Part shown: in pieces, positions 1-46,062 of the stretch
Position numbering within the stretch: the stretch's first letter is position 1
Layout of the letters: every line of letters begins with the position of its first letter
Virus record (IMG/VR): IMGVR_UViG_3300009702_000035
Coordinates: 1-46,062 of that record
From: a virus
Length of the DNA: 46,062 bases
Strand: one strand, 5' to 3'
The notes under the pieces: generated by a model
Seen by the model: only the letters and a program-made list of their open reading frames with translations
What the model was told of the DNA's origin: nothing
Database searches by the model: none
Position numbers and translations under genes: made by a program

Positions 1-735
1 CAACTGGCGCCAGTTGATCGCTGACCCTCCGGCTGTCCCGATCGTGAGCGGATCCTCGTCAATAACGAGCCAGGACGTCTCCTTGTTGACTGAACCTTCG
101 GCTACGGCGGTTCTGGCCCCCTGGGTGACCTTGTGGTCCTGGTCGAAGTCTGGTGCCCTAACCCAGTCACCTCCCGTAGCGTCGATGACACGCCAGATAC
201 CGTTTTCTCGCGTGTCCGCCTGGTCCTTGAGGAGGACACGGTCATCATCAACGAGGGCCACGCCGTCGAGAGAGGTCGGAGCCCCGCTTAAGGACCCCGT
301 ACCCAGTAACCCCCCGGTGGGGTTATAGATCGCCCCAACGTCTGCGGTCGACGCTGCTCGGACGCCGTTCTTGGGGTCCCGGGTGAAGAATTCCTCCTGC
401 TCGAGGTAGTCGATACGGTTGTCGAGACCGTCGAGGATATCCTGGAGGCCCTCTGGGGTAGGTCCAGATCCAGAAGGGATTGCACACCCAGAGGCGATCA
501 CGCGTCCGCCACCGAAAGTCGCGTCGGTCTGGTACTGGATGTAGAGCGTATCCCCTATGAGGGGGATGAAGGCGAGCTGGATCTGCCTGCTGTTGACCTC
601 TGCGTAGAGCGATCCCGAGAGGCGGCTGAGGTTATGGAAGACGGTGACCTGGCCGAGGACGCGCTCAAGCGACGTCGTGAATGTGTCCTCCACGCCGTCG
701 ATCTGCGTCGTCAGGTCCTCGGGTTGCCATGCCAC
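1..735 (-). CDS. Tail fibre / baseplate-type protein (3' end cut off by the window edge)
   Basis: The frame is open from a GTG at 735 to the left edge (245 codons); the C-terminus is outside. The start is chosen because GTGGAG lies 7 nt upstream and an in-frame TAA at 781-783 blocks any earlier start. Residues ~1-90 look like a virion attachment segment. From about residue 140 the pattern VRAASTADV, then SLDGVALVDDDRVLLKDQ, ENGIWRV and GDWVRAPDFD matches the beta-rich repeat common in phage tail fibre and collar proteins; this is family knowledge applied by eye. It would act at the virion surface in host recognition. It is the last visible gene of the minus-strand head and tail operon. A copy of the genome-wide palindrome (753-762) sits just upstream of its ribosome site. 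Confidence 0.8.
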   Translation of the reverse strand, partial: MAWQPEDLTTQIDGVEDTFTTSLERVLGQVTVFHNLSRLSGSLYAEVNSRQIQLAFIPLIGDTLYIQYQTDATFGGGRVIASGCAIPSGSGPTPEGLQDILDGLDNRIDYLEQEEFFTRDPKNGVRAASTADVGAIYNPTGGLLGTGSLSGAPTSLDGVALVDDDRVLLKDQADTRENGIWRVIDATGGDWVRAPDFDQDHKVTQGARTAVAEGSVNKETSWLVIDEDPLTIGTAGGSAINWRQL

Positions 736-773
736 CAGTTCGCTCCACTTTTGCGGTACCGCACGCGGGGCGA

Positions 774-1031
774 TTATGCCTTACGGAGGAACCGCGTGTC
801 ACACTGGACCTGCTGCTCGTCTTCCTTGATGGCCTTCTCGTGGAGGATGACCAACGCTTCCTTCGTCTGCTTGAACCTACCCGGACTAAACGCCGATGTA
901 GGGGTGGGAGACTTGGATTCCGCGACAGCCTCGGCCTTCTCATAGACCTTGTTTAGTGCGGCGTCAAGCCGTTCGATACACGCATCCAGCTGTTCGTCCT
1001 CTGGGAACTGTTGAGTAGGTGGTGCGGTCAT
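774..1031 (-). CDS. Small helical protein of unknown function
   Basis: 85 residues. The ATG at 1031 is preferred over the ATG at 1049 because AAAGGGAG lies about 8 nt before it. The protein is charged and mostly helical, with heptad-like spacing in its middle (LDAALNKVYEKAEAVAE) and a basic, Gln-rich C-terminus. No catalytic motif or membrane segment is visible. It lies between a small membrane protein and the tail fibre, so a virion-assembly or chaperone role is possible, but only position argues for it. It ends in TAA. Confidence 0.65.
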   Translation of the reverse strand: MTAPPTQQFPEDEQLDACIERLDAALNKVYEKAEAVAESKSPTPTSAFSPGRFKQTKEALVILHEKAIKEDEQQVQCDTRFLRKA

Positions 1032-1067
1032 AAAACGACTCCCTTTCATCTACCAACGCCCCGGATG

Positions 1068-1310
1068 CTACTCGTCTTCGTCTACCTCATCGAGGCCAGA
1101 CTCATCGAGCTGTTCGATCCCAGCCAGGACCTCGACAGCTTTGGTGACCCGCATGGCGATCAGGATCATGCGCTTCTTGTCGGAGCGTAGCTCTTTAAGG
1201 AGGTCCTGATTCTGCTTCCAGAGGAAGTAGCACATCAGCCCAAGGACAACCGCGACGGGCCCGGCAGCAATGAGCCCCTCGAGTGCCTTGGAGATCAACC
1301 TAGCTTCCAT
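1068..1310 (-). CDS. Small single-pass membrane protein (holin-like size)
   Basis: 80 residues. A short amphipathic N-terminus is followed by one hydrophobic segment at about residues 15-32 (GPVAVVLGLMCYFLW), then a charged helical tail ending in an acidic cluster. A GGGAG site lies ~10 nt before the ATG. One transmembrane helix with a charged cytoplasmic tail fits a holin accessory or other phage membrane protein; no lysin gene is visible beside it, so the holin reading is a guess. Confidence 0.65.
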   Translation of the reverse strand: MEARLISKALEGLIAAGPVAVVLGLMCYFLWKQNQDLLKELRSDKKRMILIAMRVTKAVEVLAGIEQLDESGLDEVDEDE

Positions 1311-1345
1311 CTGACTCTGCTCCCGCGTAGCCCGACCGACCTGGA

Positions 1346-1720
1346 CTAACCGAACTGGGTACCGTTGACCTGAACCTGCACCCTGCCGTCTGGGGCCGTG
1401 ACCCCAGCGATCAACCTCACCCGTAGCCGGGCGAAGGGACCGTCGGTAGCCGGGATCTGGAAGACGTTGGGCGCCCCACCAACCGTGACGGGGGTGGGGC
1501 CATCCAGGCTGACCTCGTCGTTCCCGACCAGGCCGAGGACCGTGCGCGTCACAGTCCCAGCTCCTCCCTCAGCCTTCGTTTGAACTGAGATCGGCGGACC
1601 GAATCCAGTCATGTTCATGTCGAAGTCAACGGTCTGCCCGTTGTTCAGTACGGGTCCTTGACCAGGCGCACCAGGGTCTGCCGGAGTCTTGGTCTGCCTG
1701 CTGAAGATGCGCTCGCCCAT
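1346..1720 (-). CDS. Probable small virion protein, function unknown
   Basis: 124 residues with a good ribosome site (GGGAG, 7 nt spacing). The sequence is rich in Gly, Val, Thr and Pro with alternating beta-type segments (VTRTVLGLVGNDEVSL, ARLRVRLIAGV) and no charged helices, as in small structural or decoration proteins of virions. Family not recognised. It sits between the head genes and the tail fibre. Confidence 0.6.
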   Translation of the reverse strand: MGERIFSRQTKTPADPGAPGQGPVLNNGQTVDFDMNMTGFGPPISVQTKAEGGAGTVTRTVLGLVGNDEVSLDGPTPVTVGGAPNVFQIPATDGPFARLRVRLIAGVTAPDGRVQVQVNGTQFG

Positions 1721-1723
1721 GTG

Positions 1724-1981
1724 TTATCTCCCAGCCCTCGAGGGGGCGCTGTCATGGCAGAGCTTCTTGAGGCTCCGTACGGCTGCATCGAACTGACGGC
1801 ACTCGCTGTTGAGGTAGTCGACTGCGTAGTTCGGTCCGCGACCCTCTGGGTCAACAAACCTGAACGTGAAACGCCCTCCCGGGCTCCGCGTCGAGCCCAG
1901 CAGTTTGAGTCCCATCATGTGTACAAACGCAGCCGTTCCGAGGTCAGACGTCTCGTAGCTCGGGACGGCGCTTCCGGCCAC
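1724..1981 (-). CDS. DUF5659-like small phage protein
   Basis: 85 residues. The segment TSDLGTAAFVHMMGLKLLG followed by FTFRFVDPEGRG and a C-terminal helix with SECRQFDAAVRSLKKL resembles the DUF5659 pattern (TSDL..AA.L...G..L, F.F, then R.LK.L); this assignment is by eye. It begins with GTG directly after the TAG of the upstream gene and in the same frame, with no Shine-Dalgarno of its own. It must therefore be made by re-initiation or by readthrough of that TAG. It ends in TAA. Confidence 0.6.
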   Translation of the reverse strand: MAGSAVPSYETSDLGTAAFVHMMGLKLLGSTRSPGGRFTFRFVDPEGRGPNYAVDYLNSECRQFDAAVRSLKKLCHDSAPSRAGR

Positions 1982-2575
1982 CTAGTTGCTGCCGGTCTTC
2001 TTGGTCTTCTTCTTGGTGACGCGCTTCTTCGCCTTCTTCTTGGCGACGAGCTTCGGCTCTGCCGGCGCGTCGTCCTTGATCAGGTCATCGAGGTCAGCGA
2101 GGTCATCTGCACTGGCAGTCTCCTGGGCCTCATGCTCAGGCGGGTCATCGGTCTTGGTGAGGGCCTCCCAGTCCTCGTCGCTGTCGTCATCTGAGAGGTC
2201 CATCTCCTCATCGGTCGGGTTGGTCTCGCTACTGTGCTTGACCTCCGTCCGGTTCGGCGTGTGGACCTTCTGTGGCAACGGGATCGGAGCAGTCGCCTCG
2301 GCCTTGACCTGTTTCTCAGTGACGTCGAGCGCCTCTGCCTCGCCCTTGGTCACGACCTGGAACACGGGCTTACTCGAGTAGTCGAGCGGGTTGTTCCGGG
2401 CATTCTCGAGCTTGCGCGCGGTAGCGAGGTCGACTTCGTACCAGCCGCGCCGCCAGTCGAACTTGGGGTAGCCGGACCCGCTCAGGGTGTAGGTCTCGGC
2501 CATGTGACCCGTCCTCTTGTTGGGCGGGATGATCCGCACCAACATCGTCTTGGGCTTGGTCTTCGCAGCGGCCAT
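1982..2575 (-). CDS. Acidic/basic-tailed virion-region protein, unknown function
   Basis: 197 residues with a strong ribosome site (GGAG, 7 nt). A folded N-terminal part (about 1-70, with YTLSGSGYPKFDWRRGWYEV) is followed by a long acidic, Asp/Glu-rich stretch (about 120-165) and a very basic tail (KKKAKKRVTKKKTKK). Such alternation suggests contact with both protein and DNA, but no family is recognised. It ends in TAG, which is immediately followed in frame by the GTG of the DUF5659-like gene. Confidence 0.6.
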   Translation of the reverse strand: MAAAKTKPKTMLVRIIPPNKRTGHMAETYTLSGSGYPKFDWRRGWYEVDLATARKLENARNNPLDYSSKPVFQVVTKGEAEALDVTEKQVKAEATAPIPLPQKVHTPNRTEVKHSSETNPTDEEMDLSDDDSDEDWEALTKTDDPPEHEAQETASADDLADLDDLIKDDAPAEPKLVAKKKAKKRVTKKKTKKTGSN

Positions 2576-2693
2576 CTTGGTCTCCTTGGTCTTGGTCTCT
2601 AATCAGTTAGTAGTGAACGAGAAGCGGCGGGCCCATCAAGTCTGCGGTACCGCAAACCCTCCGGTCCCGCCGTATCGTTGTGATGTCTGGGAC

Positions 2694-3077
2694 CTACTGG
2701 GCGAGGATGATGGCCTCGAACGACCCACCGAGGGCCGTGGCGAGGTCACCGCCGTTAGCGAACTCGGCCAACGCAGCCGGGGCAGCGCCGTTCGAGTTGT
2801 AGGCGAGGATCTTGTTAGTGGCGCGGTCCCAGTGAAGGACGATGCCCAGCTTCCCGCTCTCGGGGAGAACGGTGAGGATGTCCGGCGCCTTGTCGTAGCC
2901 CGCGAGGGACTGGAGCAGGGCAGCGGCATCGAAGTCCTCACCACCAGTCGCGTACGTTCCGGTAAGGGTAACGATGGCGCGCATGGCGATGAGGGGAGCG
3001 GACGGCATCTGACCACCACGGCCCGTCACGGGGATCGTGGGGTCAATGGCGGTGGGAAGGGCGACGGTGTTCGCCAT
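2694..3077 (-). CDS. Small structural protein downstream of the major capsid gene
   Basis: 127 residues with ribosome site AGGAGA 7 nt before ATG. It is Ala/Gly-rich and mildly hydrophobic, with LTGTYATGGEDFDAAALLQ near the middle, a pattern found in small phage structural proteins encoded next to capsid genes (recognised by eye only). Position directly after the capsid gene suggests a head decoration or stabilising protein. The ~115 bp after its stop hold one exact GCGGTACCGC palindrome at 2644-2653. Confidence 0.6.
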   Translation of the reverse strand: MANTVALPTAIDPTIPVTGRGGQMPSAPLIAMRAIVTLTGTYATGGEDFDAAALLQSLAGYDKAPDILTVLPESGKLGIVLHWDRATNKILAYNSNGAAPAALAEFANGGDLATALGGSFEAIILAQ

Positions 3078-3134
3078 GGTGTTTCTCCTGTTGGATGTTC
3101 TGTTCGATCTTGTTCAGAGACGAGCTAGGTGAAC

Positions 3135-3159
3135 CCCGGGGAGGGGTGGCCTCCCCGGG
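3135..3159 (-). terminator. Strong GC hairpin just downstream of the major capsid gene
   Basis: Perfect 10-bp arms (3135-3144 and 3150-3159, CCCGGGGAGG/CCTCCCCGGG) with a 5-nt loop, 10 bp past the capsid stop on the minus strand. No T-tract follows on either strand, so it is not a classical intrinsic terminator. It could attenuate transcription or protect the 3' end of capsid mRNA. Confidence 0.45.
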
Positions 3160-3168
3160 TCGTTAGGC

Positions 3169-4104
3169 CTAGCTGACGGTGATGCCGTCGGCGCGGACGG
3201 TCGCACGCTTCTCAGCGAAACGGACGTCGAACCGCAGGGTAGCTACGATGATGAGCACGCCCGCCGAGATGTCCTTGTCGGTCTCGATCTTGACGCGCCG
3301 CCAGATGCCGACGTTGATGTTCTTCGGGTCGGTGAGCAAGACCTGGGTCTCGTTCGTGCCGACGCCGAGGTTCTCGGGAAACACCGGGACGTCGATCACA
3401 GGGATGCCGCTGTAGGCGACCGGCACGTCCTCCTGGAGGTAGCGGTCACCGAGCGAGGTCTCCCGGGCGTTGGTGGAGTCCCGGTAGTCCAGCTCAGCGT
3501 CGACCGAGGTCAGGAACCGCATCCGCCGCTTGTTCCGCAGGAACTCGGTCGGCATGGCCTTGAGCATGTCCCGGAAGATCGTCTTGGTCAGGGGGTTCGC
3601 CCCGACCGCAACGGTGTTCACCGACGCCTGCTTGAGGATGCCGTCGAACTTGGCGAGGAACGGGTCCGTCGAGGCGGTGTCGCCGTTGACGAGCATCTCA
3701 TCCATGTCCAGCGCGACCCGCTCAGCCAGGACGGCCATCACGGTCTGCCGGAGGTTGCCACGCTCGAGTGAGTCCTCGAGGACCTCGTTGTTCAGGCGGA
3801 TCTCAGCCCTGAACAGCTGAGCGTTCAGCTCCTCCTTGTCCATCTCGGGGGCCGCGCGGTCAGCGGCACCGAGCGCCTGGGCCTCCGTGCCAGCACGGAG
3901 CACGCGGCTGGCAAAACGGATCTTCTCCAGCAGCTGCGTCGGAGCCCGCATGGGCACGACGGTGGACATCGGCATGACCACGCTCTCGTTGATGAGAGTG
4001 CGGATCAGCCGGCGGGCCTGGGCGGCGACAAGCGCACCACCCCCGGTGGTCAGGTCGGACAGGTTGAGGTCCGCCTTCTGGATCAGAGAACGGTTCCCGA
4101 TCAT
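3169..4104 (-). CDS. Major capsid protein, HK97 fold
   Basis: 311 residues with an ideal Shine-Dalgarno (GGAGG, 7 nt). The order of features is that of an HK97-type capsid protein: an N-terminal helix (about 25-45), a beta segment with LRAGTEAQALG, the E-loop/spine region (AEIRLNNEVLEDSLERGN), then the P-domain (ALDMDEMLVNGDTAS, DPFLAKFDGILKQ) and C-terminal A-domain strands (GIPVIDVPVFPE, VLIIVATLRFDVRF). The length is typical. It builds the icosahedral shell together with the upstream scaffold-like and protease genes. It ends with TAG-GCC-TAA, a near-tandem double stop, followed by the hairpin at 3135-3159. Confidence 0.9.
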   Translation of the reverse strand: MIGNRSLIQKADLNLSDLTTGGGALVAAQARRLIRTLINESVVMPMSTVVPMRAPTQLLEKIRFASRVLRAGTEAQALGAADRAAPEMDKEELNAQLFRAEIRLNNEVLEDSLERGNLRQTVMAVLAERVALDMDEMLVNGDTASTDPFLAKFDGILKQASVNTVAVGANPLTKTIFRDMLKAMPTEFLRNKRRMRFLTSVDAELDYRDSTNARETSLGDRYLQEDVPVAYSGIPVIDVPVFPENLGVGTNETQVLLTDPKNINVGIWRRVKIETDKDISAGVLIIVATLRFDVRFAEKRATVRADGITVS

Positions 4105-4177
4105 GTTTCCTCCTATTGGATTGCTTTCGCGTCGGGGTTCAGCGCACCGCCTGGAGGCGGATCAGCCGGTGGGGAAG

Positions 4178-5905
4178 TTAGTCGTGAGTCTCCTTGCCGT
4201 CCCAGGCAGCGAGGTCACGAGGCCAGTAACAGTTGTCCTTGTCCGAGTCGTCACCCTTCGTGACGTCCTCGATCGACTCACCGTCCGAAGGCGGGGCCGA
4301 GGGAGCGCTCCGCGACTTGCGGAGCTTGGACAGCTCGCCGCGGAGCTTACCGATCTCGGCATCCTTGTCAGCCATCACGCCCTTGACGCGCTCGTCGAGC
4401 ATGGACTCGACCTGCTTAAGGAGGTTAGCGGTACCGCCAGTTCCCTCGCCCATGACATCGTCCATCGTGCCGATCATGGACGTGTCGGGCTGGACGCCGC
4501 TGCCCATGTTGGGCGCGCTGGGGTCGGTCGTGCGGACGTCCGCGACTCCAGAGAGGGCAGCTGCTGCACCGCGCTTGTGGACCTGCATCTCGCTGATGAG
4601 TCCAGACAGGACGGAGCCGACCTTGTTGAACTTCTCCATCGAGATGCTCCCACTGCGGAGGTCACCGAGTGCGTCCTTCAGCAGACTGACGGCGCTCTTG
4701 AGGCGGTTCAGACGGTCGCCACGCATGGGGCGACCGACCTTCTCCGTCTCGGTCTGAGTGATGACGGGCGCGACGTCGCCGGAGACGTCCTTGGTCGGGT
4801 TGAGCATGACCTTCATCAGGGCCTCCATCTTGTCCATCTTTGCGTTCGCCGTATTGGCGTTCATCCGAGCTGCGACGCCGGCCGCCATGCCCAGGTTGGG
4901 GAACTTGCCGTGGACCTTGCCCTGGCCGTCGACGACTGCGAACGATCCGTCCATGGGCTTGACCATGAACTGCTTCTCGACGTCCTGGACCACGCGCATC
5001 TGCTCCACCGCAGCGTCGATCAGGTCGACCTCACCCGCGGCATCCTCGAGGATGCCCGCCACGGCCTTCTCGAGCAAGGCTGCATGTCCGTGGATGACAG
5101 ATCCGACCTCGAACTGGTCCGCGACATCCGAGCCCTTCTCGATCCCGTCCGTCTGGAGGGCGACGAAGACGTCCATCAGGCCGCCCATCGTAGACTCGAC
5201 TGCCTTGAGGACCTGGCCGCGCTGGTCTGCATTCAGGCTCGAGAGCAGGATGACCGACTCACCCTTCGCCTGGGGAACACGGGCCAGGAGGTCAGCGGTG
5301 TCGTTGATCCTCCGAGCCTGAGCTGCATCGAGGATGGTCACGCCGTCGAGGTCCTGCTTCAGGGACTCGAGCCGGCGACCGACCTCCTGGAGCACCTGCC
5401 AGGACTCGTCCTTGTAGGACTTGGTCAGCGGACCAGCCTCATCGAGGTTCGTGTTGACCGGGATCATCAGGCCGCTGTTCTTGCAGGTGATCCCGGCCAG
5501 GCCCTTGAGCATGAACTGGATCGCCCGGACCTCACTGCTGTAGGCCGGGGGAACCTCGCTGTCGTTCTTCGCCACGTCCGCGGCCTCGATCGCCGCCCTC
5601 AGGTAGTCCACCCGCTCACGGGCATCCTGGATCACAGCGACCGTGACGGCCTTGCCGACCTCGGACTTGACCTCAACCTTGACCTCCGTCTTGGGCTCTG
5701 CCTCTTGCACGGTGGTCTCGTCGTTCACCTTGGTCGTAGCGCCCACTTCTTCCTCCTGCTGCCGCTTCACCAGTAGGAAGCGTCGTTTGTTGGCTGCACG
5801 ATCCACGAGACTGACCTCGCGGGTGTCCATGTCACTGAGGCGACCGACGCGCTTGGCGTTTTCGTGTTCCTCGATGTCCATGATGTCGTTCAGCGTGTTG
5901 TTCAT
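4178..5905 (-). CDS. Scaffold-like protein with a prohead-protease-type N-terminal motif
   Basis: 575 residues. Near the N-terminus (about 29-45) is VSLVDRAANKRRFLLVKR, the short motif common at the start of phage prohead protease and scaffold polyproteins. The rest is long, helical and charged with coiled-coil character, and a Gly/Ser-rich linker (about 455-490) precedes a C-terminal helix and an Asp-rich end. Directly upstream of the capsid gene, this fits an internal scaffold or core protein. No catalytic Ser/His pair is obvious, so it is probably not the protease itself. The ATG at 5905 lacks a clear Shine-Dalgarno and overlaps the stop of a 28-codon ORF (ATGA). The codons for GGTA near residue 490 contain a GCGGTACCGC copy (4428-4437). 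Confidence 0.7.
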   Translation of the reverse strand: MNNTLNDIMDIEEHENAKRVGRLSDMDTREVSLVDRAANKRRFLLVKRQQEEEVGATTKVNDETTVQEAEPKTEVKVEVKSEVGKAVTVAVIQDARERVDYLRAAIEAADVAKNDSEVPPAYSSEVRAIQFMLKGLAGITCKNSGLMIPVNTNLDEAGPLTKSYKDESWQVLQEVGRRLESLKQDLDGVTILDAAQARRINDTADLLARVPQAKGESVILLSSLNADQRGQVLKAVESTMGGLMDVFVALQTDGIEKGSDVADQFEVGSVIHGHAALLEKAVAGILEDAAGEVDLIDAAVEQMRVVQDVEKQFMVKPMDGSFAVVDGQGKVHGKFPNLGMAAGVAARMNANTANAKMDKMEALMKVMLNPTKDVSGDVAPVITQTETEKVGRPMRGDRLNRLKSAVSLLKDALGDLRSGSISMEKFNKVGSVLSGLISEMQVHKRGAAAALSGVADVRTTDPSAPNMGSGVQPDTSMIGTMDDVMGEGTGGTANLLKQVESMLDERVKGVMADKDAEIGKLRGELSKLRKSRSAPSAPPSDGESIEDVTKGDDSDKDNCYWPRDLAAWDGKETHD

Positions 5906-5988
5906 GCCAGATTGACCGTGTCGGGTGTCCTTGGTGCCGGGTCCTTGATGGACGACCTGGCTAGCTCGCCTGACTTTACTTGCTTCAT
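5902..5988 (-). CDS. Possible 28-residue coupling ORF
   Basis: ATG at 5988 to TGA, overlapping the next start as ATGA; AGGTG lies just before the ATG. Its end (RTPDTVNLA) resembles the end of the upstream protease (RTPDTVQVT). The same frame is open and coding-like back to about 6048 (YEVIRSRFALPHDRDLDQV) but has no start codon there. It may be a coupling leader, a duplicated C-terminus or the product of frameshifting from the protease gene. Confidence 0.35.
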   Translation of the reverse strand: MKQVKSGELARSSIKDPAPRTPDTVNLA

Positions 5989-6052
5989 CAGCACCTGGTC
6001 AAGGTCCCGATCATGCGGTAACGCAAAACGTGACCGGATGACCTCATAGCGG

Positions 6053-7462
6053 CTAAGTCACCTGTACGGTGTCTGGGGTCCTCAGCGCGGAGCCGCCGAT
6101 AGAGAACCCGGTCAGCCTCCCGCTCTTGACGTCCTCCCAGATCCTGTCGTCAAGAACCCGAACCCGAAGCAGCCAGGTGCCCTTCTTGACCGACTGGCCT
6201 CTCATGTCGAAGGTGACCGGGGCCAGGTAAGACTCCAGGGGCAGGATGGACTGGATGATGTCCTGGTGCATGAGCCCGAACTGCTGATACCGCTCCAAGA
6301 AGCGGTATGCCGTCTTGCGGATCTCGTCTTCGTTGTAGATGTCGTTCTGGCTGTCGATGGTCTCGGGCTCGAGGACGATGCCGAATACCGTCCTCTCCTC
6401 CTCACTGTCGACCTTGATGACGCTGATCTCGCGCTTGACCATCACGTCTTGCGGTACCGCAAGGTCAGATTCGGTCTTCGATGAGGAGACTCGCCTGAGG
6501 ACCTTACCGCTGCCTAGCTCGATCACCGTCCGCTCGAACTCGCCACCACTCTCGCCCCAGACCTCAAGGGAATTCATGGTAAAGCTACCGCCCTCACCGT
6601 CATCGAGGTTCACGGGTGTGCCAGGCTCGTTGTAGCGCAGGGTGACGTGTGGCTTAAACGGGGTCATCCTCTTCGGCCTGAACCCCGCCTGTTCGAGTGC
6701 CTTGATGAGCATGTCGTGCATGGCCTCGAACGAGTGTCCGTCGCCACACATCCGTGGGACTAGGTACTCGACGTCGGAGCCACTGAAGCTGCGGAACACT
6801 CCCTTGTCTGACAGCTCCACCCTACAGGGCTGTACCTGCTTCAGGGCATCACCCACGGCGAGGATCAGCTTCTCGTAGTCCGCCCTCCCTATCTCACCCA
6901 TCTGGAGGACAGTGGCGTGCAACGGAGACTCGTCATCGCCACGCGTAGCCGGGAGGTCCTTAGCGATTTCAGGTGGAATCCTGAGGAACAGGCCGACGCT
7001 CTCCGTACCACTCTTCGCCAGGAGGTTTCGGACCTCGTTGGCGATGTCAGCGCTCTCAAACGTCCCGAGGACTATCCCGGGGTGACCCTGGACTAGGTCA
7101 AACTTACCCGTCACGGGATTCTGGACCACACGAAACAGGCTATTGCCCTGTGCTGGCTGGAGGATACCTGGACTGGTATCAGCTTGCGGTACCGCAAGCT
7201 GATCCAACGGGAGGGACTTGGAAACCAGGCGGATGTCACGCTCAGCATCTGCGAGATCGTAACCCTCTGGCGGGCCGCCCAGGTCTTCCTCAGCTGTGAA
7301 TGCGGCTGACCACGAGTCGATAGCTGCCTGGCAGGCCGGATCCCCCATCTTGATCACTGCGAGGCCCGTGACGAGCCTCTGGTAGGCCTCTAAGCCCTCG
7401 CCTGTGATTGAGTAGGTCTCGTTTGGGGAATTCACCGTGGTGTTCTCGTCGTTGACCTCCAT
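6053..7462 (-). CDS. Capsid maturation protease (XkdF/S78_2-like) fused to a 2H phosphoesterase domain
   Basis: 469 residues in three parts. Residues 1-105 are helical and unassigned. Residues ~105-320 hold a 2H phosphoesterase (LigT-like) domain with its two HxT motifs at about 182-184 (SPLHATVLQ) and 272-274 (KPHVTLRY). Residues ~340-469 match the XkdF-like protease domain: TVFGIVLEPETIDSQNDIY, GLMHQ at about 396-400, ESYLAPV, VKKGTWLLRVRV and GRLTGFSIGGSA. The protease would mature the prohead; 2H enzymes act on 2',3'- or 2',5'-linked phosphoesters. Both interdomain linkers contain LAVPQ, encoded by exact palindrome copies (7186-7195 and 6451-6460). The ATG has no ribosome site and lies six codons past the in-frame TAG of the previous gene. 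Confidence 0.8.
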   Translation of the reverse strand: MEVNDENTTVNSPNETYSITGEGLEAYQRLVTGLAVIKMGDPACQAAIDSWSAAFTAEEDLGGPPEGYDLADAERDIRLVSKSLPLDQLAVPQADTSPGILQPAQGNSLFRVVQNPVTGKFDLVQGHPGIVLGTFESADIANEVRNLLAKSGTESVGLFLRIPPEIAKDLPATRGDDESPLHATVLQMGEIGRADYEKLILAVGDALKQVQPCRVELSDKGVFRSFSGSDVEYLVPRMCGDGHSFEAMHDMLIKALEQAGFRPKRMTPFKPHVTLRYNEPGTPVNLDDGEGGSFTMNSLEVWGESGGEFERTVIELGSGKVLRRVSSSKTESDLAVPQDVMVKREISVIKVDSEEERTVFGIVLEPETIDSQNDIYNEDEIRKTAYRFLERYQQFGLMHQDIIQSILPLESYLAPVTFDMRGQSVKKGTWLLRVRVLDDRIWEDVKSGRLTGFSIGGSALRTPDTVQVT

Positions 7463-7480
7463 GAGGGGATAGGTAACTCG

Positions 7481-7948
7481 CTAGCTTGTAGCCTTCAGGA
7501 TCGACGGGAGGTCAGATCCTGACACCTGTTGCCCAGCCTGGTTGCGGGCCTTGAGCCAGGCAGAGGCCACACGGCGCTTCACACCGGCTATGGCCTCTGT
7601 TGGGAGTTGGACCCGGTTGCCGCGGAACCCAGAGGGGCTTAGGGCCATCGTGGCAGCAGCGGTAAGCCTCACCGATGGTCTGCCGGCCCTAGCGTCATCT
7701 GGGGTATCGAACAGACGCAGCTTCCAGGTACTCGGCTTCGTGGGGTCTGGAACGTACGCGAATGCTGAGGCCGGGAAGGCCACGCCGTCGACGGTTCGTG
7801 CTGTTTGCTTATTCATGGATCGCTCGAAGGTTGAGGAACAGAAGGCCAGTCGCTGATCTGTCCGGGGGAAGTCACGAGTTGCTTCTGCGCTCGACATGCA
7901 GCGAGGCAGGAACTCGTCATGTGTTTCCCCCGGACGAGGATCGGGCAC
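7481..7948 (-). CDS. Head-associated protein with a phage capsid-module motif
   Basis: 155 residues beginning at GTG, overlapping the previous stop as TAGTG. The N-terminus has a conserved pattern seen in phage protease and head proteins (PGETHDEFLPRCM, DFPRTDQRLAFC). It is followed by a second module (VDGVAFPASAFAYVPDPTKP, then STWKLRLFD, FRGNRVQLP) also found fused to head morphogenesis proteins. No enzyme activity can be assigned. Its TAG (7481-7483) is followed by open frame (RVTYPL) running straight into the protease gene, so the two may form one polyprotein by re-initiation or readthrough. Confidence 0.7.
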   Translation of the reverse strand: MPDPRPGETHDEFLPRCMSSAEATRDFPRTDQRLAFCSSTFERSMNKQTARTVDGVAFPASAFAYVPDPTKPSTWKLRLFDTPDDARAGRPSVRLTAAATMALSPSGFRGNRVQLPTEAIAGVKRRVASAWLKARNQAGQQVSGSDLPSILKATS

Positions 7949-8634
7949 TAGCTGAGGTTCCGGCCAGCTCCGGACACGCGCTCATCACGACGCGCCATCG
8001 CCTTCTCGCGGGCGGTCTTCGCCTTCTGTGTCGAGTCCCTGCCACCCTTCCGGGCCGGGACGACGCGCTCGTCCTTGGTCTGACGCTCGCTCTTGAGCGT
8101 GGGTGGATGCGAGGGCGCGAGGTCCTTCTCCCATGAGATGTCATCCCGAAGGTCCATCTCGTCGTCGTTCTTCTCCGTCTTCTTCTTCTTCTTCTTCTTG
8201 CCCTTGGTCTTGCCCTCGTCGTCTGTGTGGTTCAACTTGTCGACTTCGGTGGCCTTGTCCTTCTCAGCCTGAGAGGTCTCGGCGGGCTCCTCCTCGCTGC
8301 CCTTGTCGATGGCAGCGGCGCTGCTGGCGGTCTGGGTCTCACTGGCCTTCGGGCTGAGGCTCTTGGCAGTTGCGCACGCCAGGCTGTCACCGGAGACGAG
8401 GAAGCTGACGCCATCCTCCGACTCCACGGCGTGACCAAGCATGTGGTCCACCTTGTTGACCACGTCCTCGAGGCCGTCCAACTCGGCGAGCGGGTTGTCG
8501 GCGTTGGCGAAGTCGGCGGTCTTGGTGATCAGGGAAGTCGCCACGCCCTCGAGGTCGAGCTTCACGGGCTCAGCCTTGGTGATGTTCGCGATGGGCGCGA
8601 AGGCCTTCTTGATCTGGTCGTTCGTGATCGTCAT
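7948..8634 (-). CDS. Highly charged scaffold-like protein, unknown function
   Basis: 228 residues with a good ribosome site (GGAGACACAAATG). A folded, helical N-terminus (1-95, TITNDQIKKAFAPIANITKA) is followed by a disordered charged tail containing a poly-Lys run (about 150-157), an acidic patch (NDDEMDLRDD) and a basic end rich in Arg/Lys. Such tails occur in scaffold or internal head proteins; the family is not recognised. It lies in the head gene block. Confidence 0.6.
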   Translation of the reverse strand: MTITNDQIKKAFAPIANITKAEPVKLDLEGVATSLITKTADFANADNPLAELDGLEDVVNKVDHMLGHAVESEDGVSFLVSGDSLACATAKSLSPKASETQTASSAAAIDKGSEEEPAETSQAEKDKATEVDKLNHTDDEGKTKGKKKKKKKTEKNDDEMDLRDDISWEKDLAPSHPPTLKSERQTKDERVVPARKGGRDSTQKAKTAREKAMARRDERVSGAGRNLS

Positions 8635-8696
8635 TTGTGTCTCCTTCGTACTCCCAGCCTGGCGGGAGTCTACTCGGCTAGGTCAGGACAAGTCAA

Positions 8697-8726
8697 GGTG
8701 AGGCTTGCGGTACCGCAAGCCTCACC
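8697..8726. repeat. 30-bp perfect palindrome around the GCGGTACCGC core
   Basis: The core at 8707-8716 is extended on both sides (GGTGAGGCTTGCGG and its complement) to a perfect 15+15 bp inverted repeat. It overlaps the stop codon of the upstream minus-strand gene (8722-8724). No T-tract follows. It is the longest perfect palindrome of the family, and may be a binding site and also form a 3'-end hairpin. Confidence 0.9.
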
Positions 8727-9048
8727 ACCAGGATCCCCGGCGGGACAGGTGCTCGAGGTCGATGTGGAGGCCGGACAACTTCGAGCTGAGGGCCAGGGGC
8801 AGGGTGTCGATGATCCGGCGCTTGGACCACTTGAACTGTTGTCGCATGAGGTCGACGATCTCCTTACAGAGATCGACACGCTCCTGGATCGCACTCCGGG
8901 TCGGGTTCCGCATCGAGTGCTGTCCCTTTGCGAAGCTCAGGACTACGACGTGACCGACCCGGGGCATCATGCTCTTCCAGAAGTCCTCGTAGGCCTTCCG
9001 CTTCTCCGAGCGCGTGTACTTGTCGCTGATCTTCAGGAATGCGGACAT
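8722..9048 (-). CDS. Small basic protein of unknown function
   Basis: 108 residues with ribosome site GAGGT 6 nt before ATG. It is basic and helical, with RRIIDTLPLALSSKLSG in the second half and a Trp-Trp C-terminus. No family is recognised. It lies between the MuF-like protein and the scaffold-like gene, so it is probably a minor head component. Its TGA lies inside the 30-bp palindrome. Confidence 0.6.
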   Translation of the reverse strand: MSAFLKISDKYTRSEKRKAYEDFWKSMMPRVGHVVVLSFAKGQHSMRNPTRSAIQERVDLCKEIVDLMRQQFKWSKRRIIDTLPLALSSKLSGLHIDLEHLSRRGSWW

Positions 9049-9117
9049 GGGATACCTCGTCGCCTTATCACTGCGATGGTAGCCGCAGGATGTTCTGGAC
9101 GAAACTAGGAATCGAGG

Positions 9118-10974
9118 CTACGAATCAAATACCGGGACAATAGTTGTTCTACAGTTTGATACAATGATTTGATCAGCAGCCGCCCACCCACCTTCCGTCT
9201 GGAGGTCGTACACGTGCCCGCTAAATGGACGCCACCTAATGTCGACGACCTGGTCAACGACTACGTCTCCGGGATGACTCCTAAGCAGATCGCCAGCAAG
9301 CACGGCGTCTCCACTACACCGGTGACTAGGGTCCTCCGTGAGGCCGGCGTCGATCTCAGAAGCCGGTCCGACGCAGAGCGACTGAAGTGGAGGTCTATCA
9401 AGGCTCAGGGGAGGACAGCGGTCGAGCGTCAATGCTCTGCTGCCTGGCGGGCGGCCAGGGGCAGAATCCATGTGGACGACGAAGTCGCTGCTAGGGCGGA
9501 GTCCCTTTCTCGATCCGGGAAGAAGCGCGGTAGGAACGTAAGGGGAGAGGACCGGATCGCGTCCGAACTCACGAAGCTCGGACACGTTCCCGATCAGCAG
9601 TTCGCGATTTGGCGCTACAACCTCGATCTTGCTTTCACCGAAGATCGCGTCGCCGTGGAAGTCCTGGGACACGCCGTCAATCGTAAGTACGCCGGAACGC
9701 TCGCCAAGAGAACGGAATACCTCCTTGACCGTGATTGGTTCGTTCTCTTCATCGAGGTCATTCACGGACCCGATCGACGACGGGTTGACTACCCGGCAGT
9801 AGCCAAGAAGATCATCGCCGTTCTCGAGCGCGTCCGCTCGGACGAATCCCTCCGGGGTCAGTACGGGGTGATTGGGCGTCAGGGCGAGCCTTCGGCCGCC
9901 CTTCGTGCGTACCTCGACCACCTCCCCAGAGTAGAGGAACCGTGAACACAGAACGATCTTTCCCTGAACTTGGGTGTCTCCGGGGTAGCACCTGTGATGG
10001 TATGGCGGCGTGTCGATCCCACGCTGGTTCATCGTAGAAGGCTTGACCTTGTCCCAGCCGCCTGTGGTCTTGGTAGCGATCAGCGCACCAGTTGCGGTCA
10101 CGATCTTTCCGTCCCGAAATCGCATGAACGGTGTTGCTTTGGTGCGGACCTCGTTGATGTCCCTCGCGGCCTCGAACCGATCAAATGAATCGAGCGCATG
10201 TCCGGTACTCAAAATAGTTCCGTTCATCATTATACAAATCTGAGATGTCCTGGAATCTAGTATCGCCACCACTTCATATTGGTCTATTCCATTCTCAGCA
10301 TAGGTAGCTACGGCTGAGAAACTGCGTGCGCGGTTCGTGTGGTTCGCAGCAACGGTGTCCCAATAGCTGGACGCAATACCTGTCTCTGTAAATTCACGAC
10401 GGAGGTTGGAGCCGATCTCTCGCGTTCCCAACCCCTTTGCCGTCCCGTCCGCCAGGATGTCCTGGGCCCTTCGCCTGAACCGAGTTGCCCTCTGTTCGTA
10501 CTCGGGAACGAAGAAGATCGACGTCGTATCACGGATAGCCGCGATGGCCTTGGCGTTCTTGAGGGCAAATGAAGCATCGACGCTGACCTGTCTATACTTC
10601 CTGGCCGTGTCCACATGTGTGGCTTCTGTTACGACCTTCCCGTGTTCGTCAAGGATGAGAGTCAACTTCGGGAGGGCGTCAGAGGACAGGCCGGCCAGGA
10701 GGGCCTCGAGGGCGTCGAGGGCGCGCTCCTTCTGACCGTCTGTCGACGTCTTCCAGTTGATGTTCGTGTTGGCCTTGAGGGAGTCACGGACCTTCCGTGA
10801 GCTGATCGTCTTACCCATCTGCCGGCGGAGCAGCCGCGCCTCCTTGAGCGCGGACCTGATGAACCCGTCATCAGTCAAGATCGACGGTGGCTTACGTGCC
10901 TTCCCGAGCAGGCGTCGCTCGAGCCAGTCAACGTCGTCAAGCAACAGGACTGAGTGCTCGAGGCTACTCGCCAT
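9118..10974 (-). CDS. MuF-like phage head morphogenesis protein interrupted by an intein
   Basis: 618-residue precursor. The start at 10974 is chosen because it overlaps the portal stop by 11 nt and avoids a non-coding-looking N-terminus. The extein carries the MuF/SPP1 gp7 pattern: a long helical region, then ILADGTAKGLGTREIGSNLR, ANHTNRARSFSAVATYAENG, AILDSRTSQICIMMNGTIL, and the end TPPYHHR/CRTTIVPV. The intein splits the last motif, between His-His-Arg and Cys-Arg-Thr. After splicing the protein would be about 339 residues. MuF proteins ride with the portal and enter the head, consistent with the gene following the portal gene. The intein strand is also coding in the opposite direction (9214-9945). 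Confidence 0.85.
   Translation of the reverse strand: MASSLEHSVLLLDDVDWLERRLLGKARKPPSILTDDGFIRSALKEARLLRRQMGKTISSRKVRDSLKANTNINWKTSTDGQKERALDALEALLAGLSSDALPKLTLILDEHGKVVTEATHVDTARKYRQVSVDASFALKNAKAIAAIRDTTSIFFVPEYEQRATRFRRRAQDILADGTAKGLGTREIGSNLRREFTETGIASSYWDTVAANHTNRARSFSAVATYAENGIDQYEVVAILDSRTSQICIMMNGTILSTGHALDSFDRFEAARDINEVRTKATPFMRFRDGKIVTATGALIATKTTGGWDKVKPSTMNQRGIDTPPYHHRCYPGDTQVQGKIVLCSRFLYSGEVVEVRTKGGRRLALTPNHPVLTPEGFVRADALENGDDLLGYCRVVNPSSIGSVNDLDEENEPITVKEVFRSLGERSGVLTIDGVSQDFHGDAIFGESKIEVVAPNRELLIGNVSELREFGRDPVLSPYVPTALLPGSRKGLRPSSDFVVHMDSAPGRPPGSRALTLDRCPPLSLDRPPLQSLCVGPASEIDAGLTEDPSHRCSGDAVLAGDLLRSHPGDVVVDQVVDIRWRPFSGHVYDLQTEGGWAAADQIIVSNCRTTIVPVFDS
9154..9990 (-). other. Intein in the MuF-like protein (279 aa)
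   Basis: It begins with Cys at codon 9988-9990 (CYPGDTQVQ, block A). Block B is TPNHPVLTPEG. The middle contains DFHGDAIFGESKIEVV, a pattern seen in phage mini-inteins. Block F/G is GHVYDLQTEGG...IIVSN followed by Cys+1. The penultimate residue is Ser rather than the usual His. No LAGLIDADG or HNH motif is visible in this frame, so it is a mini-intein on its own strand; an endonuclease gene lies antisense inside it. Confidence 0.85.
9214..9945 (+). CDS. HTH plus Vsr/EDxHD-like homing endonuclease, antisense inside the intein
   Basis: 243 residues on the plus strand, wholly inside the minus-strand intein (9154-9990). A perfect GGAGGT (9201-9206) lies 7 nt before a GTG, which decides the start. 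Residues ~10-45 form an HTH (DLVNDYVSGMTPKQIASKHG, then GVSTTPVTRVLREAGV). Residues 50-85 match the linker common in phage homing enzymes (RSRSDAERLKW, AAWRAARGR). Residues ~110-185 look like a Vsr/PD-(D/E)XK nuclease: Glu near 112, the Asp of YNLDLA, the Glu of VAVEVLGH, then RTEYLLDRDWFVLF. It would cut intein-less alleles and mobilise the intein. Both strands are open for 732 bp and both look like real proteins. It ends 45 bp before the intein's first codon. No plus-strand promoter was recognised. Confidence 0.8.
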   Translation: MPAKWTPPNVDDLVNDYVSGMTPKQIASKHGVSTTPVTRVLREAGVDLRSRSDAERLKWRSIKAQGRTAVERQCSAAWRAARGRIHVDDEVAARAESLSRSGKKRGRNVRGEDRIASELTKLGHVPDQQFAIWRYNLDLAFTEDRVAVEVLGHAVNRKYAGTLAKRTEYLLDRDWFVLFIEVIHGPDRRRVDYPAVAKKIIAVLERVRSDESLRGQYGVIGRQGEPSAALRAYLDHLPRVEEP

Positions 10975-13900
10975 CAGACTGAAGATCCTCGTCATCGAAG
11001 AACGAGTCCTTCGCTTCGTCAACGGCCTCCGCGATCTCGCTGCGGACCATTTCGATGAACGATGCAAACCCATGTGCGCGAGCCCGACGCTTCGAGACAG
11101 GCATTGTGAATTCGATCTCATGAGTATGACCGTTGACCTCACTGGTCATGACCGTCACGTCTGATCCCTGTGGCGGCACCTTCGTCAGGTTTGCATCATG
11201 GGTATGATGCGAACCGTCAGGCCCCTCGGCTGGGCGAACGATGATCTTGACCTCACCGTCTTCACGGATGACGACGTAGCGGTGGACATGTCTGTCTGAC
11301 ATGGTCGAGGTCCCGGCGGCCAGGACATCCCCAGCAACGCCTCCGACCTGGTCAACAGCGCGCTGCTCAACCATGCTGTCCGCGGCGTTCCCGGCCGCCG
11401 GCTCAGCACCAGCCAGTGAGCCCGTCCTGGCCGCAGCGAGTGCCAGTTTGGGCGGGATGTTGCCCCAGTCTTCCGTACGGTAAGGCAGCTCGATCGAGAA
11501 GGCATCTGCGATGAACTGTCGTGCCTCATTCGGCGTGATCCCACCCGAATCAAGAGACTTCTTCATGTTGTCGATCAGGTCGTTGGGGAACCTCTGGACC
11601 GGCGCATTCGTCTTAAACCGCCAGAAGTGGATCCTGAGGTTCGTGAGAAAGTGCCTGTCCATGACGCCGTCGAACTCATCACGAGCCGGTTGGTAAATCT
11701 GCTCCTCAGCCAAGGCCTTTGCGACCTCGGCGGTGTTTCCCTGAATCGCTATCTTGCCGTTGCGGCGGGTCACGAAGAACCCGTATTGCGGTACCGCAAA
11801 GCAGTAGACCCGCCCCGTGTAGGGAACGAGGCTGACGTGGCGATCTCGATTCAGACACGTCTCGCGATGATCGGAGTGCTCGACACGCCAGACGCCCGCG
11901 CCCCAGCGGACCCTCGTCCGATACCCGAGCAGCATGGCAATCTCTTGGACCTGGTCCGCGAGGACGGTTGACTTCGTGTAATAGATCCTCACGGTACGGT
12001 TCTCTCTCGAGTCCTCAGTCCCGTCACCGTCCATGAGTGCGCCATAGAGGTAGGCGAGGTGCCTCCTGTCAGCGTGCATGAACTCTGCCGGAATGTGCTT
12101 GTCAGCGGAATACCCTCCGCAGTTCTTCAGGAGGTAGTCCCGAAGGCACTTGTTACTGATCTTCCATCGAGTCGTGCCGTCGACCGACTCCTGAACCGAG
12201 TAGTTCCATGGGAGGACGTCAAGCAGCGCCTGGATCCTAGCGCGGGGTTCCGGCTTCTTCTGGCTGAGTAGCACCCAGTGCTTGGCCATCGGATCGTCGG
12301 TCTGGAGCAGGGATCCCTCGCTGATCCAATAGCCCAGGAATGTCATGAAGTCGTCGATGTTGATGGTCTCGTGCTGGTGTCCGTCCTTCCTGAGGTGAAC
12401 GCAGTCTTCCCGGCGCGGAACGACGAACTCAGGGTGAAGGTTCTCACCGACCCACGTCGTGGGGTCGGGGGCGCACCGGAACCGGAACCGAGACAGCGTG
12501 AGGTCCTTAGCCTCCTTCTGACGCCAGCGAGACTCCTCCTCGGTCCTCTCGTAGCGAGAGCGGAACAGCATCTTGTGTTCGGCAGTAACAAGCACGTCCG
12601 TGTGGAAGTTCTCGTAGTGGTAGAGCATCTCGTTTTCGACTTCGTGAACGTGTCTCTCAGAGGGGACTACGAAGACCACCGCGTGTTGATCAGGATCGTA
12701 GGCGGCGACCTTCTCGTCAGGAGCGATCTCGTCGATCAGCTTCCAGCCGTTCTCGGTGAGGGTCTCCGTGTCCTCGGAGTAACACGACCTGTTCATGTCC
12801 GCGGTATCGCCGGTGAGCAGCTGCGGCTGACGGAACACGCGGCCGATCTTCTTGATGTTGTTCTGCTCGTAGTTCTGGAACAGGGCGTCTTGCTGCATCT
12901 CCTGCATCAGGGGCTTCAGCTCGACGCGCATCTTCCCGCTGTGTTCGATGTCCGCACCGGGGTCCATCTCTGTGCCGGTCGCCGGGAGGCCCTCGATGAT
13001 CATGATCTTGTGGAAGTTAGCGCGGCCCTTGATCCTCTCGTTGAAGTAGGTCTCGATCCGTTCGACCGACTGCTCGGAGACCCGGCCGCCTGAGACCAGG
13101 AGGACCATCGGCGGGATCGCCTTGTTGTCGAAGTACAGGAAGTTGACCTCCTCAGAGGCCCGGCCGCCGAGGACGGGCATAAGGGCGCTAATCCACCACG
13201 GGACCCCGTATGGCGAGATCGGGCTGTGGACCGTCCAGTGGAACAGCTCATTCGCCGTCTTGGCGTCAGCTCCCTCCTGTTGCTTCATCTCATCGAGGGT
13301 CTCAAATGCGTCACCAGTATCGCGGCTGATCACGCGCGGGTCACCGAACTCCTTGTAGTAGGTGGTGACGGACCCGGTCATGCGGATGAACCGGCGGAAG
13401 TACCTCTCGACCTCCACCTCATCGAACGTGACGGTGTCCTTACGAACGATCATCTTGACCTTCGTAGGCGTACGGTCTGAACGGAGTAGGCGGATGTTCA
13501 CGAAGGGGATCTGGTAGACCTGCTCGATCTTGCTGTAGACGTCGTCTGGCTTCTCCCGGAGGACCTCCCACGCAGCATTCCCGATCAACTCCCGTGAAGT
13601 CCCAGTCTTGGTACGGACGTCAGTGAAGGTGGTGAGCGGGTTTATATAGTCGTAGAAGCACTCAAGCCGACCCTTCTCGATGGTCGATACGGCCGACCAC
13701 AGATTCTTCGTCTCCTCGACGTCGTCGATCGTTGGGGTCGCCTCCTTGATCTGTTCTGGTGTCAGGTCAAGGAGGTCGCGTAGTTCCTCGGCTTCTCCCT
13801 CGATGTTCTGCCGGAGGAGTAGGTCGCGGATCACGTTGTTGATCTCAGGAGAACCGAAGTCCAGTACGGGCTCGAACCTCCAGCCAAACCCGTGGACGTT

Positions 13901-14356
13901 GGTAGTCCAGGCATCGATGTTCTGGCGGAGCGCTGAGCTGTTCTCGAACAGGGCACAGAGCGTGATGAAGTCGAACGGGGGGATGATCACGTCATCTGTG
14001 ATCCCAGAACGTCCAAGGGACCCAACCGCATCATCATCCGTGATCGTCTGGGGCGCCTCGCGAGTCCCGTCCTCGATCTTGTTCACGCCAGCACGTTTGT
14101 ATAGTAGCTCGCGACGTGACCTCTGGGCCTTCAGGTGAGCCTGCTTAAACGGGTCAGCGTCGCCCTCCTTCTCGATAGTCCCCATCCGCTTACCGTAGGA
14201 CACGACCGCCTGCCGCATCGAGTCGAATGACTCATGCCGTTTCTTCTGGTCCGGCGTCATGTCTGCCAGCGCCTCCTGCTGTGACAGGGGTGCAGCAGGA
14301 CCAACGATGAATGCACGTCCAGGAGCAGTCTGGTCCTTGGTGGCAGTATCGGTCAC
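10964..14356 (-). CDS. Portal protein precursor with LAGLIDADG intein
   Basis: 1130 codons. The GTG at 14356 is chosen because GGAGGA lies 5 nt upstream; this Shine-Dalgarno abuts a palindrome copy (14369-14378). The extein shows portal features: a helical N-terminus, FENSSALRQNIDAWTTNVHG, the core (FHWTVHSPISPYGVPWWISA, VNFLYFDNKAIPPMVLLVSGG) and the clip/stem region ending KKIGRVFRQPQLLTGDTADM. The C-terminal ~110 residues include a His-rich segment (HVHRYVV, DGSHHTHDANL, VNGHTHEIEF) that may bind metal. The intein splits NRS/TAEVAKALAEEQ, a conserved portal motif. The spliced protein is about 780 residues. It forms the dodecameric DNA entry channel at one capsid vertex. The stop overlaps the MuF gene start. 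Confidence 0.9.
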   Translation of the reverse strand: MTDTATKDQTAPGRAFIVGPAAPLSQQEALADMTPDQKKRHESFDSMRQAVVSYGKRMGTIEKEGDADPFKQAHLKAQRSRRELLYKRAGVNKIEDGTREAPQTITDDDAVGSLGRSGITDDVIIPPFDFITLCALFENSSALRQNIDAWTTNVHGFGWRFEPVLDFGSPEINNVIRDLLLRQNIEGEAEELRDLLDLTPEQIKEATPTIDDVEETKNLWSAVSTIEKGRLECFYDYINPLTTFTDVRTKTGTSRELIGNAAWEVLREKPDDVYSKIEQVYQIPFVNIRLLRSDRTPTKVKMIVRKDTVTFDEVEVERYFRRFIRMTGSVTTYYKEFGDPRVISRDTGDAFETLDEMKQQEGADAKTANELFHWTVHSPISPYGVPWWISALMPVLGGRASEEVNFLYFDNKAIPPMVLLVSGGRVSEQSVERIETYFNERIKGRANFHKIMIIEGLPATGTEMDPGADIEHSGKMRVELKPLMQEMQQDALFQNYEQNNIKKIGRVFRQPQLLTGDTADMNRSCYSEDTETLTENGWKLIDEIAPDEKVAAYDPDQHAVVFVVPSERHVHEVENEMLYHYENFHTDVLVTAEHKMLFRSRYERTEEESRWRQKEAKDLTLSRFRFRCAPDPTTWVGENLHPEFVVPRREDCVHLRKDGHQHETINIDDFMTFLGYWISEGSLLQTDDPMAKHWVLLSQKKPEPRARIQALLDVLPWNYSVQESVDGTTRWKISNKCLRDYLLKNCGGYSADKHIPAEFMHADRRHLAYLYGALMDGDGTEDSRENRTVRIYYTKSTVLADQVQEIAMLLGYRTRVRWGAGVWRVEHSDHRETCLNRDRHVSLVPYTGRVYCFAVPQYGFFVTRRNGKIAIQGNTAEVAKALAEEQIYQPARDEFDGVMDRHFLTNLRIHFWRFKTNAPVQRFPNDLIDNMKKSLDSGGITPNEARQFIADAFSIELPYRTEDWGNIPPKLALAAARTGSLAGAEPAAGNAADSMVEQRAVDQVGGVAGDVLAAGTSTMSDRHVHRYVVIREDGEVKIIVRPAEGPDGSHHTHDANLTKVPPQGSDVTVMTSEVNGHTHEIEFTMPVSKRRARAHGFASFIEMVRSEIAEAVDEAKDSFFDDEDLQSDGE
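11735..12784 (-). other. LAGLIDADG-type intein in the portal protein (350 aa)
   Basis: It starts with Cys (CYSEDTETLTENGWKLIDE, block A) and has block B at VTAEHKMLFRS. Two LAGLIDADG helices are visible: FLGYWISEGS (about residues 157-166) and YLYGALMDGDG. Block F is GRVYCFAVPQYGFFVTRRN and it ends IAIQGN before Thr+1. A palindrome copy (11789-11798) encodes FAVPQ inside block F, so the repeat has been fitted into a splicing motif. The final Gly-Asn lacks the usual His. Confidence 0.9.
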
Positions 14357-14386
14357 GGAGTCCTCCTTGCGGTACCGCAAGCTAGC

Positions 14387-15160
14387 TTACCCGGAACGGG
14401 CGCGGCGTTTCCTCAGCTTCTCCTTCACATCATCGTAGAACGACAGGAGGCGGAGGAACGCCGCAGTGTAGTTTTCGCAGGACTCATCGCGCATGACGCG
14501 TTCGAGTCCAGCAGTTGCAGTCTCATGCTCATCATCGTCCATGACCAGCACGATCTGTTTGACGGAGCTGTAACTGCCCTCGTCCGTGTTGTGCTCGCCT
14601 GAGCCAGAACTGGCATTCTGGGTTCCGCCCCGCTCTGCCTCAGACTCATCCTTAGCGTCGTCATCCGTGACCCCGTCAAGGATGTCGTCGACGTCTGCGG
14701 GTACTTCGACGTACAGTGCATCAAGGCGCATGTCCACTGCCACGTCCGGGATCTCAACTTCGATCTCGGACAGGATCTCAGCGAGGCTCGAGGTGAACTC
14801 GCCGGCCACGTGGGGGTTGTTCAGGGCGAGGTTAAGTGCCTTCTCCCGGATCTCGTCCAGGTCGACCTCGACGACATCCGTCTTAGAGCTAGGGTCGAGC
14901 GTCTTGAGTCTCTGGTGACCGCCGACGAGCCTCTGGGTCCGCTTGTTCCAGACGATGGGCTGGACCATGCCGAACTGTTCGGTCGAGTTCCTGAGGCCAT
15001 CCAGGGCCTCCTTCGTGATGGTGCGCGGGTTGTAGTCGGCACCCTTGAGCGCTGAGACCTTGACTCGCCGTACCGGCAGCCCATTCATCTCACCGACTAT
15101 CTCTCCTGGCAGGGCCTTCTTTCGAGTCGTAGCCTTCTTCCGAGTCGTCCGTGTCGCCAT
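14387..15160 (-). CDS. ParB/Srx-fold protein 1
   Basis: 257 residues. A Lys/Arg-rich N-terminus is followed by a ParB N-terminal-like domain at about 25-140: VKVSALKGADYNPRTITKEA, FGMVQPIVWNKRTQRLVGGH, QRLKTL, ALNLALNNPHVAGEF. The second half is acidic (GVTDDDAKDESEAE) and ends with a helical domain (KQIVLVMDDDEHETATAGLE). There is no C-terminal dimer domain of a chromosome-segregation ParB, and no ParA. Such stand-alone ParB-fold proteins often accompany phage DNA-modification genes. Its paralogue is at 19027-19944; the two flank the glycosyltransferase/radical-SAM genes. TAA stop. Confidence 0.8.
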   Translation of the reverse strand: MATRTTRKKATTRKKALPGEIVGEMNGLPVRRVKVSALKGADYNPRTITKEALDGLRNSTEQFGMVQPIVWNKRTQRLVGGHQRLKTLDPSSKTDVVEVDLDEIREKALNLALNNPHVAGEFTSSLAEILSEIEVEIPDVAVDMRLDALYVEVPADVDDILDGVTDDDAKDESEAERGGTQNASSGSGEHNTDEGSYSSVKQIVLVMDDDEHETATAGLERVMRDESCENYTAAFLRLLSFYDDVKEKLRKRRARSG

Positions 15161-15188
15161 GTTGCCTATAATCTTTCTTGTTCCGAGG

Positions 15189-15206
15189 GCGGTCTAACCA
15201 GACCGC
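15189..15206. other. Small perfect hairpin between the epimerase and ParB-like gene 1
   Basis: GCGGTCT/AGACCGC arms with a 4-nt loop, about 30 bp upstream of the ParB-like gene 1 start. No T-tract follows on either strand. The minus-strand leader here also contains a weak GATTATAGG -10-like element near 15165-15173. It may be an attenuator or leader structure. Confidence 0.35.
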
Positions 15207-15272
15207 GGGTCTGTGATTCCAGAGCCCCCTAAGGCATCTCCAGGGGACTCATTTGTGGTACCGCAAACTCGC

Positions 15273-16253
15273 TCACATGCCCTCGCTCATCCAGAACGCA
15301 TGAGCAGACAAGATCGCAGACTCGATACTACGCTCGCATCTGATCCCGAGAGTCCTCTCTGCCAAGGACGGGTCTGCGACTAGTGAAGGAGGGTCACCTG
15401 GTCGTGCCGGTTGTTCCACGACTTCGACCTTGAGTTCAAGGGTCTTCTCAACTGCTGCGAGAAGCTCTTTGACCGTAGTACCCCGCCCAGTTCCCAGGTT
15501 CATAGCGAAGATCCCGTCAAGTTTCGGCGATCCAAGGGATTCAACAGTTGTAACATGAGCCTCAGCAAGATCCTCGACGTGGACATAGTCCCGCTCAGCT
15601 GTCCCATCTCGAGTCGGATGGTCCACCCCAAACAGGACGAATGGGTCGCCTTTGATCGTATTCTTGATCAGGTTCGGGACGACGTGAGTCTCGGGATCAT
15701 GTATCTCACCGAGTAGTGCATCGTGGGAGGCCCCAACGACGTTGAAATATCTCAATGCCAGGGCATCAAGCCCATAAGCAGAGATATATGACTCGAGAAG
15801 CAACTCGAAGCATCTCTTTGACGCTCCGTATGGTGAAGTTGGGTTCTCAAATACCAACTCTGATATCGGTGATGTCGAGGGAACCCCGTAAACAGATCCA
15901 GTCGAGGAGAACACGAACCGTTTGACACCGTGCTTCCGCATGACCTCGAGGATTGTGGACCCAACCATGAAGTTGGCCCTCCAGTAAGGCGCGGGGTCTG
16001 ACACGCTCTCCGGAACGATCGAGCGCCCGGCAATATGGACCACAGCGTCGAACTTGTGCTCTCTGAAGAGGGCATCAAGCAGGTCAAAGTCCCCGGCATC
16101 ACCTTCAATGAATTGCGCGTTGAGCCTCTCGATGAGGCGGTAGTCTCCCGTAGACAGGTCGTCAATCACGACAACGCTATGCCCCCGGAGAAGAAACGCC
16201 CTCACTACATGACTGCCGATATAACCAGAGCCCCCGGTGATAAGCACCCTCAC
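15273..16253 (-). CDS. galE: NAD-dependent UDP-glucose 4-epimerase-like (GalE family)
   Basis: 326 residues, full length for GalE. It has the Rossmann motif TGGSGYIGS (residues 6-14), VIDDLSTG, Ser in FSSTGSVYG (about 115-123), the catalytic YxxxK in SPYGASK (Tyr142/Lys146), ALRYFNVVGA, and the late motif RDYVHVEDLAEAHV. It would interconvert UDP-glucose and UDP-galactose or similar sugars in the cytoplasm and could supply sugar donor to the two adjacent glycosyltransferases. It starts with GTG overlapping the previous TAG by one base (TAGTG), so it is translationally coupled to glycosyltransferase 1. It is followed by a one-mismatch palindrome copy at 15255-15264. Substrate is inferred, not visible. 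Confidence 0.85.
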   Translation of the reverse strand: MRVLITGGSGYIGSHVVRAFLLRGHSVVVIDDLSTGDYRLIERLNAQFIEGDAGDFDLLDALFREHKFDAVVHIAGRSIVPESVSDPAPYWRANFMVGSTILEVMRKHGVKRFVFSSTGSVYGVPSTSPISELVFENPTSPYGASKRCFELLLESYISAYGLDALALRYFNVVGASHDALLGEIHDPETHVVPNLIKNTIKGDPFVLFGVDHPTRDGTAERDYVHVEDLAEAHVTTVESLGSPKLDGIFAMNLGTGRGTTVKELLAAVEKTLELKVEVVEQPARPGDPPSLVADPSLAERTLGIRCERSIESAILSAHAFWMSEGM

Positions 16254-17137
16254 TAAGAGGTCCTCTTGAGTCTCTCGGGGACGATCTTCGGCGCAGCATG
16301 ATTCCAGTAAACACGATGGTGGATCCGTGACCCAGGATCCTTCTGGTCTACGCTACGAGCGTTTCCCTTCAAGGGCGCTACGACCACACACGAGGGCGCA
16401 TACATGACCGAGTAGAAGCTCTTGACGTAGGTCCCTGCATCCGCATAGATCCCGGACATGCCTCCTTCACCAAGCTGTGACATCTTCTGGTTGACCTGAG
16501 CCGCCATGAATGTCAGGAAGGCTCCTCCTCGCCTCTGTAGCGCCGTGTAGGTGTTTACGTCCTCATTCATCTTCCCTGAGAATTGGAAGGGCCTCTGGGC
16601 GTCGCAGACGAAGCTGTTCATCGCCTTCCTACGGGTCCCCACGGTCTTCTTTGACAACGCTCCGGCAATATGGTCTCCACCCTGGCTGATAGCTACGGAA
16701 AGGAACGGAGTGGCTGCTAGGAACCCAACGAGCCCGTTGAACAGCACATCGATGTCCCGGATCCTCCAGTGCCCGTAACGCGCTTCATCATCGAAGCGCC
16801 AGTAAAAGGCCATGTAGTCATCGTCGAGCTGAATGAAGTAGCGATACCCCGCCTCCTTGGCGAGACGGAAGCTGACGTTGCGGGCGTAGGTGATTGCAGT
16901 CTGACTCAGGAAGTTGTCTCCCTGGTCAGTCGTCTTCGCGACCTCATCCTTTGAGAACACGAGAACCCTGTCCTTACCGAACTTCCGCTGATACTCAGGG
17001 ATGGTCTTATCCTTGTCGTCCACGACGAAGAGGACGGGCCCGGTGTAGCCAGCCTCCTTGAGCGCCCGGATCGTGAGGACGTTGTTGGGCCTCCCGTGAG
17101 TCAGGATCAGGACGCAGAAGTCATCTCGGATCGTCAT
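16253..17137 (-). CDS. TAGT-type glycosyltransferase 1 (predicted DNA-base glycosylation)
   Basis: 294 residues. The ATG at 17137 overlaps the radical-SAM stop (ATGA). It has the marks of the phage TET/JBP-associated glycosyltransferase family: DDFCVLILTHGRPNNV at the N-terminus, VVDDKDKTIPEYQ, FSKDEVAK, YARNVSFRLAKEAGYRYF, the DxD-like LDDDY at about 104-108, AISQGGDHIAGA (about 149-160) and GKMNEDVNTYTALQRRGG. The family is a GT-A fold that is predicted to attach sugars to modified bases in phage DNA. It is a paralogue of the gene at 18144-19034, with the same motifs in the same order. No TET/JBP dioxygenase is visible in the window. Confidence 0.85.
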   Translation of the reverse strand: MTIRDDFCVLILTHGRPNNVLTIRALKEAGYTGPVLFVVDDKDKTIPEYQRKFGKDRVLVFSKDEVAKTTDQGDNFLSQTAITYARNVSFRLAKEAGYRYFIQLDDDYMAFYWRFDDEARYGHWRIRDIDVLFNGLVGFLAATPFLSVAISQGGDHIAGALSKKTVGTRRKAMNSFVCDAQRPFQFSGKMNEDVNTYTALQRRGGAFLTFMAAQVNQKMSQLGEGGMSGIYADAGTYVKSFYSVMYAPSCVVVAPLKGNARSVDQKDPGSRIHHRVYWNHAAPKIVPERLKRTS

Positions 17138-18147
17138 GCCTTGCCGCCGATACAACGACGACAAGCCTCATGCTGCTGCCAATTCCCCTCTTGGTGGATC
17201 TTCCGTAGGTTTGTGACTCCCTCACTATCCCACGCCTCCTTAATCGACATATCACGGACGTTCCCCGAAGGCATAGTTCGGCCCATGAACACGCAACACG
17301 GGAGAATGTTCCCACTCGAGTCCACGACCATGAGCTTGAATGGGAAAGCACATCGGAATTCATCGATGTCGTGGCGAACCACAAGATCATCCTCCTGGCC
17401 GGGACGGCAGACCTGATCCTGGATGCCGATCATGTCGGCGATATTTGCCCAGCGGGTGATGAATCCCTCCTCCTCATGGGCATTGATCGGAGTCCGGACG
17501 AAGTTGACCCGGACGAACGGGTGACTGAGCCCCATGGAGTCACGGAGCCGAATGAAGTTCTCGACGTTCCGAACGATCTTGTTGAACTTGGTCGACTTCC
17601 TCATGGACTGGAACGTCTCTGGCGTTGTCGCGTCGAGGCTGACCATGATCTTCGAGACTCCCGCCTCTATTAGGGAGCGCCCACGCTTCTCGGTCAGGAG
17701 GAGTCCGTTCGTCGCGAAGTAGACATTTAGCACCCCCTTCGACCGAGCATAGCGAATATGGTCCTAGAGGTTCTGGACCAAGAGAGGTTCGTTGATGTAG
17801 TTCATCTTGATCGAGGTCAAACCGTACTTAGATCCCTCGTCAATGACCTTCGTGAAGCTCTCCCACGGGAGGACGGCAGGCGTGACCTTCTCCATGCCGT
17901 GAATGCAGAACGAACACTTCATGTTGCACTGAGCGTTCAACTCGAAGTCGATCTGGAGGGGGAATTCAGGGATGAGATTGAGCTTATGGGCCTGGTGGTA
18001 GTCGTGCCTAAACTTGTTCCACCTCCTGAGTAGCTCAGGATCCGTGATCCCGTTCGGGGGCTGGTCAAACTTCTCTCGCCCGAGGACGGTTGTAAGTTCA
18101 CCCTCACGGCTCTCACGGGTAGTAGGTAGCGGCCGGGGGTTGCTCAC
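17134..18147 (-). pseudogene. Radical SAM/SPASM enzyme interrupted by an in-frame TAG
   Basis: A single frame of 337 codons broken only at codon 128 (TAG, 17764-17766). Before it, DFELNAQCNMKCSFCIHGME holds the CxxxCxxC iron-sulphur motif (Cys74, 78, 81) and INEPLLVQNL. After it come DHIRYARSKGVLNVYFATNG, SLDATTPETFQSM and a SPASM-like C-terminus with Cys in FRCAFPF, NILPCCVFMG and EACRRCIGG. The family meaning of both halves is continuous, so this is one gene. It starts with GTG overlapping the previous stop (GTGA) and ends overlapping glycosyltransferase 1 (ATGA). Intact, it would do radical chemistry, possibly on a base or sugar. TAG is one C-to-T step from CAG. Nonsense mutation, readthrough and sequencing error cannot be told apart here. 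Confidence 0.85.
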
Positions 18148-19034
18148 TTGGCCCTCCGTTTTAGTCTCTCTGGAATAATCTTCGGAGCGGTGTTATTCCA
18201 GCTCACCTTATGATGAATTCGAGACATGCGCTTTGACTCATCAAGGCTCTTGTTCTTCGAGGTGCCCTTCATGGTCCCGATTGAGACGCAAGACGGCGCA
18301 TACATGACCGAGTAGAAACTCTTAACGTAGGTTCCAGAGTCCGCGTAGGTACCTGACATTCCGCCCGGGGTCTTCTGTGTCGCGATCTGGACGATCTGAA
18401 CTGCGAGGAATGTGAGGAACGGAAGACCCCGGCGTTGGAGGGTCGTGTAGGTCACTACGTCTTCATTGAGCCGACCCAAGAACGGGAATGGCCGTTCAGT
18501 AGAACAGACGAAGCTATTCATGGCCTTTCGCCTGGAGCCGATAGTTGACTTCGCCTCAGCGCCGCCGATCCAGTCACCTCCTTGGGACATGGCAACGGTC
18601 AGGAACGGGGTCGCCTCGAGGAAATCAACCATGCCCGAAAGTACCGCGTCGAGGTCGCATACGGGCCACGTCCCGTAGCGACCTTCATCGTCGAAACGGT
18701 AGCTGAACTGCGTGTAGTCATCGTCGAGTTGAATAAAGTACTTGAATCCCTGCTCACGGATCAAATCAAAGATCGCATTCCGGGCAAAGGTGATCGCCGC
18801 CATGCGTCCCTCGAAGTTGTCTCCTACGTCCATGTGCGACATGACTTCGATCTTTGAGAAGACCAGGACAGACTCCTCACCGAACTTCCTGATGTAGTCT
18901 GGGAGGGACTCATCCTCATCATCAACGACTATGAAGATCCGACCCGTGTATCCGTGACGAAACAGACTATTGTAGGTAGGGACCTTATTAGGTCGTCCGT
19001 GAGTCAGGATCACGGCGCAGAAGTCGTCACGCAT
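18144..19034 (-). CDS. TAGT-type glycosyltransferase 2 (predicted DNA-base glycosylation)
   Basis: 296 residues from the ATG at 19034, which overlaps the ParB-like gene 2 stop. It has the same signature as glycosyltransferase 1: RDDFCAVILTHGRPNKVPTY, VVDDEDESLPDYIRKFG, ITFARNAIFDLIREQGFKYF, LDDDY at about 103-107, AMSQGGDWIGGAEAK, GRLNEDVVTYTTLQRRG, then GTYVKSFYSVMYAPSCVSIG. The two copies differ along their whole length, so the duplication is old or they entered separately; they may add two different sugars or act at two positions. The coupling order is ParB-like 2, this gene, radical SAM, glycosyltransferase 1, epimerase. Confidence 0.85.
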   Translation of the reverse strand: MRDDFCAVILTHGRPNKVPTYNSLFRHGYTGRIFIVVDDEDESLPDYIRKFGEESVLVFSKIEVMSHMDVGDNFEGRMAAITFARNAIFDLIREQGFKYFIQLDDDYTQFSYRFDDEGRYGTWPVCDLDAVLSGMVDFLEATPFLTVAMSQGGDWIGGAEAKSTIGSRRKAMNSFVCSTERPFPFLGRLNEDVVTYTTLQRRGLPFLTFLAVQIVQIATQKTPGGMSGTYADSGTYVKSFYSVMYAPSCVSIGTMKGTSKNKSLDESKRMSRIHHKVSWNNTAPKIIPERLKRRAK

Positions 19035-19944
19035 CGCCTTCACGCTTGACAATTCCGGCCTGCTTAAGCATGGACTCGGTGAGCTTCACGTAACCAAGTT
19101 CGATCGCCCGTTCGAAGTCGATGATCACGCAAGCTGACTGCTCCATAAGGTCTTGGACCTTGGCAGGGGCGTGGGCGTAATACTCCGCGATCCGGTCGAA
19201 GCGGAAGACGGTGTGTCGCTCAGCTGCGTTTATCAGGAAGTCCCGGACTTCTTCCGGGAGGTCTTCGCACTCATCAATATCATCAATGAGTGCATCGGTC
19301 TTTTCACGATCGTAGAGTTCGCTCTCGTCAGGCTTATCGCCATGAGGCTCATAGATCGGAGTCTCGATCTTCCGAGTGTAGTTCTCGGAGAGGACAGGAC
19401 CTTCTCCACCACCATTCAGGTCGGAGTCGATACTGCTCGTGATGTCGTCTAAGAGTGTATCAAAGCGTAGGACTGAAGTGAGATCAGGGACTGCAACCTC
19501 GATCTCTTGGAGCAAATCAGTGATGCTCTCAGTCCATGAGCCCTGGATATTCGGGTTGTTGAGGGCCACGTTGAGGGCCTTCTCACGGACCTCAGTGAGG
19601 TCCATGACGATCACATCAGTCTCGTCATCTGGTCCCAGGGTCTTGAGCCTCTGGTGGCCGCCGATCAGGCGCTGAGTGCGCTTGTTCCAGATGATCGGCT
19701 GTGGCATCCCGAACTCGTCTACTGAGGCCTGGAGTCCCCTGAGTGAGTCCTGGTCGATGTCCCGCGGATTGTAGTCTGCGCCCTGGAGGTCTCCGGCCCT
19801 GATACGCATGACCGGGAAGCCGTTCAGCTCAGCTCCAGTCATCTGACCCGGAAGGTCCGCGGTCGGCTTCGCCTTCTTGGGGGCCCTTGCTGCCTTCTTG
19901 GCGGCAGCCTTCGTCACCCGCCTGTGGGGTTTCGTCTTCGCCAT
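19027..19944 (-). CDS. ParB/Srx-fold protein 2
   Basis: 305 residues. A Lys/Ala/Arg-rich N-terminus (AKKAARAPKKAKP) precedes a ParB N-terminal-like domain with IRAGDLQGADYNPRDIDQD, FGMPQPIIWNKRTQRLIGGH, QRLKTLGPDD and ALNVALNNPNIQGSW, closely parallel to ParB-like protein 1. Its C-terminal ~150 residues differ (ETPIYEPHGDKPDESELYD, FRFDRIAEYYAHAPAKVQDL, FERAIELGYVKLTESM) and match the helical tail of a different phage ParB-like subfamily. It probably binds or nicks DNA and may target the modification enzymes; this is inference. It is the first gene of the modification cassette after terL, with ribosome site AGGA 4 nt before ATG. Confidence 0.8.
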   Translation of the reverse strand: MAKTKPHRRVTKAAAKKAARAPKKAKPTADLPGQMTGAELNGFPVMRIRAGDLQGADYNPRDIDQDSLRGLQASVDEFGMPQPIIWNKRTQRLIGGHQRLKTLGPDDETDVIVMDLTEVREKALNVALNNPNIQGSWTESITDLLQEIEVAVPDLTSVLRFDTLLDDITSSIDSDLNGGGEGPVLSENYTRKIETPIYEPHGDKPDESELYDREKTDALIDDIDECEDLPEEVRDFLINAAERHTVFRFDRIAEYYAHAPAKVQDLMEQSACVIIDFERAIELGYVKLTESMLKQAGIVKREGDA

Positions 19945-20045
19945 GCTGTCCTCGCTCTAACCGGTCCTGTGACCGGCAAAATGGTAGCAGCCGACCATGC
20001 TCCGCGTCTAGCTCAGACCCGGGAATAGGTTTTGCGGTACCGCAA

Positions 20046-21974
20046 CTATGGCTGGCGGACGGTGAGCCGCCGGACCGCCAGGCGGCGCTTGACCTCACGC
20101 CTTATCCGTTGATAACGCGCGTGGGCTGCACGCGACTTGTCCTCATCACCGCTTCGCTTGTAGACGCGTCCCGCTGTCAAGAGGGCCTTCCCGGTAGCGA
20201 CGAGGTCGGCATAAGTCATCGCATCCATCTCATTCCGTTCCCTAGCCTGGACCTCCTCCGCGGTCGGGAACGCATCTCCGGATGCCTGGACCGATCCCTC
20301 TCCGGGGAGGGTGAACAACTGCTCGACTAGGCCTACCGGCTCCCCTGAAGCCTGAACGGTCCCGCCCTCGGTAGTCGCCGGCAGAGCTTGGGCCTGAACC
20401 ATCTGGGGCTCGTCCATGTTCACCTCTGGGGCAGCAGCTTGGCTGACGCCAACCGAGCGGATGTGGATCTCAGTCCCGACTACGACCTTCCGCTTCCGGT
20501 CCTCGACAGTACCGAGCGCGATGGCCCACATCTTGTCAGCATGGTGGTGACGATTGCGCTCGGCGTCGAAGATGGTGTTCCCAGCGGACGTGAACCGCTG
20601 CTTGATCGAGTGGATCTGAGCGCGGATGTTGCGGCAGCGGGGGAGGACGATGTTGCCTTCCTCGAGGAGGATCCTGAGGCTGTTCGCCATGCGCTCCTTC
20701 GTAGCGCTGGTGAACGTGATTGGTTCGACGCGCTTGCTCCCGAACTTCTTGACCAGGTCCTCCGCGAGGTTCTTCCCCATACCGGTTTCGTCGATCCGCC
20801 ACTTGACCCAGTGCTGACCCAGGACGTCCCCGACCTCGAACATCAGCTCACGCTGACGCGGGAACGGTATGTCCTTGAGTGACTGCTCGTATCGCGTGAT
20901 GTAGAGCGGGCCCTGCTTCTCGAACACGAACAGCTCGGACGGGTTCCGGCTCCGGCCGACGTCGAAGCCGAGGTAGAGCGGACCTAGCTTAGCTGCAACA
21001 TCACCGAGGAGTCGGATGTTGCTGTAGACCGGGATCTGGCTGCGTTCCTTCTGGCAGCACGGGTCGATGACATGGTACGGAAAGAAGGCGACGCGTTCGT
21101 CCTGGAAGGCACACTCGAACTCCTGTTGGAAGTCCTCCAACGGGAGGGCTTCAAACTGGTCGATCAGCTCGCGCGTTCCGTAGTGATATACGCGCTCCTT
21201 CGTCGGGAGGGTCGAGCAGAGACTGATCAGTGACTCATCACTGCTGATCTTGGAGAAGTGGCGGCAGAGCCACCACGGCACGGTCTGGCGACTGAACCCG
21301 GGGTAGTCGTAGTCGTTCGTGATGACGTCGTGAAACAACCCTGTCTGGCCGAGCGGTGAGGACCCGATGGTGAGCTGTCCTCCAGACCGCGAGATCAACG
21401 CCGTCGAGCCCCCATAAATCTCCCTGTCGTTGATGCAGTGAGCCAGCTCATCGAGGTATACGTCTCCCGACTTTCCGCGTGGTGGCTTAGCCGGGTTGGA
21501 GACGACCTTGCTGATCCGGCGCTTCGAGGAGTTGCTCTGGAACCCAACCTGTGTCTTCGAGTCGATGACGATCTTCTTCTGAAATTCAAGGGGTAGCTCG
21601 TCATGAAGCTCCTTGACCATCGTCACCTTCTCCTTTGCGTCCTCCAGGTTGTAGGAGACACAGACCGACTGGTGACGGTCCTTGAGGTGACAGCGGGCGA
21701 TCGACTCACAGGCGATGATGAACGAGAAGCCGATCTGTCGGCTCTTGAGCACGGCCCGGAATCGTGAGTCGTTCAGGAGGAGTCCTACCTGGAACATATC
21801 GAAGATCAGGGGCTTGTCCTGCCACTTACCGAGGCAGATCAGCCAGCCGACCTCGGTGTTCAGCATGTCCTCGCCCGGGAGCCCCCACGCCTCGAACTGC
21901 TCGACCGCCTTCGCGTGCTGCTTCTTCAGCCAGCGCTGAAATTCAAACTCATCGCGGCGAACTATCCCAAGCAC
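20046..21974 (-). CDS. terL: Terminase large subunit
   Basis: 642 residues, starting with GTG 7 nt after GGAGG. ATPase: a Walker-A-like VLKSRQIGFS (about 75-84) and Walker B DVYLDELAH (171-179, Asp175/Glu176), with the coupling motif LTIGSSP. Nuclease (RNase H fold): YLGFDVGRSRNPSE (Asp338), RIDETGMGK (Asp395) and HHADKMWAIAL (about 475). The last ~130 residues are Gln/Ala/Val-rich with a basic Arg end and may be a flexible tail. It translocates and cuts concatemeric DNA at the portal. No small terminase subunit is next to it. The palindrome at 20034-20043 directly follows its TAG. Confidence 0.9.
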   Translation of the reverse strand: MLGIVRRDEFEFQRWLKKQHAKAVEQFEAWGLPGEDMLNTEVGWLICLGKWQDKPLIFDMFQVGLLLNDSRFRAVLKSRQIGFSFIIACESIARCHLKDRHQSVCVSYNLEDAKEKVTMVKELHDELPLEFQKKIVIDSKTQVGFQSNSSKRRISKVVSNPAKPPRGKSGDVYLDELAHCINDREIYGGSTALISRSGGQLTIGSSPLGQTGLFHDVITNDYDYPGFSRQTVPWWLCRHFSKISSDESLISLCSTLPTKERVYHYGTRELIDQFEALPLEDFQQEFECAFQDERVAFFPYHVIDPCCQKERSQIPVYSNIRLLGDVAAKLGPLYLGFDVGRSRNPSELFVFEKQGPLYITRYEQSLKDIPFPRQRELMFEVGDVLGQHWVKWRIDETGMGKNLAEDLVKKFGSKRVEPITFTSATKERMANSLRILLEEGNIVLPRCRNIRAQIHSIKQRFTSAGNTIFDAERNRHHHADKMWAIALGTVEDRKRKVVVGTEIHIRSVGVSQAAAPEVNMDEPQMVQAQALPATTEGGTVQASGEPVGLVEQLFTLPGEGSVQASGDAFPTAEEVQARERNEMDAMTYADLVATGKALLTAGRVYKRSGDEDKSRAAHARYQRIRREVKRRLAVRRLTVRQP

Positions 21975-22016
21975 TGCGTAGCCTCCAGGAGCGTTGAATG
22001 TATATGGAGGGACCCC

Positions 22017-22295
22017 GTGGCGCTACCACGAGTCAAGTGTAACCGCTGGAAGTCAGGGATCTGCCTTGAGCTTGCGGTACCGCAAGCACCGGTGACCTAC
22101 TGTCCGCGTGCCAGGGCAGAGAACTGTGGCCCCGGTGAGTGCTGTCACCATTCACTGTTCCAAGTCCGGGACCAGCTCGAGGAGATGAAGCGGGCTGGAG
22201 TAAAGCTAAAGCGGTACGGCAGGAACCTCAGGGACCCAGAATTCGTTGGCAGCCTACACGCAGCCTTCCTTAAAGCTAGGTCCAGGCAGAAGTAG
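22017..22295 (+). CDS. Small Cys-rich protein
   Basis: 92 residues on the plus strand, starting at GTG with GGAGGG 5 nt upstream. The N-terminal half has seven Cys (VKCNRWKSGIC, VTYCPRARAENCGPGECCHH), probably a zinc-binding knuckle. The C-terminal half is a basic helix (FQVRDQLEEMKRAGVKLKRY). LELAVPQ is encoded by an exact palindrome copy with 18-bp total symmetry. It ends in tandem TAG-TAA. It diverges from terL. The strong promoter at 22324 lies downstream, so it must use another promoter. Confidence 0.55.
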   Translation: MALPRVKCNRWKSGICLELAVPQAPVTYCPRARAENCGPGECCHHSLFQVRDQLEEMKRAGVKLKRYGRNLRDPEFVGSLHAAFLKARSRQK

Positions 22296-22323
22296 TAACA
22301 GCAGAATAAAACTAGAATCCTAC

Positions 22324-22351
22324 TAGACAAAGGCTAGGCGGTTGCTATAAT
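22324..22351 (+). promoter_or_regulatory. Strong sigma70-like promoter of the plus-strand accessory operon
   Basis: TAGACA (22324-22329), 16-bp spacer, TATAAT (22346-22351), preceded by AT-rich AATAAAACTAGAATCC and followed by the conserved GGAGGCA. Same module as the eight minus-strand copies to the right. It drives the gene chain starting at 22408. Confidence 0.85.
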
Positions 22352-22407
22352 GGAGGCAGCAACAGGGAACCCCGCCCGGCGCGACTCGGGCAGTCAAGGA
22401 GGACTAG

Positions 22408-22824
22408 ATGGATCATCTGGAGACCCACCAGGCCAACTGTGAGGAGGTCCTCGGCAGAGAGGACTTCGTCGATGAGCAGAAGGCCTATGCAGCTGAGGTC
22501 GAACAGTTCATCAAGACCTACCCGGGATACTGCAAGAGCTGTTCCGGGTGGGGAGGCAACACGTCCTGCTATGACCCGTCACCGGCCGGCATCTCGCTCT
22601 CACCGGGCTACATGATGGACTGGGAACCATGTAGTAACTGTGTCGAGGAGGGGCGTTGCCCCCGATGCGGAGGGACCTGCGAGTTCGAGGAAGGCCCTGA
22701 CCACTACGTCTGCCGCGGAACCTGTGGCTGGTCCAGTGACGATGACGAGCCCGGGATCCCGGATGGGCCAGAGCCCCCCTGCTGTACCTGCGAGCCAGAC
22801 TACGACGTGAACGAGTGCTTCTGA
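22408..22824 (+). CDS. Cys-rich, zinc-ribbon-like protein
   Basis: 138 residues with AAGGAGGA 6 nt upstream of ATG. A helical N-terminus is followed by about 14 Cys in CxxC-type pairs: YCKSCSGWGG, EPCSNCVEEGRCPRCGG, CEFEEGP, YVCRGTCGW and a final CCTCEPDYDVNECF. This looks like two zinc ribbons or a rubredoxin-like knuckle pair; the exact family is not recognised. It is the first gene behind the 22324 promoter, and its TGA overlaps the next ATG (TGATG). Confidence 0.7.
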   Translation: MDHLETHQANCEEVLGREDFVDEQKAYAAEVEQFIKTYPGYCKSCSGWGGNTSCYDPSPAGISLSPGYMMDWEPCSNCVEEGRCPRCGGTCEFEEGPDHYVCRGTCGWSSDDDEPGIPDGPEPPCCTCEPDYDVNECF

Positions 22825-23270
22825 TGAAAGACCGCCACCCCGATGCCCGTGACCTCCAGCCTGGTGAGCCCGAGCCGGAAGCCCTCGGCGACTGCTTCGA
22901 GGTGGCCTTCAGATACCTGATGGAGGCCCGGAACCCAGAAGCCAGGCTAGTCCACGCCGTCTGCCTGATAGGCACAGGACCCAGGATCGACCTCCCGTAT
23001 GGTCACGCCTGGGTCGAGGTCCCGCTGGAGCTAGCCGGACTCGAGGACATCATTGCTGAGAAGTTCGGAGCCGAGCGAGAGGTCCTGCTGGAGTCGCTAC
23101 CCCGGGTCTGCATCGACCTAAGTAACGGACGCGACATCCGAGTCCCTCACCCGTTCTACTACCTGGGTGGGAGGCCGACTCAGATCCACCGATACACCTT
23201 CCTGGAGGCAGCCAATTTGGCGATTGATACCGGGATCTATGGTCCATGGGAATTGGAGTGCGAGAGATGA
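22824..23270 (+). CDS. Papain/transglutaminase-like protein 1 (Cys-His-Asp)
   Basis: 148 residues. It has a candidate triad in order: Cys24 in LGDCFEVAFRYL, His61 in LPYGHAWVEV and Asp98 in VCIDLSNGRD, followed by HPFYYLGGRP, RYTFLEAANL and GIYGPWEL. This order is typical of transglutaminase/papain-fold phage proteins. Two others in the window (26865-27584, 39275-39853) share it. Substrate unknown. One-base overlap with the previous gene and ATGA overlap with the next show tight coupling. Confidence 0.65.
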   Translation: MKDRHPDARDLQPGEPEPEALGDCFEVAFRYLMEARNPEARLVHAVCLIGTGPRIDLPYGHAWVEVPLELAGLEDIIAEKFGAEREVLLESLPRVCIDLSNGRDIRVPHPFYYLGGRPTQIHRYTFLEAANLAIDTGIYGPWELECER

Positions 23271-23611
23271 AGATGTCTGAGCCGATTTTCGTGACGATGT
23301 ACCCCCACTACTGGGGGAGAGGGACGACACCCAAGGAGTCGAAGAAGCAGGCCCGCAAGGTCGGAGGGTCCGGTCGTAACTGGGTCACATTCCGGCTGCC
23401 GCCTCGGGTAGTCGAGAGTTGGGTCGACGGCATGGGGACTCTACTCTGGCGCTACCCCGACGAGATGTCCGAGGAGGAGTGTGCTGCGTCCCGGGCTCGA
23501 GTGAACCGTTACGGAGTGGACGTCGTGGCGGTCGGGAGTCAGGCCGATCAGGTGCTCAAGGACCGGAAGAAGGCGACCGAGCGTCACGATCGGGAGGTGA
23601 CCTGTGGGTAA
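23267..23611 (+). CDS. Small basic protein, unknown function
   Basis: 114 residues, starting at the ATG that overlaps the previous stop (ATGA). Basic and mixed alpha/beta (PIFVTMYPHYWGRG, NWVTFRLPPRVVESWVDG). A C-terminal helix (DQVLKDRKKATERHDRE) ends the protein. No family recognised. It ends in TAA inside the overlap with the next gene. Confidence 0.65.
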   Translation: MKMSEPIFVTMYPHYWGRGTTPKESKKQARKVGGSGRNWVTFRLPPRVVESWVDGMGTLLWRYPDEMSEEECAASRARVNRYGVDVVAVGSQADQVLKDRKKATERHDREVTCG

Positions 23612-23888
23612 GAAGCTGTCGACCAAGCACCTCCGCGGACTGATGTCGTGGCCCGCACTGGCCGACGCACTCCAGGCGACGTTCTCGGAGGCCGAGGCCG
23701 ACGTGCCTCACGCCGGACCGGACACGCTGGCTCAGCTGGGCCGGCTAATGGTCGCCCTCGGAACCTTCGCCAGCCTCCGTGTGATGCAGGCCAAGTCCGC
23801 CAAGGCGGGACTCATGGAGATGGCGCGGCAAGAGGGAGAGGCCGCGGACTGCTTTCACCAGACGCTGCCGGACGACGTTCGCTGGTAG
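23604..23888 (+). CDS. Small helical protein, unknown function
   Basis: 94 residues beginning with GTG, overlapping the previous gene by 8 nt (GTGGGTAA). Mostly helical and Ala/Leu-rich (LADALQATFSEAEADV, LAQLGRLMVALGTFASLRVM). No motif is recognised. In the same frame after its TAG the sequence runs through a second TAG to the next gene. Confidence 0.6.
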   Translation: MGKKLSTKHLRGLMSWPALADALQATFSEAEADVPHAGPDTLAQLGRLMVALGTFASLRVMQAKSAKAGLMEMARQEGEAADCFHQTLPDDVRW

Positions 23889-23921
23889 CTAGCGCGAATC
23901 TAGGGTTTGAGGTACCGCAAA

Positions 23922-24317
23922 ATGGCGAACCGTGCAGGACAAGAGGGAGAGCAGCGGATGTTCGGAGCAGTCGCGATGTGGCTCCGGCGCCAGATCGAGA
24001 CCCGGCTGCCAGGACACTGCCGGGGGATCCACGCTCCGAGGCTTGACCAGGGCAGGCTGCTCCAGGACGTCCAGAGAATGCTCCAGGTCCTGGCAGACGA
24101 CCTGGCCCTGGAGGTCCAGGAGCAGGCCAAGCCGGCTCCGATGGCAGCGCCGGTCCCGGCCAGCCTCACCTCCCGGCTGAGCGTGATGGACAACGACATC
24201 CCGTGCGACAAGTGCAAGGTGACTCGACGCGTAGCGATCATCGACTACCAGGACGGAGAGGTCGCCGCTGTTGAGTGCGAGGCCTGCGCCCCAGAATTCA
24301 CGAAGGACCAGAGATGA
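23922..24317 (+). CDS. Helical protein with a C-terminal CxxC zinc knuckle
   Basis: 131 residues from the ATG at 23922, with GAGG about 9 nt before it inside a one-mismatch palindrome copy (23909-23918). The N-terminal half is helical (MWLRRQIETRLPGHC). A Pro/Ala linker precedes a knuckle with DIPCDKCKVTRRVAII and VECEACAPEF. The exact start is uncertain; the ATG at 23958 is an alternative. Stop overlaps the next ATG (ATGA). Confidence 0.6.
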   Translation: MANRAGQEGEQRMFGAVAMWLRRQIETRLPGHCRGIHAPRLDQGRLLQDVQRMLQVLADDLALEVQEQAKPAPMAAPVPASLTSRLSVMDNDIPCDKCKVTRRVAIIDYQDGEVAAVECEACAPEFTKDQR

Positions 24318-24511
24318 AGCACGGATACCGGAGGATCCCAGAGAAGCAGGGGGTAGCTGACTGCACCTGGTCTCTCGCCCTAGCGATCAGTGATGCCGGC
24401 GGAGCCCTCAATGAAGACACGCTCGACATGTCGCTGCGCGAGTTCATCGCCTGCGTCGCCGGGCAGAACGGTATCCGGTTCGTCTACGTCGGACCGCGGG
24501 ATGCACCGTGA
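24314..24511 (+). CDS. Small protein, unknown function
   Basis: 65 residues beginning at the ATG that overlaps the previous stop (ATGA) and ending in a GTGA overlap with the next ORF. Sequence features: KHGYRRIPEKQGVADCTWS, then a helix and REFIACVAGQNGIRFVYVG. No family recognised; coupling on both sides supports it. Confidence 0.6.
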   Translation: MKHGYRRIPEKQGVADCTWSLALAISDAGGALNEDTLDMSLREFIACVAGQNGIRFVYVGPRDAP

Positions 24512-24603
24512 CCGACTACTCCAGGCTGCCGTCGGGCGAAGTGAGCCGGAAAGCGCTGAGTGAACTTGCGGTACCGCAAACCTCTGGAGACCACGCGCGT
24601 TAG
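24508..24603 (+). CDS. 31-residue coupled mini-protein
   Basis: GTG at 24508 overlaps the previous stop (GTGA) and the frame ends at TAG 24601. SELAVPQTSGDHAR includes the AVPQ encoded by the exact palindrome at 24568-24577. Too short for a fold; it may be real or simply a translational run-out before the next promoter. Confidence 0.45.
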   Translation: MTDYSRLPSGEVSRKALSELAVPQTSGDHAR

Positions 24604-24633
24604 GTCGCTGTCGGAATAAAACTAGAATTCTAC

Positions 24634-24662
24634 TAGACAGGGGCTAGGTGTCCTGCTAGTCT
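24634..24662 (+). promoter_or_regulatory. Second plus-strand promoter of the conserved family
   Basis: TAGACA (24634-24639), 17-bp spacer, TAGTCT (24657-24662), preceded by AATAAAACTAGAATTC as in the first. The -10 is weaker than TATAAT. It reads into the gene at 24685. Confidence 0.75.
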
Positions 24663-24684
24663 TGAGGAAGAACAGGAGAGGCAG

Positions 24685-25524
24685 ATGACCAAGCAGGACG
24701 CCAGCAAGTTGACCCGGGGCCGGTTGGATGTCGAGGTTCTGAAGCACTTCATCAACGGCGGGTTCGGCCTGATCACCGTGACCAACACCCGGACGGACAA
24801 GCACGTCACCCTCCGGTTCGCAGAACCGACCCGGAAGGGCCAGCCGCGCGACCCCCACGCTCCGATCTTCGTCTCCAACTTCCAGGGGACCCGGGGTGAC
24901 GAGCACACCAAGTCGAAGCGCGCCTGGGCCTACTTCGGCTGCATCTGGCGCCAGGACCGGGAGACCAAGAAGCCGATCAGCCCCCGGTTCTGGTACCACT
25001 CCGCGAAGGCCAAGGGCGGGATCCGGTTCGACTCGGCCTGCACCAAGACCGTCGAGTGGCTGATGGACATCACGTCAGGCAAGCGGACGCTCCCCGACTA
25101 CATGCAGCTGTGGCACGAGGGCACCTGTTGCTTCTGCGGCCGGCCCCTGACCCAGACCGAGTCGATCAAGCGCGGCTACGGACCGACCTGCGCCAAGCAG
25201 CGTAGCCTCCCCTACGGCAAGGTCACGTCTCGCGGCCGGAAAGCATGTGATGTCCCTCCGGCCAAGGACGACGCGAGCTACGACGAGCGCGTGGCCGAAC
25301 TGCTCAAGGCCGGGTTCGACAAGGCGTTCGCGCACGAGATCGCGGACGGTGAGGCGATGCAGGCGAAGGAACGCGCCGAGGAGGAGCGGCGCTGCCGCGA
25401 CAAGATGGAGCGCGACAGCCAGCAGTCGGTTCCTGCACAGGAGACCAAGAACCCGGAGGCGCAGGAGGTTCCGGCTGAGAAGGCCGAGTTCGCCGATGAC
25501 CTCGCCGGGTTCAAGTGGATCTAG
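24685..25524 (+). CDS. DUF6011-containing protein
   Basis: 279 residues with GGAGAGGCAG before ATG. Residues 1-140 are alpha/beta with HVTLRFAEPTRKGQP and GTRGDEHTKSKRAWAYFGC. At about 150-175 is a zinc-binding DUF6011 motif: CCFCGRPLTQTESIKRGYGP then TCA. The C-terminal third is a charged helix (YDERVAELLKAGFDKAFAHE) and an acidic, Ala/Glu-rich tail ending FADDLAGFKWI. DUF6011 occurs in many phage and bacterial proteins without known function. First gene behind the 24634 promoter. Confidence 0.75.
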   Translation: MTKQDASKLTRGRLDVEVLKHFINGGFGLITVTNTRTDKHVTLRFAEPTRKGQPRDPHAPIFVSNFQGTRGDEHTKSKRAWAYFGCIWRQDRETKKPISPRFWYHSAKAKGGIRFDSACTKTVEWLMDITSGKRTLPDYMQLWHEGTCCFCGRPLTQTESIKRGYGPTCAKQRSLPYGKVTSRGRKACDVPPAKDDASYDERVAELLKAGFDKAFAHEIADGEAMQAKERAEEERRCRDKMERDSQQSVPAQETKNPEAQEVPAEKAEFADDLAGFKWI

Positions 25525-25537
25525 GAAAGGAAACAAC

Positions 25538-25588
25538 ATGATGGACAGGATCAAGAAGCCGACATCACCAAAGGAGCGTGCCAAGTGA
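25538..25588 (+). CDS. 16-residue leader peptide
   Basis: MMDRIKKPTSPKERAK with AAAGGA 6 nt before the ATG. It ends in TGA that overlaps the next GTG (GTGA). The basic mini-ORF fills the whole gap between two genes, so it probably serves translational coupling. Confidence 0.55.
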   Translation: MMDRIKKPTSPKERAK

Positions 25589-26349
25589 AATTCGACGCTG
25601 ACGCGACGATCCAAGTGATCGTGAACTGGATCCGAACCGCCGTGGAACTTCGGTTGATCACTCGAGAGGCCGGCGACGCCGCGATCATGTGCCTCCACCT
25701 TGAGGGGGACGAGGCCGTCCTGGCGAACCGGCTGATCACACGCGGCGCGGACCCGTTCGCCCTCGAGTACGTCAACGAGGGGAAGGTCTCGGACAAGGTC
25801 CGGGCTGCCCACTACGCCGGGCCCGGGGTCTACTCCCGGGACGACCCGGAGCGCCGCCACTACCTGACACTCTGTGCGCTGTCAGCCGACGAGACCAAGG
25901 ACGGTCAGGACCAGACCTTACGCGATAGAGTCCTCGAGTTCGCTCAGGGCCTCGCAGACCTCAACGCGCTCGAGGTCCAGGTTGCTGCGCCGAGGGATGA
26001 CCTCGAGCGCCACGCCGACGCCGAGGAGAAGCGCATCATGGAGACGCCGACGATCCAGATCGACGTCGGGTGCGTGAACATGATGGTCGGGACCTCCGAC
26101 CGCGTCTTCGCCAAGGCCTACTGGTCGGGGCGGCCCTGCGCGGGCGTCTACCACGTCCACCCCGTCGAGGGTCCGGGGATCCTGGTCGGATGTGACCCAC
26201 AGGGGACCGCAGAGGTCACGCTGTTCGACCTCGGGGTCAAGGTGGACAAGACGATCAAGCCCGACCTCGGCGTGGTGACCGACGAGCTGACCCTGACCCG
26301 GGTAGCCGGTCATCTTGAGCGTGCTGGATTCGAGGTCCCCCGTGGCTAG
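25585..26349 (+). CDS. Unknown protein, accessory operon
   Basis: 254 residues from GTG at 25585. N-terminal helical part (IQVIVNWIRTAVELRLI, GDAAIMCLHLEGDEAVLANR), a middle acidic helix (DLERHADAEEKRIMETP) and a beta-rich C-terminus (GILVGCDPQGTAEVTLFDLG). No family is recognised. It ends inside the start region of the next gene. Confidence 0.6.
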   Translation: MKFDADATIQVIVNWIRTAVELRLITREAGDAAIMCLHLEGDEAVLANRLITRGADPFALEYVNEGKVSDKVRAAHYAGPGVYSRDDPERRHYLTLCALSADETKDGQDQTLRDRVLEFAQGLADLNALEVQVAAPRDDLERHADAEEKRIMETPTIQIDVGCVNMMVGTSDRVFAKAYWSGRPCAGVYHVHPVEGPGILVGCDPQGTAEVTLFDLGVKVDKTIKPDLGVVTDELTLTRVAGHLERAGFEVPRG

Positions 26350-26872
26350 CACCGTGAGAAAGGTCCACTTCGGGGACCCCCATAAGCCGCTCTGCCGGAG
26401 GACCGGTCAAAGCGACCGGCGCCTCATGGCGACGTGGCATGGCGACGAGGTTACCTGCCGGCGGTGCCGCTACCGGATCGACAACCCCCGGAAGGGGCCG
26501 CCGAGGACCGATGCTGAGAAGGTGCTGTTCAGGCGCCGGTTCTGGATGGCCCGGTTCCCCGAGGCCAAGCAGCCGTGCGCGTCTTGTCCGTTCCGGGCTG
26601 ATAATGACGAGGCCTTCCAGGAGGTCTGCAAGCAGATCGCGGAGGTAGCCGGCAGGACGGTTGGCGGTACCGCAATCACCCGAAAGGCAACGACTGACAT
26701 CGCCCGCCTCAAAATCAGGCGAGAGGTCCGTAGCTGCGGAGACTTCGTCTGTCACTCAACCGTCTACCGGGACGACTGCCGCGAGCGGAGCCCGGAGTCA
26801 GCCTGGCGACAATGCCCCGGGGCGACTCGCTTCTTCAAGACCGGCCAAGGCGTGGAGGAACAGGATGGGTAA
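26342..26872 (+). CDS. DUF6283-like Cys-rich protein
   Basis: 176 residues from GTG with GAGGT 5 nt upstream. The N-terminus has a first zinc-like pair (KPLCRRTG, EVTCRRCRY). The core is KQPCASCPFRADNDEAFQEV followed by RSCGDFVCHSTVYRDDC and WRQCPGATRFF, the CxxCPFR...CH...C pattern of DUF6283-type phage proteins (recognised by eye). Codons for GGTA contain an exact palindrome (26664-26673). The TAA overlaps the next ATG. Confidence 0.65.
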   Translation: MASTVRKVHFGDPHKPLCRRTGQSDRRLMATWHGDEVTCRRCRYRIDNPRKGPPRTDAEKVLFRRRFWMARFPEAKQPCASCPFRADNDEAFQEVCKQIAEVAGRTVGGTAITRKATTDIARLKIRREVRSCGDFVCHSTVYRDDCRERSPESAWRQCPGATRFFKTGQGVEEQDG

Positions 26873-27584
26873 GAAACGAAGCATTTTGGATAAGGCCCGG
26901 GAGCGCCAAGGTATCCGGCGCTCCCGGAAGGAAGCTGAGGCGCAGAGGCAGAGGAACCTCGGCGCGTTCCTTACGGCCCGGGAGACCTTAGCCAAGATGC
27001 GCCAGGGGATCCTGGACTCGGGTGCGCGGCGCGACTCCTGCATCCTCTCAACCAAGCTCTACTGTGAACTGGGATCCCGGATGAGCTTCAGGGTCGCAGA
27101 GATGGCTGTAGAGGCCTGCGCGATGAACGTCCCGGCCTCCAGGGTGGCTCACGACATCGACGACTACAGCGGCTCTGAAGCAGCCTGCAGCGAGATCGCC
27201 AGGAGGCTCGTTAGGGAGAAGGGACACATGGTGGTACTCGGTGACCCCCGGGCGGAAGGAGACGGCTGGACCGGTCACCTCGTGGCCGTGATCGAGACCC
27301 CGGAGGGACTCGTCGGCATCGACCTCTCGCTCGACCAGGCGTCGCGGCCGAAGAAGCTGATGGTGCTCCGGCCAGTCTCGTTCCCCGTCACGGACGAGTG
27401 GCTGAACGGGGAGACTGTTGCCCGCCTCCGCCTCAACACCGTCGACGGGGATGTCCTGGTCGACTACCGGGCTCGGCCGTTCGAGACCGGCTACCTCGAA
27501 TCACCTGACTGGACCCGGACCTACAACCCGATCCTGTCGGTCAACGAGAATGGGATCCAGTTCAACATGGAGTGTGATGCGTGA
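26865..27584 (+). CDS. Papain/transglutaminase-like protein 2 (Cys-His-Asp)
   Basis: 239 residues. A basic N-terminal helix is followed by Cys59 in RRDSCILSTKLYCEL, His138 in GWTGHLVAVIE and Asp153 in LVGIDLSLDQASRP, the same order as in the protein at 22824-23270. A C-terminal beta domain has LNTVDGDVLVDYRARPFETG. Function unknown; a thiol hydrolase or a degenerate version is possible. It overlaps genes on both sides (ATGGGTAA and GTGA). Confidence 0.6.
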   Translation: MGKKRSILDKARERQGIRRSRKEAEAQRQRNLGAFLTARETLAKMRQGILDSGARRDSCILSTKLYCELGSRMSFRVAEMAVEACAMNVPASRVAHDIDDYSGSEAACSEIARRLVREKGHMVVLGDPRAEGDGWTGHLVAVIETPEGLVGIDLSLDQASRPKKLMVLRPVSFPVTDEWLNGETVARLRLNTVDGDVLVDYRARPFETGYLESPDWTRTYNPILSVNENGIQFNMECDA

Positions 27585-27961
27585 GACACAACATCAACAA
27601 GCACGGAGCCTGGATCTATGTCGTCTGGAACGGGCCCTGGATCCGCGGCCGGAGGACCGTCAATGGTCGGCTGGCTGGAACGTCGGTGTCGGGTCAGGTC
27701 GTGGAGCACCGCGCGTTCGCGACCGTCGACTCAGCGTTGAAGTACCTCCACGACAAGCTCGTCAAGACCGGCGAGGTCCCGGCCGCCGACTTCGAGGAGT
27801 GGGCTGCGTGCCTGGCGCAGAACCGGCCCGGCGCGACTGACTGCTACTACAGTTGCTACCCCATCGTCTGGTATGACCCGGCGCTCGACGACGGGGATTT
27901 CGAGGTCAACGACTACAAGGAGTGGGAGACCGCCTTGCGGTACCGCAAGGGAAAAGGTTAG
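27581..27961 (+). CDS. Unknown small protein
   Basis: 126 residues from GTG overlapping the previous stop. Aromatic-rich (GAWIYVVWNGPWIRGRR, CYYSCYPIVWYDPALDDG) with a helical middle. The C-terminus LRYRKGKG is encoded by the palindrome at 27937-27946, so the repeat has changed the protein end. TAG stop. Confidence 0.6.
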   Translation: MRHNINKHGAWIYVVWNGPWIRGRRTVNGRLAGTSVSGQVVEHRAFATVDSALKYLHDKLVKTGEVPAADFEEWAACLAQNRPGATDCYYSCYPIVWYDPALDDGDFEVNDYKEWETALRYRKGKG

Positions 27962-27972
27962 AGAACAGATAA

Positions 27973-28098
27973 GTGACCACGCCGGGTGAGCCAACCACGC
28001 GATCCTTGAGGCATCCCTGGGTGCCGTGAGCCTCGAGCGCTGCCAACGAGGTCCTGGCCGAGGACAAGCTGATCCAGATTCGAGAGGTGATCAAGTGA
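27973..28098 (+). pseudogene. Small ORF with an in-frame TGA
   Basis: Frame from GTG 27973 to TGA 28096, whose last bases overlap the next GTG (GTGA). It is broken at codon 19 (TGA, 28027-28029). After the break ANEVLAEDKLIQIREVIK reads as a normal helical C-terminus. TGA is one C-to-T step from CGA. The start lacks a good ribosome site. Confidence 0.45.
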
Positions 28099-28484
28099 GC
28101 TGCGACCACGAATGGGAGGTCTACTGGGTCTTCCCGAACCTCCGGGCCAACACCGTGGAGGTCCACGCGACGTGCCGGACCTGTACCGCTGATGACCAGG
28201 TCGTCATTGGCTTTACCCAGGAGTCTATCCAGGACCTGGTAGAGGATCAGCTGGGGCCGCCGCCGGCCCGTCCTGGGATCCAGGAGATGGAGCGCATGAT
28301 CAGCCGGGCGGCCCGTTCCCGGGCGGAGGATCACTGGGTCGACCCACGAGAGGAGCACCGGAAAGAGGCGGTCAAGGTCACCCGGACCTACGTCACGCGA
28401 TTCTTCGAGCAGTACCACGACCTCGAGTAGATCCCTGACAAGGCTCTCGAGGCTGTCCTGGACCGGAAGGAGTGGAGGCTGTGA
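28095..28484 (+). pseudogene. Zinc-knuckle protein with an in-frame TAG near its end
   Basis: GTG at 28095 after GAGGTGATCAA. Residues 1-111 include SCDHEWEVYWVFPN and CRTCTADDQVVIGF (CxxC) and a helical end. TAG occurs at codon 112 (28428-28430), then IPDKALEAVLDRKEWRL follows in the same frame to TGA 28482-28484, which overlaps the next start (GTGA). The 4-nt overlap used by the neighbouring genes is restored only if the TAG is read through. If the TAG is a true stop, the last 17 codons are not made. Confidence 0.6.
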
Positions 28485-28744
28485 AGTACGTAGTCGTCAT
28501 GGAGAACGGAGACCTGGTGGGGCCCGTAGCGCTCGAGGAGGCGGGGCAGTACTTGTCGTCGATCGACGACAAGGTAAAGCCCATCCATGACCCTCGGATC
28601 TGGCGCCTCGGGGTGACCGACCTGCGATCACGGATCCGCTTGGCCGGCCTCGCCCCGATCTACCTCGGGGAGATGTCCAAGTTCGAGATCGAGAAGTGGC
28701 TGCTGCGCTATCAGGAACACATGATTGCCGAGCTGACGTCGTGA
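28481..28744 (+). CDS. Small protein, unknown function
   Basis: 87 residues from GTG (GTGGAGG just upstream). A short beta-hairpin start (YVVVMENGDLVGPVALEEAG) is followed by helices (FEIEKWLLRYQEHMIAELTS). No family recognised. TGA overlaps the next ATG (TGATG). Confidence 0.6.
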   Translation: MKYVVVMENGDLVGPVALEEAGQYLSSIDDKVKPIHDPRIWRLGVTDLRSRIRLAGLAPIYLGEMSKFEIEKWLLRYQEHMIAELTS

Positions 28745-28917
28745 TGTTCCTCCGTCGATTCGCTCCCCGGGTCGGGACCCGGCCGGGTTAGCTCGGGCGC
28801 CTGATCTGCCGGTGGGCCGGTCACCCTCCGGGTCCGGTGTTCCGTGGGGTGATGACCGACCGAGGACTCGAGCTGGAAGACATGCGCTGCCGCGCGTGCG
28901 GAGAGGAGACCGAATGA
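28744..28917 (+). pseudogene. Small CxxC protein with an in-frame TAG
   Basis: Frame from ATG 28744 (TGATG overlap) to TGA 28915-28917 (ATGA overlap with the next gene). It is broken by TAG at codon 16 (28789-28791). The part after the break (WAGHPPGPVFRGVMTDRGLE, then MRCRACGEETE) is plainly coding, with a terminal CxxC. Both ends keep the overlap rule of this operon, so this was, or is, a single 57-residue gene. Confidence 0.6.
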
Positions 28918-29309
28918 GACCGCTAGTGATCGACGAGGTCGCCCGAGAGGACCTGCGGAGGGTTCGGACCTTCGCTGAGGCGAACCCGATCCCGCGGGAT
29001 GTACTCAGGGCCATGAGATCGGGTGACTACCCGCCTCCGGGTGACTACCAGGAGTGGACTGCTAAACTAGACCACGGTTGGCGCGTGGTCTTCACGGTCG
29101 AGGACCAGCCGATGGGGATGTGCCGCCACCTGAGCGTCAGCGTCTCCTCCCTGGCTGAGGGCAAGGCGCCGAACCCGGCGGGCGTCGCGATGATCGCCCG
29201 CGAGTTGGGTTTCGCGCTCGAGTCTGACGGGTTTACCTATAGCAGGGCACGCTGCTTCCCCGACCCAGGCGTGGGCTGGGCAGCGCCGAACGTGATCGAG
29301 CCCTTATGA
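28914..29309 (+). CDS. Unknown protein, accessory operon
   Basis: 131 residues from an ATG overlapping the previous stop. Helical N-terminus (VAREDLRRVRTFAEANPIPR), a beta core (DHGWRVVFTVEDQ, CRHLSVSVSSLAEGKAPNPA) and a C-terminus with YSRARCFPDPGVGWAAPN. No family recognised. ATGA overlap with the next gene. Confidence 0.65.
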   Translation: MRPLVIDEVAREDLRRVRTFAEANPIPRDVLRAMRSGDYPPPGDYQEWTAKLDHGWRVVFTVEDQPMGMCRHLSVSVSSLAEGKAPNPAGVAMIARELGFALESDGFTYSRARCFPDPGVGWAAPNVIEPL

Positions 29310-29587
29310 GTACGCTCAGGACCCTCTGCTGCGGCGTCGAGCCCGAGGTCACCGTCCGGCTCAGCGCCCGCCTCCCGCTCCGGTTCAACCGCCGGGTGAC
29401 CAAGCATGCTCTCCGGTCCCGGGACGTCGTGATCGAGGCCGCGAACTGGGAGCGCGCGATCTGGTCCTGCCCGGGGTGCTACCGGATCTGGCCTCCCGGT
29501 CACCTACTGGGGCCCCGGGACGTGACTCTTGCGGTACGCAAGACTCTGACCCGGGTGGGCTATGAGCGACCCACGGACCCCACCTGA
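29306..29587 (+). CDS. Small Cys-containing protein
   Basis: 93 residues. Contains TLCCGVEPEVTVRLSARLPL and SCPGCYRIWPPGHLLGPRDV, a CC and a CxxC, possibly one zinc site. Near the end LAVRKTL is encoded by a damaged palindrome copy lacking one base (29529-29541). It ends in TGA. Confidence 0.55.
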   Translation: MSTLRTLCCGVEPEVTVRLSARLPLRFNRRVTKHALRSRDVVIEAANWERAIWSCPGCYRIWPPGHLLGPRDVTLAVRKTLTRVGYERPTDPT

Positions 29588-29810
29588 CCCTGAGCACGCT
29601 CAGTGGCCTCCCGTGGGGTGGGGCTGCACTATCCGTAACTGGGAGGCCCGGCTCGCGGCCTAGAGGCGTGGGCCACGGGAGATCGAGAGGACGTGGGAGC
29701 TAATGGTCAAGGTCATCGTCGTGATCATCCTCCTGACTACCCTAGATGGGGAATGGATTGACAGAGCACGAGATCAGGTTTGCCCTCGCGGCTGTACTCG
29801 AGACCGTTAG
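29562..29810 (+). pseudogene. Possible small gene with an in-frame TAG
   Basis: ATG 29562 overlaps the previous gene. 33 codons (including WPPVGWGCTIRNWEARLAA) run to TAG 29661-29663, then the frame continues (RRGPREIERTWELMVK, and a hydrophobic VIVVIILLTTL) to TAG 29808-29810. The second part has its own ATG at 29703 with GGGAG close upstream, so it may be a separate 35-residue membrane peptide. The evidence is only readability and codon use. Confidence 0.35.
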
Positions 29811-29925
29811 GGCCTGGGACGACGCCGACAAGAGCGGGATGTTCATCCCTACCTACGGCAAGATCGATGCACAGATCGACGTGCTCAGGGAGGCGCTGCG
29901 TCCCCTCCGGGATGATCCTGGATAG
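29746..29925 (+). CDS. Small helical protein, last plus-strand gene
   Basis: 59 residues: helical with HEIRFALAAVLETVRAWDDA and IDAQIDVLREALRPLRDD. The ATG at 29746 has no clear ribosome site; a TTG at 29758 with GGGGA 5 nt upstream is an alternative start giving TEHEIRF. Strong third-position GC supports it as real. Confidence 0.55.
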   Translation: MGNGLTEHEIRFALAAVLETVRAWDDADKSGMFIPTYGKIDAQIDVLREALRPLRDDPG

Positions 29926-30268
29926 GAGCAGTGTCGGTATTCTGATGGACTTTTTCTTTCTGAGTTAGTCGTGGGATAGATAATCGTCCCCCGGGGGTCG
30001 GGTGTAGTTAGTTATTACTAGGTAGGCCGTTTCCGGTCCCGGGTGGAGATAACGTAGGTAAAGAGATGCGGCTCTGCGTAAACCTAATAAGGGGGATCCA
30101 GATCGGCCCTGATCTTGATCGTCGTAAGGGTCGCTCCGGGGCTCACCACGAGCCTGCCCGGTAGGCCCGACCCCTATTACCTAACGGACCTCCAGGGCAG
30201 CCACGGGCCCCGCAGGGGCCTCTGCGTCGATGTCGTGTTGGGACGGAAGCTAAGCAGTTAGGTCAGCC
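29926..30268. other. Gene-poor convergent zone
   Basis: Between the last plus-strand gene and the first right-arm minus-strand gene. It holds CCCCCGGGGG (29988-29997) and a GGCCCC-GCA-GGGGCC hairpin near 30207-30222, either of which could help end transcription, but neither has a T-tract. A 21-codon minus-strand ORF (30084-30149, SPGATLTTIKIRADLDPPY) looks coding-like but is too short to call. No tRNA or origin was recognised. Confidence 0.5.
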
Positions 30269-31207
30269 CTAGAACCCTGCTCCGGGTCCACGCCAGGGCG
30301 GTTTCGGCTCCTGGGCGGGGTCAGGTTCCGGGTCCCGGGGTAGGACTTGCGGTACCGCAAACTCCCGGTCCAGGGGATCACCGGGTCCCGGGGTGCCGGT
30401 ACCGTCCGGGAGAGTTTGCGGTACCGCAAGTCCCGGTGCGGGTCCGGGGTCTGACCCAGTGTCGTCCTGGGGAGTTTGCGGTACCGCAAGTACACCCCCG
30501 GAGTCCGGGTCAGACCCCGAGGCCGGTAGTGGAGTTTGCGGTACCGCAAGTCCAGGCTCCCTGGACTCGTGGTCGACGTCGATCACCTGGCCTCCCGTCC
30601 TGAGGGCCGGGACCGGTCCAGGGAGCCGCGGCTGCATCCCCGTCAGGGCGGGGTTCAGTGCCTGGCTCAGGGCCTGCCGGGCGCGGTCGTAGCCCGAGCC
30701 GATCGACTCGACGGTCAGCCGGAACCCGGCCTGGTCTACCTCAGGCCGGATCACGCCTAGCTCCTTCAGGAGCTTCGCCAGGTCGCGCTGGATCGTCCAG
30801 GCCAGACCGGGGTCGTCCTGCTTCATCGCCTGGGCCGTGGTCTTCTCCGCTACCAGGGCGAGCTGTCCCACGACCTCCGCGGTGCTCCACTCCCGGACCT
30901 CCCGCCCTACCTCCTCCCGGATCTGCTTCAGGTCCATCCTGATCGTGCTGGCGCTACAGCGGAACAGCGCGGACAGCTCCGTGCTCGTCTGGCTCCCGTT
31001 AGCGAGGAGCATCAGGCAGCTACGGCGCTGGCTCGGCGTCAGGTCCCGCGGGTCCAGCCTCCGGTTCCTGATGTCGTCCAGGAGCCGGAGGGCCGTGTCA
31101 GTACCGGCCAGGAGGACGGTAGCGCTGGACCCGTTCTGGCCCGACGCTGTCTTGGGGCGCTGGGCCTGCGGTACCGCAGCCTTCTTGCGGCGGAGCCTAC
31201 CAGCCAC
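30269..31207 (-). CDS. HTH protein with a palindrome-coded C-terminal repeat
   Basis: 312 residues from the GTG at 31207 (GGGGGG 7 nt upstream); a GTG at 31255 is the alternative. Residues ~58-100 form an HTH: DLTPSQRRSCLMLLANG then LFRCSASTIRMDLKQIR. A helical region follows with EVVGQLALVAEKTTAQAMKQ and WTIQRDLAKLLKELGVIRPE. The last ~90 residues are Pro/Gly/Asp-rich and contain four AVPQ units at about 20-residue spacing, each encoded by an exact palindrome copy; a fifth copy codes AAVPQ near the N-terminus. It could be a small terminase-type or regulatory DNA-binding protein. The clustering of sites in its own gene suggests it may bind them, which is untested. Confidence 0.7.
   Translation of the reverse strand: MAGRLRRKKAAVPQAQRPKTASGQNGSSATVLLAGTDTALRLLDDIRNRRLDPRDLTPSQRRSCLMLLANGSQTSTELSALFRCSASTIRMDLKQIREEVGREVREWSTAEVVGQLALVAEKTTAQAMKQDDPGLAWTIQRDLAKLLKELGVIRPEVDQAGFRLTVESIGSGYDRARQALSQALNPALTGMQPRLPGPVPALRTGGQVIDVDHESREPGLAVPQTPLPASGSDPDSGGVLAVPQTPQDDTGSDPGPAPGLAVPQTLPDGTGTPGPGDPLDREFAVPQVLPRDPEPDPAQEPKPPWRGPGAGF
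30349..30547. repeat. Four-copy array of the palindrome at 60-69 bp spacing
   Basis: Exact GCGGTACCGC at 30349-30358, 30418-30427, 30478-30487 and 30538-30547 (spacings 69, 60, 60), each within TTGCGGTACCGCAA. Between copies the DNA is Pro/Gly/Asp-coding and GC-rich. A further relaxed match (GCCGGTACCGTC) lies at about 30395-30406. The spacing is a multiple of three, so the array is maintained inside a reading frame. Confidence 0.95.
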
Positions 31208-31368
31208 GGTCGTGCCCCCCTGGGGTCGGGCTATGCGGGGGGATCGGGCCTGCACGGGACGGGATCGGGCCCTGATCCCGATCCTGACTGGGCCCCTGAC
31301 TGGGCTGGTGCTGGCGCCGTGGTAGGCGCTGGGGGCCCCGTAGGAGCTGTAGGCCCCCTGGTCGGGCC

Positions 31369-31845
31369 CTATCGGTCCCTGGGGTCCTGGTTGGGCTCGT
31401 CTGTCGCGTCGTTGTTGCTCTGTTTGCCATACCGAGAACCTACCGGAGTGGCGATCCGTGTGTCAAGGCGTCAGGTCGTGCCGTCCTGCTCTGCCTCCCG
31501 GGTTAGCGGTACCGCTACTCCCGTGCCGGCCTGGCCGTCAAGCTCGTAGACCTCCGCCTCGTGGTCTCTCGGTCAAGCCTCCCCTGGGCACGGCTCCACC
31601 ACGTCAGGGCAGCCAGCCGTCCCGGAGCCCCATCATGCCCTGCCGCGTCCTGGACTCCCCGGGACCTCCTGGGACTCCTGCGACTTCCCGCCCGGGTAGA
31701 CGCGCCGGTACGCCGAGTCCGGGTCGGCGTGGCACGCGGCACAGCACGCCCTGTCCTGTTCACGTGCTGGCTGTACGTGGTGGAGCCTGCGACGGCCTAG
31801 CCTCCTCCGGCACCACCAGCAACAGAACGTCCTCGCCCTACCCAC
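31369..31845 (-). pseudogene. Cys-rich gene with three in-frame TGA codons
   Basis: GTG 31845 (GGAGG 4 nt upstream) overlaps the previous stop by 8 nt. Codons 1-70 read TFCCWWCRRRLGRRRLHHVQ, DRACCAACHADPDSAYRRVY and end at TGA 31633. The same frame continues with coding-like, high-GC3 sequence through TGA at 31573-31575 and 31471-31473 (DHEAEVYELDGQAGTGVAV, RLDTRIATPVGSRYGK) to TAG 31369. Each TGA is one C-to-T change from CGA. Either the gene has decayed or only the 70-residue first part is made. A TTGACA-N18-TAGGTT element at 31440-31469 may be a promoter instead, as it precedes an ATG at 31430. A palindrome lies at 31506-31515. Confidence 0.5.
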
Positions 31846-33244
31846 CCGTCCTCCCCTGCTGCCTCTGCTGTGTGGCCGTCCTGGCCCTGTGGCAGCTGAT
31901 GCACAGCGTCCTCAGGCCGTCCAGGCCGCAGCCTCCTCCTCCGTCCCTGACGGCCACGACGTGATCCATGTCACGCGAGACGTGCCTCCACGTCCGTCCC
32001 TTGAGCACGTCTCGCACGCACGAATCAGAGACGCCAAGGTGCTTCGCGACGTCGCGAACGGAGTGAGGGCACGGATCAAGCGCCAGGATCAGCTTCACTG
32101 ACTCCCGGTCAAGCCTAGCCCTCGCGTTGTTCTCGCCCTTCCGGGACCACCGCGAGCTGGCTGCGGCGTCGCGCATGTTCTCCTGGTGGGTTCCGACCCG
32201 GAGATGGGCCGGGTTCACGCAGTTCCGGGTGTCGCACGAGTGGAGGAGGTCGCCTTCAGGCCACTCTCCGTAGACGAGATACCAGGCGATCCGGTGGGTC
32301 CGCTGGGTCCTCCCGTCCGGTCCAGAGGTCTGTCCGTATCCGTACCGGTCAAAGCAGGACGTCCAGGCCCAGCATCCGCCCGGTGCCCGCCTGTCGACCT
32401 TGGCCCAGAACCTCTGTGGGTAGCGGGACCGCGAGTCGGCCAGGCGGCACTGGGGAGAGCAGTACTTCCTGTCCCTCGTTCGGCGTGGAAACAGCTTTGA
32501 GATACCGCAGAAAGTGCACTTGACGGTAGACTGCTTGACGGCCACGTGGTCCTCCTCTGGGTTCGTGGTCTGGGGGAGCAGGCGCGGCAACGCCTCTCCC
32601 TCGCTCCAGTAGAGGACTCCACGAGGTAGCTGTCCAGGACGAACCCTAGACTCCGCGATCCGGGCGGCCAAGATCGCCGTTTCCCGGGAGTGGCACGGCA
32701 GGCAGAGTGTCTCCAGGTTATCCAGGCCGCATCCTCCACCGCCCAGGACGACCGGGAGTCGGTGATTCATGTCCCACCATGACGACCTCCACCAGTAGGC
32801 CTCGAGGCCTAGGGGTTCCAGGACCTCCAGGCGCGCCGTCCTCCTGTAGTCGTTCCGCGATCCCTTCCTGGGCCTCCTGGGTAGGCTCCGGCCGGGCCGC
32901 CTGTAGCGGTTCGACGGCAGGTGCTGGTCTCCCGGCCTACGTCCCAGCGACCTCGCCCAGCGGCGGTCGCCCTCCCGGTCGGCCTCCTGGATCCTGCGCC
33001 TCAGGACCTCAGTGTCATCCCGGCAGAGCGCGCAGACTCCGCGGTCGCGCTTCCTGACGAGCCTCCTGGCCTCCGTGCCGCCCTTCCTGACTAGGTAGGC
33101 GTTGACGCACGCCTTCCCGCACCAGCGCTGCTGGCGTCCAGCCAGGGTTCCTCCGCACTCCACGCAGCGGCGCCGTTCACGGCAGTGCCGCTCCCCGTGC
33201 TGGGCCGCGTAGCGCGGCTCCGCGTATCCCCGTCGTCTCGTCAT
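31838..33244 (-). CDS. Fusion of two HNH endonuclease modules with a third partial HNH core
   Basis: 468 residues in one open frame. Residues 1-230: a Cys pair (CVECGG, WCGKACVNAYLVRKGG), VCALCRDD, then the HNH core DMNHRLPVVLGGGGCGLD with TLCLPCHSRETA. A strong GAGGAGGA and GTG at 32545 (residue 234) begin a second, self-standing homing HNH enzyme: KCTFCGISKLF, YCSPQCRLADSRSRYPQRFW, HRIAWYLVYGEWPEGDLLHS, CDTRNCVNPAHLRVGTHQEN, then a HTH-like SVRDVAKHLGVSDSCVRDVL. The last 45 residues (DMDHVVAVRDGGGGCGLDGL, TLCISCHRART) repeat the first core. This suggests the second enzyme inserted into a second HNH gene whose front was lost. It may be made as a 468-residue fusion, as the 235-residue C-terminal product, or both. 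Confidence 0.75.
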   Translation of the reverse strand: MTRRRGYAEPRYAAQHGERHCRERRRCVECGGTLAGRQQRWCGKACVNAYLVRKGGTEARRLVRKRDRGVCALCRDDTEVLRRRIQEADREGDRRWARSLGRRPGDQHLPSNRYRRPGRSLPRRPRKGSRNDYRRTARLEVLEPLGLEAYWWRSSWWDMNHRLPVVLGGGGCGLDNLETLCLPCHSRETAILAARIAESRVRPGQLPRGVLYWSEGEALPRLLPQTTNPEEDHVAVKQSTVKCTFCGISKLFPRRTRDRKYCSPQCRLADSRSRYPQRFWAKVDRRAPGGCWAWTSCFDRYGYGQTSGPDGRTQRTHRIAWYLVYGEWPEGDLLHSCDTRNCVNPAHLRVGTHQENMRDAAASSRWSRKGENNARARLDRESVKLILALDPCPHSVRDVAKHLGVSDSCVRDVLKGRTWRHVSRDMDHVVAVRDGGGGCGLDGLRTLCISCHRARTATQQRQQGRTGG

Positions 33245-33268
33245 GCCTCGAGCATAGCAGGACCCGGC

Positions 33269-33487
33269 CTACTCCGCGGAGCTGAACGTGCGCCGTCCAG
33301 CCACCCGGGGCAGCTCGCGGGAGACGCCGTTGTCCAGGTTCCACTGGATGCACGCCGGGCAGAGCACCAGGATGCAGTTGGAGTCGTGGTCCTGGACCTC
33401 CAGGCCGGGCTGGCCGCACTCGCAGGGGCTGTCTGGGTTCGGGGTGTCGTTCTGGTCATGGGCGGTCGTGTTCAGGTCGTTGCTCAT
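33269..33487 (-). CDS. Small zinc-knuckle protein
   Basis: 72 residues with AAGGAGAG before ATG. CECGQPGLEVQDHDSNC and LCPACIQWNLDNG give a CxC...CxxC zinc site. The first residues (MSNDLNT) resemble other right-arm genes (MSNTNE, MSNANE). Its TAG is followed in frame by AGSCYARG and the start of the HNH gene. It is driven by the 33508 promoter. Confidence 0.65.
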   Translation of the reverse strand: MSNDLNTTAHDQNDTPNPDSPCECGQPGLEVQDHDSNCILVLCPACIQWNLDNGVSRELPRVAGRRTFSSAE

Positions 33488-33507
33488 CGTTCTCTCCTTG
33501 TGCCTCC

Positions 33508-33536
33508 AGTATAGCAGGTCGTCTAGTCTACGTCTA
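33508..33536 (-). promoter_or_regulatory. Right-arm promoter 1
   Basis: On the minus strand: TAGACG, 17-bp spacer, TATACT, followed by GGAGGCACAAGGAGAG and the gene at 33487. A slightly variant member of the repeated promoter family. Confidence 0.7.
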
Positions 33537-33667
33537 ACCGTGTCCTAGTCCCTACCCCGCCTGGCTAGGTCGTTTGCGGCGATCCTGGATTTCGTCAGAT
33601 TCCTCCCCTGTTGGCGGTGTGAGCCGTGTATGCGAATCACACCGCGCGATGACAGCCCTGGGGGGCT

Positions 33668-33853
33668 TGCGGTACCGCAAGCAACCGTGGTGGTCCTGGG
33701 TTACGGCTCCATAGGAGACCCGTGGGGCGCCTGTAGGCCGTCAGGGGCGTATCTCCCCCCACCGGAGGCACCCGAGGGCCGTGGTGGGCCCGAAACGAAG
33801 CCTCAGGGGGTCGTGGTACGGCGAGTGAGCCTTGCCCCAGGGGCAAGGCTCAC
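33668..33853. repeat. Palindrome copy and a 29-bp inverted repeat in a gene gap
   Basis: 33668-33677 is an exact GCGGTACCGC with 18-bp total symmetry. 33825-33838 and 33840-33853 form a 14-bp perfect inverted repeat (GTGAGCCTTGCCCC) around one central base. The sequence resembles the flanks of the 30-bp palindrome at 8697. No T-tract follows, so a terminator role is unproven. No gene is confidently seen in 33537-33740. Confidence 0.8.
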
Positions 33854-34481
33854 GGACCCGGAGGTCGGCGCGGGTCAGGACCTCCCGGGCGTCCTCCTCG
33901 GTCTCCGGCTCCGAGGTCTCCGGCTCTGCCGGGACGTCCTCCGCGGTCTCGTCCTGCGTCCCGGAGTCCTCCTGCTCGTCCTCCGGCTCCAAGACGGCGT
34001 ATCAGAACCGGCGCCGCTCGAGGCGGCCGGTGAGGACTCCCGCGTCGACCATCTCGTCCAGCTAGGCCAGCTTGGCAGCTAGCCGGTACTCCGCGCGGGT
34101 CCACTTGCGGACTGGGTTGCCGAATAGCCCGTCCCGGACGTCCGCCGGGACGTAGCTGGAGACGACCCGGCGTTCGACCAGGCCGGCCTGCACGAGGGCC
34201 CGCAGGTCGCTCTCGTAGTCGGCCTCAACCTGCTCCCACCGGGAGGTCATCCCGGCCAGCAGGGTCGCACGGGCAGCCTCCCGCTGCTCCGCGGTCCGGC
34301 GGCTGTTCACCTGCCTGGCGTGCCTGAAGGCGGCCTGCCGGTCTCGGCCGTGGGCCTTGCGGAAGGTGCCGTCGACGAAGACGGCGAAGACCTTGACGGC
34401 CCTGCCGGACCAAGTCCGGCGCTGCTTGCTGCGGACGGTCGCGCGCTTCTCGTTCGTGTTCTGCATGTCTGCTCCGTTCAT
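33741..34481 (-). pseudogene. Protein broken by in-frame TAG and TGA
   Basis: One frame of 247 codons. Codons 1-139 (good GGAGAA ribosome site) are basic and helical: RRTWSGRAVKVFAVFVDGTF, AFRHARQVNSRRTAEQREAA, WEQVEADYESDLRALVQAGL, VRKWTRAEYRLAAKLA. TAG follows (codon 140, 34062-34064), then LDEMVDAGVLTGRLERRRF, TGA (codon 160, 34002-34004), then YAVLEPEDEQEDSGTQ and an acidic Glu/Pro repeat tail to TGA 33741. Both breaks fall between clearly coding pieces; CAG and CGA would each restore the frame by one base. If only the first part is made it is a 139-residue product. It is driven by the 34511 promoter. Confidence 0.65.
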
Positions 34482-34510
34482 CGTGTTCTCCTTGCTGCGG
34501 TTGTGCCTCC

Positions 34511-34538
34511 ATCATACCGGAGTCCTAGTCGCTGTCTA
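34511..34538 (-). promoter_or_regulatory. Right-arm promoter 2
   Basis: On the minus strand: TAGACA, 16-bp spacer, TATGAT, followed by GGAGGCACAACC. The upstream flank AAGAAAAGGC is shared with several other copies. Confidence 0.85.
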
Positions 34539-34581
34539 GCCTTTTCTTGAGAAAAGTGAAGAAAGTCGGCCAGCCCGCTAA

Positions 34582-35190
34582 CTAGGCGGGCTTGATCGGG
34601 TCGACCCCCAGCACGGCTGCGACCCGGGCCTGGGTCTCGAGGTCGTAGCCCGTCTGGTCCAGGACGGCTAGCGCCAGCAGGGCAGCCTCCTGGCGATCCT
34701 CGAGTACCTGGTCCCGGAGGGACTCGATGGCCTCGTCGACCAGGACGCTGTAGCCTATGGGCTGCTCCGGCTCGCTGGGCTCGCCCTGATCGACGTTCCC
34801 AGGGTCCTGGAGCGCGGGTCCCTCGGGGACCTCCGGCGACGAGGACGGCTCGTCTACAGCTGCCCCAGCTGCCTCCTGGTTACGGGATGGGTCCGCGCCC
34901 TCGAGCCCCTGGTCATCCGCTGCCTCGGCGTACAGCCTGACCCGGCGGACGATACCGGCGACGTTGAACGTCCCATCCCGGCGGATCCGAAAGGTAGCGG
35001 CGCGGTCCACTCCGTGCCGGAGTGACACCGAGACCCGGACGAACTCGCCGTAGAACCTACCCTCGAGGCAGACACGGGTCCCGTAGCTGATGAACTGGAC
35101 GGTAGCCGACCCGGAGGCCTCGCCCTCGATGCCCAGGATGGCTGCAGCCTGGCGGATGGCGTCGAACGCATTGGATGCCTGGCTGGTCAC
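34582..35190 (-). CDS. Unknown protein with acidic linker
   Basis: 202 residues from GTG overlapping the previous stop (GTGA). The N-terminal domain (1-90) is beta-rich (TRVCLEGRFYGEFVRVSVSL, RIRRDGTFNVAGIVRRVRLY). An acidic, Pro/Glu/Ser linker (about 95-145) leads to a C-terminal helical domain (VLVDEAIESLRDQVLEDRQE, YDLETQARVAAVLGVDP). No family is recognised. Confidence 0.6.
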   Translation of the reverse strand: MTSQASNAFDAIRQAAAILGIEGEASGSATVQFISYGTRVCLEGRFYGEFVRVSVSLRHGVDRAATFRIRRDGTFNVAGIVRRVRLYAEAADDQGLEGADPSRNQEAAGAAVDEPSSSPEVPEGPALQDPGNVDQGEPSEPEQPIGYSVLVDEAIESLRDQVLEDRQEAALLALAVLDQTGYDLETQARVAAVLGVDPIKPA

Positions 35191-35519
35191 CGGGTCTCCC
35201 GGAGGATCACGTCGATCTCGTCGACGTCGAAGTCGGCGTAGGCCTCGGTCAGCCGGAGGACCTCCACGCAGTGCCGGCTCTCGAGGTCCGTCCCGGCGAC
35301 CGCGGCACAGAACGCCCGTATCGCCTCCAGGGCGTCATCGTGGCGGAAGCCCGAGAGGGCGATCTTCACCCGGCGGACGTGGCCCCGGAGCGGGTTCAGC
35401 AGGTCGTAGGCCTCGCGGGGCGTCAGGCTCTCCTCCTCTCCCTGCCAGTAGACCTCGGCCTCGGCGTGCCCCAGAGCGCGGTCCAGGATCTCATGGATGC
35501 GGATGATCGTGCTGACCAT
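35187..35519 (-). CDS. Unknown small protein
   Basis: 110 residues. The ATG at 35519 overlaps the previous TAA (TAATG). Mixed alpha/beta: IRIHEILDRALGHAEAEVYW, REAYDLLNPLRGHVRRVKIA, then a C-terminal AYADFDVDEIDVILRETR. No family recognised. Third gene of the unit behind promoter 36091. Confidence 0.6.
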   Translation of the reverse strand: MVSTIIRIHEILDRALGHAEAEVYWQGEEESLTPREAYDLLNPLRGHVRRVKIALSGFRHDDALEAIRAFCAAVAGTDLESRHCVEVLRLTEAYADFDVDEIDVILRETR

Positions 35520-35728
35520 TAGGCCTCCAGGTCGTAGGTGGGGTGGAAGACGACCTTGTTGCCGCCCATGGTCGGGCGGAGGCGCCACTGGACCAGGCCG
35601 GCGTCGACCAGGGCGAAGGCGACTCGCTCGACGTGCGGGACGTCCAGCGCGGTGCTGCGGGCGATCCCGTAGACAGTCGCCCCGAGGCTGTTCTCGATGA
35701 CGTCCAGGACCTTGGCGGCGTTGCTCAC
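35519..35728 (-). CDS. Small winged-helix-like protein
   Basis: 69 residues from GTG at 35728, overlapping the previous stop. VIENSLGATVYGIARSTALD then VPHVERVAFALVDAGLVQWR reads as a helix-turn-helix with a short wing (TMGGNKVVFHPTYDLEA), as in small phage DNA-binding proteins. By eye only. Confidence 0.55.
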   Translation of the reverse strand: MSNAAKVLDVIENSLGATVYGIARSTALDVPHVERVAFALVDAGLVQWRLRPTMGGNKVVFHPTYDLEA

Positions 35729-36057
35729 ATCGACTCCTTCGTGGTCTTCAGGGCGGACGCGACGGCGGCCTTGATCCGGGCGATCAGCTCGGAACGTCCC
35801 TCGCGGTAGTTGGTCTCCGGGTCGGTCTCCCGGAGGATGGGCCGGACCAGGCTGCGGTAGAACTTGACGGCTTCGCGGGCCGCCCCGGTCATGGTCCGGG
35901 TGCCGCCGATGACCCCGTGGGAGAGGATGTGGCGGCTACCGTCCCAGACGACGGTGTCCCACCCGGACTCGATCGCGTAGGACACGGCCTCGAAGATACT
36001 GTAGGTCTCGAAGCTGGCAGGCTCATTGAAGTTGGTGCGCTTGACGGTGATCTTCAT
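35725..36057 (-). CDS. Unknown small protein
   Basis: 110 residues, first gene behind promoter 36091. A beta-rich start (KITVKRTNFNEPASFETYSI), a central WDTVVWDGSRHILSHGVIGG and C-terminal helices (REGRSELIARIKAAVASALK). No family is recognised. Confidence 0.6.
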   Translation of the reverse strand: MKITVKRTNFNEPASFETYSIFEAVSYAIESGWDTVVWDGSRHILSHGVIGGTRTMTGAAREAVKFYRSLVRPILRETDPETNYREGRSELIARIKAAVASALKTTKESM

Positions 36058-36090
36058 CGTGTTCTCCCTGTTGGCTGCGTTTGTGCCTCC

Positions 36091-36118
36091 ATCATAGCAG
36101 CGTCCTAGTCTCTGTCTA
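36091..36118 (-). promoter_or_regulatory. Right-arm promoter 3
   Basis: Minus strand: TAGACA, 16-bp spacer, TATGAT, then GGAGGCACAAACGC. It reads into the four-gene unit 36057-34582. Confidence 0.85.
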
Positions 36119-36163
36119 GCCTTTTCTGAAGAAAGGTTCCCGTCCGACCCTAAGCCCTGGTAG

Positions 36164-36463
36164 CTAGGTCGCCCGCGACTTGACCTTGGGGAGCTGGCGC
36201 TCGCCCCGCGGGGACTCCCAGACGTGGACCGTGACCGTGACGGTCGTCCCGCGGAGGACGTGCTCGCGCTTGTGCCAGCCCTGGGCCTGGAGGTCCAGGA
36301 ACGGCTGGCGGGTCGGCCCGTTCCAGTCGACGTCCCGGAGCGGGGCCCCGTCCCGGACCGCTCGGAGGGCGAGCTGCTCCGGCAGGGTCCGCGGGACCTC
36401 CGACCAGGTCCCGAGGTCGGCGTGGGAGGTGGCCTCTCGGCTCGTGGCGGTCGTGGTGTCCAT
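36164..36463 (-). CDS. Unknown small protein
   Basis: 99 residues; GGAGGA 4-5 nt before ATG. TWSEVPRTLPEQLALRAVRD, a Trp-rich middle (VDWNGPTRQPFLDLQAQGWH) and a beta C-terminus (TTVTVTVHVWESPRGERQL). No family recognised. A palindrome copy (36494-36503) lies between it and the upstream gene. Confidence 0.6.
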   Translation of the reverse strand: MDTTTATSREATSHADLGTWSEVPRTLPEQLALRAVRDGAPLRDVDWNGPTRQPFLDLQAQGWHKREHVLRGTTVTVTVHVWESPRGERQLPKVKSRAT

Positions 36464-36512
36464 CGTTCCTCCGGTGGGGTGGCTGGTAGGGTTGCGGTAC
36501 CGCAAGGTCGGC

Positions 36513-37073
36513 CTAGCGGCGCGTGGGCGGCCAGCAGGTGAATTCGACATCTTCGACGGCGTCGACGTTCATCGAGCGGGCGTCGTCCTCGTTGATCAGG
36601 AACTGGACCGGCTCGCCGTCCTGGATCACCTGGACGGCCCAGGAGACGTCGTCCCGGAAGGCCTGGAAGCCGGAGACATTGCGCTCGGTGTAGGCCTCGA
36701 CCAGGTCCCGGACGTTGTCCTCGCTCAGGGCGCCGGAGGACGGGAGGCTGACCTGGGCCTGCGGGGCGACCGGGGCGACGTCGTTGTCCGCATCGTCGTA
36801 GCCTTCATCGATCGCCGTCTCAAGGGCCTCCAGGGCGTCGTAGGCCGCGGTGATCTCGCGGAGGACGTCTCGGGCGTCCAGCCCGCCGATGTCGCCGGAC
36901 TCGCTCGCCTCCTCCAGGTCCTCCTCGACCTGCTCGAGCTGCTCCATCAGGTCGTCGTGCTCGGCGTAGGCCGCGTTGTAGCGGCTCCGGGGCTCGTCGC
37001 CCTCCTGGAGGTCCCGGCGGGTGACGTTGGCGTTCTCGGTGATCTGCTGGGCGGTCTGGGCGAATGCGTTCAT
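36513..37073 (-). CDS. Acidic coiled-coil protein, unknown function
   Basis: 186 residues. Residues 35-100 form an acidic coiled coil (DLMEQLEQVEEDLEEASESG, REITAAYDALEALETAIDEG). The C-terminal part is alpha/beta (GFQAFRDDVSWAVQVIQDGE, PVQFLINEDDARSMNVDAVE). The last residues FTCWPPTRR are basic. First gene behind promoter 37107. Confidence 0.6.
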   Translation of the reverse strand: MNAFAQTAQQITENANVTRRDLQEGDEPRSRYNAAYAEHDDLMEQLEQVEEDLEEASESGDIGGLDARDVLREITAAYDALEALETAIDEGYDDADNDVAPVAPQAQVSLPSSGALSEDNVRDLVEAYTERNVSGFQAFRDDVSWAVQVIQDGEPVQFLINEDDARSMNVDAVEDVEFTCWPPTRR

Positions 37074-37106
37074 CTTCGGCTCCTTGTTGGCTGCGCTTGT
37101 GCGTCC

Positions 37107-37134
37107 ATCATACCGGAGTCCTAGCCGCTGTCTA
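37107..37134 (-). promoter_or_regulatory. Right-arm promoter 4
   Basis: Minus strand: TAGACA, 16-bp spacer, TATGAT, followed by GGACGCACAAGC; the upstream flank CTAGGATTCTAC matches the plus-strand promoters. Confidence 0.85.
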
Positions 37135-37203
37135 GTAGAATCCTAGCTTTTATTTTGAGGCGGCCTAACTCCCGGCATGGCAAGCACTCAGGGGAGTGGC
37201 GAA

Positions 37204-37542
37204 TCAGGCCACGTCCTCCTTCCGGGTCCGGGCCTCCTTCCGGGTCCGGGCCGCGGCCCGGAGTCGGCTTGCGAGTCCCCAGAGCCCCTGTGTGGCGGCA
37301 CGGGATGCCCTCCGGTCGTCGCCCAGGAGGCCTTCCTGGATGTCCGTGTCGATCCCGTTCGCGAGGCTCGTGGCGACCTCGGCGAGGTGCTCCGCGTGCT
37401 CCTCATCGAAGGCGACGACGTGGGTCCCGGTCCACTGGGCCAGCAGCGGCCAGTCCGGGTCTCCGACCTCGGCGACCTCGAGTCGAATGTCCAGCTCAGA
37501 GGCCGCGTAGGCCGCGGGCCGGAGACGGGTGAGGGCCATCAT
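37204..37542 (-). CDS. Unknown small protein
   Basis: 112 residues. Start chosen at 37542 because GGGAGG lies 4-5 nt before it; the next ATG (37539) or the ATG at 37575 are possible. Contains ASELDIRLEVAEVGDPDWPL, HVVAFDEEHAEHLAEVATSL, NGIDTDIQEGLLGDD and a basic tail (AARTRKEARTRKEDVA). It is preceded by two tandem copies of TGATCGGTGTCTCC at 37561-37588. Confidence 0.55.
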   Translation of the reverse strand: MMALTRLRPAAYAASELDIRLEVAEVGDPDWPLLAQWTGTHVVAFDEEHAEHLAEVATSLANGIDTDIQEGLLGDDRRASRAATQGLWGLASRLRAAARTRKEARTRKEDVA

Positions 37543-37615
37543 CGGGCCTCCCGGCGAGGCTGATCGGTGTCTCATGATCGGTGTCTCCTGATTGGCTGTG
37601 GTGTAGTCGTAGAGC

Positions 37616-37945
37616 CTACTGAATGGGGTTGATGGTGACGATGTCTGCCTGGTAGGTAGGAGCGTGTTGGATGGTGGCGTAGAAGACTCCGCGCTTCGCG
37701 TTCAGCCGGACCTCCCCCCAGCAGTATTCGGTCATCCCATACCGGGCCCCTGGATTCCTCGGGTTGTCCAGCCGGAGGTAGGTCTCACCCGACTCCACGA
37801 CCTTGCCCGTCACGGAGGTCGGTGAGCCGATCTTCTTACACCAGGGAGAGTGCTCCCCGAACATAACCTGGACCAGGCTGCCGGCCCGGAAGATCGGCAG
37901 CTTGCTGGTCAGGTTGGTCTCCATGTTGCGGGTCGTCGTCTTCAT
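37616..37945 (-). CDS. Small beta-rich protein
   Basis: 109 residues. The ATG at 37945 is used because earlier in-frame Met codons lie inside the promoter; GGAG lies 6 nt before it. Beta-rich: AGSLVQVMFGEHSPWCKKIG, SVTGKVVESGETYLRLDNPR, WGEVRLNAKRGVFYATIQH. An SH3-like small barrel is possible. No family assigned. Confidence 0.6.
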   Translation of the reverse strand: MKTTTRNMETNLTSKLPIFRAGSLVQVMFGEHSPWCKKIGSPTSVTGKVVESGETYLRLDNPRNPGARYGMTEYCWGEVRLNAKRGVFYATIQHAPTYQADIVTINPIQ

Positions 37946-37967
37946 CTTCGTCTCCGTTTCTGCCTCC

Positions 37968-37995
37968 ATCATACCACCGGCCTAGCCTCTGTCTA
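37968..37995 (-). promoter_or_regulatory. Right-arm promoter 5
   Basis: Minus strand: TAGACA, 16-bp spacer, TATGAT, followed by GGAGGCAGAAACGGAG. The upstream flank TAGCTAGGATTCTAC is shared with promoter 41351. Confidence 0.85.
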
Positions 37996-38025
37996 GTAGA
38001 ATCCTAGCTATTTCTGCTAGGCTTC

Positions 38026-38059
38026 CTAACCCCCGGCGTGGCAAGCGCTCGGGGGTTAG
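38026..38059 (-). terminator. Hairpin after the 38068-38838 gene
   Basis: 10-bp perfect stem CTAACCCCCG/CGGGGGTTAG with a 14-nt loop, beginning one base inside the palindrome at 38059-38068, which itself contains the gene's stop codon. It lies between that stop and the next promoter. No T-tract; it probably marks the transcription-unit end. Confidence 0.5.
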
Positions 38060-38067
38060 CGGTACCG

Positions 38068-38838
38068 CTAGTCCTCCTCCTCGTCCTCGGTCAGGGTCGC
38101 CGTCCCGGGGTTCGCGGCGGCCAGCGCGGTCAGGACGGAGTAGGCGACCGAGGCCGGACCGAACGGCACCAATTTGGAACTGTCGTAGCGGCCTGTAGCG
38201 ACTCGCACCTGGCCGTCAAGCTCGTAGACCTTAACCTTCAGGGCTGGGCTGAACCGGACCAGGACCTTGGCCGTGCTGGCGTCCCCGAGGTCTCCAGACG
38301 ACCATTCCTTCAGGGGCTTGATCACCGCGCTGGGCAGCAGCGCCCTGAGGGTATCAGCGAGGATCTCCGCGCGATCAAAGCTGGACTCCCTCGCAGAGGT
38401 GACCTCGATGGACTGCTGGATGTTCCTGGCGCGCCGTGGAGCGAGGCGCCTGAGGCGCCTCATGATCCTGTCGGTCGGCAGGGCGCCGGTCGTGGGGTTC
38501 CAACGGTAGGTCCCGCGGCCCCAGCCGTCGGAGTCCTGCCGGTTGCCGGACTCGACTTCGAGCGTCACCTCGCCCCGGTAGAACCGGACTGTCGCCCAGC
38601 AGTTCAGGCTGAACGAGCAGTCATAGTTGCTGAGGACGACGTCGACCGGGGTCATGTCATCGGACAGTCCCTCGAGCTTGACCGTCTCGAGCAGGTCACG
38701 GGCTGCGGCGAGGACCTGCGGGACCTGCGAGGACGGGGCAGCGATCTCGATGAAGCGAGCGTTGCGCTCGTCGATCTGCTCCTGGGTAAGGCTGCTGCGG
38801 ATGAAGCGAGTGATCTTGGCTTCGTTCGTGTTAGACAT
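38068..38838 (-). CDS. Unknown protein
   Basis: 256 residues beginning MSNTNEAKITRF, nearly the same as the start of its neighbour (MSNANETMIT), so the initiation region may have been copied. Contains a helical N-terminus (LTQEQIDERNARFIEIAA), VDVVLSNYDCSFSLNCWATV, VRFYRGEVTLEVESGN, a basic helix (RIMRRLRRLAPRRARNIQQS) and a late KVKVYELDGQVRVATGRYD. The stop is inside the palindrome at 38059-38068. No family recognised. Confidence 0.6.
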   Translation of the reverse strand: MSNTNEAKITRFIRSSLTQEQIDERNARFIEIAAPSSQVPQVLAAARDLLETVKLEGLSDDMTPVDVVLSNYDCSFSLNCWATVRFYRGEVTLEVESGNRQDSDGWGRGTYRWNPTTGALPTDRIMRRLRRLAPRRARNIQQSIEVTSARESSFDRAEILADTLRALLPSAVIKPLKEWSSGDLGDASTAKVLVRFSPALKVKVYELDGQVRVATGRYDSSKLVPFGPASVAYSVLTALAAANPGTATLTEDEEED

Positions 38839-38847
38839 CAGATACTC

Positions 38848-39174
38848 CTACTGGCAATCGTGGCAGGGGTTGGCCGGGGTGCAGCGGTGTCCGTCGACGG
38901 GGCAGGGGTAGCCGCAGCTGTCCTGCCAACCACTGCCGCCGCGGCGACGGTAGCTGCTGCCGCCGTTGCGGCTGCTCCCGCGCTGGACGGTCGCGATCGC
39001 GGTCGTGTCGTTGCTCCACAAGACGCGGCCGACGCGTACTGTCTTGCTCTCTCCGCTGCGCTTGGTCACGGTGACCTGCGCGCCTGCGCGCAACGCGCTC
39101 GCGGGCCCCCGCAGTCCCCAGCTACCGTTCCTGAGCTTGGTGTAGGTGATCATGGTCTCGTTCGCGTTAGACAT
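38848..39174 (-). CDS. Small basic protein with a C-terminal Cys motif
   Basis: 108 residues. A beta domain (YTKLRNGSWGLRGPASALRA, GAQVTVTKRSGESKTVRVGR, VLWSNDTTAIATV) common in phage genomes is followed by a Gly/Ser/Arg-rich linker and CGYPCPVDGHRCTPANPCHD, a likely zinc site. First gene behind promoter 39204. Confidence 0.65.
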   Translation of the reverse strand: MSNANETMITYTKLRNGSWGLRGPASALRAGAQVTVTKRSGESKTVRVGRVLWSNDTTAIATVQRGSSRNGGSSYRRRGGSGWQDSCGYPCPVDGHRCTPANPCHDCQ

Positions 39175-39203
39175 CGGGTTCTCCTTTCTTTGGTTGTGCC
39201 TCC

Positions 39204-39231
39204 ATCATAGTAGCGTCCTAGTCTCTGTCTA
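39204..39231 (-). promoter_or_regulatory. Right-arm promoter 6
   Basis: Minus strand: TAGACA, 16-bp spacer, TATGAT, followed by GGAGGCACAACC; upstream flank AAGAAAAGGC as in promoters 2 and 8. Confidence 0.85.
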
Positions 39232-39274
39232 GCCTTTTCTTGAGAATGTCCCTAAGCCTGGTGGTCCGAGTCAC

Positions 39275-39853
39275 CTAGCGCGGGCGCCACTCCACGCCGA
39301 GGTGCTCCGTCACCGGCCCATAGATGCCGTGGTGGGCGAACGCGTCCGCGGCCATGCAGGCCTGGATGTCCGGGGCGTAGGTGATCCCGAACCCGCGCTC
39401 CTCCGCCAGGGCCCCCAGCTGTGTCCCAGTCGCCCAGAGGCAGTCCGGCGGAGACAGGGCAGACCAGCCGTAGTCTCCGGTCCGAGCGCGCTCCGGCCAG
39501 CTCCCGGAGGTCGTATCGACGATCGTCCCCTCCGGCGCCTCCGGGGATCGGTAGGCGAGCCAGCAGTGCAGTTCCGGCAGCTTCCCCGTGATGATCATCG
39601 GGACAGCCTCCTGGAGGTCCCACTGGTAGCTGAAGTGCGTGGCCGATACCCCGTCGTCCTGCTCTGGGCGGACCATCGGCCACTGCGCGGTCCCGGCCTG
39701 GAGCATGGTCCTGAGGTCGGCCCGCAGGATCAGGAGGGCCTGGAGCGTGACGGCCTCGTAGAGGCACGCGTGGGTCGCGCGGACGGTCGGCCAGATCGCC
39801 TCCCGGACCCGGCGGGCCTCCAGGACGACCGTCCGGTAACGGTCGGGGACCAT
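39275..39853 (-). CDS. Papain/transglutaminase-like protein 3 (Cys-His-Asp)
   Basis: 192 residues. Cys30 in ATHACLYEAVTLQALL, His96 in LPELHCWLAYRS and Asp113 in TIVDTTSGSW keep the order seen in the proteins at 22824 and 26865. The end HHGIYGPVTEHLG resembles GIYGPWEL of the first. Start overlaps the previous stop. A thiol-hydrolase fold is plausible; activity unknown. Confidence 0.65.
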   Translation of the reverse strand: MVPDRYRTVVLEARRVREAIWPTVRATHACLYEAVTLQALLILRADLRTMLQAGTAQWPMVRPEQDDGVSATHFSYQWDLQEAVPMIITGKLPELHCWLAYRSPEAPEGTIVDTTSGSWPERARTGDYGWSALSPPDCLWATGTQLGALAEERGFGITYAPDIQACMAADAFAHHGIYGPVTEHLGVEWRPR

Positions 39854-40332
39854 CAGTTCATCTCCGCCTGGCGACGGAAGTCGCCGCCTTCGATAATCTC
39901 CCGGATCACGTCAACGATGATGGCTTTCTGGTCGTCGGTCAGCGCTGACTCAGCCGGCCGACACGACATCCCCTCGATCCGCTCGAGCCGGTCCAGGATG
40001 TCCCGGAGGATGACGATCTGGCGCTCGGTCAGGTCGCACCACTCGTCCCGGGCCGGCGTCGTACCGAGCCAGATGACGGTGCCGAAGACAGGGTAGGGAC
40101 CCGGGTGACCGGGGCAGTCCGGGCACGGGATCGTGGGAAGGAACAAGTTGCCCATCTCGCCCTCCGGGGCCGGCGGTCCGTCCCGGGTCAGGCAGACTAC
40201 CCCGGCTGCGTCCCAAAACGGTGATCGGTGCTCGTCTAGGTCTCCGCCGATCACGGCCTGGAGGTCATCGGTGTCGATCAGCTCGACCCCGGGGGATTCC
40301 CGGGGTCTCAGGACTAGGGCGCGGACGTTCAT
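39853..40332 (-). CDS. DUF3846-like protein with a zinc knuckle
   Basis: 159 residues. The N-terminus (RALVLRPRESPGVELIDTDD, LQAVIGGDLD) resembles DUF3846. A middle insert with IPCDC-like pairs (TIPCPDCPGHPGPYPVFGTV) may bind zinc. The C-terminus is helical (ERQIVILRDILDRLERIEGM, AIIVDVIREIIEGGD). ATG overlaps the previous TGA (ATGA); GGAGGAG lies upstream as part of a tandem repeat. Confidence 0.6.
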   Translation of the reverse strand: MNVRALVLRPRESPGVELIDTDDLQAVIGGDLDEHRSPFWDAAGVVCLTRDGPPAPEGEMGNLFLPTIPCPDCPGHPGPYPVFGTVIWLGTTPARDEWCDLTERQIVILRDILDRLERIEGMSCRPAESALTDDQKAIIVDVIREIIEGGDFRRQAEMN

Positions 40333-40820
40333 CGGGTCTCCTCCTGATCGGTGTCTCCTGATCGGTGTCTCCTGATCGGTGTCCAGTGGCGCTTCTTGGG
40401 CCCGTGGCGCGTCGCTAGGCGTGTCGGTGGGCGCCGTCCCTCTGGGGCCCTGGAGCCGCTCTCAGCGGCCCGGAGGGCCTCGTCCTCGGCGTAGCTGTCC
40501 AGGTAGGGTTGGAGGACTCGTCGGTGCCGCCGGAAGCAGGAGGGCCCGACCGGGTACATCGCCAGGCACTCGCCAGCGCACGAGTCGTGTGGGAGACTGG
40601 CGCGTATCTCGGAGCCACCGCCGCAGAGGTGGAACATCTTGACCTTGTCGGACCCGCAGAACCGGCCGCACATCAAGCAGGGGTAGTCACCCTTGCCGAG
40701 CCCGCGCTCCTCGTTCTGCCGGCGCTTCTTGTAGGTCAGGTGGCTGACGTCGTCGTAGAGGACTGGGGTCGGCCAGTGGGCCGGGACATCCCGGTCTGCG
40801 TCGTTCGTTCGCGTCTCCAC
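40329..40820 (-). CDS. Cys-rich protein, unknown function
   Basis: 163 residues from GTG at 40820. The middle has YPCLMCGRFCGSDKVKMFHL, CGGGSEIRAS, DSCAGECLAMYPVGPSC, a set of CxxC-type pairs that suggests one or two zinc sites. The C-terminal Arg-rich tail (KKRHWTPIRRHRSGDTDQEE) is translated through the tandem ribosome-site repeat at 40345-40384, so part of the tail is a by-product of that duplication. Confidence 0.55.
   Translation of the reverse strand: METRTNDADRDVPAHWPTPVLYDDVSHLTYKKRRQNEERGLGKGDYPCLMCGRFCGSDKVKMFHLCGGGSEIRASLPHDSCAGECLAMYPVGPSCFRRHRRVLQPYLDSYAEDEALRAAESGSRAPEGRRPPTRLATRHGPKKRHWTPIRRHRSGDTDQEETR
40345..40384. repeat. Three tandem copies of a ribosome-site unit
   Basis: TGATCGGTGTCTCC repeated at 40345-40358 and 40359-40372, with a shortened third copy 40373-40384. 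On the minus strand each unit reads AGGAGACACCGATC, the ribosome-site-plus-spacer also found before the genes at 42161 and 37542. So the initiation region was duplicated in tandem ahead of the gene at 40332. Confidence 0.8.
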
Positions 40821-40821
40821 C

Positions 40822-41328
40822 CTACTCGCATCCCTGGGTGATCCGCTCGAGCCGGCTCATCGCCACGTCGATTGCCCGGTGGGCCAGCTCCGCGCGACGC
40901 TCAGCCTCCTCCGCACAGCGCCTGGCCTCCTCCGCGGAGGCCTTCGCTTCCCGGAGGTCCGCGATGATCAGGTCCAGCTCCGAGCGGCGCTCGTCCTTCA
41001 CCTTGGCGCGCAGCTCGTCGTCGTGCTCGTAGGTGTGGATGAACGCCGTGTAATCGTGCTCACTGATCTCACGGGCTCCCTCGTTGTCGCACCAGATCAG
41101 GCCGCGCTTGATCAGGTGGCCGACCGTGCTGGACACGCTGGCCTGGCTCTTGCCGACCGCGATGGCGACCTCGTCGACGGTCACGTCGCTGAACCCGGGC
41201 TCGGCGTAGAGGCCGTCCTGGATCGCGTCGTAGACGGCAGCCATGTTCTCCGTCAGGCCGGCCAGGCGCTCGTCCAGCTCAGCCTCGTTGGTGACCGGCG
41301 CGTAGGTATCGTTCGTCGTCTTACTCAT
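40822..41328 (-). CDS. MarR-like winged-helix protein with a coiled-coil tail
   Basis: 168 residues; ATG at 41328 with AAGGAGAACCAG before it (earlier in-frame Met codons fall in the promoter). Residues ~20-95: ENMAAVYDAIQDGLYAEPGF, DVTVDEVAIAVGKSQASVSS, TVGHLIKRGLIWCDNEGARE, a winged helix. Residues ~110-160 are a heptad coiled coil (AKASAEEARRCAEEAERRAE). Probably a dimeric transcription regulator. It is one candidate for binding the palindrome or the repeated promoters; nothing in the sequence proves it. First gene behind promoter 41351. Confidence 0.7.
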   Translation of the reverse strand: MSKTTNDTYAPVTNEAELDERLAGLTENMAAVYDAIQDGLYAEPGFSDVTVDEVAIAVGKSQASVSSTVGHLIKRGLIWCDNEGAREISEHDYTAFIHTYEHDDELRAKVKDERRSELDLIIADLREAKASAEEARRCAEEAERRAELAHRAIDVAMSRLERITQGCE

Positions 41329-41350
41329 CTGGTTCTCCTTTTCTGCCTCC

Positions 41351-41378
41351 ATCATACCAGCTTCCTAGTCTCTGTCTA
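41351..41378 (-). promoter_or_regulatory. Right-arm promoter 7
   Basis: Minus strand: TAGACA, 16-bp spacer, TATGAT, followed by GGAGGCAGAAAAGGAG; flank TAGCTAGGATTCTGC upstream. Confidence 0.85.
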
Positions 41379-41449
41379 GCAGAATCCTAGCTATTTCTGC
41401 TAGTCTTCCTAACCCCCTAGGTTGCAAGCGCCGGAGGCTTGCGGTACCG

Positions 41450-41833
41450 CTAGTCGTCCACCGGCATGGGGCTATCATGCGCACACTCCACATGCGCCCA
41501 CTCCTGCATGGCCCTCGGCCAGTCGTCACCGTCTACAGGTGGCTCATCGATCCGGCCATGATCGCGACCAGAGAGCGGCTCGTTGCAAATGAAGCACAGC
41601 GGTACGCCCTCGACTACACGGGTCGCGTGGCAGATCCAGCAGAAGTCAACACGGACCTCGCCGAGCCCTGGACGGCGAGCGCTGATCTCTACTGAGTGCG
41701 GGCCGGAGTAGACGCCGCACGAGTCCCACGAGTGGTGGCATGACCTCTGGAGCAGCCGGTAGAACTCGACTAGGGTCTCGGTGTCCCCGGCCAGGGCAGA
41801 TCGTTCTAGATCCCGCAGTCGTGCGTCGCTCAT
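41450..41833 (-). CDS. Cys-rich small protein
   Basis: 127 residues; GGAGGA 5 nt before the ATG at 41833. Helical start (DARLRDLERSALAGDTETLV, EFYRLLQRSCHHSWDSCGVY) followed by DFCWICHATRVVEGVPLCFI and CNEPLSGRD, two CxxC pairs forming a probable zinc knuckle. The TAG stop overlaps the palindrome copy at 41441-41450, the last one in the window. Confidence 0.6.
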   Translation of the reverse strand: MSDARLRDLERSALAGDTETLVEFYRLLQRSCHHSWDSCGVYSGPHSVEISARRPGLGEVRVDFCWICHATRVVEGVPLCFICNEPLSGRDHGRIDEPPVDGDDWPRAMQEWAHVECAHDSPMPVDD

Positions 41834-41874
41834 GAGTCCTCCATGTAGCCAGGGATCGCGTCGGGGTCGATCAC
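41830..41874 (-). CDS. 14-residue coupled mini-ORF
   Basis: GTG at 41874 overlaps the previous stop (GTGA) and its TGA overlaps the next ATG (ATGA); peptide IDPDAIPGYMEDS after the initiator. It bridges two genes exactly, and its last codons contain the GGAGGA ribosome site of the next gene. Probably a coupling leader. Confidence 0.5.
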   Translation of the reverse strand: MIDPDAIPGYMEDS

Positions 41875-42161
41875 TTGCGCTCCCTCGGTCCAGCCTCCTG
41901 GAGGACGGCCAGGACGGCTGCGACAACCTTCGCTCGGACACCGCCCGGGACCTCCCGACCGGAGTCGTCGGTGCGATGCACCCGGTGTTCAAGGAGAAGC
42001 AGGACATCGTAGTAGGTGACCTCGTCGTAGATCCCGAGGTGGATCCCCAGAGACTCACCCCGGACCACCATGCGACCTGCGCGGCCGGAGAATGACACCT
42101 TGACGTAGTCGGGGTTGGACGGGAGGCGGTGGAGGGTCGTCTGTAGGTTCGGTGTCTTCAT
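41871..42161 (-). CDS. Unknown small protein
   Basis: 96 residues; AAGGAGACACCGATG at the start. Mixed beta then helical (DYVKVSFSGRAGRMVVRGES, DEVTYYDVLLLLEHRVHRTD, VRAKVVAAVLAVLQEAG). No family is recognised. Driven by promoter 42183. Confidence 0.6.
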   Translation of the reverse strand: MKTPNLQTTLHRLPSNPDYVKVSFSGRAGRMVVRGESLGIHLGIYDEVTYYDVLLLLEHRVHRTDDSGREVPGGVRAKVVAAVLAVLQEAGPRERK

Positions 42162-42182
42162 CGGTGTCTCCTTGCTGCCTAC

Positions 42183-42210
42183 AGACTAACAGGATCCTAG
42201 CCTATGTCTA
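42183..42210 (-). promoter_or_regulatory. Right-arm promoter 8
   Basis: Minus strand: TAGACA, 16-bp spacer, TAGTCT, the same weaker -10 as the second plus-strand promoter. Its -35 contains the stop codon of the upstream gene (42208-42210). Confidence 0.75.
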
Positions 42211-43059
42211 GCCTTTTCTTGAGATTGGTCCTAACCACTCTGGCGACTCGGGCTTAGTCCGGGCTGTGACGCGCTCGCGGAGTGGATCCAAGACTCCGAG
42301 CAGCCAGGGTTCGACCTCGCGTGCAAGGACAGCCTGGGACTTCTCCGGCCCCAGGACCTCTACCTGATTGCTGACGAGGACATGTAGCGAGGCTGTCGAT
42401 GACCCCCAGGGGAGCCACGAAGTCCGGACGCGATGTGAATCGTTGTAGTACGCGCGGTATCGGTGCAGTGCCATGGTTCGGCAACGCTCGAGGGCCCAAA
42501 GCTCGAGGAGCCGGTATACGCGCTCGCGCGATGTGGTGTAGCGTAGCCGGAGCGACTCGCCGGCCAGGGCGACTACGACTCGCCGGAGGGCCTCCTGGGC
42601 CCCCATGCGGGTCAGGGTCTGGGACCTCTCATAGAGATTCAGAGGACGGGTCGGGCCGCCTGTTGTTAAATGCCGGAAGGCTGCATCTGCAACATCGATG
42701 AGAGCCGTGCCCACGGTCTGTCTGGGATCGTCAGGGACCTGCCGCGGGGTCCATCCAGCCAGGACCTCACAGACCGAGAATCCCAGAACGGAGCCGATCA
42801 CCACAGAGTCCTCGAGGCCGGCAGTCGCGCGAGACCCGCAGGTCCGGCACTTGCTCCGCGGCGGGGTCGGGACTAGGCTCCGGGGCGAGTTCGGGACCCC
42901 GTTCAGGCAAGCACAGTCCTCGCACCCGTGGCAGGACAGGCAGGCCATCATGGATCGGTGTCCCTGCCGGTAGGCGGCGATCCCCCAGGCGACGCCGTCG
43001 GTGGGGTCCCCGGTCTCTCGCCAGCGGCGCCACAGGTCACGGGTCCGGCGGTCAGCCAT
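42208..43059 (-). CDS. Unknown protein with Cys-rich N-terminus
   Basis: 283 residues from ATG at 43059, overlapping the previous gene by 8 nt. N-terminal region: MACLSCHGCEDCACL and SKCRTCGSRATAG (about six Cys), probably zinc-binding. The rest is helical and basic (QEALRRVVVALAGESLRLRY, RVYRLLELWALERCRTMALH). The TAG lies inside the -35 element of the next promoter. No family recognised. Confidence 0.55.
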   Translation of the reverse strand: MADRRTRDLWRRWRETGDPTDGVAWGIAAYRQGHRSMMACLSCHGCEDCACLNGVPNSPRSLVPTPPRSKCRTCGSRATAGLEDSVVIGSVLGFSVCEVLAGWTPRQVPDDPRQTVGTALIDVADAAFRHLTTGGPTRPLNLYERSQTLTRMGAQEALRRVVVALAGESLRLRYTTSRERVYRLLELWALERCRTMALHRYRAYYNDSHRVRTSWLPWGSSTASLHVLVSNQVEVLGPEKSQAVLAREVEPWLLGVLDPLRERVTARTKPESPEWLGPISRKG

Positions 43060-43225
43060 CTGTGTCCTGCATGAAGCAGGCATCGTCCGGGTGGTCTGCG
43101 ATGTACTGGATCAGCCCTTCGCCGGAGCCTAGGAGGGATCGCGCCCGGAGGCAGGTGTGACAGGCGGCGACGTCGACCGGGGCGTCTTCAACGTGGATCT
43201 CATCCCCACAGAAGCAGCACGCCAT
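43052..43225 (-). CDS. 57-residue Cys-rich protein
   Basis: ATG at 43225 (TGATG overlap with the previous stop). ACCFCGDEIHVEDAPVDVAA, CHTCLRARSLLGSGEGLIQY, then DDACFMQDTDG. Two CxxC-type pairs suggest a single zinc ribbon. The gene fits exactly between its overlapping neighbours. Confidence 0.6.
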   Translation of the reverse strand: MACCFCGDEIHVEDAPVDVAACHTCLRARSLLGSGEGLIQYIADHPDDACFMQDTDG

Positions 43226-44022
43226 CAGTCCTCCCTCCCGCTGTCGGCTTCCGGGACCTCCGGCAGGTGCGCTTCAGACATCGGTGTCCTTCGATCGGTG
43301 TTCCCGGAACCGAGCAGGTGAGCGGCGATGTGGTCTGCTTGCCACTGATCTTCGTCACGCGGCATCACCGCCGCTCGCGCCGCCGACCACGCCGCCTCCG
43401 CCGCCGCCGCTACCCACTCCGTCGCATCCGTCGCCGCATCCGTCGCCGCCGCCACCGCCGCCACCGCCGCTGCCCACGCCGCCGCATCCGCTACCCACTC
43501 CGCCGCTCGCGCCGTATCCGCCGCAGCCGCCGACTCTGTCCCCGCCGCCACCGCCGCATCCGCCTCCCGCGCCGCCGCATCCGCTACCCACTCCGCCGCC
43601 ACCGCCGCATCCGCTGACCGCGCCGCCGATTTCGCCGCCAACCGGTGTTCCTCGCACGGGCAACTCGCCCACGCGCGGGCGGCCTAGATCGCGGCTTCGC
43701 ACACGCCGCGGTGCTCACCTGCGAACTGGATCACCCGCTCCGCGCAGTCCGCCGCGAGCCGGGCCGATGCAACATGGCTCAGTCCGCCACATTGCAGCAC
43801 GCGCCGCGCTAGGCTCCATTCGCGCGCATACGACGGAAACTGCGGCGGCGCCGGCTCTACCAGCAGCGCCGCCGCGTCGCCGAGGTAACTCGCCAGCGCG
43901 ACTCGCCGCCGGTCCAGACGCCCTGTCCGGACCAGACCTGCGATCACCGCGGCCCTCGTTTGGACGTCGGTATAGTCCGCCGCCAGAAGGCGGGAAGCGA
44001 CGCGGAGAGAGGCGTCACTCAC
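43225..44022 (-). pseudogene. Ala-rich gene interrupted by an in-frame TAG
   Basis: A single frame of 266 codons broken at codon 113 (TAG, 43684-43686). Before it: RVASRLLAADYTDVQTRAAV, LASYLGDAAALLVEPAPPQF, AERVIQFAGEHRGVCEAAI. After it: AARAWASCPCEEHRLAAKSA then an Ala/Trp/Asp-rich helical repeat (AAVAAEWVADAAAREADAAV) of about 80 residues and QWQADHIAAHLLGSG. The two halves join without a break in style, and CAG to TAG is one base. An 18-codon tail (MSEAHLPEVPEADSGRED) after a ribosome-like GAAGGACACCG may be a separate mini-gene. The GTG start at 44022 is uncertain. Confidence 0.55.
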
Positions 44023-44047
44023 GCGCTGCTCGCCACTCGCACTTGAA

Positions 44048-44530
44048 TCACTTGAGCAGTTCTCTGGTGAACAGGTACCAGCCCAGGCCAAACACGGCCG
44101 GGGGAAGTACTGCGGGCAGCTTGCCGCCGCCCAGCGCGTTCTTACGGATCAGCGTGGCGCCGGCCACCACCGTCCCCGCTCCCAGCAAAGCCGAGGCGTA
44201 GTTCTGGCGGCTCCCGCCGTTCTTCTGGGCCACGCCTGATGCGAGCGCGGTCCACCCAGCGAGGAACAGCGCCTTGCCCTTCTTGCCAACCGAGGCCGGG
44301 GCGCCGCGATCCATGGGAGCACGGGCGAGTACGCCTCCGAGCACTACGCCGCCCATTCCCACGTTCCCGATCCACCCCAGCTTCCGCTTGCCCTTCGAGG
44401 CGCCGTAGGCGATCGCTCCCCACCCGGAAAGAAACGCCGGTCCGACAACCGCCTTGTTCTTCACGCCGAAGGTCATACCAGCCCAGATTGAGGCGGCTCC
44501 TGCGTTAATGGCCAGGTCGCTACTGCTCAC
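44048..44530 (-). CDS. Multi-pass membrane protein
   Basis: 160 residues beginning GTG (GTGA overlap with the previous gene). Four or so hydrophobic segments: AINAGAASIWAGMTFGV, AVVGPAFLSGWGAIAYGA, VGMGGVVLGGVLA, ALFLAGWTALASGVA, plus a C-terminal VLPPAVFGLGWYLF. A Gly/Ala-rich small membrane protein; function unknown. It forms a pair with the next gene. Confidence 0.65.
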   Translation of the reverse strand: MSSSDLAINAGAASIWAGMTFGVKNKAVVGPAFLSGWGAIAYGASKGKRKLGWIGNVGMGGVVLGGVLARAPMDRGAPASVGKKGKALFLAGWTALASGVAQKNGGSRQNYASALLGAGTVVAGATLIRKNALGGGKLPAVLPPAVFGLGWYLFTRELLK

Positions 44531-44937
44531 CGGAGCCTCTCGTTCACGAAATTCGCGACGATCCCGAAGATCGCCGCGTATATCAGCGGCGCTATGACAT
44601 GAACGCGCTTCGCGTCAGACTCGCTCATGCCGAAGATCCTGGTGGGCAGATCGAAGCCCTCATGGCCGATCACGCTAAGAGTCAGCCCCGCCGCGTCTCC
44701 GAACAGCGCGGTCCTCTTGCGCCTCTGTGCCGGCGTGGCCTGCGCCGGCTGGCCCGTCAGGTTGAGCGCGTTGGCAGTCCCAAGAACAGCGGGGACGACG
44801 AACGGAACGGCTTCGTAGTGCTTGATTCCCTTGTGACCTTGCTTGTGGAACGCCTTGCCGACGTAGCTCATGGTGATCGCGAACACCGGTAGCGAGCTGC
44901 CGATCACGAATCCCATAAACGCCTTGTTACGACTCAC
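44527..44937 (-). CDS. Multi-pass membrane protein
   Basis: 136 residues from GTG with AAGGAG 6 nt upstream. Hydrophobic segments: FMGFVIGSSLPVFAITMSYV, VPFVVPAVLGTANALNL, and a C-terminal HVIAPLIYAAIFGIVANFV. Also a basic QRRKRTALFGDAAGL loop. Function unknown. A weak TAGACA-type element at 44974-44979 lies upstream, but its -10 is poor. Confidence 0.65.
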   Translation of the reverse strand: MSRNKAFMGFVIGSSLPVFAITMSYVGKAFHKQGHKGIKHYEAVPFVVPAVLGTANALNLTGQPAQATPAQRRKRTALFGDAAGLTLSVIGHEGFDLPTRIFGMSESDAKRVHVIAPLIYAAIFGIVANFVNERLR

Positions 44938-45038
44938 GTCCGGCTCCTTGTTAGCGGTTCGCGGCTGATCCCTTGTCTAAGCATAAGAAACCGCTCAGCA
45001 CCCGCAACTCAGCGCTCCAGTGTGTCCTCGGTCCGCGC

Positions 45039-46040
45039 TTAACCATCAGTGTTGCTCCAAGGGATCTGGAACCCGAGTCGCACGAGCTTCGCTCCGCACT
45101 CGCTGCGTTCGCGGTTCTTCAGGAGCTTGCCACTCGTATGGCTCCGCTTCAGCCAACCGAACGCTTTGGCCATGGCCAGGATGTCCTTGAGCCCGCCGCC
45201 TTGCGAAATCACCTGGAGGAGCTGCACCTCCATCCGGGAGAGGTAGAGAGCGTTCTCTCGGTAGTCGAGGTAGGCCTGCCACGTCGCTGGACACCATTCC
45301 TTCACGAAGACATCGCCGATGGTTATGGCGTAGTCCCTAATCTCCTTCTGCGCATGCGGGTTTCTTCGCAGTCCGAGAAAGTGAAGCAGGTTGTGGAGGT
45401 CGATCTTCCAGTAGGCCTGAGTGAAGGTCGACAGGGGAAGATCCTTGCGCGCCTGCTCGCGGGCGATCCCGAACTCCAATCGCTCCTCGTAGACCTCACG
45501 AGCGAGAGCCAAGAAATTCTGCTCACGATAGGAGAGATACTCGCCAGGGGTCATACCTGCGCCGATCGCAGCCTGGTAGTTCTCCGGGATGCCTTCCTGC
45601 TCCAGGAACCCTTCCGGCCACGGCATGTCCCCGGCGATGGACTCGCTCCCCTGCTTGTTCTTCTTGGACTGCGCGCGCCAGTCCATCCAACTCGTGATCG
45701 CCGCTTCGTCGATGGCGATGGAGTAGCGCGTTGAATACTCGTTGACCGACGCGGTGCGGTGGCGGATCCACTGGCGCCAGGCATCCATGGGGACGTAGAC
45801 CAGGAGCTTCAGCTCGCACATTTCAAACGGGGTTGTATGTCTATTCCGCATCAAGTAGCGGATCAACGCCTCGTCCTCGCTCAGCTTCTTGGTGCCTTTC
45901 CCATAGGATGTGCGCGCCGCCTTCACGATGGCGGCGTCGTTGCCCATGTAGTCGACCAGCATGATCCATCCCTGGTCGCCAAGACAGGGGATCTTCTTGC
46001 CGATCAAGGCCTCCATCTCAGGGACAACTGGACGGGTCAT
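45039..46040 (-). CDS. thyX: Flavin-dependent thymidylate synthase ThyX
   Basis: 333 residues, longer than typical bacterial ThyX because of a C-terminal extension of about 90 residues. The ThyX signature RHRTASVNEYSTRYS is at residues 93-107, preceded by HTTPFEMCELKLLVYVPMDA and followed by QARKDLPLSTFTQAYWKIDL and HNLLHFLGLRRNPHAQKEIR. It makes dTMP from dUMP using FAD, NADPH and methylene-tetrahydrofolate; the family is common in phages. It lies far from the modification cassette, so no link is claimed, though related enzymes supply modified pyrimidines in some phages. The ATG at 46040 is near the right edge. Confidence 0.9.
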   Translation of the reverse strand: MTRPVVPEMEALIGKKIPCLGDQGWIMLVDYMGNDAAIVKAARTSYGKGTKKLSEDEALIRYLMRNRHTTPFEMCELKLLVYVPMDAWRQWIRHRTASVNEYSTRYSIAIDEAAITSWMDWRAQSKKNKQGSESIAGDMPWPEGFLEQEGIPENYQAAIGAGMTPGEYLSYREQNFLALAREVYEERLEFGIAREQARKDLPLSTFTQAYWKIDLHNLLHFLGLRRNPHAQKEIRDYAITIGDVFVKEWCPATWQAYLDYRENALYLSRMEVQLLQVISQGGGLKDILAMAKAFGWLKRSHTSGKLLKNRERSECGAKLVRLGFQIPWSNTDG

Positions 46041-46062
46041 CGGTTCGGTCGGTTCGGTCGTG

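Follow-up and report, generated by a model that had tools for sequence, protein, structure and literature searches.

The window, by which we mean the whole analyzed stretch of 46,062 nucleotides (IMG/VR virus record IMGVR_UViG_3300009702_000035, positions 1 to 46,062), carries on its minus strand an ORF for a MuF-like minor head protein, among phage head genes and interrupted by an intein (Table 1). On the plus strand, wholly within the intein, lies a gene for a protein with a helix-turn-helix (HTH) domain and a Vsr/EDxHD-like nuclease domain. The preliminary description of this DNA had already placed the Cys1 and terminal Asn of the intein, the GGAGGT and the GTG start of the antisense ORF, and these positions proved correct.

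Table 1. Features of the MuF-like head gene, its intein and the nested antisense gene, with related elements
Feature	Position	Strand	Basis or remark
MuF-like minor head protein ORF, hosting the intein	9118-11142	minus	weak Pfam Phage_Mu_F match; PHROG head proteins
N-extein	9991-11142	minus	part of the MuF-like ORF
C-extein	9121-9153	minus	part of the MuF-like ORF
Intein, 279 residues, Cys1 to Asn279	9154-9990	minus	Cys1 at 9988-9990; terminal Asn at 9154-9156; Cys+1 at 9151-9153
Splicing block A	9952-9990	minus	alignment; sense-type substitution pattern; outside the nuclease gene
Splicing block B (LALTPNHPVLT)	9856-9888	minus	alignment; TPNHPV is intein residues 38-43; antisense to the nuclease C-terminal tail
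Intein motif DFHGD	9649-9663	minus	exactly opposite nuclease VAVEV; both frames conserved
Splicing block F core (GHVYDLQ)	9199-9219	minus	overlapped by the plus-strand Shine-Dalgarno site and start codon
Splicing block G	9154-9183	minus	alignment; outside the nuclease gene
Antisense HTH and Vsr/EDxHD-like nuclease gene, 243 aa	9214-9945	plus	GTG start 9214-9216; last codon 9940-9942; TGA stop 9943-9945
Shine-Dalgarno site GGAGGT	9201-9206	plus	conserved and selected in relatives
HTH domain, nuclease residues 12-56	9247-9381	plus	Pfam HTH_58 5.6e-6
Nuclease domain	9538-9840	plus	
Conserved nuclease residues E112, Q129, D138	9547-9549, 9598-9600, 9625-9627	plus	
Conserved nuclease residues E149, R166	9658-9660, 9709-9711	plus	
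Second intein, 350 residues, in the portal gene (ORF 10964-14380)	11735-12784	minus	in-frame LAGLIDADG domain (Pfam LAGLIDADG_3 4.7e-6)
Free-standing nuclease relatives, Acinetobacter phages BUCT629 and IME285	L195:2803-3696, L193:455-1348		
Free-standing nuclease relative, viral contig L166	L166:3986-4846		

Judged by its sequence blocks and its modeled Hint fold, the minus-strand insert is an intein, and splicing is predicted. Blocks A, B, F and G are all intact; across 64 intein sequences C1, N40, H41 and N279 are invariant, and little or no variation is seen at Cys1, TPNH, blocks F and G or the terminal Asn. The penultimate residue is not His but Ser, as it is in 60 of 153 inteins. Pfam Intein_splicing matched the insert with E 3.8e-8 and 33.7 bits, under its cut-off of 35.8. 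In the AF2 model the Hint splicing blocks were confident and the stretch around DFHGD was ordered; scores at residues 135–216 were mostly <50, as would be expected of a linker that merely shadows the other strand. Foldseek with this model returned Hint inteins, including Mtu RecA. The preliminary name of mini-intein is loose for an insert of 279 residues in which a long linker separates block B from block F. In 127 of the 153 inteins the insertion site is the C-x-C motif of MuF. Two family members, L012 (phage fEg-Eco06) and L094, occupy another MuF site (SRTSTT/C and NRTSST/C), and in L012 the usual site (HPNCR), further along the same gene, is intact. The element of Rhodococcus phage REQ3 (L015) is short (223 residues), has no HTH part of the nuclease and apparently no Cys1, and is perhaps a decaying copy. 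With the portal gene next door, the window has a pair of neighboring head genes whose inteins are opposite in architecture.

The two frames are codon-aligned, with position 1 facing 3 and position 2 facing 2, and every plus-strand codon pairs exactly with a single intein codon as its reverse complement. The nuclease gene occupies the usual place of an in-frame endonuclease, between blocks B and F, but is reversed and extended into both blocks; blocks A and G are not reached. Its Shine-Dalgarno site and start codon fall inside block F, as the preliminary description held, and the overlap goes beyond what was described there in covering block B as well. The frame is also open upstream as far as TTG 9169; the start at 9214 was favored because of the position of the Shine-Dalgarno site. 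No convincing promoter for the nuclease was found in the window. The phage record PK1 annotates the antisense ORF, as hypothetical only.

The AF2 model of the antisense product had a pLDDT of 92.9 and comprised an N-terminal HTH and a C-terminal alpha/beta nuclease domain. The profile search against PDB matched 3hrl (3e-7), the catalytic domain of I-Bth0305I (3r3p, 7e-5) and Vsr (1cw0, 0.016), and Foldseek placed I-Bth0305I at the top (probability 1.00, with a modest E of 7.7e-3) with Vsr next. Pfam searches of 73 nuclease members found MTES_1575 in 48 and DUF559 in eight. Five residues, E112, Q129, D138, E149 and R166, are at least 90% conserved, and all five are present in the window nuclease; a His follows shortly after E149 in some members only, and the H and D of EDxHD are not clearly matched. 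By predicted fold, profile and putative catalytic residues, the product is a Vsr/EDxHD-like, PD-(D/E)xK-related nuclease. The earlier assignment to this group, made from the letters, was therefore borne out by both structure and profile.

Relatives sought with the window intein, nuclease or extein as single proteins were few or none, and related loci were therefore collected with profiles. tblastn with the intein returned 127 phage records and with the nuclease 104; in the loci compared, the nuclease relatives were opposite in strand to the intein. In the window, and likewise in 24 loci from phages of Gordonia, Mycobacterium, Rhodococcus, Salmonella, Escherichia, Pantoea, Pseudomonas, Vibrio, Klebsiella, Edwardsiella, Cronobacter, Idiomarinaceae, Aggregatibacter and others, a codon-aligned antisense frame runs uninterrupted through most of the intein, and this holds even where GC is 41%. 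Among 80 further viral loci from the intein-profile search this frame was open for at least 236 codons in 78, the two broken frames being those of L036 and L039, and the nuclease-profile search found an intein on the opposite strand in 79 of 80 loci. The same two-way gene recurs in more than 140 divergent phage sequences, and antisense nesting, which had been called rare, is not rare within this intein family. A genome scan for the exact peptide GPYNLDLA, and for that peptide only, hit one bacterial contig, a Salinibacterium MAG.

Codon-aligned antisense frames are often open by chance in GC-rich genes, and the portal intein of the window, taken as a control, has an aligned antisense open stretch of 172 codons. 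When the window intein was recoded synonymously, 26 of 20,000 recodings gave an aligned antisense frame as long as the observed one, so that on the window alone a chance ORF is only moderately excluded. The relatives exclude it decisively. Antisense-stop codons (TTA, CTA and TCA) were counted in the overlapped core of 146 inteins, <85% identical to each other, against an expectation from the extein codon usage of the same ORFs: 17 were found where 947 were expected, and 130 inteins had none. The deficit was also present in loci that had not been picked by the nuclease (9 vs 505 expected) and in ORFs below 50% GC (3 vs 375 expected). The intein ends beyond the nuclease gene showed no stop avoidance (221 observed, 113 expected), and 932 and 2016 stops were counted in the two remaining antisense frames of these cores.

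Substitutions point in the same direction. Eighteen pairs of related inteins were compared (about 17 of them independent, as two Gordonia pairs are related). In the linker, substitutions at sense positions 1, 2 and 3 numbered 1095, 353 and 599, an excess at the third position of the nuclease; in the exteins of the same ORFs they numbered 1791, 1360 and 3192, an excess at the third position of the host gene. Each pattern was seen in all 18 pairs. The linker proteins were more alike in the antisense frame (identity 0.78) than in the sense frame (0.63). The antisense gene is, on this substitution pattern, under purifying selection. The preliminary description had named two signs of a fortuitous gene, homologous inteins lacking a conserved plus-strand ORF and codons free of such selection; neither applies, and its proposal survived this check. 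Blocks A and G behave as ordinary sense-coding DNA, with protein identity of 0.89–0.91, and blocks B and F are constrained in both frames. The preliminary statement that 732 bp code for two proteins was right, with an uneven load: the linker serves mainly the nuclease, A and G the intein, and B, F and the DFHGD/VAVEV stretch both.

That 15-bp stretch, in which both frames are fixed, is dual-coding for a conserved nuclease strand with the likely catalytic Glu and for an intein motif. A147 is GCC in 132 of 134 loci, V148 is encoded by GTG in 118 and E149 by GAA in 113, against the GAG preference of the exteins, and the last two letters of codon 146 are invariably TC. DFHGD itself is almost invariant and ordered in the model, yet lies outside the splicing blocks, and its codon choice is not explained by the nuclease frame alone.

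The start site bears a comparable imprint. In 99 of 132 loci the distance between the start codon and the intein end is exactly 60 nt, and at this place the intein encodes H-V-Y-N/D-L-Q/E of block F. The His is encoded by CAT, the antisense of ATG, in 95 of 115 loci (44 expected; z 10.8), and the Leu by CTC in 90 of 106 (27 expected; z 14.8), CTC being the antisense of the GAG within the Shine-Dalgarno site. Both choices are silent in the intein, and this codon bias is, at the level of the sequences, direct evidence of selection for initiation on the nuclease strand.

Additionally, the nuclease occurs as an ordinary gene in three Acinetobacter obolenskvirus records and in viral contig L166. 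These free-standing genes are convergent with, and touch, the 3' end of an uninterrupted MuF gene (a layout inspected in two of the three Acinetobacter records), and the MuF sites beside them, MCKC and HPGCRC, are intact. Their antisense frames are closed, with 12/24/12 stops in Acinetobacter and 5/10/6 in L166, and a search for a decayed intein opposite the Acinetobacter and L166 genes gave no Hint signal. With the Acinetobacter protein as query, its own three records aside, the matches were mainly head-protein genes of intein-bearing phages, with up to 35% identity over 96% of its length. Since these homologues have a closed other strand, the nuclease protein family must be real. The free-standing form is possibly an ancestor or an escapee of the nested gene. 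Caulobacter phage matches to the L166 query were rejected as nucleases, being HTH repeats.

The element is, by sequence comparison, sporadic among close relatives and horizontally spread between phages. Of 349 records from Jerseyvirus-type phages, 58 match the query over its full length and are intein-occupied; among the other such matches listed, most align as two pieces that skip the intein, and in the two empty alleles examined the flanks are joined ungapped. Salmonella phage ZCSE7 and E. coli phage Snoke share 96.4% nucleotide identity in the intein and 70.6% in the exteins, and intein identity exceeded extein identity in 16 of the 18 pairs. Presence and absence together with horizontal transfer indirectly back the suggestion that the nuclease homes the intein. 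The nuclease might instead be real and selected, but merely lodged in the intein and serving another role, such as cutting the DNA of competitor phages elsewhere or regulation via its HTH. This would fit a cleavage site that is only putative and free-standing relatives that adjoin intein-less MuF genes; we nevertheless regard it as improbable, because this intein houses the nuclease in nearly every case (79 of 80 loci), because its free-standing forms likewise adjoin the MuF site, because the patchy occurrence and horizontal exchange of the whole element are what homing predicts, and because its nearest solved relative is a homing endonuclease.

We consider it very improbable that the splicing element is dead weight, with splicing lost and the sense frame kept open only for MuF to read through the nuclease gene. 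The sense linker is disordered and evolves freely, and many members have the penultimate Ser, as such a loss would allow; against this stand the near-invariance of the splicing residues and blocks listed above, the strong sense constraint on the nuclease-free blocks A and G, and the insertion into a conserved C-x-C motif of an essential head protein. That the ORF is a fortuitous by-product of GC-rich codon usage, its similarity across phages mirroring the conserved intein, can be dismissed as having next to no likelihood: mirror similarity is expected opposite a conserved sense protein and probably accounts for the nuclease tail opposite block B, but stops are avoided in AT-rich phages too, linker substitutions track the nuclease frame, silent sites build a Shine-Dalgarno site and ATG, the nuclease fold is confident, and free-standing homologues exist with the other strand closed.

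Very probably, therefore, as far as sequence can tell, the window holds a mobile MuF-type head-protein intein whose homing endonuclease is encoded, nested and codon-aligned, on the opposite strand. From the head-gene strand, the intein would be translated within the head protein and, given its intact blocks, would remove itself by splicing. On the opposite strand, a ribosome would start at the Shine-Dalgarno site and the ATG or GTG hidden in block F and make the HTH and Vsr/EDxHD-like nuclease as a separate protein. This nuclease probably cuts MuF alleles that lack the intein, at the site where the intein inserts, and both intein and nuclease gene would then be copied in as the cut is repaired.

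Canonical large inteins, such as the portal intein of the window, carry an in-frame LAGLIDADG or HNH endonuclease. They likewise combine a splicing domain with an endonuclease between blocks B and F, are likewise mobile, and interrupt conserved motifs of essential phage proteins. Unlike in these, the endonuclease described here is a separate opposite-strand protein that overlaps blocks B and F, and the sense linker is largely disordered. I-Bth0305I/EDxHD (Vsr-like) homing endonucleases were reportedly described by Dassa et al. in 2009 for fractured genes with split inteins, where they are said to be free-standing genes between the gene halves and not nested antisense in an intact intein. They share the nuclease fold, by profile and structure, and likewise occur with inteins in phages; the differences are the antisense nesting and the EDxHD H and D, not clearly matched here. 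According to PMC11855218, the ShiLan element is a mobile, in-frame, stop-free insertion in a phage gene that hides an out-of-frame HNH endonuclease on the same strand, without a splicing domain and with no detectable RBS. The likeness lies in an endonuclease hidden in another frame of such an insertion; the present one is antisense and Vsr-like and sits in a real intein with a selected RBS. For overlapping reading frames in actinobacteriophages, PMC11855218 cites Gosselin, Arsenault and Gogarten (bioRxiv 2025.01.02.630785), a preprint on actinobacteriophage inteins of "non-canonical architecture"; its data may include Gordonia MuF inteins of this family and thus be prior art in part. In the literature compared, outside which lay bioRxiv 2025.01.02.630785, Dassa 2009 and the I-Bth0305I paper, we found no report of an antisense endonuclease within an intein.

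On balance, we lean toward regarding these elements as a widespread, undescribed class of bidirectionally coded mobile inteins, with the splicing domain and the homing endonuclease on opposite strands in codon-aligned frames, 15 bp shared by VAVEV and DFHGD, and a start made from block F. They depart from the rule that places an intein's endonuclease within its own chain, and explain the long, endonuclease-free-looking inteins of phage head genes. Annotation that bars antisense overlap conceals the whole gene family. The codon-aligned antisense register is the one debated for the first aminoacyl-tRNA synthetases (the Rodin-Ohno hypothesis). The family is an example from nature, replicated many times over, of a single DNA segment that must encode a folded protein on each strand, and its divergent examples, more than 140, allow the conflict between the two proteins to be measured codon by codon.
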